From Pseudomonadota bacterium (GTDB taxonomy: Bacteria; Desulfobacterota; Syntrophia; Syntrophales; UBA8958): DNA of 38,085 bases. A model generated the notes under the pieces. The model was not told the origin of the DNA, ran no database searches, and saw only the letters and a list, made by a program, of their open reading frames with translations. Positions within the stretch are counted from its first letter, which is position 1; the number at the start of each line of letters is the position of its first letter. The position numbers and the translations under genes are program-made. Positions 1-38,085 of this stretch are shown here, one piece after another. The DNA lies in contig JASGUC010000003.1 of NCBI GenBank assembly GCA_030057915.1, forward strand, positions 1 to 38,085. The letters are read 5' to 3'.

Positions 1-2
1 AC

Positions 3-251
3 GGTAAACCAGTTGCCTGCGCTACTTTTTTTATCAGTGCAGGTGTTGGAGGAATCTATAATGTCGGAACGCTGCGGGAAGCACGCGGAAAAGGCATCGG
101 ATACGCTATTACATCAGCCGGAATGTCTTGGATTAAAAACACCGGATATAATGTGGCTATTCTGCATTCATCCTCTATGGGGTTCAACGTATACAAAAGA
201 TTGGGGTTCAGTCACCTATGTGATTTTCATCTGTTTACAAATGTTGATTAG
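3..251 (+). CDS. GNAT-family N-acetyltransferase, C-terminal part (5' truncated by window edge)
   Basis: The open frame enters from the left edge and gives 82 residues ending at TAG. It contains an acetyl-CoA-binding motif A of the GNAT type (ARGKGIGYAIT, a match to R/Q-x-x-G-x-G/A) preceded by a beta-strand-like YNVGTLREA. After it comes a typical GNAT C-terminal end, an 'SSSMGFNVYKRLGF' segment where the substrate-side Tyr normally sits. GNAT enzymes move an acetyl group from acetyl-CoA to an amine; the substrate cannot be told from this part. The reading frame is clear although its start is outside the window. Base composition is more AT-rich than most of the window, like the next gene. 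Confidence 0.85.
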   Translation, partial: GKPVACATFFISAGVGGIYNVGTLREARGKGIGYAITSAGMSWIKNTGYNVAILHSSSMGFNVYKRLGFSHLCDFHLFTNVD

Positions 252-325
252 GCATGTGATGTTTATCTTAATAAATCATCTCGCAAACGGGCATACTCGC
301 TTTCATTTCGTTATAATGAAGCACA

Positions 326-347
326 CCCGAAAAATCATGTTTTCGGG
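326..347. repeat. 8-bp stem inverted repeat after the GNAT gene
   Basis: CCCGAAAA and TTTTCGGG form a perfect 8-bp stem around a 6-nt loop (ATCATG), 75 bp after the GNAT stop. There is no clear T-run, so it is either a weak terminator or an operator-like site. Confidence 0.45.
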
Positions 348-359
348 AGAGTATATTGC

Positions 360-376
360 TTGACATATCGCGATAT
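360..376 (+). promoter_or_regulatory. -35-like TTGACA overlapping palindrome ATATCGCGATAT
   Basis: TTGACA (360-365) is followed directly by a perfect 12-bp palindrome (365-376) upstream of the HXXEE gene. The AT-rich stretch to 392 could hold a -10 box, but none lies at an ideal 17-bp spacing. The palindrome position suggests an operator. This is a tentative call. Confidence 0.35.
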
Positions 377-453
377 CTTATAAAGAAATATGACATTAAA
401 GGAGATTTACAAATAACTTTATGACAATATTTAGAAAAATGAGGGGATGTTTC

Positions 454-966
454 ATGAAAGACGAACACGCTGTTAATGAGAAGCCGGATGCTATTTTTTT
501 CCTTTGTCTCTTTTACGCTATTCACATGGTCGAGGAATTTTCTTTTGGCTTTGTTGAATGGGGAGATAGATATTTTGGAAATTTCGACTGGTCACAGAAT
601 TTAATTGGAAACTTTATTTTCTTTGTATGTCTGGTTTGCGCTTGCTATCTGTACTATAAAAATTCGACAAAATACCTATGGGTTGGAATGTCTTGCGCTA
701 TGTGGATTCTGTCCAATGCTTTTTTACATATTTCAGCTACTATCCTCTCTGCTGAATACTCTCCCGGCGTGGTGACAGCCACAGTAATCTACATGCCGGG
801 CGGATTATACTTCCTTGTAAAATGGGCCAGGAAAGGATTACTGACCTGGAAAAATATAGTTTTGTCGTTTATAGTCGGAGGTATGCTTTTTATGCTCATA
901 CCCACATTTGTAAGGTCGGTATATTTTCATGCACAGCTTGCAAAACTCTTTCACCTGGACAGTTGA
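454..966 (+). CDS. HXXEE-motif integral membrane protein of unknown function
   Basis: 170-residue protein if begun at the ATG with GAGGGG seven bases upstream; an in-frame ATG at 421 would add 11 residues but has poorer spacing. It has about four hydrophobic segments: around the motif IHMVEEF, NLIGNFIFFVCLVCACYLYY, the LWVGMSCAMWIL to LHISATIL region, and IVLSFIVGGMLFMLIP. The IHMVEE sequence in the first segment and NAFLHI later fit the HXXEE domain, a family named only for its conserved His and Glu residues. Its metal or substrate is not known to me. The gene is AT-rich compared with the rest of the window and stands alone, which suggests accessory DNA. Confidence 0.75.
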   Translation: MKDEHAVNEKPDAIFFLCLFYAIHMVEEFSFGFVEWGDRYFGNFDWSQNLIGNFIFFVCLVCACYLYYKNSTKYLWVGMSCAMWILSNAFLHISATILSAEYSPGVVTATVIYMPGGLYFLVKWARKGLLTWKNIVLSFIVGGMLFMLIPTFVRSVYFHAQLAKLFHLDS

Positions 967-1073
967 GTTATTGGAAGGCTGGAGGCGGTGTCTGTCAAGA
1001 TACTTGTCGCATAAAGTCATGCCACCCTGGCTGATGTTTGTTTTCTGTCGGCATCAGCAGGCGGATTTAGCCA

Positions 1074-1106
1074 AACTTCAGCAACTGGGAGCCAGTTGCT
1101 GAAGTT
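1074..1106. repeat. Perfect 15-bp stem hairpin
   Basis: AACTTCAGCAACTGG (1074-1088), a 3-nt GAG loop, and its exact complement CCAGTTGCTGAAGTT (1092-1106). There is no T-run on either side, so it is not a standard intrinsic terminator; it may still end the HXXEE transcript or be a mobile-element end. Confidence 0.7.
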
Positions 1107-1301
1107 ACCACTCCGGATAAGTTCGCTGCTATATCTTATGATTATTGTCATCACCGGTTTAATTCCGGGCCAGTTTCACCGGGATAAAAGGGGGCCATTG
1201 TCAACGGTTCTATGGTGGCCATCTTCAGTCAATCTTATTCCAGAAGTATTTTAAAACTCCTTATAATTACTTTTATTCCAATTAAATCGTATAATTCACT
1301 A

Positions 1302-1330
1302 TTGACACCTTAAAGAACTTGGTCTAAGAT
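1302..1330 (+). promoter_or_regulatory. Near-consensus sigma-70 promoter
   Basis: TTGACA (1302-1307), a 17-bp spacer and TAAGAT (1325-1330). No annotated gene starts soon after; the next clear signal is the terminator at 1454. Confidence 0.6.
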
Positions 1331-1336
1331 ACACGA

Positions 1337-1480
1337 CAAAATCGCAAAGGTGAGTATATCGACAGAAGCTCAAAAGCCCAATTGTAGAAGAAGTCACGCG
1401 ACATATAAGGGAAAATACTTCTTACCCATCCTGATCCTCTCAGAAGAGCATCAATCCCGCTCTAAAACGGGATGTTTTTA
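1337..1480 (+). ncRNA. Candidate small RNA or tiny-ORF transcript (about 140 nt)
   Basis: The interval lies between a TTGACA-N17-TAAGAT promoter and an intrinsic terminator-like hairpin. The predicted start of transcription is near 1337. Inside, AGAAGT and ACTTCT can pair. A GTG-initiated frame of about 43 codons also runs nearly the whole length to a TAA within the T-run, so a small peptide is possible, though I see no good Shine-Dalgarno site for it. I do not recognise any known RNA family. Confidence 0.35.
1454..1479 (+). terminator. Intrinsic terminator
   Basis: ATCCCG (1454-1459), an 8-nt loop, CGGGAT (1468-1473), then G and five T (1475-1479). This is a standard hairpin plus T-run pattern. 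Confidence 0.6.
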
Positions 1481-2100
1481 AACTTCATAGGCAGTGGCCT
1501 TATTTTTTCCGATGAAAATGGTCTCATTCTTAAACGCTGATGACAGATTCAAGGGGTCAAGTGAAAAAGGCAGAAGGTTGGAGGGTTGGAAGGTTAGAGG
1601 TGTAGCAAAAAACCAGAAAAGAAAGGGTTCAAGGAGTCGAGGATTCGAGGGGTCAAGTGGTTCTCTTGGAATCTTTTTTTCAAAACCAAAAGAGGCAAGA
1701 AGTCAGAAAAGACAGGGTTCGCTACGCATCTACGCATCTAAACATCTAAACTTCTAAAAAGGCTGTTATTCGGGAATGACAAAAATGGCGGTTATTCAAA
1801 GCTCTTAAATGGGGATGGCTCTATTAAATAATCGCCCAACAAGGGCAATACAGCCGATCGCTTAGCATTGGTTCCATTACGGCGAAAATCGGTGGCGTCA
1901 TTAGGGCGATCATTGGCGTCATTGCCGCTTTTTGGGGTAGATGGAAGTCCGGGCGCGACAGCGCAAGGTAGGCATGATGGGAGAGGATTTCTCGTCGCTC
2001 GCGCTCCCCGAAATGACATTGCTCACGCTCCTCGAAATGACACTATTTGCGAAGAAAAAGGCTGGGAGAGGGTCCTGAACTGAGAGGTTCTCGGGAGGGG

Positions 2101-2170
2101 ATGCCGGCGCGCCGGCATAGGTAAAGTAGTTGATTTTATAGGCACAATCGCCGACGGTCAAAAAGTTTTG
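2101..2170. repeat. 70-bp dispersed palindromic element, copy 1
   Basis: It opens with the 18-bp perfect palindrome ATGCCGGCGCGCCGGCAT and ends with GGTCAAAAAGTTTTG. The copy at 19621-19690 aligns with it without gaps at about 59 of 70 positions. It lies 72 bp before the PAS protein start, so it may sit in its 5' untranslated region. Confidence 0.8.
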
Positions 2171-2242
2171 CTATCAAAAAATCCGCCGTCGGCGGGATGC
2201 CTTCATCCCTCGTTGCGCCCAACCCGAAAGGACGACGGTGAG

Positions 2243-4291
2243 ATGAAAGACGCGGGCAAGACCAAGCAGGAACTCATGGCGGAGCTGGCCTCCCTCCGGA
2301 ATCGGCTTTTGGAGTTGCAGGGGGGCGCCGCCTTGCCGCCGCCCACGCCGCCCACGCCGCCCACGCCGCCCACGCCGCCCACGCCGCCCACGCCGCCCGC
2401 CCTAACCTGGGAAACCTATGACAGCGTCTTCTCGTCCTTTTCTCTCGGCGTTATGGCGATAGATAGAAGCGGCGTTGTCATCTATGTCAATCCCGCCTTT
2501 ACCCGGATTACCGGTTATCGCCTGCCGGAGCTTGGCACGGAGAAACAATGGTTCCAAAAGGCCTTTCCCGAACGGGAAGCCCGCCGCAAGGCCCTGTCCG
2601 CATGGGTCAGGCATCAAGCCGGTGGGACGCGGACCGAGCGGCTGTTTCAGATTGTCTGCAAAAACGGCCGGACCAAGACCGTGAACATCGATCTCTCCCT
2701 TGCCGCCGACGGCGCGGTAATCTCCCTGCTGGGGGAAGCCGGCGCGATCGCCGATGAGGAAAGAATCTCCAACGAAAAGGAGGAGCAGTGGCGGCTCCTT
2801 CTGGATATCATGAACGAGGGGTTCATCAGGCTGAACGACGCGGGCGTCCCTGTCTTTGTAAACCAGCGATTATGCGATATTATGGGCTATCGTAGGGAGG
2901 AGATCGTCGGCCGTCCCCTCGCCTTCTTCCTCGACGAAGACAATCTGAGGATCTTTCAGGAGCAGTTCTCCCGTCGTTCCCGGGGCGAAAAGCAGCCCTA
3001 CGAAATCGTCTGCCAGCGTCGAAACGGCGAACGGCGACACCTGGTTCTGTCTCCCCAGCCCCTCTTTGACCACGGCGGTCGCTTTGCCGGCAGCTTTGCC
3101 ACCTGCATGGACATAACGGAGAGAAAGGCGATCGAGGAGGAACTGCGGCGCTCGCAACGGCGGTACCGGGACCTGGCCCGGGAGTATCGCGCCATCGTGG
3201 AGAATTCCACCGAGGGGATCTATCGCGGCACACCCACCGGTCGTTACATCATGGCCAATCATGCCTTTGCCCGACTCCTCGGCTATGAATCACCGGAGAT
3301 GCTCATGGCCGAAGTGACGGACATCGGCGCTCAGGTTTACGTCGATGCCCAGGACTGGGAAGAGGCCATCCGCAAGGTGATCGCCGCCGGGCACGGCGAG
3401 GTGGAGGCGCGGGTCCGGCGGCGGGATGGAAGCCTGGCCTGGATTGCCAACAGCGTCCGGGTGGTCCGCGGACCGGCGGGGGAGATTCGGTTCTTTGAAG
3501 GTTTGGCCCGGGATATCACGAAACGCAAGGAGGCGGAACGGGCCCTGGAGATTTCGGAGCGCAAATACCACGCCCTGTTCCAATACGCCTCCGTGGGCAT
3601 AATCGTGACCGACGCGGCGGGCGGGATAATAGAGGCCAATCCGGCCTGGCAGCGGATGACGGGCTACGCGGAGGACGAATACCGGAAGCTGTCGCCGGAG
3701 GTTCATTACGCCCATCCGGAGGAGCGGCGGGCCATTCGGGAGGAGTTGGCCGCGACCGGCAGGGTGCGCAATCACGAGGTATTCCTGCGGCACAAGGATC
3801 AACGCCTTATCGTGGCGCTGTTGAATTCCGATCGGTGCGTCATGGAGGGGGAAACGGTCATCCTGTCCCAGACCATCGATATCACGACGCGCAAACAGGA
3901 GGAGGAGACCCTCCGCCAGAGCGAGGAACGATACCGGATGATCCTGAGCAACATCGAGGAGGGCTATAACGAGGTCGATCTTGCCGGTCGGTTCACCTTC
4001 TTCAATGAATCCTTTCTACGGTTGACCGGACGCGCTCATGACGAGCTTTTGGGCGCCCATTTCGGCGTCTGCACGGACAGGGAGAATCAGCGGCGGGTGC
4101 AACGTTCCTACCAAAGAGTCTTCCGGACGGGAAAACCCCTGCGCTGCCTTGCCTGGGACATCTTTCGCAAGGACGGGGAGAGGCGCTCCATAGAGGTTTC
4201 GGTCAGCCTCATCCGGGACACCTCCGGACGTCCGGTGGGATTCCGGAGCCTGGTCCGGGATGTGACGGATCGCCCGCGGCCCCCTTCCTAA
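2243..4291 (+). CDS. PAS-only protein with five tandem PAS domains, no output domain
   Basis: 682 residues from the ATG giving MKDAGKTKQELMAELASLR, a common N-terminal helix of PAS-chain sensor proteins. An in-frame upstream ATG (2168) would start inside the repeat region and is unlikely. After the helix comes a Pro-Thr linker (about residues 33-52) from six 9-bp DNA repeats. Five PAS folds follow at about 56-170, 180-298, 313-432, 440-556 and 563-680, most closed by the PAS/PAC signature D(I/V)T(E/K/D)R. No transmembrane segment is evident, so it is likely cytoplasmic. There is no HisKA, HATPase, GGDEF, EAL, HTH or methyl-accepting domain: the protein stops right after the fifth PAS. It could be a kinase that lost its C-terminus next to the repeat debris downstream, or a scaffold/sensor acting on a separate partner. 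Ligand unknown. Confidence 0.85.
   Translation: MKDAGKTKQELMAELASLRNRLLELQGGAALPPPTPPTPPTPPTPPTPPTPPALTWETYDSVFSSFSLGVMAIDRSGVVIYVNPAFTRITGYRLPELGTEKQWFQKAFPEREARRKALSAWVRHQAGGTRTERLFQIVCKNGRTKTVNIDLSLAADGAVISLLGEAGAIADEERISNEKEEQWRLLLDIMNEGFIRLNDAGVPVFVNQRLCDIMGYRREEIVGRPLAFFLDEDNLRIFQEQFSRRSRGEKQPYEIVCQRRNGERRHLVLSPQPLFDHGGRFAGSFATCMDITERKAIEEELRRSQRRYRDLAREYRAIVENSTEGIYRGTPTGRYIMANHAFARLLGYESPEMLMAEVTDIGAQVYVDAQDWEEAIRKVIAAGHGEVEARVRRRDGSLAWIANSVRVVRGPAGEIRFFEGLARDITKRKEAERALEISERKYHALFQYASVGIIVTDAAGGIIEANPAWQRMTGYAEDEYRKLSPEVHYAHPEERRAIREELAATGRVRNHEVFLRHKDQRLIVALLNSDRCVMEGETVILSQTIDITTRKQEEETLRQSEERYRMILSNIEEGYNEVDLAGRFTFFNESFLRLTGRAHDELLGAHFGVCTDRENQRRVQRSYQRVFRTGKPLRCLAWDIFRKDGERRSIEVSVSLIRDTSGRPVGFRSLVRDVTDRPRPPS
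2342..2395 (+). repeat. 9-bp minisatellite, six perfect copies
   Basis: CCCACGCCG repeats six times in frame inside the PAS gene and encodes a Pro-Thr-Pro linker between the N-terminal helix and the first PAS domain. Copy-number change would alter linker length without a frameshift. Confidence 0.9.
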
Positions 4292-4598
4292 TGCCGGCGC
4301 GGCGGCGGGCCTGATCCCCGGCGGCGTCCCTCATCTCCGGCGGCGCGCCCCTGGAGGAAACGGCGACGGGCCTGATTTCCCTGGTTACGCCCCGGAGGAA
4401 ACCTCGGCGTCCCTGATCCCAGGTGGCGTCCCTGACTTCCTTGGTTACGCCCCTGGATGAAACCGCGGCGTCCCTGGTCCCCGGCGGTGCGCCCCCCGGA
4501 GGAAACGGCGTTTTTCAAAGCCCTCGCATCATGTCTGATAGCGGTGCAGAATCCCCCCTTGCGGCCGCTTTCGTCGGGCTCGCCCAGTTTCACTCGCA
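4292..4598. repeat. Degenerate tandem repeat tract plus duplicated gene end
   Basis: From about 4300 to 4515 related words recur, such as GGCGTCCCTGA, CCCCGGCGG, GGTTACGCCCC and CTGGAGGAAAC. They form roughly four units of 40-60 bp. The tract then runs into a fragment (4497-4527) resembling one end of the CAAAGGTCTC element family. Positions 4524-4557 repeat the 3' end of the next gene (4594-4627) with one mismatch. Frames open on the minus strand here are repeat-encoded and not credible genes. Confidence 0.6.
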
Positions 4599-4904
4599 TC
4601 ATGACTGATAGCGGTGCAGAATCCCCCATATCTCCCCGCAGGCCCGCTGGTAGAGGGGCGCCTCGACGGCGTCCTTGAAGTTCGAGTATTCGATCCCCTC
4701 CACCAGGGCCTTGATCCTCTCCGCCACCTCCCCCCGGGGCAGCAGGGTTCGGTAAAGATAGTCCCGCCCCGGGGTCTTCGTCACCTGGGCGTCGGGAAAG
4801 ATATTCCGGATATGATCGGGGAATCGGGCCCGGACGATGAGGGTGTCGGGGTCGCGGAAATCCTGGATGATCGACAGATAACCCTGGTCGGCAAATATCC
4901 ACAT
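4599..4904 (-). CDS. Small conserved hypothetical protein
   Basis: 101 residues with a perfect AGGAGG ribosome site upstream of the ATG. It opens MWIFADQGYLSII, then DPDTLIVRARF, a YRTLLPRGEVAERI helix and a 'YSNFKDAV' segment. From memory this pattern (MWIF..GF.S.., LTVRAR, IDYxNFKD) belongs to a widespread family of small soluble bacterial proteins without assigned function. No signal peptide, membrane segment or metal motif is visible. It stands alone between repeats. Its last 34 bp are duplicated 70 bp downstream. Confidence 0.75.
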   Translation of the reverse strand: MWIFADQGYLSIIQDFRDPDTLIVRARFPDHIRNIFPDAQVTKTPGRDYLYRTLLPRGEVAERIKALVEGIEYSNFKDAVEAPLYQRACGEIWGILHRYQS

Positions 4905-4943
4905 AGTTCAAAACCTCCTCTGGAATGCTGATCCTCCCCACGG

Positions 4944-5135
4944 CTAAAGCCGGGGGGGCTAAAGGCGAACCCGTTGGGGTCTCCCGGCTCTCGCCTTGCT
5001 GCTACAACTAAAGCCGGGGGGATTCTAAAGGCGAACCCGTTGGGGCTCCCGGTTCTCGCCTTGCTGCTACAACTAAAGCCGGGGGGTTCTAAAGGCGAAC
5101 CCGTTGGGGTCTCCCGTCTCTCGCATTGCTGCTAC
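4944..5135. repeat. Tandem repeat, three copies of about 64-65 bp
   Basis: Copies start at 4944, 5008 and 5073. Each begins CTAAAGCCGGGGGG and carries CTAAAGGCGAACCCGTTGGGG, then a CTCGC-TTGCTGCTAC tail. CGGCTAAAGCCG is itself a short palindrome. The array lies just upstream of a TnpB remnant and may derive from the end region of an IS200/IS605-type element. Confidence 0.85.
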
Positions 5136-5226
5136 GGCATCCGGGCTCGTCATTTGCCGCCTCCCGATTATGAAAATATCCCACCGTCGGAAGGCGTACC
5201 CCAAAGGCAAGCCCAGGTAAAGATGA

Positions 5227-5457
5227 GTCCGTCAGACGCTTACTCCGGGCCATGACCAACGGCAAGCCGTCTATCCCGACGGAACATGGATCGAGGGGAA
5301 GCGGCAACTGGTGTTCTCGTCGCGGTATCGGGCGGCAAGGACAAGACTTTCTGAAATGGAACGACGGCTTGCTTCGGAACGGAAGCGCCGTCACGGAGAG
5401 CTTGCCAACGGCATCATTCGCCACGGGAACATAGTTCAAACCAAACGTCTTTCCTAA
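5227..5457 (+). pseudogene. tnpB: Remnant of an IS200/IS605-type TnpB (OrfB) protein
   Basis: A 76-codon open stretch with no start codon reads YPDGTWIEGKRQLVFSSRYR, later ERRLASERKRRHGELANGII, and ends ...GNIVQTKRLS then a stop. That is the mid-protein section of a common OrfB/TnpB-like transposon protein, in which 'LSY...Q..FG' normally continues. The N-terminal part, the RuvC-like catalytic core and the zinc finger are absent. TnpB proteins are transposon-encoded RNA-guided nucleases; this copy cannot be active. Its stop lies 1 bp from the end of the convergent parA-like gene, so the rest was probably deleted there. Confidence 0.65.
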
Positions 5458-5458
5458 G

Positions 5459-6250
5459 TCAGGCCGAAAGGCCGCCGGTTTCGGGGGCCGGCGCCGGACG
5501 TTTCCGGGCGACGATCTCGCCCGCCAGGGCGAGAAAATCCTCGGCCCCGTGGCTCTTCGGGGCATAGCGGAAGATCGTCTGCCCGTAACCGGGGGCCTCG
5601 GCCAGGCTGATGTTCTCCCGGATGATCGTCTTGAAGAGCTTGTCCCCGAAGCGCTCCCCGATGGTTTCCATGATCCCCTTGTTGAGCTTCCGCCGGGCGT
5701 CGTAACGGGTGCCGATGATCCCCGTGATCTCCAGGTCCCGGTTGAGACGCCTTTTCACCGTATCGATGGTTTCGATGAGCTTGCTCATCCCCTTCAGGGC
5801 CAGAAACTCCGTTTGCAGGGGGATGTAGATCTCCCGGGCGGCGGTGAGGGCGTTGAGGGTCAGGATGCCCAGGGATGGCGGGCAATCGATGAGGATATAG
5901 GCGAAGCCGTCGGCCTGGCTCAGGGATTCCCGAAGGATGAACTCCCGGCCCGGCGTCCCGGCCAGTTCCATATCCAGCCCGGCCAGATCCAGGGAGGAAG
6001 GGACGACCGCCAGGCCTTCCACTGCCAGGAGCGTGTCCGTCAATCCATGGGTCCCCTTGAAGAGGTCAAGGACGGTTCGTTGCAGTTCATGGGCCGGGAT
6101 GCCCAGGGAATAGGTAAGGTGGGCCTGGGGGTCCAGATCGATGAGGAGGACCTTCTCTCCCATCCTCTCCAAACCGGCGGCGATATTGAGGGCACAGGTC
6201 GTTTTGCCCACTCCGCCCTTCTGGTTGCATAAGGCTATGATTTCACTCAT
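5459..6250 (-). CDS. ParA/Soj-family ATPase (orphan)
   Basis: 263 residues from the ATG preceded by AAAGGAGGAG; an in-frame upstream ATG at 6280 lacks this site. The deviant Walker A motif KGGVGKTT (residues 11-18), Walker A' DLDPQ (about 38-42) and LIDCPPSLG place it in the ParA/MinD superfamily. These dimerise on ATP and bind DNA or membranes to position cargo. The usual N-terminal DNA-binding helix of plasmid ParA is missing, as in chromosomal Soj. No parB or parS-like array is seen nearby. It lies 88 bp downstream of two zinc-ribbon/SPFH genes on the same strand and may be co-transcribed, so a role in positioning a protein assembly is as likely as DNA segregation. Confidence 0.88.
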   Translation of the reverse strand: MSEIIALCNQKGGVGKTTCALNIAAGLERMGEKVLLIDLDPQAHLTYSLGIPAHELQRTVLDLFKGTHGLTDTLLAVEGLAVVPSSLDLAGLDMELAGTPGREFILRESLSQADGFAYILIDCPPSLGILTLNALTAAREIYIPLQTEFLALKGMSKLIETIDTVKRRLNRDLEITGIIGTRYDARRKLNKGIMETIGERFGDKLFKTIIRENISLAEAPGYGQTIFRYAPKSHGAEDFLALAGEIVARKRPAPAPETGGLSA

Positions 6251-6338
6251 TGCTCCTCCTTTCCATAAAAATGCCTGCAAGGCCTTGGATATTCACATCT
6301 TCCGTTATCCCCGCCGCAGGCGTGGGGTTAATCCCGGG

Positions 6339-7556
6339 TTACATCGAGGCGCCGAAGCTCAGGGCCTTCCTGTCGATGACGACCTTCATGGTTTGGTGAA
6401 TCAATTCCCGCGGGGAGGCGGAGAACGGCTGATAGACAAGGGTCGTTTCCCTGGCGTGCGGCTTCAGCCGGGGCAGGGCGGCGAAAAAGACCCGTTTGTC
6501 CGTCACGATGTTAGCCAGGGTTAACGGGACGCTCTCCAGGGCCTCCGGGGCGGTCAGCGTGACGGGGTAGATGTTTTGGCGCGGGAGTTTCTCCCCGTAG
6601 TCCGCCTCCGGCTGGAAAACGGTGGCCTGGCGCGTCCAGCGCATGAAGAGGGCGGGATTGATCTTGAAGGCCGGGACCCAGAGATAGGCGGGTCGCCGCT
6701 CCATCTCCCCAGTGATCGCCCGGGGGAGGTTGGTCAGCCGAGCCAGATCGGCCAAGGATTCCAGGGCGATGCCCTCGCAGTGGATTCGCAGGCGCCAGAA
6801 GGGCAGGTAGTGGGTATCGTCGCCCAGGCCGTTCATGACGAGGAAGGGGGTCCGCTCCAGCGCTGCACCCGAGGGGGTCCAGACGGACTGGCAGTTGCCG
6901 CAGGTGAGAGCCAGGGTGTCCCGGGCACCCTGGAGGTCCCACCCGCAGGAGGGGCAGAGGGTGGGCAGGAACCTGACGCGGGTCCGGGCGGTGGGGGCGA
7001 GGGCGGGGCATCGCTCCCTCTCCGCCTCCGTCCAGGGAAGGGTCTGGGCCGGACGAAAGGCGTCGTAAAGGGTGTTGCCCCTTGCCGTCATGGGGGAATA
7101 GATGAGGCTCACGGCCTCGCCGATAAAGATGTCCCTCCCCGCGCCTCCCGACGGCGTGATCGTCCGCGGCAGGGCCTCCTCCGCCGTCAGCCCCGGTTGG
7201 AGAAAGGTCCCCGGGGTCTCCTGGGAGAGGAATCTCAACTTCATGGCCTGGGGACGGACCCCCAGGGAGACGGGGAGTCCCGACAGGGACAGGGCCCGGC
7301 GATTGAGGTCGATATAGGCGTCGCCGATCTCCAGGGGTTCGATCCGGTAGGCAAGGCCCCGGAGTCGCCAATAGGGAACATACACGGTCTCCGCCGCCGT
7401 CGGCGCGGGGATGTAATAGTGGCAAGGGTCGGGCGAGCAAATGAACAGACGGGTCCGGCAATAGGCACAGGAGAGGATCCGATCCGTTTCCTCCAGGACG
7501 ACCGGCGCTCCGCATTGCGGGCACTGCTCCTGAATCCGCCAGTTAGATCCGTTCAC
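6339..7556 (-). CDS. Duplicated zinc-ribbon protein, unknown function
   Basis: 405 residues if begun at the GTG that overlaps the end of the SPFH gene by 14 bp. Longer starts inside that gene seem unlikely. It has two copies of one plan: a four-Cys ribbon (C12, C15, C30, C33) followed by YVPYWRLRG, and a second ribbon (C201, C204, C219, C222) followed by YLPFWRLRI. The repeated ribbon + 'Y-x-P-aromatic-W-R-L-R' unit points to internal duplication. No membrane segment is clear. The stop/start overlap implies translational coupling with the SPFH protein, whose own tail is zinc ribbons. I know no function; a structural partner of the SPFH assembly is an inference. Confidence 0.7.
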   Translation of the reverse strand: MNGSNWRIQEQCPQCGAPVVLEETDRILSCAYCRTRLFICSPDPCHYYIPAPTAAETVYVPYWRLRGLAYRIEPLEIGDAYIDLNRRALSLSGLPVSLGVRPQAMKLRFLSQETPGTFLQPGLTAEEALPRTITPSGGAGRDIFIGEAVSLIYSPMTARGNTLYDAFRPAQTLPWTEAERERCPALAPTARTRVRFLPTLCPSCGWDLQGARDTLALTCGNCQSVWTPSGAALERTPFLVMNGLGDDTHYLPFWRLRIHCEGIALESLADLARLTNLPRAITGEMERRPAYLWVPAFKINPALFMRWTRQATVFQPEADYGEKLPRQNIYPVTLTAPEALESVPLTLANIVTDKRVFFAALPRLKPHARETTLVYQPFSASPRELIHQTMKVVIDRKALSFGASM

Positions 7557-8691
7557 CGCACCGGTTGCAGAACAACGAGTTGGGAAGATTCTCCGCGCCG
7601 CAATGGGGACATCCCTTCGGCTCGGGTTTCTGTTCCGCCGGGGCGCCGCATTGGGGGCAGAATCGGGCGTTGGCCGGCAGATTCTTTCCACAGGCGCTGC
7701 ACTGCCGGATCACGAGGAGCTGATGGCCGCAATAGGGGCAGAACCTCGCCTCCCGGGGCACGGACTGCTGGCAATCCGGACATTTGGCGTCCGCGTCGCC
7801 GCCGGTTCCGGGGGCGACGCCGCCGCCGCCCGCCGCCCCCGGGGAGGAACGCCAGGCCTCGGCGAACATGGCGGGCATCATGAAGCCCATGCCCATTCCC
7901 AGGGCGGAACCCGTCTCCCCCTGGTTCAGGGAGGCGTTTTCCAGGGCCATGGCGGCCTTCATCCTCAGCAGCTTGTTGAGGTCGTCGAAGACCCCCAGCT
8001 TGCTCTTGTCGTCGATGGCCTTCTGCACCTCCGGCGGCGGGGTTATGGAGTTGATGTAGAGCTGGGTCAACCCCAGCCCGAACTGGCTGAAGTCCTTCGT
8101 CAGCGCCTCTTGCAGCCCCACGGCCATTTCGTCGTATTGGGCGGGGAGGTTCAAGATCGTGTCGATTCTTTCCCCCAGGAAATCGTTCAGACGGGAGACG
8201 ATGACGCGGTTCAGGTATTCGGCGATCTCCTCCGTCGTATAGGCCCCCTGGGTGCCCACCAGGCTGTTTATGAGCAAGACCGGCTGGAGGATGCGGATGT
8301 TGAACACCCCGAAGGCCCTAAGGCGGATCAGCCCCAGTTCGCTGTCCCGGAAGGCCACCGGGTCCCTGGTCCCCCAGGTGAGATTGGGGAAGACCTTCAT
8401 GTTGGCAAAATAGACCTCCGCCCGCAGCGGGCTGGTCATGGCCCAGGGGGTGCTGAGGACCTTGGTGAGAATGGGGATGTTGGCCGTCCTCAGGGTGTGC
8501 CGTCCCGGTCCGAAGGCATCGTAGGCCTTGCCCTGATAAAAGAATACGGCGGCCTGGCTCTCCCGGACCGTGAGCTGTGCCCCCCATTTGATCTCGCCCG
8601 AGCCCGTTTCGGGAATTCTCTGGATCAACTGCTTTCCCGATTCGTCAAACCATTCGATGACTTCCAGAAATATGACATTGTTCATTCCCAT
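7543..8691 (-). CDS. SPFH-domain protein with three C-terminal zinc ribbons (YdjI/COG4260 type)
   Basis: 382 residues. Residues about 30-240 form an SPFH (stomatin/prohibitin/flotillin) domain of the 'virion core protein-like' group. Landmarks include VRESQAAVFFYQGK, GPGRHTLRTANIPIL, and PPPEVQKAIDDKSKLG at the end of the coiled region. A Gly/Ala/Met-rich linker (SALGMGMGFMMPAMF) follows, then three CxxC-CxxC ribbons (CPDC/CPYC, CSAC/CPQC, CPHC/CNRC). In Bacillus subtilis a relative, YdjI, is linked to membrane stress with a PspA-like protein; no PspA is present here. First gene of a minus-strand group with the zinc-ribbon and ParA-like genes. The divergent neighbour is the HD/NrdD-like pair. 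Confidence 0.88.
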   Translation of the reverse strand: MGMNNVIFLEVIEWFDESGKQLIQRIPETGSGEIKWGAQLTVRESQAAVFFYQGKAYDAFGPGRHTLRTANIPILTKVLSTPWAMTSPLRAEVYFANMKVFPNLTWGTRDPVAFRDSELGLIRLRAFGVFNIRILQPVLLINSLVGTQGAYTTEEIAEYLNRVIVSRLNDFLGERIDTILNLPAQYDEMAVGLQEALTKDFSQFGLGLTQLYINSITPPPEVQKAIDDKSKLGVFDDLNKLLRMKAAMALENASLNQGETGSALGMGMGFMMPAMFAEAWRSSPGAAGGGGVAPGTGGDADAKCPDCQQSVPREARFCPYCGHQLLVIRQCSACGKNLPANARFCPQCGAPAEQKPEPKGCPHCGAENLPNSLFCNRCGERI

Positions 8692-8819
8692 GCGGAAGAG
8701 CCCCTTTCCTGTTTGGAAGTTGATACCGTTTCCCGTTTTTTGCCCCTTCGGGGCTGGACGCCCATGCCGTTTTTCTATAAGGAGAAAGGGCCTCGGGTGT
8801 CAAGGATAAAGCACGGTCA

Positions 8820-8870
8820 GACAAAGCCCGCTGAAATCGGCGGCTTTGCGCCTTCGGCGCCGCCGGCGCA
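8820..8870. repeat. Two GC-rich hairpins in the divergent intergenic region
   Basis: AAAGCCCGC...GCGGCTTT (one bulge) and TGCGCC...GGCGCA lie side by side between the SPFH and HD genes, immediately upstream of the predicted promoter for the HD gene. They could be operators or leader hairpins for the minus-strand gene. Confidence 0.4.
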
Positions 8871-8871
8871 T

Positions 8872-8900
8872 TTGATTTGAAATATGGAAAGGAATATTAT
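8872..8900 (+). promoter_or_regulatory. Predicted sigma-70 promoter for the HD-nrdD-like pair
   Basis: TTGATT (8872-8877), a 17-bp spacer and TATTAT (8895-8900). The start of transcription would fall near 8907, only about 6 nt before the chosen ATG, giving a nearly leaderless mRNA. Confidence 0.5.
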
Positions 8901-8912
8901 AGGCTTCAAGCC

Positions 8913-10331
8913 ATGAAGACAACGGAACATTCCTTCCCCCGGATCTATCGGGGGATGGCCCTCATCGCCGATCCCATCCACCAGTACGCCTGCTTTACCG
9001 TTCCATTGGGCGGCGGCGACGGGGAGAAGACGGAAAAGGACCTCCTCGACTCCCCGTGGATGCAGCGCCTGCGCCGGATCTACCAGTTGCAGAGCGCCCG
9101 CTGGGTTTACCCGGCGGCGGAGCATACCCGGTTTCAGCATTCCCTGGGGACCATGCATGTGGCCGGGGAATTCGCCCGCTCCATCTATCCCAGCCTCCGG
9201 GAAATCTGCCCGGATATCCCCTCGGAGCGATACATCGAGGAACTGGCCCGCGTTGCCGGTCTCCTCCACGACGTAGGCCACGGCCCATACGGGCATTTCT
9301 TCGACGACCATTTCCTGGATCGCTACGGCATCACCCATGAGGATATAGGCGGGCGGATCATCGTCGAGAAACTGGGAAAGATCATCCGCCAGATGCGCCG
9401 CAGCCCCGCCGGACCCTTCGCGGAGGGGGAAACGCTGGATCCCCGGAATGTGGCCTATCTCATCAAGATGCCCGCGGGGGGGGGCCAGGGGAAGCCCCGG
9501 TGGCTGACCTTCCTCCGCCAGCTCTTCTCCGGGATCTATACGGTGGACAACCTCGATTACGTCCAGCGCGACGCCTTCATGACCGGCGTATCCCTGGACA
9601 TGGTGGATATCGCCCGGATCAGATATTACTCCTTCTTCACCGAGGCCGGCCTGACCCTCCATGAGGCGGGGATCTCCGCCCTGCGCCGTTTCCTCAACGC
9701 CCGCCTCAACCTCTATGCCAACGTCTATTTCCATCGCACCACCCGGGCCCTGGACCTCCACCTCCAGGAGATCTTCCGGGAGACCATGGAGCGCCTCTGC
9801 CCCGGCGATCCCCGGGAGGACCTGGATGCGTATGGTCGCCTCGACGAATGGCGCCTCTTCGAAACCGTCCGCCGCTGGACGGAGGGGGAAGACCCCCAGC
9901 GCAGGCGTCTCGGTCGGGAGTGGCAGCGCCTGTATGGCCGGCAGGTGAAATGGAAGATGTCCTATTCCACGGAGATTTCGGTGGAAAGCGTCCAGAAGGG
10001 GACGAGCTTCGCCTCGGCGGGGGATTACGAGGAGCGGATACGCCGCCGTTTGCCGAGGCCCCTGCGGAAAATCGACCTCCGGGTGGACCTGGCCACTCAG
10101 GATCCCCGGCCCATCAACCCCATGGCCCAGACGGACCGGCAGATCAACATCTTCAACCCGGCCTTGGGCGAGACCTCTCAAGAGCCCCTGCGGGACATCT
10201 ACCGGTTCATCCCCGCCCGGATCGTTCATTTCCGGGTCTTTACCAAGAATCATGACCACGACGCCGCGGTTGCCGCCGCGGCGGAGCAGGCCTTGGACAA
10301 TCCCAGCGGGGCGTCGCGGACGAATATATGA
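8913..10331 (+). CDS. HD-domain phosphohydrolase, dNTPase (SAMHD1/YwfO-like)
   Basis: 472 residues. The HD metal site is complete: H71 in EHTRFQHSLG, H119-D120 in LLHDVGHGPYGH, and Asp 212/215 in DNLDYVQRD. The order H...HD...D with 'DSPWMQRLRRIYQL' before it matches the dNTP triphosphohydrolase branch of HD proteins (SAMHD1, B. subtilis YwfO), which cut dNTPs to deoxynucleoside and triphosphate. Start chosen at the ATG 6 bp after the predicted transcription start; a TTG at 8877 overlaps the -35 box. The stop overlaps the start of the NrdD-like gene as ATGA, so both are made from one mRNA and coupled. Pairing a dNTP-destroying enzyme with an RNR-like protein suggests nucleotide-pool control; substrate untested. 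Confidence 0.85.
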   Translation: MKTTEHSFPRIYRGMALIADPIHQYACFTVPLGGGDGEKTEKDLLDSPWMQRLRRIYQLQSARWVYPAAEHTRFQHSLGTMHVAGEFARSIYPSLREICPDIPSERYIEELARVAGLLHDVGHGPYGHFFDDHFLDRYGITHEDIGGRIIVEKLGKIIRQMRRSPAGPFAEGETLDPRNVAYLIKMPAGGGQGKPRWLTFLRQLFSGIYTVDNLDYVQRDAFMTGVSLDMVDIARIRYYSFFTEAGLTLHEAGISALRRFLNARLNLYANVYFHRTTRALDLHLQEIFRETMERLCPGDPREDLDAYGRLDEWRLFETVRRWTEGEDPQRRRLGREWQRLYGRQVKWKMSYSTEISVESVQKGTSFASAGDYEERIRRRLPRPLRKIDLRVDLATQDPRPINPMAQTDRQINIFNPALGETSQEPLRDIYRFIPARIVHFRVFTKNHDHDAAVAAAAEQALDNPSGASRTNI

Positions 10332-12409
10332 ACGGTCCGGGCAAGATGAAGACGTCGCCGCCGGAGACGACCGATATGACCCTGTTCGTCCGGTCCAGGG
10401 GGGAGGATGTGGACCGCTGGAACCGCCGACGCATCGTCGATGCCCTGATGCGGGAGACGGGGATCGACGCGGCGACGGCGGAGGCGTTGAGCCTCGACGT
10501 GGAGAAGGGCCTCTTTGCCTCCGGGATCTCGGCCTTGACCACCTCCCTGATCCGGGAACTCGTCGATGTGAAACTGGCGGAGCGGGGGTTGGAGAAGGCC
10601 CGGCGGATGCACGCCCGTCTCGGCTTTCCCCTCTACGACGTCGATCAGCTCATCCTCCATCGCAACCGGGAGGACGCCAACCTCCCCCACGGACCGGAGG
10701 GGACGAACCTGGTTCTCGCCCAGGGAATCAAACGGGAATACGCCCTCAACAGCATCTTTTCCCAGGAGGTCGGCGATGCCCACATCATGGGAGATTTTCA
10801 CATCCACGGCCTGGGTTCTGTGGACCGCCCCTTCTCGGGCTGCCAGAATCTGGAATATCTCAAGAGGTTCGGCCTGAATCTGCCCCGTTCCCTCAACGTC
10901 GCCAAGCCCGCCAAGCATGCCGAGGTGCTGCTGGCCCACATGGTGCGATTCGGGGCGGTCCTTCAGGGCTATTTCGCCGGCGTCATCTGTTGGAATTTCG
11001 TCAATCTCTCCCTGGCCCCTTACCTGACCGGCATGTCCGACCGGGAGGTGCGACAGTTCGCCCAGATGCTCGTTTACGAATTCTCCCAACTGACGGCGGC
11101 CCGGGGGGGGCAGGCCATGTTCACCGATATCCATCTCTTCTGGAACGTTCCCGAGGCCCTGCGGGACTTGCCCATGATCGGTCCGGGGGGCGTCCCCACG
11201 GGGAGGACCTGGGGGGATTACGAAGGCGAGGCCCAGCGGCTGGCCCGGGCCCTGGGCGAGGTGTTCCAGAAGGGGGACGGCGCGGGCAAGCCCTTTATCT
11301 TCCCCCGTCCGGTGGTCCACATAACCCCCCGTTTTTTTGCCTCCCCCGGGCATGAGGAGTTTCTCCGCCACATCTGCGCGGTCGCCGCCGACAAGGGCAA
11401 TCCCTGCTTCGTCCTGGAGCGAACGGAGGGTGAATACGGCATGGGGGGCCTGGGGATGCCGACGGCGCCCGAAGACGCCGCCGCCCCCTGGCGGCAGCGC
11501 GGGGCGGCCATTCAGAGCGTCAGCATCAACCTCCCGCGCCTTGGTTACCGTGCCGCCGGAGACGAGAAGGAACTCTTCCCCCGTCTGGAGGCCCTCATGG
11601 ATCTCGCCGCTCAGGCCCATGCCCAGAAGTGGACCTTTCTGGAAAGACTGCTCTCGCATGGAGATCAGGGGCCCCTGTCCCTGCTGGCCATGAGCCTCGA
11701 CGGCGCCCCCTATCTGCGGCCCGAGCGTTCCGTGTATCTCCTGGGCATGGTGGGCCTCAACGAGCTTACGCGGGTCATGACGGGGGAATCCCTCGACGAA
11801 ACGCCGGCGGCGGAGGAATTCGGACTCCGGGTGATCGCCTTCATGGCCCATCGGGCCAAGGTCCTGAGCGACCGTTACGGCCTCGACCTGGTCCTGGACC
11901 AGTCCCATGCGGAGACGACGGCGCACCGCTTTGCCCGTCTGGACCTCCGTTATTTTTCCCCGCCCGCGGGACGCCACGTCCGGGGCGACCTGGTGGCGGG
12001 GTCGCTCTACTACACGAATTCCACCCATCTGCCCGTTTCCTCCCCCCTGAAGCCCGCGGCGCGCATCCTGCGGGAGGGAAAATTCCACCCCTGGATCGGG
12101 GGCGGCGCCGCCGTCCAGATCTGGCTGGGGGAAAAGCCGCCGTCGCCGTCGGACCTGGCGGCGCTCCTCGCCTGGGCCTATCGGGAGACCTCCTGCCGAC
12201 AGATCATCTTCTCCCCGGAGTTTACCGCCTGCCGGGACTGCGGCGGCGCCTTCCGGGGGCTCGGGGAGCGCTGCGCGCGCTGCGGGTCCGCCCGAGTGGA
12301 CGGGATTGCCAAGATCACCCAGTATTACAGCCGGGTCGCGGACTGGAACAAGGGAAAGCTCGCGGAACTGAAGGACCGTTGCCGCCACGAAAGGTTCGAC
12401 TTCCCCTGA
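10328..12409 (+). CDS. Class III ribonucleotide reductase (NrdD) homologue with altered radical sites
   Basis: 693 residues. An ATP-cone-like regulatory segment (about 17-105, FVRSRGEDVDRWNRRRIVDA) is followed by an NrdD barrel with DAHIMGDFHIHGL and FSGCQN (C172, one conserved catalytic Cys). SINLPRLGY and the C-terminal zinc site CxxC/CxxC (C635, C638, C649, C652) are also present. In NrdD the thiyl-radical Cys lies in 'MGC' and the glycyl radical in 'TGY' near the C-terminus. Here the matching places read MGG (about 372-374) and TQY (Q665), while the following WNKGKLAELKDR is well kept. No nrdG activase gene is adjacent. I infer either a divergent clade or a non-catalytic, nucleotide-sensing relative. 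Translationally coupled (ATGA) to the HD dNTPase-like gene. The ATG at 10346 is an alternative start. Confidence 0.82.
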   Translation: MNGPGKMKTSPPETTDMTLFVRSRGEDVDRWNRRRIVDALMRETGIDAATAEALSLDVEKGLFASGISALTTSLIRELVDVKLAERGLEKARRMHARLGFPLYDVDQLILHRNREDANLPHGPEGTNLVLAQGIKREYALNSIFSQEVGDAHIMGDFHIHGLGSVDRPFSGCQNLEYLKRFGLNLPRSLNVAKPAKHAEVLLAHMVRFGAVLQGYFAGVICWNFVNLSLAPYLTGMSDREVRQFAQMLVYEFSQLTAARGGQAMFTDIHLFWNVPEALRDLPMIGPGGVPTGRTWGDYEGEAQRLARALGEVFQKGDGAGKPFIFPRPVVHITPRFFASPGHEEFLRHICAVAADKGNPCFVLERTEGEYGMGGLGMPTAPEDAAAPWRQRGAAIQSVSINLPRLGYRAAGDEKELFPRLEALMDLAAQAHAQKWTFLERLLSHGDQGPLSLLAMSLDGAPYLRPERSVYLLGMVGLNELTRVMTGESLDETPAAEEFGLRVIAFMAHRAKVLSDRYGLDLVLDQSHAETTAHRFARLDLRYFSPPAGRHVRGDLVAGSLYYTNSTHLPVSSPLKPAARILREGKFHPWIGGGAAVQIWLGEKPPSPSDLAALLAWAYRETSCRQIIFSPEFTACRDCGGAFRGLGERCARCGSARVDGIAKITQYYSRVADWNKGKLAELKDRCRHERFDFP

Positions 12410-12438
12410 TCGTCCTCGAGAGAATCGTCCGGACGGCC

Positions 12439-12467
12439 TTGACACCGAGAGGCGCGATCAATATATT
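12439..12467 (+). promoter_or_regulatory. Near-consensus sigma-70 promoter of gmhA-grpE-dnaK
   Basis: TTGACA (12439-12444), a 17-bp spacer and TATATT (12462-12467), 27 bp before the gmhA ATG. Strong basal expression is expected. No CIRCE (TTAGCACTC-N9-GAGTGCTAA) element is seen near it or before grpE. Confidence 0.75.
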
Positions 12468-12494
12468 AGCGCCGCTTTGCGAGGGAAGGGCGGC

Positions 12495-13079
12495 ATGGAA
12501 GATCTCATCGTCAAAATCTTCAAGGACAGCAGTCGGTTAAAGGAAAGCTTCGTCAACGACAACCTCTCCGGCATCGTCCGGGTGGTGGAGATGATGACCG
12601 CGGCGTTGAAGGCGGGCAACAAGATCATGATCTTCGGCAACGGAGGCAGCGCCGCAGACGCCCAGCATCTGGCCGCGGAGTTCGTGAACCGTTTCCTCAT
12701 CGAACGGCCGCCCCTGCCGGCCATCTCCCTGAGCGCCGACACCTCCATTATCACGAGCATCGGCAACGATTATGATTTCTCGGAGATCTTCAGCAAGCAG
12801 ATCCGGGCCCTGGGCCAGCCCGGCGATGTCGCCTGGGGAATCAGCACCAGCGGCAGGTCGCGGAACGTTTACAAGGCCCTGGAACAGGCAAGGAAAATGG
12901 GCTTGACGACCTTCGCCCTCACGGGAAGGGACGGCGGCGACATCGCGGGGATCGCCGACTACAGCCTCAATGTGGCTTCGGAGAGCACGCCGCGGATTCA
13001 GGAGGTCCATATCACCCTGGGGCATGTCCTCTGCCAGATGGTGGATCTCAAGCTTTTCCAGCGGCCGGACATGAAATGA
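12495..13079 (+). CDS. gmhA: D-sedoheptulose 7-phosphate isomerase
   Basis: 194 residues, normal for GmhA. It has a single SIS (sugar isomerase) domain with the family signature GNGGSAADAQHLAAEF (about residues 47-62), the phosphate-binding STSGRSRNV, and a C-terminal helix EVHITLGHVLCQMVD. The enzyme converts sedoheptulose 7-phosphate to D-glycero-D-manno-heptose 7-phosphate, the first step to LPS core heptose (or S-layer heptose). Start: ATG after GGGAAGGGCGGC; a TTG 18 bp upstream is not needed. It lies behind its own strong promoter and 27 bp upstream of grpE, so a heptose gene appears to lead a chaperone operon. The other heptose genes (gmhB, hldE, hldD) are not in the window. Confidence 0.93.
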   Translation: MEDLIVKIFKDSSRLKESFVNDNLSGIVRVVEMMTAALKAGNKIMIFGNGGSAADAQHLAAEFVNRFLIERPPLPAISLSADTSIITSIGNDYDFSEIFSKQIRALGQPGDVAWGISTSGRSRNVYKALEQARKMGLTTFALTGRDGGDIAGIADYSLNVASESTPRIQEVHITLGHVLCQMVDLKLFQRPDMK

Positions 13080-13106
13080 AGGCCCGGTTTTGAGAGTGGT
13101 TCGATC

Positions 13107-13700
13107 ATGGTGAAAAAGACAACAAGGGATATGGGCGGTCTGCGGGACGCCCCGGAAGGGCCCCTGGCGGGGACCGGCTTAGAGACGCCGGAGACGACGC
13201 CGGAGGATCCGCGGGTGCGGTCGGTGGATCGGGAACTGGAGGAAGCAAGGCGGGAGTGCGCGGAAAACTACGACAAGTATCTGCGCGCCGTGGCGGATCT
13301 GGACAACTATCGGAAACGGGCGGCGAAGGAGAAGGCCGAGGCCATCAAATACGGCAACGAAAGCCTGATCCGGGAGCTGCTTCCCCTGGCGGACAGCCTG
13401 GATCGGGCCTTGCGGCATGCCGACGAATCCGACGATTTCGAATCCTTCAAAAAGGGATTGGGGATGCTCAAGGATCAGCTCCTCTGCTGTCTGGGCAAGC
13501 ACGGCGTGGAACCCATCGATTGCGTCTGCCGGCCGTTCGATCCGAACTACCACGAGGCCTTCATGCAGGTGACGAGCCGGGAGCACGAGGACAATCAGGT
13601 CGTGGAAGAACTGGAAAAGGGGTATCTGTTGAACGGCAGATTGTTGCGGCCCGCCCGGGTGACCGTCTGTAAGCGTCCCGACGACGACGGGACGTGTTGA
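13107..13700 (+). CDS. grpE: GrpE nucleotide exchange factor
   Basis: 197 residues. A long N-terminal coiled coil (RSVDRELEEARRECAENYDK to ADLDNYRKRAAKEK) with the typical 'LR..AD.(D/E)N(Y/F)RKR' passage is followed by the beta-wing domain. The latter includes GVEPIDCVCRPFDPNYHEA and VVEELEKGYLLNGRLLRPA, ending VTVCK as in most GrpE proteins. GrpE dimers release ADP from DnaK. It lies 27 bp after gmhA and 35 bp before dnaK. The first 35 residues are variable and Pro/Glu-rich, as usual. No hrcA precedes it and no dnaJ follows in the window, so the classical hrcA-grpE-dnaK-dnaJ order is broken. Confidence 0.95.
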   Translation: MVKKTTRDMGGLRDAPEGPLAGTGLETPETTPEDPRVRSVDRELEEARRECAENYDKYLRAVADLDNYRKRAAKEKAEAIKYGNESLIRELLPLADSLDRALRHADESDDFESFKKGLGMLKDQLLCCLGKHGVEPIDCVCRPFDPNYHEAFMQVTSREHEDNQVVEELEKGYLLNGRLLRPARVTVCKRPDDDGTC

Positions 13701-13735
13701 ATAAGAATCGGGTTAATTAAGGAGGATATATAATC

Positions 13736-15661
13736 ATGGGAAAAATTATCGGTATTGACTTGGGAACCACCAATTCCTGCGTGGCGGTCATGGAAGGCGG
13801 CGATCCGGTGGTCATTGCAAATCAGGAGGGGAATCGGACGACGCCCTCGGTGGTCGCATTCACGGAAAGCGGCGAAAGGCTGGTGGGACAGGTAGCCAGG
13901 CGTCAGGCCATTACCAACTCGGAGAATACCGTATATGCCGTCAAGAGGCTCATCGGCAGAAAGTACAACACCAAGGAGGTCCAGTATGACAAGGGCATCA
14001 GCTCCTTCCGGATCACCGAGGCGGCCAACGGCGACGCCCAGTTGACCGTGCGGGACCGGAATTACAGCCCGGCGGAGATCTCTTCCATGGTCCTGGCGAA
14101 GATGAAGCAGACGGCGGAGGACTACCTGGGGGAGAAGATCACCGACGCGGTGATCACCGTCCCGGCCTATTTCAACGATTCCCAGCGTCAGGCGACCAAG
14201 GACGCGGGCAGGATCGCCGGGCTCAACGTCCGGCGGATCATCAACGAGCCCACGGCGGCGGCCCTGGCCTACGGCCTGGATAAGAAGAAGGAAGGCAAGA
14301 TCGCCGTCTTCGATTTGGGGGGCGGGACCTTCGACATCTCGATCCTCGAGATCGGCGACGGGGTATTCGAGGTCAAGTCCACCAACGGCGACACCCATCT
14401 GGGAGGCGAGGATTTCGACCAGCGGCTGATCGACTTTTTGGCCACGGAGTTCAAGAAGGATCAGGGCATCGACATCCGGAGCGATCGGATGGCCCTCCAG
14501 CGCCTCAAGGAGGCGGCGGAGAAGGCGAAGATCGAACTCTCCACGGCCATGGAGACGGACATCAATCTCCCCTTCATCACCGCCGACGCCTCCGGCCCCA
14601 AGCACATGAACATCAAACTGACCCGGGCGCGACTGGAGGCGCTGGTGGAGGATCTCATCGCCAAGGTGGAGGCCCCCTGCCGGACGGCCATGCGGGACGC
14701 CAATCTCTCCCCCCAGGACATCAACGAGGTGATCCTCGTGGGCGGGATGACGCGAGTCCCCCGGGTGCAGCAGAAGGTGAAGGAAATCTTTGGCAAGGAG
14801 CCGAGCAAGGGGGTGAACCCCGACGAGGTGGTGTCCGTCGGCGCGGCCATTCAGGGCGGCGTGCTGGCCGGGGATGTTAAGGACGTCCTCCTCCTCGACG
14901 TGACGCCCCTGTCGCTGGGGATCGAGACCCTGGGCGGGGTGATGACGAAGCTCATCGAGAAGAACACCACCATCCCCACCCGGAAGAGCCAGATCTTTTC
15001 CACGGCGGCGGACAATCAGCCGGCGGTGAGCATCCACGTCCTGCAGGGCGAACGTCCCATGGCGGCGGACAATCGCACCCTGGGCCGTTTCGAGCTTGTG
15101 GGAATCCCCCCGGCGCCCCGGGGGCTGCCCCAGATCGAGGTGACCTTCGACATCGATGCCAACGGCATCGTCCATGTGTCGGCCAAGGACCTGGGCACCG
15201 GGAAGGAGCAGAGCATTAAGATAACCGCCTCCAGCGGTCTTACAGAGGAAGAGATCCAGAAGCTCGTCAAGGATGCGGAGGCCCATGCCGACGATGACAA
15301 GCGGAAACGCGACCTGGTCGAGGCCCGGAATCATGCCGACTCCTTTGTGTACAGCGTGGAAAAGAACATAAAGGAATTCGGCGACAAGATCGATGCCGCG
15401 GAAAAGGCAAAGATAGAGGATGCCATGACCAAGGTCCGGAAGGCCATCGAGGGCGACGATCTGGAGGCCATCAAACGGGCCCAGGACGAGCTGACCACCG
15501 CCTCCCATAAACTGGCCGAGGCCATGTACGCCAAGACGGCGCAGCAGCAGGGAGGCCCGGGCGCCGGCGCCGGTGCCGCCGGGGCGGGCGCCGGGACCCA
15601 GGCGGGCGGCGGCAGGAAGGATGACGACGTGGTGGATGCGGATTTCGAGGAGGTCAAGTAA
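13736..15661 (+). CDS. dnaK: Chaperone DnaK (Hsp70)
   Basis: 641 residues, full length. N-terminal [17 protein letters not shown], the ATPase signatures [16 protein letters not shown] and [14 protein letters not shown], and the inter-domain linker [12 protein letters not shown] are present. The substrate-binding domain and helical lid end in a Gly/Ala-rich tail and [10 protein letters not shown], the standard C-terminus in proteobacteria. It folds and refolds proteins with GrpE and a DnaJ encoded elsewhere. A strong AAGGAGG site lies 10 bp before the ATG. Transcription probably comes from the gmhA promoter; no heat-shock operator is visible in the 35-bp gap. Nothing abnormal in the sequence. 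Confidence 0.98.
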
Positions 15662-15784
15662 GGGCGCCCGACGGATCGCGCCGGCGCGGGGATAACGCGA
15701 CCCCTCCCGCTTCCTCTCCGGGAGGCGCGTCTTCCGGAGTTCCGGAGGCCGGCGGGGCCGCATGGGCCAAGCGCAAACAGAAAG

Positions 15785-15915
15785 GAGACCTTTGCAGGGC
15801 CGGCCCGTGCGGGCCGGCGATCCTCGTGAGCCTCCGCGGCATTGGCCGCGGACGCGGGGAAAACGTGCTTGTCAATTGGCCGCGGACGCCGGGAAAACGA
15901 GTCCGTCAAAGGTCT
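15785..15915. repeat. Dispersed TIR element, copy at 15.8 kb
   Basis: It is bounded by AGACCTTTG (15786-15794) and its complement CAAAGGTCT (15907-15915). Its interior holds GGCCGGCCC/GGGCCGGC pairing and two tandem 34-bp units beginning ATTGGCCGCGGACGC. The ends match the family also seen at 20.8, 22.5, 23.8 and 31.0 kb. Confidence 0.6.
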
Positions 15916-15932
15916 GGAAGCGGCTTTTTCGG

Positions 15933-15964
15933 GGCCCGGAAGTTTATCGAGGAACTTCCGGGCC
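15933..15964 (+). terminator. Strong hairpin ending the gmhA-grpE-dnaK unit
   Basis: GGCCCGGAAGTT, an 8-nt loop and AACTTCCGGGCC form a perfect 12-bp stem, followed by TTTCATT. It lies 19 bp before the surE ATG, so it ends the upstream transcript or acts as a leader hairpin for surE. Confidence 0.6.
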
Positions 15965-15983
15965 TTTCATTGAGGTGAAGGAC

Positions 15984-16757
15984 ATGCGTTATCTGCTGAC
16001 CAACGATGACGGCATCTATGCCAAGGGGCTGGCGGCGCTTCAGCACGAACTTTCCCAGGACGCCGAATGCCTGGTGGTTGCCCCGGAGGTGGAACAGAGC
16101 GCCGTGGGCCACGCCATAACCCTTTTCCGGCCCCTCATGGTCCGGAAAGCCCGGAAAAACGGTGCCACGCTGGGCTATGCCGTGGCGGGAACGCCGGCGG
16201 ACTGCGTGAAACTGGGCATCCGCGCCCTGGCCGGCGGCCCCGTTGACCTCGTTGTCTCCGGCATCAACCGGGGCGCCAACGTGGGCGTCAATGTCCTGTA
16301 TTCAGGCACCGTTTCCGCCGCCACCGAGGCGGTCATTTTAGGCGTTCCCTCCCTGGCGATTTCCCTGGATAGTCATAAGGAGGCCGATTTTAGCTTTGCC
16401 GCCCGCTTCGCCCGGAGGATGGCGGCCTTCATCCTGGCCAATCCCTCGCCGGGAACGGCGGTGAACGTCAACATCCCGGCCCTCCCCGAGGCGGAGATCA
16501 AGGGGGTGGTCGTGGTCAAGCAGGGGCGGACACGTCTTTTGGAGAACTTCGAACGACGGGTGGACCCCCGGGACAATATCTATTACTGGCTGGCCGGGGA
16601 GACGCAACTGGCCGCCGACGAGTCGCCGGATTCCGACGCCTGCGCCCTCCGCCAAGGTTACGTCACCATCACCCCCCTTCATTCGGACCTGACGCGCTAC
16701 GAGCTGTTGGAAGACTTCCGCGGGCGGCTGCGGGACGGACAGGATCGTTTCCTTTAG
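15984..16757 (+). CDS. surE: 5'/3'-nucleotidase SurE
   Basis: 257 residues starting at MRYLLTNDDGIYAKGL. The metal-binding TNDDG at the very N-terminus fixes the start, and GAGGTG lies a few bases upstream. The other family marks are VVAPEVEQSAVGHAITL, SGINRGANVGVNVLYSGTVSAA and a late NIPAL. SurE is a cytoplasmic acid-type phosphatase that removes phosphate from nucleoside 5'- and 3'-monophosphates and short polyphosphate, often with a role in stationary-phase survival. Longer starts would run back through the hairpin and repeat region. The usual pcm neighbour is absent; here it follows the chaperone operon, from which the 15933 hairpin probably separates it. Confidence 0.95.
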   Translation: MRYLLTNDDGIYAKGLAALQHELSQDAECLVVAPEVEQSAVGHAITLFRPLMVRKARKNGATLGYAVAGTPADCVKLGIRALAGGPVDLVVSGINRGANVGVNVLYSGTVSAATEAVILGVPSLAISLDSHKEADFSFAARFARRMAAFILANPSPGTAVNVNIPALPEAEIKGVVVVKQGRTRLLENFERRVDPRDNIYYWLAGETQLAADESPDSDACALRQGYVTITPLHSDLTRYELLEDFRGRLRDGQDRFL

Positions 16758-16774
16758 CCCACCCGGGAAGAGGG

Positions 16775-16833
16775 AGACGGTCCCCCATCCCGGACCGTGG
16801 CGGTCAAGAAAACGGATCGGGGTTTCCGATCCG
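16775..16833. terminator. Terminator region between surE and the stress-protein gene
   Basis: Two hairpins lie in the convergent gap. CGGTCC...GGACCG comes first. Then CGGATCGG (16813-16820), a 5-nt loop and CCGATCCG (16826-16833). Read on the minus strand, the second is followed by TTTTCTTG, fitting an intrinsic terminator for the minus-strand gene. Confidence 0.6.
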
Positions 16834-16858
16834 GCGCTTGTCCTCCGGTCCGCCGCGG

Positions 16859-17698
16859 TCAGCGGGTGAGCAGCACCGGGATGACGCTGTTGCGGATGAC
16901 ATAGGAGGTGGTGCTCCCGATGAGGAGTTCCTGGAGACGGTTGCGACCGTAGGCCCCCATGACCATGAGTTCCACGGACCCCTCTCCGATGAACTGCAGG
17001 ATTGCCCGGTCCTCTCTTCCCCCCATGACCACCGTTTCGCAGTCGATCTGATGCGCCTCGAGATAGGCCTCGGCCTTTTTCGACCATTTTGCCGCCCGTC
17101 TCTGATCCTCCGTGACCATGAGGAGCGTCAGGGGCCAGGCCATCTTCTCGGCCAGGAACACCGCCAGCCCCAGGGCGTTTTGGGCCGGAGGACTGCCATC
17201 GTAGGCCAGCGCCATGCTTTCGATGTCCTGGTAGCGTTGAGGGGTGACGAGGACCGGCTTGCCGGCATGGCGGGTCACCGCTTCGGCGGTGGAGCCCAGG
17301 ATGCCACCCTTGGCGATGTGAAAGTGCTCCCCCCGCTGAGCCAGTACGATCCAGTCGTGATTCCTCGCCTCGGAGATGATCGCCTCGTCGATGGCCCCGG
17401 CCGCCTTCAGGGTCCGCGTCCGGACGCCGCCGGCGGCGCAACGCTCCGCAAAGGCCCTGAGAATGACCTCCGCCCTTTCCTCCAGACCCTTTTCGATGAC
17501 CGGATAGAATTCCTGGTAGGGGGGGACCCCGATGGATCCGGAGATGTCGGTGATCACCGGCCCTTGCATCAGCCGGATATCGATGACGTGAAAGCCCGTC
17601 AGGGTGGCGTCCAGGCGTTTGGCGAAGTAAATGCCGTAATCGATGGCGGTGTTCCCGTATTCCGAACCGTCGGTAGGCGCCAGTATCTTTTCAATCAT
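16859..17698 (-). CDS. Universal stress protein with two tandem Usp domains
   Basis: 279 residues. Domain 1 (about 1-150) begins MIEKILAPTDGSEYG; domain 2 (about 155-279) begins with MALAYDGSPPAQNAL. It ends with the ATP-binding signature G-x2-G-x9-G-(S/T) in GAYGRNRLQELLIGSTTS and the usual VIPVLL strand. Domain 1 has a less exact version (GGILGSTAEAVTRHAGKPVLV). Tandem Usp proteins are cytoplasmic and often bind ATP; their exact roles vary (stress, redox, motility). The ATG overlaps the end of the upstream MORN-repeat gene by 8 bp and a GGAGAAGG site lies inside that gene, so translation is likely coupled. Confidence 0.92.
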   Translation of the reverse strand: MIEKILAPTDGSEYGNTAIDYGIYFAKRLDATLTGFHVIDIRLMQGPVITDISGSIGVPPYQEFYPVIEKGLEERAEVILRAFAERCAAGGVRTRTLKAAGAIDEAIISEARNHDWIVLAQRGEHFHIAKGGILGSTAEAVTRHAGKPVLVTPQRYQDIESMALAYDGSPPAQNALGLAVFLAEKMAWPLTLLMVTEDQRRAAKWSKKAEAYLEAHQIDCETVVMGGREDRAILQFIGEGSVELMVMGAYGRNRLQELLIGSTTSYVIRNSVIPVLLTR

Positions 17699-18392
17699 TG
17701 GCTTCCTTCTCCTGTTTGTTGAAGTTTCCGAGATTCCTCAGCAGGTCGTCAACGATCTGTTCCCGCTCCCGAGTCTCGTGCTCCTCCTCTTCCCTGTCCT
17801 CCTGGCCATTGGACAGGGGCCCGGTTATTTCGTTTCCCTTTTCGTCGTAGGTATGGAACCTGCCCACAAGTTTGCCGTTCCGGTATCGGGCCTGCTCCTT
17901 GACGCGCCCGTTCCGGTAATAGGATGTATATTCCCCTTCCCGTTTGTCGTTCTTGAAGCTTCCCCGCTCCCGGACCTGCCCGCTTTTGTAATAGGATGTG
18001 TATTCGCCCTCGAAAAGGCCGTTCTCAAAGTTCTCCTCATCCTTTATCTGGCCGTCCCGGTAGTAGAGCCGGTAGGGGCCGTGGAGTTTTCCCGCCGCAT
18101 TGTAGTTTTCCTGCTCCCGGAGCTGGCCGTTGTCGTAATAGGACGCATAGGGGCCGACGAGATGGTCGTCCTTGAATGTTCCCTGTTCCCGGATCTGGCC
18201 ATCCCGGTAATAAGATGCCGCGTCGCCGTTTTTCAGGCCCCCCCGGAAATGGAGGCGTACCATGACCTGCCCGTTGCCGAAAAAGGAGAGATACTCCCCC
18301 TCGGGTTTGCCGTTCAAGGTATAGCGCTTTTCGATGACGTGGCCTTTATCGTTGCGGTATATCTCCTCTTTGAGCCTCATCTTCATCGGCAT
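17691..18392 (-). CDS. MORN_2-repeat (YwqK-like) protein
   Basis: 233 residues made of about seven to eight repeats of roughly 23 residues with the pattern 'G.Y..YY.(D/N)GQ(V/I)(R/K)E...(F/Y).NG', e.g. YYRDGQIREQGTFKDD and YYKSGQVRERGSFKND. These are MORN_2 variants, as in proteins annotated YwqK antitoxin-like. The repeats form a beta-sheet solenoid; the role (protein or lipid contact) is not established here. The C-terminal 40 residues are charged and helical (EDREEEEHETREREQ). No signal peptide is present. There is no YwqJ-type toxin next to it, so I do not call it an antitoxin. Coupled to the downstream Usp gene by overlap. Confidence 0.8.
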   Translation of the reverse strand: MPMKMRLKEEIYRNDKGHVIEKRYTLNGKPEGEYLSFFGNGQVMVRLHFRGGLKNGDAASYYRDGQIREQGTFKDDHLVGPYASYYDNGQLREQENYNAAGKLHGPYRLYYRDGQIKDEENFENGLFEGEYTSYYKSGQVRERGSFKNDKREGEYTSYYRNGRVKEQARYRNGKLVGRFHTYDEKGNEITGPLSNGQEDREEEEHETREREQIVDDLLRNLGNFNKQEKEAND

Positions 18393-18442
18393 GACGTCCT
18401 ATCCTTTCCTTGGTGGCATATAGGGGAAAGAGGGGGATGGTG

Positions 18443-19198
18443 TCAATGTCGATTCGCCTCCGTCGGGGAATCGAGAACGGTCCCTTTTATCCCCGCCAGG
18501 AGGGCCCGCAGATAGGCGGCGGCCGCCTGGTCGAAGGGGAGCTGTTCTTCATTGGCCGCCAGGCGCTCCAGGATGGCCAGGCGCCCGTCAGGGTGGGACA
18601 TGACGAGCTGTTGGTGGTCCCGGTGGAACCCCTCGAGATCCTCGAACCCTGGCCGGCCGGCCATTAGGGCCTGCCAACGGCGGTAAACGAAGGCCCGGGT
18701 GATGAAATTCTCCCTTAGGGCCGGCTCCTGCAGGGAGCGCTCCTCCTCCACCGGAAGGAGGGGGAAGCGGGCCATGAAGGCGGCGGCAAAAATCCCCACG
18801 CCGCGCTCGACGGGCGTGGAGCCGGAAACGTAAACCTTGACGGCTCTCATGCCGGAGCTGGGGGAGCCGCTCTTGAAGATAAAGCCACAGAGGGACTCCC
18901 CCGCCAGTTCCGCCAGCCGGCCCGCCGCCCAGGACCTCATCCCCTCCGTGTGATCGATGCCCGTGTGGACGGAAACCAGGCGGGGCGCCGCCGGATCGCC
19001 CACGAGGCGTATGGGCTCCCGGGGGACCGGCAGACCGTATTCCACTTCCGGACAGACGGGGACCCAGGAAAAATGCCGCCCCAGGGCCTCGACGAGGCTT
19101 CCGTCCCACTTGTGGCCGCCGTCGTAGCGGACTCTTTGGCCAAGCAGGCAGGCGCTGATGCCGATCCTGATCCTCCGTGCCGTCCCCGATTCCGTCAC
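18443..19198 (-). CDS. DUF523 (TudS-like) - DUF1722 fusion, probably degraded
   Basis: 251 residues. The N-terminal DUF523 part (about 9-155) has ISACLLGQRVRYDGG with C17 and PVCPEVEYGLPVPREP with C49. DUF523 includes the thiouracil desulfurase TudS, which holds a [4Fe-4S] cluster on three Cys. The third normally lies in an SPSCG motif, but here it is SPSSG (S115). The C-terminal DUF1722/YbgA part (ENFITRAFVYRRWQAL..., FHRDHQQLVMSHPDG) is cut short: the usual 'RHANVLQH...' half is missing and the protein ends in DSPTEANRH. Both changes suggest loss or change of function. It lies 50 bp upstream of the MORN-repeat gene on the same strand and may share its transcript. Confidence 0.8.
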   Translation of the reverse strand: MTESGTARRIRIGISACLLGQRVRYDGGHKWDGSLVEALGRHFSWVPVCPEVEYGLPVPREPIRLVGDPAAPRLVSVHTGIDHTEGMRSWAAGRLAELAGESLCGFIFKSGSPSSGMRAVKVYVSGSTPVERGVGIFAAAFMARFPLLPVEEERSLQEPALRENFITRAFVYRRWQALMAGRPGFEDLEGFHRDHQQLVMSHPDGRLAILERLAANEEQLPFDQAAAAYLRALLAGIKGTVLDSPTEANRH

Positions 19199-19620
19199 GA
19201 TCCCCTCTCTTCCCCTTTCTCCGAAAAATCGGCGACGCCATTAGCGCCGCTTGTCTTTCGGACCCTATATGAGGATTGCCGTTTCCGTCAATGACAAATT
19301 CCGGGGATTTGACCATCCCCCCGCCTGGTCCCGTCCCGGGGGGCGAGGAACGCCCCAGCGGCCTGCCCCGGTTCGAAGCGCCCGCCCACGCCGGGACCCT
19401 CACCCCTCCCCCCTCCCCCCGACGGGACGGGGCCGGCGTGTAATCACCAGTTTGAATATCCCCCCGAAAACATCGATTCGGTGGTCCCCCCTTGGAGCGC
19501 TTTTTTTACTTCCTTTAGTTCCTGAAAAGGTGAAGCGGCTCCGTCAGGGAATACTTGCTCAATAGGAAGGAATAGGAGACGACCGTGACCCAGGCTGAAA
19601 CGCCTCGTCGCGGCGAACCT

Positions 19621-19690
19621 ATGCCGGCGCGCCGGCATAGGTAAAGTACCTGAAATCATAGCTGGAATCGACGATGGTCAAAAAGTTTTG
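19621..19690. repeat. 70-bp dispersed palindromic element, copy 2
   Basis: Its first 28 bp are identical to copy 1 at 2101 (the 18-bp palindrome plus AGGTAAAGTA), and the last 15 bp (GGTCAAAAAGTTTTG) are also identical. The middle differs at about 11 positions, without gaps. Confidence 0.8.
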
Positions 19691-19879
19691 CCTCCGGAAA
19701 TCACCCCCTATTTCCCCTGCGGCGCAGGCTGGAAATGGCGCCGCAATCACCCTGAAGCCCATAACCCATCAATGGATAAGTGCGCCTCATCAGCAACTTC
19801 CTCCAACCACGGGGGGCATCTACAACCGATGAAAAAGGGGGACAATCTCACCGATGCTAACAAATCTACGCCTTCCCGA

Positions 19880-19981
19880 GGCCCGGCCAAAACTGGCTTG
19901 CAGAACATCTTGAAAACACGGTATTTGTCTCACGCCAAAATGACGGCAGGGGGCAGGGCAACGGCGTTTGTCAAAGGTCTC
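19880..19981. repeat. Dispersed TIR element, partial copy at 19.9 kb
   Basis: The right half is recognisable: a GAACATCTTGAAAACAC motif shared with the 31.0-kb copy, CGGCGTTTGTC and the end CAAAGGTCTCG. The left GAGACCTTTG end is not visible. Confidence 0.5.
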
Positions 19982-20027
19982 GAATAGTTGCAGATGTTTT
20001 ATCCGCTCCGTTCTCTTTCCTTTCGTA

Positions 20028-20726
20028 TCAGGGCGACTCCTTCTTGATAACGTTCGGCGTCCCCTTCACCCCCAGGTAGAAAACCGCGAGGCGGACCTGC
20101 TCCTTGCCGACGTTGCGGCCGTTATGAAAGGCGTTGACCACCTCGATGATCGCATCGCCGGCCTTGAAGGGCAGTTTTTTGCCGTCTTCCAGCTCCACCG
20201 TCAGCTCGCCGGCCAGGACATAGGCATAAACCGGGATCGAATGGCGATGCCAGCCCGTTTCGGCGCCAGGGGCGATCTCGACGAGCATGGCCGTGACCTC
20301 CGCCTGGCCGTCGGTCGGATAGACTATCCGCTGCCCGTTGCCTGTCACGGTGGTTTTGGCGAGCACCCGGGCCGTGACGCCGGAACCGTATGCCGGGGCC
20401 GCCCCCGGCCTGCCCTCGAGGACCAGCTTGTCCCCGATGAAATAGCGGCCGGTTCCCTGATGTTCCCAGAATGTTTCCTCTCCGTTGCTGTACCGGGCCC
20501 CGGAAGCCGATACCGCCGCCGGCAGGGTGACGACCCGACCGTCGGGCAGTTGGAGAACCACGTTTTTCGCCTTCCGGTCGAAGCAGGCCGAAAACTTCTC
20601 TCCCCCCGGGGTCGTATAGGCGCCCGGGGTCTGCTGGGTTCCCGGGCCGCCGCAGGTCAGGCCGGTGGCCTGAACCGGCAGCAGCAAGATCGACGCCACG
20701 AGGGCCGAAAACACCTTATTCTTCAT
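20028..20726 (-). CDS. Exported MliC-like + cupin fusion protein
   Basis: About 232 residues beginning MKNKVFSALVASILLLP, with a GGGAGG site 9-10 bases upstream. A longer frame would run back through a repeat. A Sec signal peptide (about 1-24) is followed by an MliC-type domain (about 45-110: FSACFDRKAKNVVLQLPDG, LPAAVSASGARYSNG, FWEHQGTG), the fold of lysozyme-inhibitor lipoproteins. A cupin domain (about 150-225) follows with VEIAPGAETGWHRHSIPVYA, a metal-binding-type HxH and a second motif AGDAIIEVVNAFHNG. Periplasmic location is likely; the Cys near the cleavage site is not in a good lipobox. The role is unknown. Joining lysozyme-inhibitor-like and cupin domains is unusual to my knowledge. 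Confidence 0.8.
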   Translation of the reverse strand: MKNKVFSALVASILLLPVQATGLTCGGPGTQQTPGAYTTPGGEKFSACFDRKAKNVVLQLPDGRVVTLPAAVSASGARYSNGEETFWEHQGTGRYFIGDKLVLEGRPGAAPAYGSGVTARVLAKTTVTGNGQRIVYPTDGQAEVTAMLVEIAPGAETGWHRHSIPVYAYVLAGELTVELEDGKKLPFKAGDAIIEVVNAFHNGRNVGKEQVRLAVFYLGVKGTPNVIKKESP

Positions 20727-20756
20727 AGTTGAATATCCTCCCTTGGTTCTGGAATG

Positions 20757-20890
20757 GAGACCCTGGAAACACGCCGTGGTGGATGCCTGGTCGTCATGCC
20801 GGAGGAAGCGGGCATAGGGCATTTGCCACGGCTGCCACGAACCCCGGCTTGTGCCGGGGCGGCCGGAAGGCCTCGCCCGGCAAGGGTCCC
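20757..20890. repeat. Dispersed TIR element, copy at 20.8 kb
   Basis: It runs from GAGACCCTGGAAACACGCCG to CAAGGGTCCC, with an inner hairpin CCCCGGCTTGTGCCGGGGC like the 22.6-kb copy's CCCCGGATTATACCGGGGC. It lies just upstream of the MliC-cupin gene, which supports the internal start chosen for that gene. Confidence 0.6.
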
Positions 20891-20912
20891 CGAAAATGTC
20901 CGCCCGGTTCCT

Positions 20913-21971
20913 TCACAAGGCATCCTGGATGATGCCGCCGCCCACGACCAGATCGCCGTCGTAGATCACCACGGATTGGCCCGGGGTGACGGCCTCCTGG
21001 GGGGAGTCGAAACGGACGGTGAGGACGTCCCTTTCCCAGACGACGGCGCATGGCGCCGCCCGGTGGGCGTAACGGATCTTCGCCGTTGCCCGGGCCGGCG
21101 GCGCATCCACGAGGAGATTGAGGGAGGCGGCCCGGAGCCCCGTCGCCCGCGTCTCTTCCCTTTCCCCGACGATCAGCCGGTTGCCCGGAACGTCCAGGGC
21201 CAGGACGTACAGAGGGACCCGATGGCCGATTCCCAGACCGCCCCGCTGCCCCACGGTGTAGAACGGGAGCCCTCGATGACGGCCCAGGACCTTTCCCTGC
21301 CGGGTAACGATGTCCCCGGCCCCGTACCCTTCCCGGCCGTATCGCTGGAGCAGCGAGGCGAGATCGCCGCCGGGAAGGAAGCAGACGTCCTGGCTTTCCC
21401 GTCTCTCCACCCCGGGCAGGCCGGCCTTTGCGGCCATCTCCCGCACCTCTTCCTTGGTGTAAAGGGCCAGGGGGAACAGGATGCGCCCGAGGGCTTGTCG
21501 GTCGATGGCATAGAGGAAATAGGTCTGATCCTTCCGGAGGTCCCGGGGTCTCAGAAGCCGGGGCCCGGCGGGGCCCGGCGCTATTCGGGCGTAATGACCG
21601 GTGGCGAGGAAGTCGCAGCCCATTGCCTGGACCCGGCGAAGGAGCGCGCCGAACTTGAGGGCACGGTTGCACTCCACGCAGGGGTTGGGCGTCCGGCCCT
21701 CGAGGTAGGCGGAGAGGAAGGGCTGGATCACCAAGCCTTCCAGATCGGCGGCCGCGTCCAGGGTGTAAAGGGGGATGTCAAGAATTTCACATGCTATCCT
21801 TGCGTCCGCCCCTGCCGCGGGGCCGACCGGGGCGGCCTCTTCCCCCGCCGCCGGCGAGATGCCCAGGCGCATGGCTACGCCGCAAACCTCATGCCCCGCT
21901 TCCCTGAGGAGCCAGGCGGCCACGGAGGAGTCCACGCCGCCGCTCATGGCGATGGCGACCCTCGCGCTCAC
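20913..21971 (-). CDS. mnmA: tRNA-specific 2-thiouridylase MnmA
   Basis: 352 residues with a GTG start giving [22 protein letters not shown]; the PP-loop SGGVDSS is at 10-16. The two catalytic Cys are C98 (in NPCVECN) and C197 (in [10 protein letters not shown]). Other marks are FLATGHYAR and DQTYFLYAI. MnmA activates U34 of Lys, Glu and Gln tRNAs with ATP and inserts sulfur relayed from a persulfide, giving the s2U34 wobble base. It begins 19 bp after the end of the YchJ-like gene on the same strand and is probably co-transcribed. No tusA/iscS-like partner is adjacent. Confidence 0.96.
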
Positions 21972-21990
21972 GATCCGGTTTTGCCGTTCG

Positions 21991-22476
21991 TCATGCCCCG
22001 CAGCATTTCTTGTATTTCCTGCCGCTTCCGCAGGGACAGGGGTCGTTGCGGCCGATCTTGGGGGTCTCCCTCCGGACCTGTTTCGGTTTTACCAATTCAC
22101 CTTCCTTGAAATACCAGCGGCCGTCCTTCTTTTCAAAAACCGCCCGTTCGTGGTGTTGGAGGGCGGCGCCCCTGAGGGTGAAGCTGGCGATGAATTCCAC
22201 CATACCCTCCTCATCCTCGGGGCCGCCTCCCTCGGTATGGACGATTTCCAGCCCCTGCCAGAGGGAGTGTCTCGACCAGCTCTCGGCCCCCTTTTCATCC
22301 CAGTCCTTCCGGTGATCGGGGTGCAGGGTGTCCGTAAGGTAAGGCATCTCCTGGAGGGCATAGGCGCTGTAGCGGGAACGCATCAACCGCTCCGCCGTTT
22401 CCGGAAGGGACTCTCCCCTGATGAAGGGTTCGCAGCATTTGTCGTAGGTTTCCCCCGAGCCGCATGGACAATCCAT
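21991..22476 (-). CDS. YchJ-family SEC-C motif protein
   Basis: 161 residues. It starts with a SEC-C zinc motif ([17 protein letters not shown]) and ends with a second one ([17 protein letters not shown]). A middle NTF2-like/YchJ domain includes [11 protein letters not shown] and [25 protein letters not shown]. The layout equals E. coli YchJ (UPF0225). SEC-C motifs bind zinc and often proteins such as SecB; YchJ function is not settled. The ATG has GGGAGG upstream. It leads a probable two-gene operon with mnmA. Confidence 0.93.
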
Positions 22477-22847
22477 ATTTCCTTATCCTCCCGTGTGGAT
22501 GTTCTCGAACAATCGATCTATGAGACCTTTGAAAAACGCCGCCTCGTACCCCCTGTCGTCATGCCGACGTAAGCCGGGAGACAGGGTTCTCGAGGAGTTT
22601 CGGCCCCGGATTATACCGGGGCGACAGGAAGGCGTGGATTATCAAAGGTCTCTATATCTAATCTGCCTCGGCCTCGAGTGCCGCTTGTTGCATCGGGGGC
22701 CATATTCGCGGGAAAGATGGCGAACGGGCTGTTTCATACACCCCGGGAGTGGATATTGCAAGGATGGTGTCATGAAATCAAGCCCTTGCGGGAAGAGCCA
22801 ATCCGCCCTGGGGAGCAGGGGCGCCGCCGCGGCTTCCCCCCCCCGCG
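22477..22847. other. Intergenic region with one TIR element
   Basis: 371 bp between two minus-strand genes. The TIR element 22522-22652 fills about a third. The rest (22653-22847) has short GC-rich stems but no gene, promoter or terminator that I can support. Confidence 0.6.
22522..22652. repeat. Dispersed TIR element, best-preserved copy
   Basis: 131 bp bounded by GAGACCTTTGAAAAACGCC and ATCAAAGGTCTC; the outer 11 bp (GAGACCTTTGA / TCAAAGGTCTC) are perfect inverted repeats. It contains a CCCCGGATTATACCGGGGC hairpin and GTCGTCATGCCG. Confidence 0.75.
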
Positions 22848-23585
22848 TCATTTGCCGCCGCTCCCCCCGGCATATTTGGCGACCGTATTCAACAGCTCCT
22901 TCGCCTGAGGATTGCCGACGTTTTTCCTCACCAGGATGTCCGTGGGGGTGGCCGGTTTCCCGTAGTAGGCGGCATTGAGGCCCTCGCGGACCTTGACGAC
23001 GGCGCCCTTGAGGGAGACGCCCCCGTAAAGGCCCTTGGAACGGGCGAAGCTCAGGATGTCCGCACTGAGATTGGCCGTCGAGGCGTCCGCCCCGACGCCG
23101 AAGGGCCCCACCGCCACCGTGACGTCCGCCCCTAACTTGACGCTGCTGTTGAGCAGGGCGTTGGCGCCCCTTTCCGTCATGGCCAGGAGGATTATCTCCG
23201 ATGCCTCGCCGCCGGCCTGGAACCCGAAACTGACTTCGCCGATGGTGTAGAATGCCGGCCCCAGCCATTTATCCGTCTGGGGCTCCCGGGCCACGAAGAC
23301 GCCCGTGCCTCCCGACGCGCCGATTACAAAGGCCCCGCGGATCATCTGGGGGCAGATGTAGATCCCCTTGGCCTTTTTCACCAGGTCTCGAAAGGGCTTG
23401 CCGTCCCTGCCGGCGGTGAAGTTCTGGAAGACATAGCGGGCCTTCCCCACCAACTGGGTCGCCTCTTGGGCATCGCCCGCCGCCGCGTCGTCGGAGATGA
23501 AAACGCCGGCGTTCCAGAAACCGCAAACCAGGGCGAGGACGATCAACGTTTTGAGCGGGGAGCGACCGAAAAGGTCTTTCTTCAT
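22848..23585 (-). CDS. Exported SYLF (Ysc84-type) lipid-binding domain protein
   Basis: 245 residues with an AGGAGG site. The N-terminal hydrophobic stretch (about 12-36, LKTLIVLALVCGFWNAGVF) is a signal peptide. The mature part is a SYLF domain: AKGIYICPQMIRGAFVIGASGGTGVFVAR, WLGPAFYTIGEVSFGFQAGGEASEIILLAM, VAVGPFGVGADA and SKGLYGGVSLKGAVV. SYLF proteins bind phosphoinositides in eukaryotes; bacterial exported forms are abundant but poorly understood, likely envelope-associated. The domain fills the protein to near its end. It is monocistronic, with the next minus-strand gene 371 bp downstream. Confidence 0.92.
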   Translation of the reverse strand: MKKDLFGRSPLKTLIVLALVCGFWNAGVFISDDAAAGDAQEATQLVGKARYVFQNFTAGRDGKPFRDLVKKAKGIYICPQMIRGAFVIGASGGTGVFVAREPQTDKWLGPAFYTIGEVSFGFQAGGEASEIILLAMTERGANALLNSSVKLGADVTVAVGPFGVGADASTANLSADILSFARSKGLYGGVSLKGAVVKVREGLNAAYYGKPATPTDILVRKNVGNPQAKELLNTVAKYAGGSGGK

Positions 23586-23663
23586 GATGGTCTTAACCTC
23601 CTAAACTATATTTTTCAACTCCTTGTGCGGATATCGTCTCGCAACGTTCCCTCCTGAAAACAA

Positions 23664-23725
23664 AGCATGCCGGCTTCCGCCGTCATGACGACGGGAACCC
23701 AGAAACGACATCTTTCAAAGGTCTC
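23664..23725. repeat. Dispersed TIR element, partial copy at 23.7 kb
   Basis: It carries GTCATGACGACGGGAACCC and the right end TTTCAAAGGTCTCG; the left end is missing. Confidence 0.45.
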
Positions 23726-23737
23726 GACATGTGATGC

Positions 23738-23870
23738 GAGGGCTTTGGAAAACCGCGCCGCGCCTTTCGCCCCGATAAAGTCCGGGGCCCACAGAGACCT
23801 GAAAACACTCCGTTCCAGCTTGCGCCGCCATGGCGACAGGGTGCGGGAAAGGGCGTTTCCCAAAGGTCTC
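23738..23870. repeat. Dispersed TIR element, copy at 23.8 kb
   Basis: It runs from GAGGGCTTTGGAAAACCGCGCC to CCCAAAGGTCTC and holds CGCCCCGATAAAGTCCGGGGC, matching CGCCCCGGCAAAAGTCCGGGGG in the 31.0-kb copy. Confidence 0.6.
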
Positions 23871-23959
23871 GATGCCTGGGAATTAGGAGGCAATCTTGCA
23901 CGATAAGCGAAATCAGTCAATCACGGAAAACGGGACCGACTCCGACGTGGCGGAGTGAT

Positions 23960-24060
23960 CAGGGTAAATTTGTTCTCCTTGTAAGTAGTTGATCTTGAAT
24001 GATCCACTAAAACTGAGGCACGTTCTGTTTTCAGCCACTTAGAGATAGAACAAATTTACC
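23960..24060. mobile_element. MITE-like insertion with 14-bp flanking direct repeats
   Basis: A 98-bp core (23963-24060) has perfect 14-bp terminal inverted repeats, GGTAAATTTGTTCT and AGAACAAATTTACC. It is flanked by CGTGGCGGAGTGAT on both sides (23946-23959 and 24060-24073, overlapping the element end by 1 bp). It is much more AT-rich than its surroundings and carries no gene. The arrangement looks like a non-autonomous insertion with target duplication; no parent transposon is present in the window. Confidence 0.7.
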
Positions 24061-24081
24061 GTGGCGGAGTGATGGTCGCCC

Positions 24082-24118
24082 TTGACTTTCCGGCAGGAAT
24101 AATTAATCCTTGCCGGAA
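24082..24118 (+). promoter_or_regulatory. Bacterioferritin promoter region with inverted repeat
   Basis: TTGACT (24082-24087) is a good -35 box; the AT-rich AATAATTAAT downstream would contain the -10. Overlapping it, TTCCGGCA (24088-24095) and TGCCGGAA (24111-24118) form an 8-bp inverted repeat, extendable with one bulge. That position fits an operator, or a 5'-leader hairpin. Confidence 0.45.
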
Positions 24119-24139
24119 ATAACACCGAGGAGGCGGACG

Positions 24140-24691
24140 ATGGCGAACGAAAACAAGGAGGCGCGGAAGGCGAGGGTCATCGAGGCGTTGAACAAGGCCC
24201 GGGCCATGGAACTGCAGGCGATTCACCAGTATATGAACCAGCACTACAACCTCGACGACATGGATTACGGCGAATTGGCGGCGAACGTGAAGCTCATCGC
24301 CATCGACGAGATGCGTCACGCGGAGATGTTTGCCGAGCGGATCAAGGAACTGGGCGGCGAGCCGACAACGGAACTCGCCGACAAGGTCCACAAGGGGCAG
24401 AAGGTGGAGGAGATCTTTTCCTTCGACGCCGTCCTGGAGGACGACACGATGGATGTTTACAACCAGTTTGTCCTCGTCTGCCGGGAAAACGGCGACAGCG
24501 CCACGATGAAACTGTTCGAGACGATTATCGAGGAGGAGCAGGCCCACTTCAACTACTTCGACAATGTGGGCGAGCACCTGGCCAAGCTGGGGCCCTCCTA
24601 TCTTGCCCGGATCGCCGGCACCCCCGCGGATACGGGTCCCGCCTCCAAGGGATTCGTTGTCGGCGGCGGCGGCGCGGCGTCCTCCCGCTGA
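24140..24691 (+). CDS. bfr: Bacterioferritin / ferritin-like diiron protein
   Basis: 183 residues from the ATG after GAGGAGG; an upstream in-frame ATG at 24110 falls inside the inverted repeat. It is a four-helix ferritin fold with diiron ligands E24 (AMELQAIHQY), E57 and H60 (IDEMRHAEM), a mid-protein Glu in VCREN and the EEEQAHFNYF pair. M58 matches the Met52 that binds heme between subunits in E. coli Bfr, so heme binding is likely. Bfr stores iron and removes peroxide, suiting an anaerobe meeting oxygen. The last 25 residues (GTPADTGPASKG, Gly-rich) extend beyond E. coli Bfr. The stop is 7 bp from the convergent lipoprotein gene. Confidence 0.92.
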   Translation: MANENKEARKARVIEALNKARAMELQAIHQYMNQHYNLDDMDYGELAANVKLIAIDEMRHAEMFAERIKELGGEPTTELADKVHKGQKVEEIFSFDAVLEDDTMDVYNQFVLVCRENGDSATMKLFETIIEEEQAHFNYFDNVGEHLAKLGPSYLARIAGTPADTGPASKGFVVGGGGAASSR

Positions 24692-24698
24692 CCGGGAT

Positions 24699-25301
24699 TT
24701 ATCGGGGCAGGTTGTGGACCGCCGCGGCGATCTCCCGGCTCAACTTCGCCAAGGCCCGGCTCTGAGCCGCCACATAGGATGCATAATCCGCCCCGGCGAT
24801 CCTTTCGACGATCTCCGTGTGCCGGACCAGGGCGGTTCTCGCCCCGTCGTCGGCCGTGACGGCGATTCCCCAGTTGGCCTTCAGGATGATCTGATCTCCC
24901 AGTTTGCCGTCCATCCGAAGGATGTCGATGGGGATCTGCCGCTGGACGTTCAGCCGTCGCCCCCAGGGTAGGGAAACCACCCGATACGCGGGCAGGAGGA
25001 TGGTGAGATTCTCCACGACCGTCCGGGAGATTGCCTCCGGCAACGACCCGGACCAGCGGTCGAACTCCGCGACGACGATTTCGTTTTCTCCGGAAAGACT
25101 GGTGATTTGCGGACGGTTTATCCGGTCCGGGACGGCGACGGGACCGAGGCCGATGAGGGGGGCGTCGGCGGCTGCCGCCGTGGCTGACGGTTCCGGCGGC
25201 GTCGCCAGGGCATGCAAGGCATAGAAGCGCGACGATTGCGAAACCCCGCAGCCGTAAAAGACCAGCGCCGTCAGCAGGAACAGCGGCCATCCTTTTTTCA
25301 T
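24699..25301 (-). CDS. PqiC/MlaB-type ABC transport auxiliary lipoprotein
   Basis: 200 residues. A lipoprotein signal peptide (MKKGWPLFLLTALVFYGC, Cys 18) is followed by an ABC_trans_aux (PF03886/PqiC) domain. Its marks are FYALHAL, GLGPVAVPDRINRPQI, VAEFDRWSGSLPEAISRTVVENL, and a C-terminal AAQSRALAKLSREIAAAV helix. Such lipoproteins sit in the outer membrane and dock MCE tunnels that carry lipids across the periplasm. The ATG overlaps the end of the MCE gene (ATGA), and it is the last gene of the operon. Confidence 0.9.
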   Translation of the reverse strand: MKKGWPLFLLTALVFYGCGVSQSSRFYALHALATPPEPSATAAAADAPLIGLGPVAVPDRINRPQITSLSGENEIVVAEFDRWSGSLPEAISRTVVENLTILLPAYRVVSLPWGRRLNVQRQIPIDILRMDGKLGDQIILKANWGIAVTADDGARTALVRHTEIVERIAGADYASYVAAQSRALAKLSREIAAAVHNLPR

Positions 25302-26314
25302 CGTTTTTCACCTCCTGTCGTTTTCTTGCCCGTAAAGACCGCCTCGGGGTGCATTTCCAGATAGTCCGTCAAGGTCCGCAGGGAGCGGGCGATGCCGGAA
25401 AATTCCTTTAGGGTCTCCTCCAGTTGGTAGGCGATCTCCGTATTTTCCTGGGTGAATCTCTTCATGGCGGCGAGGTTGTCGTCCACCTTCCTTATGGCGG
25501 CCTTGGTCTGGGCCAGGGTTTCTTTTGCCTCGGCGGCCAGTTGTCCGGGGACTCCTTCCGACATCGCCAGGGTCTTCTCCGCCTGCTGGAAGGCCCCCCG
25601 GGCCGCCCCGGAGGTCGCCTTGAGATCCGCGAGGACCGGGCCTATTTGCTCATTCATCTTTTTTATCGCCTGCTGGGCCTCTTTGCCGGCCTGGGCCAGC
25701 GATTTGACCCCTTCCCTGGTCTCCGGGGAATTGACGATGGCTTCTATCCCTTCGATAATTTTATCGAGCTTCTTGGCCATATCCCTGATCGGCAGATCCC
25801 GCAGCGCCCGGGTCAATTCCTCGTATTGGGTGCGTATGGTCGGTATCTCTTCGTATTCTTCAAGATATTTATGAAAGACCGCGGGTCTGTCGGGATGAAA
25901 ATCCAGGGTGATGATGAGCTGTCCCGTCACCAGGGACTGAATGTCCAACTGGGCCTTCAGTCCCTGGGTGTTCACGAGATGTTGAACCGCCCGGGCCTCG
26001 GTTTCCACCTTTTCCCGGGTCCGTAGATCCACGACGCGGTCCTGGTCCAGTTCGATGATGACGGCGCTCAACAGCAAGTCCTTTTCGGGATGATAAAAGA
26101 GCCGGATGTCGTGGACGACGCCGACCTTGACGCCCTTGAAATAGACCTGAGAGCCCGTGTTCAGACCCCGGATGGACTCGTCGAAGTACAGGGCAAAGAA
26201 TTTCCGCTCCTGGAAAAATTTACCCGAGGAGAAGATCACGATGGCGGCCGTCAATAGAATGACCGCCCCGACCACGAAGATGCCGATCCTTTTCATGTTG
26301 GGCTGCTTGCTCAT
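25298..26314 (-). CDS. MCE-domain (MlaD-like) periplasmic lipid transport protein
   Basis: 338 residues. One N-terminal transmembrane anchor (about 9-30, IGIFVVGAVILLTAAIVIFS) is followed by a single MCE domain (about 37-120: FFALYFDESIRGLNTGSQVYFKGVKVGVV). The remainder is a long Ala/Gln/Lys-rich helical region with the 'DLPIRDMAKKLDKIIEGIEAIV' passage common in this class. MCE proteins form hexameric rings; a long helical tail can form a tunnel towards the outer membrane, here probably to the PqiC-like lipoprotein encoded next. It differs from E. coli MlaD (about 180 residues) by this tail. 22 bp separate it from the ATPase gene. Confidence 0.92.
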   Translation of the reverse strand: MSKQPNMKRIGIFVVGAVILLTAAIVIFSSGKFFQERKFFALYFDESIRGLNTGSQVYFKGVKVGVVHDIRLFYHPEKDLLLSAVIIELDQDRVVDLRTREKVETEARAVQHLVNTQGLKAQLDIQSLVTGQLIITLDFHPDRPAVFHKYLEEYEEIPTIRTQYEELTRALRDLPIRDMAKKLDKIIEGIEAIVNSPETREGVKSLAQAGKEAQQAIKKMNEQIGPVLADLKATSGAARGAFQQAEKTLAMSEGVPGQLAAEAKETLAQTKAAIRKVDDNLAAMKRFTQENTEIAYQLEETLKEFSGIARSLRTLTDYLEMHPEAVFTGKKTTGGEKR

Positions 26315-26336
26315 ATTCGAGTTCCGTAATGACGTA

Positions 26337-27152
26337 TCATATGGTTTTATGATGCTTTCCGTCGCCCGCGCCGGAAGGAGGGGTGGGGCCGCCGGGGGGC
26401 ATCGATCCCCCCCGGGTCAGGAAGTTCCGCACCACCGGGTTTGTCGCTTCCGCCAGCAGGGTCTTCGGGTTGCCGAGGGCGATCATCGTTTTGGCGGCGG
26501 CGTCCAGAAAGACGGCATTGTCGGCGATGGCGAAGATGCTCGCCAGTTCGTGGGTCACCACGACGATCGTGGCCCCCAGGCTATCCCGGAGCTGGAGGAG
26601 CAGGTCGTCCAGGAGGCGGGAACTGATGGGATCCAGGCCGGCGGATGGTTCGTCGAAAAAGAGGATCTCCGGGTCGAGGGCCATGGCCCGGGCCAGTCCC
26701 GCCCTTTTCGCCATGCCGCCGCTGATCTGGGCCGGATAGTAATCCTCGAAGCCCTTGAGCCCCACCAGGGCCAGCTTCAATGCGGCAAGCTTCCTGATCC
26801 GAGGGGCCGTAAGTTCCGTGTATTCCTCCAGGGGCAGGGCGACGTTTTCCGCCAGGGTCAGGGAACTCCACAGGGCGCCGCCCTGGTAGAGGACGCCGAA
26901 GGTGCGGGTGATCCTCTCCCGGTCCCGTTCTTCCGCCTGCCAATAGTCGCGCCCATTGAAGCTTATCGTCCCCCGGGCCGGCCTCCTGAGACCGATCAGA
27001 TGCTTCAGAAGGGTGCTTTTCCCGCAGCCGCTCCCCCCCATGATGACGAAGATCTCCCCCCGACGGACGGCGAAGGTCAGGTCCCGCTGGAGGACGAAGT
27101 CTCCGTAAGCCATCGTCAGATTGTCCACGACTATGTGGGCGTCGTTTTCCAT
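26337..27152 (-). CDS. MlaF-like ABC transporter ATP-binding protein
   Basis: 271 residues. Walker A GGSGCGKSTLL (about 39-49), signature ISGGMAKRAGLARAMA, Walker B ILFFDEPSAGLDP and switch His in VVVTHEL are all intact. The 'SGGM.KR..LARA' signature is typical of MlaF/Mkl-type ATPases of lipid (MCE) systems. It powers the membrane permease encoded upstream. The C-terminus is a Gly/Pro-rich tail (GGSMPPGGPTPPSGAGDG). The gene is 63 bp after the permease stop. Confidence 0.94.
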   Translation of the reverse strand: MENDAHIVVDNLTMAYGDFVLQRDLTFAVRRGEIFVIMGGSGCGKSTLLKHLIGLRRPARGTISFNGRDYWQAEERDRERITRTFGVLYQGGALWSSLTLAENVALPLEEYTELTAPRIRKLAALKLALVGLKGFEDYYPAQISGGMAKRAGLARAMALDPEILFFDEPSAGLDPISSRLLDDLLLQLRDSLGATIVVVTHELASIFAIADNAVFLDAAAKTMIALGNPKTLLAEATNPVVRNFLTRGGSMPPGGPTPPSGAGDGKHHKTI

Positions 27153-27215
27153 TTCAGGTTCATCCGCCTCCGCTGAAGGCGCGGCCTGTCTCCGCCGCGC
27201 ATCGCCGCCGGTTGC

Positions 27216-28334
27216 CTATATCCCCAGGATGTTGCACAGCACCGTTATCGCCGCGGTGACGACGACGATGGCGACGATGGCCGTCACCACCGCCGAGGTC
27301 GTCGCCTTTCCCACCGCCGCCGCACTCCGTTCGCATTGCAGGCCCCGTAGGCAGCCGATGGCGGCGATCAGCACCCCGAAGACGGCGCTCATGAACAGCC
27401 CCACCCACAGGTCGTTGAGGCGGATGGCGCCCACGGTCTGATGATAGTATTCCAGAAAATTGAGATCCAGCATGGCCACCCCGACGATGAATCCTCCCAG
27501 GACGCCCATGAAATCGGCATAGAGGCACAGAAGGGGCATCATCAAAAACAGGGCGATCATCCGCGGCAGGACGAGGCAGTCCATGGGGGGGATGCCCAGG
27601 GTCTTCAGGGCGTCGATCTCCTCGGTGGTCTGCATGGTTCCCAGTTGGGCGGCGAAGGCGGCCCCGGTCCTTCCCGCCATGATCACCCCGGTCATGACCG
27701 CCCCCATCTGCCGGAAGATGCCGATGCCCACCAGGTTGGCGATATAGATCTGGGCACCGAACATGCTCAACTGGATGGCGCCGACGAACGCGAGGATCAG
27801 CCCCACAAGGATGCTGATCAACGAGACGATGGGGAGGGCCTGGATCCCGCATTCCTGGATGATAACCAGCAGCTCCCGGCGTCGGAAACGGGCCCGGCCC
27901 CGGAGCAATCGCCCGCAAGCCGCCGTCGCCTCGCCGATGAAGGAAAGGGCCTCCGCGGCGCCCTGCCCAAGATCGTAAACGGCCTGACCGAGGCGCACGA
28001 GCGCGGGCGGACGGGCCTGTTCCCGCCTGGCCCCGGCCCGTTCCGGCGTCGCGTGGGCGAGCCGCAAAAGAGCCGCCATGCCCGGCGGCAGGCCTTCTCG
28101 CTCCACCGCGATCCCCTGCCGCTGCCCACAGTCGATGATGTCCATGAGGAAGGCGATCAGGACGCTGTTCCATCCGGTCAGGCCGGAACAGTCGAAGACG
28201 ACGCGCCGGGGCGGCGGGGATTCTTCCAGTTGCCGTCGGAATGCGGCAAGGGAGGGATAATCCCACCTCTCCCGCCAGTTTCCCTGGAGGGCAATGACCA
28301 GCGTCTCCGCTTCCGGCCGGCTGAACCGCAACAT
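27216..28334 (-). CDS. STAS-MlaE fusion permease
   Basis: 372 residues from the ATG 2 bp after the stop of the upstream DUF3141 gene. The N-terminal 100 residues form a STAS-like domain (LVIALQGNWRERWD, RRVVFDCSGLTGWNSVLIAFL). In E. coli this function is a separate protein, MlaB. From about 130 the MlaE permease begins: ECGIQALPIVSLISILVGLILAFVGAIQL, then GAVMTGVIMAGRTGAAFAAQLGTM with the EIDALKTLGI loop that meets the ATPase. Several membrane spans run to the C-terminus (VVTAIVAIVVVTAAITVLCNILGI). The protein moves lipids between the inner membrane and the MCE channel; direction is unknown. Confidence 0.93.
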   Translation of the reverse strand: MLRFSRPEAETLVIALQGNWRERWDYPSLAAFRRQLEESPPPRRVVFDCSGLTGWNSVLIAFLMDIIDCGQRQGIAVEREGLPPGMAALLRLAHATPERAGARREQARPPALVRLGQAVYDLGQGAAEALSFIGEATAACGRLLRGRARFRRRELLVIIQECGIQALPIVSLISILVGLILAFVGAIQLSMFGAQIYIANLVGIGIFRQMGAVMTGVIMAGRTGAAFAAQLGTMQTTEEIDALKTLGIPPMDCLVLPRMIALFLMMPLLCLYADFMGVLGGFIVGVAMLDLNFLEYYHQTVGAIRLNDLWVGLFMSAVFGVLIAAIGCLRGLQCERSAAAVGKATTSAVVTAIVAIVVVTAAITVLCNILGI

Positions 28335-28336
28335 AA

Positions 28337-30880
28337 TTAGATCACGTTCCGAGCCAGGGCCTGGGTTATCTTTCGGGCCAGCCGGCTTTGGGGATCGATC
28401 CAGGTCTGCTCGATCGTTGTGATTTCCCTGGCCATGGCGAGGCATTTTTCCCGTTCTTCCTCCGTTCGCAGGAGCTTGGCCAGGGAGGCGACGGCCCGGT
28501 CCTCGTCGATGAGGAGCATGAGACGCTGGTCCCGGATCCTTTCCCGCCAGCGCTGCCTGCCGATCCCGTCCTCCGGGCCTTGCGCCTCGAGCCTTGCCAC
28601 GATAAGGAAGGAACGGCCGTCGATCACGCCGTCGTCAATCGTTGCCGCCATCACGAGGCGGATCAGGGCTTCGTCGAAACCTCCTTGGTCCATTCCGCTT
28701 TTCAGCTCTTCCACCTTGCGGCGGACCGCCGCCTCCCGGTCCGCGTTTTCCCCTTCCCGGGCCTGGGCCGACGGGCCCGGAAAGAAGATGGGCAGGCCCA
28801 GCGGACCGCACATCGTTTTGAACAAGCGACCCTGAGCGTTGTCCCACAGGCGCCGGCACGCCTCGAGACAAGCCTCGCCGCTCCGGGCCATGTCCCGTTC
28901 CCATGAGGAAAAATAGTTGCCCGCGGGGACGGGGCGGCGGTTTTTCCGCGCCCAATCCCCGCCGATCCGGAAGGAGGCCATGACGGGATTGAAACGTTCC
29001 GAAAAGAGGTAGTACTTCATTCGATGGGGATTGAGCCAGCGGAGGAACTCCGCCGCTCGCTCCGTGGTCAGGAGGTGCGCCAGGGGGGCGAGAAGCGTCC
29101 GGTAGATCTTTTCATTGTAAGCAGATGCCTCCGCCACGGAGGCCAGGCAATCCTCATGCCCATCCTCGTCGCTCCTGGCGGCGATGGCGGCGATGGACCG
29201 CATCTCGAAGCGGACCGTGAATTCGACGGGGCCCGCCGCGGCATGATCCGCGAATTCGTTTTTCTTTTCGACGACCATCTCGTAGAGCCCCGGCGGCAGC
29301 GCGACGATCGCCTCCAGGGCGGGGACGAATTCCCCCCGTTGCCGGGCGGCGGCGAGGGAAGCGCCGACGAAGAACCCCGGATGATTAGCGTGGGGATGGA
29401 GGGTATAGACGACGGTCTTTCCCTCGGCCAGGATCGCCTGATCGGTGCCGTATGCCGCGACGATCCAGTCTAGGGCCGGCCGGGACGAGGCCCCCGCGTC
29501 GTCGCCCCGGCCGGCGAGGACGACGACGGGACGCTCGATGTCTCGCGGACCGAAGCGCCGGCCCTCCGGTGGGACGGCGCCGTCTTCGGCATGCCGGAGG
29601 GGGACGAACCACTCGGTCACGATACGGTCAACGGCCTCGGCGTTCATGAGAAAATGGCCGCTTCGCCGCTTCTCGAGGTCGAGATAGCGCTCCGCTTCCC
29701 GGTCAACGTTGGCATAGAGGTCGTATTCCTTGCGGAAATAGGCGTAGTCGGGATCGAGCGCCTCGAGATACGCCGCCAGCCAGGACCCGTCGCATCGGCC
29801 GTTTCCCAGGTCGCGGGATAGCGAGGCGAGCCATTTGCCTCCCAAGAGGCCGCCGATGTAACGCCAGGGATTCTTGTGGCCGATCCGGTAAGCCAGGGGG
29901 GCGCCGTTGAGGATGACTACGCCCAGGAGCTCCGGTTCCAGGTTCGCCAGAGAGGCCACGGACCAGCCAGCCCGGCAGTCACCCATGAGGCAGGGCCGGG
30001 GCGCTTCCGGATGGCGGCGTGCTATCTCCCGGAGGAACAGGCCCTCCGCTTGACCCGCATCGTCCCGGGGCCATCCCGGTTCCGGATCGGGGACCCCCAT
30101 GACGAAATACACGGGATGGCCGGCCCGCGTGGCGTCATCTATCGGGGATTCATGTTCTCCATCCCCAATTTCCGGGCCGCATCCTCCCCAGGGATCGACG
30201 ATGACGAGGGGACGCTTATGGGGATCGCTCTCCAGACCGTCCTCCGGAATTATCCTCAGGAGGACGTAATCGACGGGGTTATCCAGGGTGCGTCCATCGA
30301 CGATCGTCTCGTGGGGGAGCCCCAAGGCCGGCGGTCCGTCCTCCCCGACCCGTTCCAGGAAATCGTCGCCCCGCCGGCGCATCGCATCCCAGAAGAGGAC
30401 GGATCGCTGACAGGCATCCACCAGGTATTCCCAGGCCTGCCGCGTCGCGTCGTTTCCCTTCCAGATAGCCTCCAGACTCTGGAAGAGAGCAGCGGGGTCG
30501 CAGGCATCCAGAAATGTCCTCCAGGGGATCGCCGCCGACGGCGGCGGGGCGCTCATGGTTCCCTGCCAGAGGGCCACGGTGGATTTTAACAGGTCCTTCA
30601 AGAGGACATTGTCCTGCCAGAGGTTTTCCCATCCCTTGAGGAACACGGCGGGATCGAATCCGGGAAGGAAAGGTTGCGGCTCTTCTCGGCGTTTCTCCCT
30701 TTTCCCCGTTTTTGCCCTTCCCGCCGGGGCGGTCGTCGTCGGGGCGGGTTCCCGCGCCGCCGCCGCTGGGACGGACGGCCGGTCGCGCCCTTCCCCCTCC
30801 GGAGTCGGCATGAATACGGAGGCCGCCGCTTCCTTGATCCTGGCGGCCTTTCCTTTGGTCGTCGTCATCCTTTTTGCCAT
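28337..30880 (-). CDS. DUF3141 protein (PHA-synthase-like alpha/beta hydrolase)
   Basis: 847 residues from the ATG after GGAGGAGG; an upstream in-frame ATG lacks that site. After a Lys/Ala-rich N-terminus come helical segments (FLKGWENLWQDNVLLKDLL), then an alpha/beta-hydrolase core: VIVDPWGGCGPEIGDG, GHPVYFVMGVPDPEPGW, nucleophile region MGDCRAGWS with C302, and PWRYIGGLLGGKWLASL. A C-terminal helical part with KYYLFSERFNPVMASF follows. DUF3141 proteins resemble polyhydroxyalkanoate synthase, which also uses a Cys in G-x-C-x-G-G/A; the real substrate is unknown. It is first in the operon with the MCE lipid transporter, only 2 bp before the permease, so work on a lipid acyl substrate is a fair inference. 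Confidence 0.88.
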   Translation of the reverse strand: MAKRMTTTKGKAARIKEAAASVFMPTPEGEGRDRPSVPAAAAREPAPTTTAPAGRAKTGKREKRREEPQPFLPGFDPAVFLKGWENLWQDNVLLKDLLKSTVALWQGTMSAPPPSAAIPWRTFLDACDPAALFQSLEAIWKGNDATRQAWEYLVDACQRSVLFWDAMRRRGDDFLERVGEDGPPALGLPHETIVDGRTLDNPVDYVLLRIIPEDGLESDPHKRPLVIVDPWGGCGPEIGDGEHESPIDDATRAGHPVYFVMGVPDPEPGWPRDDAGQAEGLFLREIARRHPEAPRPCLMGDCRAGWSVASLANLEPELLGVVILNGAPLAYRIGHKNPWRYIGGLLGGKWLASLSRDLGNGRCDGSWLAAYLEALDPDYAYFRKEYDLYANVDREAERYLDLEKRRSGHFLMNAEAVDRIVTEWFVPLRHAEDGAVPPEGRRFGPRDIERPVVVLAGRGDDAGASSRPALDWIVAAYGTDQAILAEGKTVVYTLHPHANHPGFFVGASLAAARQRGEFVPALEAIVALPPGLYEMVVEKKNEFADHAAAGPVEFTVRFEMRSIAAIAARSDEDGHEDCLASVAEASAYNEKIYRTLLAPLAHLLTTERAAEFLRWLNPHRMKYYLFSERFNPVMASFRIGGDWARKNRRPVPAGNYFSSWERDMARSGEACLEACRRLWDNAQGRLFKTMCGPLGLPIFFPGPSAQAREGENADREAAVRRKVEELKSGMDQGGFDEALIRLVMAATIDDGVIDGRSFLIVARLEAQGPEDGIGRQRWRERIRDQRLMLLIDEDRAVASLAKLLRTEEEREKCLAMAREITTIEQTWIDPQSRLARKITQALARNVI

Positions 30881-30983
30881 GATCGTCCTCCTCCCTTGGC
30901 CGTCGTTGCTTGTCCAAGAGCCACGGTGGACCGGCAATGAGGATTTCGCCGCCTTTCGCGCCAACCGTCGAGAATCCCGCCTT

Positions 30984-31083
30984 GAGACCCTTGAAGAGCT
31001 GAGCTGTCCCGTCGCCCCGGCAAAAGTCCGGGGGCGGAACGTCTTGAAAACAGGGGGTTGGAAACGGCGTTTTTCAAAGGTTC
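30984..31083. repeat. Dispersed TIR element, copy at 31.0 kb
   Basis: It runs from GAGACCCTTGAAGA to TTTTTCAAAGGTTC, with GTCGCCCCGGCAAAAGTCCGGGG and CGTCTTGAAAACAGGG inside. It lies between the RND operon end and the DUF3141 gene start. Confidence 0.65.
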
Positions 31084-31090
31084 CGCCGTG

Positions 31091-32617
31091 TTATTCCCGC
31101 GGGGCGACCTTTTCCTCCGCGGGAATGGAGGCAGGTTTGGCGTCCGCGTCGTACCCGCCGGCCATCTTGTCCGCTTCGGTGATCCAGCCCCCGCCCATGG
31201 TTTTGTAGATGTTCACCAGGGACTGGAAGAGGTTTCCCTTGGTCTGGACCAGGGAAAGTTGTCCGTTGAACAGGCTGCGCTCGGCGTCGAGCACCTCCAG
31301 ATAGCTGCTGTAACCGTTTTCATAACGCAATCCGGCCAGACGGCGGGTGTTCCGGAGGGCCGTCACCTGCTCCCCCTGGACGGCCAGGCGCTCCCGGTAT
31401 TTCCGCTGGTCTGTCAGGGAGTCGTCCACTTCCTTGAACGCCGTCTGCACCGTCTGCAGGTACTTGAGCAGGGCCTGCTCCTGGAGGGCCTCCGCCTGTC
31501 TGATCCGACCCTTTATACTCCCGGCGGTGAATATCGGCGCCGTCAGCGAGGCGGCGTAGTTCCAGGTCTTGGCCGGCCCCGTCGTGAGATCGCTCAACTC
31601 GGCGCTGGCGAAGCCGAAGACGCCCGTCAGGGATATGGAGGGAAAGTAGAGGGCCCTGGCCACGGCGATCCGGGCGTTGGCCGCGATCAGATTCTGTTCC
31701 GCCTGGCGGATGTCGGGACGCCGATCGAGGATCTCGGAAGGAATGCCCGCCGGCACCGCGGGCATGGCCAGCTCGTCCAGGGTCCTGCCCCGGGGGATGG
31801 GCCCGGGATTACGTCCGACGAGGAGATTGAGGGCATTCTCCTGCTGGGCGATGTTCTTCTCCAGTTGGGGAATCACCGCCCGGGCGTCTTCGTATTCCGA
31901 ACGCGACTGGTTCAGTTCCAATTCGGAAATCACTCCGCCGGCATAGCGCTTCTCGAATATCTCCAGGGAATCCTTGCGGCTTTTCAGGGTTTCCCGGGCG
32001 ATGACCAATTGCTGATCGTAATTGAGGAGATTGATGTAGCCGTTGGCCACCGCGGCCACCAGGGTCATCATCACCGCCCGACGGGCCTCGTCGGCCCCGA
32101 GGAGATCGGCCCGGGCCGCTTCCGTGGCCCGCCGCAGCTTGCCCCAGAGATCGAGTTCCCAGTTGACGTTGAGACTGCCCTGCAAGGTGTAGGAAGTCGG
32201 GGGGGTGGCGGGGTTCCAGCCCGTGGGGCCCACTTCCGTCAGGCGCTGCCGGCCGGCGGCGGCCCCCAGTCCCATCTGCGGGAAGAAGTCCGCCCGGGTT
32301 GTCCCCAGTCTTCCCAAATACTCCTCCACCCGGGCCGTGGCGATCCGGACGTCCTTGCTTTCCTTCAGGGCGGTCCGAATCAGCTCGTTGAGCGCCGGGT
32401 CCTTGAATTGCCCCCACCAGACGGTGTTGGCCAGGGCCTGGGCGTCCTTTTCCTCGCAGCGCCAGGTCCGGGGGGCGTCCACCCGCGGGCGGCGGTAATC
32501 GTTGCCCAGCATGCAGCCGCCCAGGAGCAAGACCGCCGCCAAGACGACCGACAGTCTCTTGAGGACGGCGACGCCCCGGGCGGCGGGATCGGGGATAAGC
32601 TTCAGCCTGACGGACAT
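31091..32617 (-). CDS. RND efflux outer membrane factor (OprM/NodT family lipoprotein)
   Basis: 508 residues. The lipoprotein signal peptide has lipobox LLGGC (C35). The mature protein has two repeated TolC/OEP domains: NTVWWGQFKDPALNELIRTALKES, a GSLNVNWELDLWGK beta-barrel strand, and in the second half IGVFGFASAEL-type and YAASLTAPIFTAGSIKGRI strands. The family motif RRPDIRQAE is present (DRRPDIRQAEQNLIAAN). It forms the trimeric outer-membrane duct of the pump. Start: ATG 3 bp after the pump stop, with AAAGGAGGAG inside the pump gene's end. Last gene of the operon. Confidence 0.95.
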   Translation of the reverse strand: MSVRLKLIPDPAARGVAVLKRLSVVLAAVLLLGGCMLGNDYRRPRVDAPRTWRCEEKDAQALANTVWWGQFKDPALNELIRTALKESKDVRIATARVEEYLGRLGTTRADFFPQMGLGAAAGRQRLTEVGPTGWNPATPPTSYTLQGSLNVNWELDLWGKLRRATEAARADLLGADEARRAVMMTLVAAVANGYINLLNYDQQLVIARETLKSRKDSLEIFEKRYAGGVISELELNQSRSEYEDARAVIPQLEKNIAQQENALNLLVGRNPGPIPRGRTLDELAMPAVPAGIPSEILDRRPDIRQAEQNLIAANARIAVARALYFPSISLTGVFGFASAELSDLTTGPAKTWNYAASLTAPIFTAGSIKGRIRQAEALQEQALLKYLQTVQTAFKEVDDSLTDQRKYRERLAVQGEQVTALRNTRRLAGLRYENGYSSYLEVLDAERSLFNGQLSLVQTKGNLFQSLVNIYKTMGGGWITEADKMAGGYDADAKPASIPAEEKVAPRE

Positions 32618-32620
32618 GTC

Positions 32621-35600
32621 CTATTTCTCCTCCTTTCCCGGCGCCGACGAGCTTTCCGTTGCCACGGGCGCCGCCGGTACGCCGGTTTTCTTCTCCCGTC
32701 GGGCGCTCAGGGATTCAAAAAACTGAAAGAACATGGGGATGAAGAAAATGGCAATCAGCGTCGCCCCCAGCATGCCGCCGATGACCCCGGTTCCTATGGA
32801 GTGGCGGCTGTTGGCCGAAGCCCCCGTGGCGATGGCCAGGGGCACGCAGCCGAGGATGAAGGCGATGGAGGTCATGACGATGGGACGGAGGCGCAGCCGC
32901 GCCGCTTCCAGGGCCGCATCGTATATAGACAGCCCCTCCGCCCGCTTCATGACGGCGAATTCCACGATCAGGATGCCGTTCTTGGCGGCCAGGGCGATGA
33001 GGGTCAGTAGTCCGATCTGGAAATAGATGTCGTTATCGATCCCCCGCATCACAATGGACAGCACCGCCCCGAAGAGGGCGAAGGGCACGGCCATCAGGAC
33101 TCCGAAGGGGAGGGACCATTTCTCGTATTGGGCGGCCAGGATCAGGAAGACCATGACCAGGCCGAAGACAAACACCAGTCCCGAGGCGCCCCCCGCCTGT
33201 TTTTCATAGAAGGCCTCGCCGCTCCAGGCATAGCCGAAATTCTCCGGGAGGACCTTCTTGGCCACTCGTTCCATGGCGGAGATGGCCTGGCCCGAGCTGT
33301 ATCCGGGGGCGGCGCCGCCTATGATGTTCGCGGCGGGGAAGTTGTTGAAACGGTTTACAATATCCGGACCCGCCTGGGGCTTCATCGTGACGAGGGAATG
33401 GAGGGGGACCATGCTCCCGTCACGGGAACGCACATAGACCTGGGTCAGGTCCGTGGGCCGGGACCGATATTGGGGCTCCGCCTGGACAATGACCTGCCAG
33501 AGGCGACTGAACTTGTTGAACTGGCTCACATAGGCCGAACCGAAGAGGATCTGGAGGGTCTCATAGACATTCTGCACGGGCACCCCCAGCGTCTCGGCCT
33601 TCTCCCGGTCCACATCCACCCGCAACTGTATGGAGTAGGCGTTTATCGTCGAGTTGACCCCTTGCAGCTCCGGATGCTTGCGGCACTCCGCAATGAATCG
33701 GTGGGCCACTTCCTGGAGCTTTGCCGCGTTGCCCTCGCCGCGGTCCAGAATCCAGAACTGGAAGCCGCCCATGTTGCCCAGACCGGGAATCGACGGCGGA
33801 TTGGAGGGCATGACCACCCCCTCCTTGATCTGGGAAAAACTGCGGAAGGCCGCATGGATAATCGCCGGGGCCTTGAGTTCCTCCTTCTTTCTTTCCTCGA
33901 AATCCTTGAGGGAGACGAAAATGACCCCGGCGTTCGACTTCAGGGCGCCGTCCACGAGGCTGAAGCCGACGAATTCACTAACATCCTTAACCGCCGGGTG
34001 CCGCATGAAGAACTGCGCCGCCTTTCCTCCCACCTCTTCCGTCCGGTCCAGACTGGCCGTGTCGGGGAGAAAGGTGACCCCGAACAGATAGCCCTGATCC
34101 TCCGAGGGGACGAAGCTGGTGGGGGTGACATGGAACATGTATCCCACGACACCCACCATGATGATGAAGACGGCCATGGCCGTCTTCGTGTGCCCGAGCA
34201 CCTTGGCGACGCCGTTGGCATAGCCCGCGGTCACCCTTTGGAAGAACGTTTCGAACCATTTGAAGAAGCCCTTCCTCTCGCCCGTCTTGTGTTGGAGGAG
34301 AAGGGCGGCCAGGGCCGGGGAAAGGGTCAAGGCGACGATCCCGGAGAAGACCACGGAGATGGCGATGGTGATGGCGAACTGCTTGTAGAGCTGCCCCGTC
34401 ATGCCCCCGAGGAACGCCACGGGAACGAACACGGCGCACAGGACGAGAACGATGGCGATCACCGGTCCCGTGACCTCGTCCATGGCCTTCTTCGCCGCCT
34501 CGTTCGGCGTCAGGTGAAACTCCTCCATGTTCCGTTCCACGTTCTCGATGACGACAATGGCGTCGTCAACCACAATCCCGATGGCGAGGACCATCCCGAA
34601 AAGCGTAAGCATGTTGATCGAGAAACCGAAGAGGATCATGCCTATGGCGGCGCCGATGATGGAAATGGGAACCGCGAGGATGGGGATGATGGTGGCCCGG
34701 GCGCTTTGGAGGAAGATATAGACGACGAGGATAACCAGGAGGCAGGCCTCGAAGAAGGTGATGACCACGTCCTTGATCGAAGCCCGGACGAAGGTCGTGG
34801 AGTCCATGGCAATTTTGTAATCGATCCCGTCAGGGAAGGACTTCTTGAGTTGTTCCAGGGTGGTCTTGACCCGATCCGAGACATGGATGGCGTTGGCCCC
34901 AGGCTGCTGATAAACGGCCAGCAGCGTCGCCGTCTTGCCGTTCATCCTTGTCCGCACCGAATAGTCCTTGGCGCCAAGCTGGGCCCGCCCCACATCCCGG
35001 AGGCGGACGATCGCCGATCCGTCCTTGCTGGCCCGGAGGATGATGTTCTCGAACTCCTGGGGGGTGGTCAGACGTCCCTTGGTGGTCACGGAAAAGGTCT
35101 GCTCCACCCGGCCGTCGGTGGGTGACTGGCCGATCTTGCCCACGGCGAACTGTTGGTTCTGCTGGGCGATGGCATTGGAGACATCGGAGGCGGTGATGCC
35201 GAGCTGGGCCATCCGGTCCGGCTTCAGCCAGATCCGCATGGCATAGTCCGGGGAACCGAGAATGGCGGTTTGACTTGCGCCTTCGATGCGCTTCAGGGCG
35301 TCGAGGACATAGAGATTGGCGTAATTGGCCACATAGGTCGGATCGTAACGCTCGTCGGGGGAATAGACGCCTATGACCATGAGAAAGGAACTGGATTTTT
35401 TCTGCACCGTCACCCCCTGCTGCTGCACCGACTGGGGCAGTTGGGGCATGGCGACGTTCACCCGGTTCTGGACATCGACCTGGGCCATGTCGGGGTTGGT
35501 CCCGATGTCGAAGAAGACGGTCAGGGTCATGGTGCCCATGCTGGTGGACACGGAGTTCATGTAGATCATGTTGTCCGCGCCGTTGACCTGTAATTCGATG

Positions 35601-35794
35601 GGAGAGGCGACATTCTGGGCGATGACTTCGGCGCTGGCTCCGGGGTAGTTGGCCGAGACCTGGACCTGGGGCGGGGAGATCTCCGGGTACTGGGCGATGG
35701 GGAGCTTGAACATCGCCACCCCGCCGGCGATGATTATGACGATGGAAATGACGGCGGCGAATATGGGTCGGTCGATGAAGAATCTCGATATCAT
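32621..35794 (-). CDS. RND efflux pump inner-membrane transporter (HAE1, AcrB/MexB type)
   Basis: 1057 residues, normal for the family. N-terminus MISRFFIDRPIFAAVISI. The proton-relay Asp pair is in AIGIVVDDAIVVIENVERNM. The porter domain is present (QVQVSANYPGASAEVIAQNV, INSITPP-type loops). The second half has AAKNGILIVEFAVMKRAEG and a C-terminal GVIGGMLGATLIAIFFIPMFF. It exports hydrophobic compounds using the proton gradient as a trimer with the adaptor and outer membrane factor from the same operon. Substrates cannot be read from the sequence. Gap to the adaptor is 12 bp. Confidence 0.97.
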   Translation of the reverse strand: MISRFFIDRPIFAAVISIVIIIAGGVAMFKLPIAQYPEISPPQVQVSANYPGASAEVIAQNVASPIELQVNGADNMIYMNSVSTSMGTMTLTVFFDIGTNPDMAQVDVQNRVNVAMPQLPQSVQQQGVTVQKKSSSFLMVIGVYSPDERYDPTYVANYANLYVLDALKRIEGASQTAILGSPDYAMRIWLKPDRMAQLGITASDVSNAIAQQNQQFAVGKIGQSPTDGRVEQTFSVTTKGRLTTPQEFENIILRASKDGSAIVRLRDVGRAQLGAKDYSVRTRMNGKTATLLAVYQQPGANAIHVSDRVKTTLEQLKKSFPDGIDYKIAMDSTTFVRASIKDVVITFFEACLLVILVVYIFLQSARATIIPILAVPISIIGAAIGMILFGFSINMLTLFGMVLAIGIVVDDAIVVIENVERNMEEFHLTPNEAAKKAMDEVTGPVIAIVLVLCAVFVPVAFLGGMTGQLYKQFAITIAISVVFSGIVALTLSPALAALLLQHKTGERKGFFKWFETFFQRVTAGYANGVAKVLGHTKTAMAVFIIMVGVVGYMFHVTPTSFVPSEDQGYLFGVTFLPDTASLDRTEEVGGKAAQFFMRHPAVKDVSEFVGFSLVDGALKSNAGVIFVSLKDFEERKKEELKAPAIIHAAFRSFSQIKEGVVMPSNPPSIPGLGNMGGFQFWILDRGEGNAAKLQEVAHRFIAECRKHPELQGVNSTINAYSIQLRVDVDREKAETLGVPVQNVYETLQILFGSAYVSQFNKFSRLWQVIVQAEPQYRSRPTDLTQVYVRSRDGSMVPLHSLVTMKPQAGPDIVNRFNNFPAANIIGGAAPGYSSGQAISAMERVAKKVLPENFGYAWSGEAFYEKQAGGASGLVFVFGLVMVFLILAAQYEKWSLPFGVLMAVPFALFGAVLSIVMRGIDNDIYFQIGLLTLIALAAKNGILIVEFAVMKRAEGLSIYDAALEAARLRLRPIVMTSIAFILGCVPLAIATGASANSRHSIGTGVIGGMLGATLIAIFFIPMFFQFFESLSARREKKTGVPAAPVATESSSAPGKEEK

Positions 35795-35806
35795 GTCGTC
35801 CTCGGG

Positions 35807-37123
35807 CTATCTCCGCGCCGGGGGAGGCGTCTTTGCCGCGGTTGTTCCGGGCGCCGGCGCGGCCCCTTCCGCATCCGCCTTCTTATCCGCGGCGGCGGGC
35901 TTCGCCCTTTCCCCGGATGGCGTCGTTGGTTCTCCGCCCGCGGCCGTGCCGCCGGGTTTCTTTTCGACAACCTTGACGGGCGCCCCCTCCGCCAGCATCA
36001 GCACCCCGTCCACGATTACCCGGTCGCCGGCTTTCAGGCCGCTGGTGATGAAGATGTCGTCGTCATGCCAGTCCCCTACGGTCACGTGGCGGATCTCGGC
36101 CTTGCCCTCCCTGCCCACGCACCAGACGAATTGGCCCTTGGCCCCCTCGAAGACCGCCCGCCGGGGGGCGACGATGGCGTTGGGGCGGACGGCGCCCTTG
36201 AGGCGCACCCGCACGAACTGTCCCGGTTTGAGGATGCCCTTGGCGTTGCTCATGGCCGCCTTGATGAGAAAGGTCCCCGTTTCCTTGCTGAAAGAGGGGT
36301 CGGCAAAGATGAGGTAGCCCTTTTGCGGGTAGATGGAACCGTCGGCCAAGACCAACTCCACTACGAATCTGTCCCCCGGGGGATAGCGGAGGGCGCCTTT
36401 TTTGATCTCATCCAGAGAGCCAAGATACTGATTCTCCGACAGGCTGAAGGTGACCCACATGGGATCCATCTTGGCCACATAGGTCAGGAGGCTGTCCGCC
36501 GCGGATATATAGGTCCCCTCCTGTTTCTTGGCCTGACTGGAGAGGCCGGTCACCGGCGAGGCGATGACGGTATAGCTCAGGTTGATCTCCGCTTCCCGGA
36601 CCCGGCCCTGGGCGGTTAGGACCGAGGCGGCGGTGGCCTGTTCCTGACCCGTGGCGTCATCCAGGTCCTTTTTGCTCACGGCGTTCTGCTCCGCCAGGGG
36701 CTTGATCCGAGCCAGGTTGGCCTTGGCGGTGGCCCAGCGGGCCTCCTGCTGGGCCAGCTCCCCCCTGGCCTGCTGTAGGGTCGCCTCGAAGTGCCGGGGA
36801 TCGATGCGGAACATGACCTGCCCGGCCTTTACCAGGGAGCCTTCTTCGTATAGCCGCTTCTCCAGGAACCCTTCCACCCGGGAGCGTATCTCCACCAGAT
36901 GGGAACTCTCCGTCTGCCCGACGAACTCCCAGACCACGGCCGTATCCTTGGGGGCGATGACCGCCACCGTCACCTCCGCCGGCGGGCGCTGGCGGGCGCC
37001 CTGCTTCTCTTTGCCGCACCCCGTCGTCAGTCCGGAAAACAGGAGAAAGAATATTAAAATCGCCGTGATTCGCGGCGAAATAGGAAGCGCGGGAATGAAA
37101 ATGCGGCGATTTGTCCTTCTCAT
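35807..37123 (-). CDS. RND efflux periplasmic adaptor (AcrA/MexA type)
   Basis: 438 residues. Lipoprotein signal (lipobox LTTGC, C36). The membrane-fusion protein order follows: first half of the lipoyl domain (VEIRSRVEGFLEKRLYEEGSLVKAGQVMFRIDP), alpha-hairpin (LQQARGELAQQEARWATAKANL), second lipoyl half (ASPVTGLSSQAKKQEGTYIS), beta-barrel, and a membrane-proximal part ending VIVDGVLMLAEGAPVKVV. The last 50 residues are a Pro/Ala/Lys-rich tail (TPSGERAKPAAADKKADAEG) beyond the usual end. First gene of the three-gene efflux operon. No TetR/MarR regulator is found beside it; the divergent gap holds only hairpin repeats. Confidence 0.95.
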   Translation of the reverse strand: MRRTNRRIFIPALPISPRITAILIFFLLFSGLTTGCGKEKQGARQRPPAEVTVAVIAPKDTAVVWEFVGQTESSHLVEIRSRVEGFLEKRLYEEGSLVKAGQVMFRIDPRHFEATLQQARGELAQQEARWATAKANLARIKPLAEQNAVSKKDLDDATGQEQATAASVLTAQGRVREAEINLSYTVIASPVTGLSSQAKKQEGTYISAADSLLTYVAKMDPMWVTFSLSENQYLGSLDEIKKGALRYPPGDRFVVELVLADGSIYPQKGYLIFADPSFSKETGTFLIKAAMSNAKGILKPGQFVRVRLKGAVRPNAIVAPRRAVFEGAKGQFVWCVGREGKAEIRHVTVGDWHDDDIFITSGLKAGDRVIVDGVLMLAEGAPVKVVEKKPGGTAAGGEPTTPSGERAKPAAADKKADAEGAAPAPGTTAAKTPPPARR

Positions 37124-37620
37124 GGCATACCCCCCGATAAAATTCTCGAAAGTTTATCTCATTTTCCTTGTGGTGTCAAAACAATCCGCCGTAGGGGCGG
37201 CCCCCTGTGGCCGCCCTGGTAATGCGGCGAGGCGAGCGGAATTCGCCGCCGTAGGGGCGGCCCCCTGTGGCCGCCCTGTGGTCGCCCTGGTAACGTCACC
37301 GGGCATAACAATGAGCAGGCACGGTGGCCTGCCCCTACGGTAGGATAGGTGGGATTGTCATTACGGGAAGAGGAAAGGCTTGTCAATTTCCTATTTTCAT
37401 TGTAGATTGCCATCCGTGGAAGCGAGGGATGGCCATAAGGCGCCTACGGGCCCTTGTAGGGGCGGTTCGTGAACCGCCCGGAATGTGGGCGGATTCCGCC
37501 GCCGTAGGGGCGGCCCCCTGTGGCCGCCCTGAAGTCCCCTGTGGTCCCCCGGGGACGCGGCTAGGCGAGCGGAATTCGCCGCCGCATCGAGAATAACGAT
37601 CTTTGGCGAGGGTGTGCCGG
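37124..37620. repeat. Divergent intergenic gap filled with GC-rich hairpin repeats
   Basis: CCGCCGTAGGGGCGGCCCCC + TGTGGCCGCCC occurs at about 37186-37219, 37244-37288 and 37491-37531. Variants are TGTAGGGGCGGTTCGTGAACCGCCC (37455-37479) and, inverted, GGTGGCCTGCCCCTACGG (about 37323-37340). GGGCGGCC/GGCCGCCC forms an 8-bp stem in each. A linker word, AGGCGAGCGGAATTCGCCGCC, occurs at about 37230-37250 and 37563-37583. Any promoter for the adaptor or pqiA must lie between them; none is obvious. Confidence 0.85.
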
Positions 37621-38085
37621 ATGTCCCTGAACCGCCTTGCCTGTCCAGATTGCGATCTGCTGCAGAACGTCCCCCGGCTGCCGCCGCGGGCCAGGGCCCG
37701 GTGCCGCCGGTGTGGCAGGCTGCTGGCAATCGACAGGCCGCGGGCCAATGAACGGGCCCTGGCCTTGGCTATCGGTGCGGCGATTGTCTTTGTCCTCGCC
37801 AATGTCTTTCCCCTCATGGGCCTGTCGGTGGCGGGCCGCGAGGTCGATACGACCATTATGGGCGGCGCCTGGATCATGTGGCAGGAGGGGCAGCGGATGA
37901 CGGCGGCCCTCGTCGCCGTCTGCGCCGTCATTGCCCCGGCGGCGTATATCGGCTTGACGATCGTTGTCCTGCTTGTCTCCCGATGGCGTCGTCCCGCGCC
38001 GGCATGGGTGGGAGAGCTGCTGCTGTGGTCGGCCACGGCCCGTGAATGGGCCATGGCCGAGGTGATGATGCTCGGTATCCTGGTT
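37621..38085 (+). CDS. pqiA: Paraquat-inducible protein A (PqiA), 3' truncated by window edge
   Basis: 155 codons, open to the right edge. The N-terminus MSLNRLACPDCDLLQNVPRL has a CxxC and is followed by ARARCRRCGRLLAIDRP with a second CxxC: the metal-binding head of PqiA/YebS. Then comes a membrane span with the family motif ANVFPLMGLSV, a loop (GGAWIMWQEGQRMTAALVA) and a second span (VIAPAAYIGLTIVVLLV). The frame stops at AMAEVMMLGILV, where the PqiA core continues. PqiA is an inner-membrane partner of the PqiB MCE lipid-transport system. GAGGGTGTGCCGG precedes the ATG. Further pqi genes may lie beyond the window. Confidence 0.92.
   Translation, partial: MSLNRLACPDCDLLQNVPRLPPRARARCRRCGRLLAIDRPRANERALALAIGAAIVFVLANVFPLMGLSVAGREVDTTIMGGAWIMWQEGQRMTAALVAVCAVIAPAAYIGLTIVVLLVSRWRRPAPAWVGELLLWSATAREWAMAEVMMLGILV

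Follow-up and report, generated by a model that had tools for sequence, protein, structure and literature searches.

We analysed a window of 38,085 nt, the whole stretch of contig JASGUC010000003.1 considered here, from the order Syntrophales. The members of this order are anaerobic and mostly uncultured bacteria. The window encodes a disarmed homologue of the class III RNR protein NrdD, hereafter NrdD*, located between a gene for a predicted HD-domain dNTP triphosphohydrolase (dNTPase) and the genes gmhA-grpE-dnaK. The features of the locus are as follows, where tm denotes T. maritima residue numbering:

8877..10331, plus strand: predicted SAMHD1/EF1143-like HD-domain dNTP triphosphohydrolase, 484 aa (Pfam HD, 1.1e-9)
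10328..10331, plus strand: ATGA start/stop overlap of the HD and NrdD* genes, 4 nt, seen in the sequence
10328..12409, plus strand: NrdD*, disarmed class III RNR homologue, open reading frame of 693 aa
10385..10594, plus strand: ATP-cone-like N-terminal segment (residues 20-89), weak (PF03477, 16.5 bits, below the 25.8-bit cut-off)
10799..10810, plus strand: HIHG (H158-G161), the triphosphate-binding HxHD motif, with both His retained and the Asp lost
10835..10837, plus strand: S170, site of the reductive-half-reaction Cys (tm C125, E. coli C175), lost
10946..10948, plus strand: R207, aligned to effector-base contact tm Q161 (register from HMMER alignments)
11087..11089, plus strand: Q254, aligned to effector-base contact tm Q218, invariant (register from HMMER alignment)
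11399..11515, plus strand: finger-loop region (residues 358-396) with MGG at 372-374; eroded and devoid of Cys beyond C360
12230..12283, plus strand: zinc ribbon C635, C638, C649 and C652, retained
12320..12322, plus strand: Q665 (codon CAG), site of the glycyl-radical Gly (tm G621), lost
12477..13079, plus strand: gmhA-like SIS isomerase (Pfam SIS_2), the gene that follows NrdD* in the conserved locus; syntenic in disarmed and intermediate loci
13107..13700, plus strand: grpE, conserved syntenic neighbour (Pfam GrpE)
13736..15661, plus strand: dnaK, conserved syntenic neighbour (TIGR02350)

The earlier note had recognized a full-length NrdD homologue at 10328-12409, and the profile searches bear this out. 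NrdD* matches Pfam NRDD (PF13597) over the full profile length (375 bits, 7e-112) and scores 322.6 bits against TIGR02487, slightly below the cut-off of 326.35. Its best 36 Foldseek matches were all NrdDs (probability 1.00, TM ~0.5, from an AlphaFold model with pLDDT 59). The AlphaFold models were of low confidence (pLDDT 59 and 61.5, from 15 and 13 sequences) and too weak for placing loop tips or reading pockets. The homology extends over the full length of the characterized class III enzymes (PF13597, TIGR02487; T. maritima 4COI/4COJ, P. copri 8P23, phage T4 1HK8), with which NrdD* shares the zinc Cys4 site, the HxH phosphate motif, the loop-2 Gln and the WNxGK segment that follows the glycyl position. 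Unlike these enzymes, it lacks the glycyl Gly, the finger-loop Cys, the reductive Cys, a linked NrdG and the Asp of HxHD. The C-terminal CxxC/CxxC zinc site reported in the earlier note is invariant in 153 of 153 family members, whereas the ATP-cone-like segment that it described is present only as a weak similarity, as in a catalytically intact relative (17.8 bits).

The family was sampled as 66 disarmed proteins (in the order, without the Gly), 65 intact proteins from other orders, and 22 Gly-bearing intermediates. All 65 intact relatives retain the three catalytic residues. The replacement of TGY by TQY (residues 664-666) was confirmed, with Q665 aligned to the glycyl Gly of NrdD; this position is Gly in 65/65 intact and 22/22 intermediate proteins but in 0/66 disarmed ones, where it is occupied by Gln (41), Lys (16), Arg (6), Leu, Asn or Pro (1 each). 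Q665 is not a chance substitution, because Gln recurs in 41 of the 66 disarmed proteins from many separate assemblies and a Gly-to-Gln change requires at least two base changes. The substitution of MGG for MGC also stands, as residues 361-400 contain no Cys. The finger loop aligns poorly owing to indels; in it, 37% of the intact-invariant columns are retained versus 80% elsewhere (Mann-Whitney p 1e-6), and the CCR finger-loop motif persists in 3/66 disarmed members, all Lys-type (L111, L186, L190).

The third loss had escaped the earlier note, which counted two replaced radical positions and pointed to a conserved C172. Both radical residues are indeed gone, but the reductive Cys aligns with position 170, which is Cys in 65/65 intact and 0/66 disarmed proteins, the latter carrying Ser, Ala, Gly or Asn. 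Since S170 replaces this Cys, three catalytic residues are lost rather than two. C172 is not its homologue: outside the order, relatives with the radical Gly have a Gly in this column, and among the disarmed members 64% have Cys there. The alignment was also inspected for relocated residues. G676 (of WNKGK) and G659 both occur in intact relatives and were rejected as displaced radical Gly. C360, newly common in disarmed members (57/66), lies at least 12 residues before the MGG segment, upstream of the loop tip, and is not universal, so it was rejected as a displaced Cys. Judging from these replacements, NrdD* has very probably lost canonical RNR chemistry.

The distribution of activases was compared between the groups. 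An adjacent NrdG2 activase was found at 22/23 intact loci versus 0/29 disarmed loci (Fisher p ~1e-13), and at 0/20 Gly-bearing loci within the order. As the earlier note had observed, no nrdG lies beside NrdD* in the window; the NrdG2-type activase of the source genome (219.7 bits) adjoins another NrdD gene, the canonical one, on contig C12. Among 15 tested genomes that have NrdD* without canonical NrdD, 13 yielded no NrdG2 that clears the family cut-off, in a search confined to the NrdG2 type of activase, and 14 possess a class II-type RNR (the exception being G052). In 30 genomes that carry the intact gene, no other NrdD was found.

NrdD* orthologues are present in 132 of 155 genomes of the order, and the disarmed NrdD is a clade, not a one-off. 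The gene is under strong purifying selection, with dN/dS of 0.09-0.18 in close pairs, similar to that of its HD partner. The tree separates proteins with and without the Gly by a single change (SH-aLRT 100, unrooted); rooting with canonical NrdD introduced a branch of 4.4 and placed the longest-branch members at the base, hence only the unrooted split was used. The Gly-bearing intermediates suggest the order of disarming: the activase went early, the finger-loop Cys next, and the reductive Cys and Gly last. A decaying pseudogene or a sequencing or assembly error could also account for missing catalytic residues, but the frame is open in more than 100 genomes, dN/dS is about 0.1, and the form has one origin across many families and separate assemblies. 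Recurrence, open frames and purifying selection refute this explanation, whose probability we regard as negligible.

The most informative feature of the locus, missed by the earlier note, is the SAMHD1-like HD gene overlapping the start codon of NrdD*. Its product matches the PDB sequences 2hek (1.8e-28), 2o6i (1.8e-22) and SAMHD1 (~1e-17), and its best Foldseek matches are SAMHD1 and E. faecalis EF1143. The metal ligands H88, H131, D132 and D224 correspond to H66, H110, D111 and D183 of EF1143, and together with H154/E155 they are retained in at least 97% of 74 orthologues. By homology, the upstream product is a predicted dNTPase of the SAMHD1/EF1143 type (PMC8177086) with intact catalytic residues. 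The ATGA overlap suggests translational coupling of the two genes. No other gene neighbours NrdD* as closely or as often as the HD gene: in 103 of 132 genomes it directly precedes NrdD* on the same strand, and within the order the two genes tend to occur together (Fisher p 5e-7). Fourteen genomes have NrdD* without HD and nine have HD without NrdD*; in the complete one-contig genome G073, NrdD* and its neighbouring genes are retained and HD is missing. No HD gene adjoins an intact NrdD in the upstream stretches read, and HD homologues occur in 6/30 intact genomes, none near NrdD. The long open frames of some genomes, which might suggest an NrdD*-HD fusion, run across HD in a different frame and are not fusions. 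A role in anti-phage defence was likewise rejected: among the curated PADLOC models, NrdD* has no match and HD has only a weak dGTPase match (25.8 bits).

Q254, Q262, A528, E529, H158 and H160 are retained at effector- and substrate-contact positions, with H158 and H160 invariant, and position 207 is Lys in all intact relatives and Arg in all members of the order. From these residues, NrdD* probably binds nucleotides. Counting against a nucleotide sensor are the weak ATP cone and the loss of D161, an aid to substrate-triphosphate binding that is present in 2/66 disarmed versus 65/65 intact proteins; the roles of tm H114 and D115 in the HxHD motif are taken from PMC4493059. Of the non-catalytic nucleotide-binding regulator suggested in the earlier note, the loss of catalysis is thus well supported by sequence and the contact positions are retained, whereas we infer the binding and the regulation.

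Several roles can be envisaged for such a protein. The view that NrdD* is a pseudo-RNR retained as a nucleotide-responsive partner or regulator of the HD dNTPase has, in our estimate, an even chance of being correct, and adjacency and co-occurrence leave a functional link between the two proteins similarly balanced. The link is not obligatory, and adjacency can be inherited without interaction. It is possible, if rather doubtful, that the role of NrdD* is unrelated to HD, the protein being, for example, a scaffold that depends on nucleotides or zinc and is tied to gmhA-grpE-dnaK, or else a dNTP sensor that works alone and acts on replication or transcription. In some genomes NrdD* or HD has been lost singly and gmhA-grpE-dnaK stays beside the survivor, and the Arg-type family (G073-G076) keeps a disarmed NrdD* with no HD gene, as expected under this explanation; the frequency and proximity of HD, the start/stop overlap in the window, and dNTP metabolism as the obvious theme common to both proteins argue against it.

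An inactive regulatory subunit forming mixed oligomers with canonical NrdD is unlikely. Canonical NrdD is available in 131/155 genomes of the order and NrdDs assemble as dimers and tetramers (PDB titles 8p27, 8p28), but NrdD* shares only 27% identity with the canonical protein and persists in at least 15 genomes that lack it, several of them at least 95% complete. The other chemistry offered in the earlier note is disfavoured and appears very improbable. Homologues of glycyl-radical enzymes that form stable radicals without the catalytic Gly do exist (Fu et al. 2024, PMC11528403), and the frequent C360 might be enlisted in an analogous NrdD*. These aminoacyl radical enzymes are, however, PFL-type proteins with Ala, Ser or Thr at the radical site that keep the catalytic Cys and partner activases (PMC11528403), whereas the site in NrdD* drifts among Gln, Lys, Arg, Leu, Asn and Pro, neither a conserved finger-loop Cys nor the reductive Cys remains, there is no adjacent activase, NrdG2 was undetected in the 13 genomes mentioned above, and C360 does not fit in position and is not universal.

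Returning to the partnership with the HD dNTPase, we tentatively propose a more specific scheme, in which an RNR has been turned into an allosteric nucleotide sensor controlling the SAMHD1-like dNTPase of the same operon. The ancestral gene probably encoded an ordinary NrdD that was paired with NrdG2, as still found in other orders. With dNTPs in the order supplied by another NrdD/NrdG2 pair or by a class II RNR, the old nrdD lost its activase and entered the locus with the dNTPase and gmhA-grpE-dnaK; its finger loop, reductive Cys and Gly eroded. Glycyl and thiyl radical formation and ribonucleotide reduction would be gone and the fold kept for a non-catalytic role. NrdD* could still bind nucleotides at the former effector and substrate pockets and signal nucleotide state to the co-encoded dNTPase via direct contact, a dNTP-synthesis enzyme thereby becoming a sensor for dNTP breakdown. 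If this is true, a fold that once served dNTP synthesis has been left without its radicals and now controls the destruction of dNTPs throughout an order of anaerobes.

Parallels exist for parts of this scheme. Betaherpesviruses reuse an inactive RNR large-subunit fold (UL45, M45, HHV-6B RNR; PMC5469499, PMC11772975), but these are class I R1 proteins of animal viruses acting on host signalling, whereas NrdD* is a class III homologue of anaerobic bacteria with an adjoining dNTPase gene. In Clover, CloA/CloB (PMC12265719), a bacterial dNTPase is controlled by the product of an adjacent regulator gene; that partner is a nucleotidyltransferase making p3diT, whereas the one proposed here is RNR-derived. 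The literature found on RNR pseudoenzymes and on NrdD with HD dNTPases contains no description of an NrdD*-HD pair, nor of an RNR-derived partner for SAMHD1/EF1143-type dNTPases or Clover. A 2024 survey reported class III RNRs (IPR012833) solely as Gly-encoding (PMC11528403), in contrast to the large conserved clade without the radical Gly described here. NrdD* opens tests of whether RNR allosteric sites can function without catalysis, and of whether dNTP synthesis and breakdown can be joined via a retired synthase. Finally, several disarmed members exceed the TIGR02487 cut-off, and annotation would present them as functional reductases, so that the anaerobic metabolism of DNA precursors may be wrongly assigned in these genomes.

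Our safe conclusion is that the window gene is a pseudo-RNR. NrdD*, a disarmed homologue of the class III reductase NrdD, follows a SAMHD1/EF1143-like HD-domain gene (HD), and the locus is arranged as follows:

2168–4291, plus strand, protein built from five or more PAS domains in a row, without a detected output domain
5459–6280, minus strand, ParA-like ATPase, upstream of HD and on the opposite strand
6339–7691, minus strand, conserved protein of 450 aa with a weak zinc-ribbon match only
7543–8691, minus strand, SPFH/Band-7 protein with zinc ribbons, upstream of HD and on the opposite strand
8877–10331, plus strand, HD, whose 3' end overlaps the NrdD* start by four bases (ATGA)
10328–12409, plus strand, NrdD*, 693 aa

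The Pfam NRDD match spans the whole domain of the window protein (375 bits), and its TIGR02487 score of 322.6 is just under the cut-off (326.35). Several disarmed relatives exceed this cut-off (e.g., L015 with 364.8 and L018 with 360.9), so that pipelines relying on TIGR02487 would annotate them as working reductases. The residue register was taken from an alignment of NrdD* with its relatives and T. maritima NrdD (tm numbering); AlphaFold models (pLDDT 59 and 61.5) are sufficient for fold assignment, not for loop positions. In the alignment, Q665 occupies the glycyl radical position, the finger loop (residues 361–400) contains no cysteine, and S170 aligns with tm C125, the cysteine of the reductive half-reaction. 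Thus, the replacement of both radical positions reported in the earlier note stands, and with S170, which it missed, three catalytic residues are missing from the aligned sequence, not two. C172, which the same note called conserved, is two residues off, in a non-conserved column that holds Gly in intact relatives. The known class III mechanism is very unlikely to operate in this protein.

The NrdD* family was found, with a profile built from orthologues, in 132 of the 155 genomes of the order, most of the genomes compared being MAGs of varying completeness. MAGs with the labels Syntrophus, Syntrophaceae or Syntrophobacterales supplied the orthologues showing 57–87% identity to the window protein, which makes Syntrophales the most likely order. 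At E up to 1e-100 the profile also finds the family in 133/395 genomes, spread over many families of the phylum. Alignment of 153 distinct family members gave three groups: (i) 65 intact members, all outside the order, with C170, a finger-loop CCR and Gly; (ii) 22 intermediate in-order members with Gly retained and eroded finger loops; and (iii) 66 disarmed in-order members with S, A, G or N at position 170 and Q (41), K (16), R (6), L, N or P replacing the radical Gly. Three Lys-type members retain CCR in the finger loop, where the alignment contains indels. A cysteine newly common in the disarmed group, C360 (11405–11407; 57/66), is Tyr in all intact and canonical members. On the tree, read as unrooted since canonical NrdD lies too far off to serve as outgroup, Gly versus no Gly is a single change on a branch with SH-aLRT 100. 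One genome (G078) holds a Gln-type and a Lys-type copy on contigs C177 and C211 (L034, L099), which suggests horizontal transfer between families.

Among PFL-type glycyl radical enzymes, Ala, Ser and Thr replacements of the Gly have been found, whereas class III RNRs showed only Gly (Fu et al. 2024, PMC11528403), unlike the disarmed clade. Inactive RNR large subunits are known from betaherpesviruses (PMC5469499, PMC11772975). We found no description, in the open-access literature, of a class III RNR disarmed in this way or of a dNTPase partner derived from an RNR.

An NrdG2-type activase gene lies just downstream in 22 of the 23 intact loci whose sequence reaches far enough (TIGR02495 confirmed one of them, at 186 bits), and adjacent to none of 29 disarmed or 20 intermediate loci; its absence at the window locus had been correctly noted. 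In none of the 30 intact genomes tested was an NrdD other than the intact gene found. On contig C12 the window genome (2.85 Mb) also encodes a canonical NrdD, which shares 27% identity with NrdD* and is followed by NrdG2; the genome further has a member of the class I/II RNR large-subunit family, taken as class II. Co-presence of canonical nrdD/nrdG, a point raised earlier, holds only in part: canonical NrdD occurs in 131/155 genomes of the order, but at least 15 NrdD*-bearing genomes lack it. Of the 15 checked, some of them incomplete, 13 lack an NrdG2 scoring above the family cut-off, and a PF02867-family RNR is present in 14; NrdD* therefore persists where nothing recognisable of the NrdG2 type could activate it. 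A subclade (L106–L108, L110, L116, L183, L184) retains Gly (mostly AGY), C170 and often a Cys pair, with neither NrdG2 nor HD adjacent; it could be a still-active form on which canonical NrdG acts in trans.

NrdD* is under selection for something other than catalysis. Its dN/dS in close pairs (0.09–0.18) is similar to that of HD, and intact-invariant columns are retained on average at 80% outside the finger loop versus 37% inside (Mann-Whitney p 1e-6). The disarmed group invariantly keeps the zinc Cys4, H158/H160 of the phosphate motif, Q254 and Q262 (aligned with the effector and substrate contacts tm Q218 and Q224) and A528/E529 of the phosphate-binding helix, and mostly R259 and F265. D161, which contributes to binding of the substrate triphosphate, has been lost. 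R207 corresponds to tm Q161, a contact of the effector base; all intact members have Lys at this position and all in-order members Arg (structural roles from PMC4493059).

The closest solved relatives of HD are Aquifex 2HEK, E. faecalis EF1143 (2O6I/3IRH), a dGTP-activated dNTPase (PMC8177086), and SAMHD1. Across 74 orthologues of HD, the metal ligands H88, H131, D132 and D224 are conserved, as is an HE pair (H154, E155). In 103 of 132 NrdD* genomes HD is the immediate upstream neighbour of NrdD* and has the same orientation; it adjoins no intact gene in the upstream stretches read. Within the order, 118 genomes have both genes, 14 NrdD* only, 9 HD only and 14 neither (Fisher p 5e-7). Most likely, NrdD* would sense nucleotides on behalf of the co-encoded dNTPase HD, since its retained positions are nucleotide contacts, HD belongs to a family acting on the same metabolites, and control of a bacterial dNTPase by a neighbouring gene is already known from Clover (PMC12265719). 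A role of NrdD* independent of HD keeps a probability of about one third because of exceptions to the pairing: the complete genome G073 lacks HD and keeps a disarmed NrdD* with the remaining locus, and G146 and G068 keep HD without NrdD*.

Downstream of NrdD* the locus continues with gmhA-grpE-dnaK(-surE). In G068, the gap between HD and gmhA (L229, 8243–10808) is filled by divergent genes that, by inspection, resemble a UbiE-type methyltransferase and three small heat-shock proteins. The block of SPFH/Band-7, 450-aa and ParA-like proteins is syntenic and recurs at the loci of several relatives.
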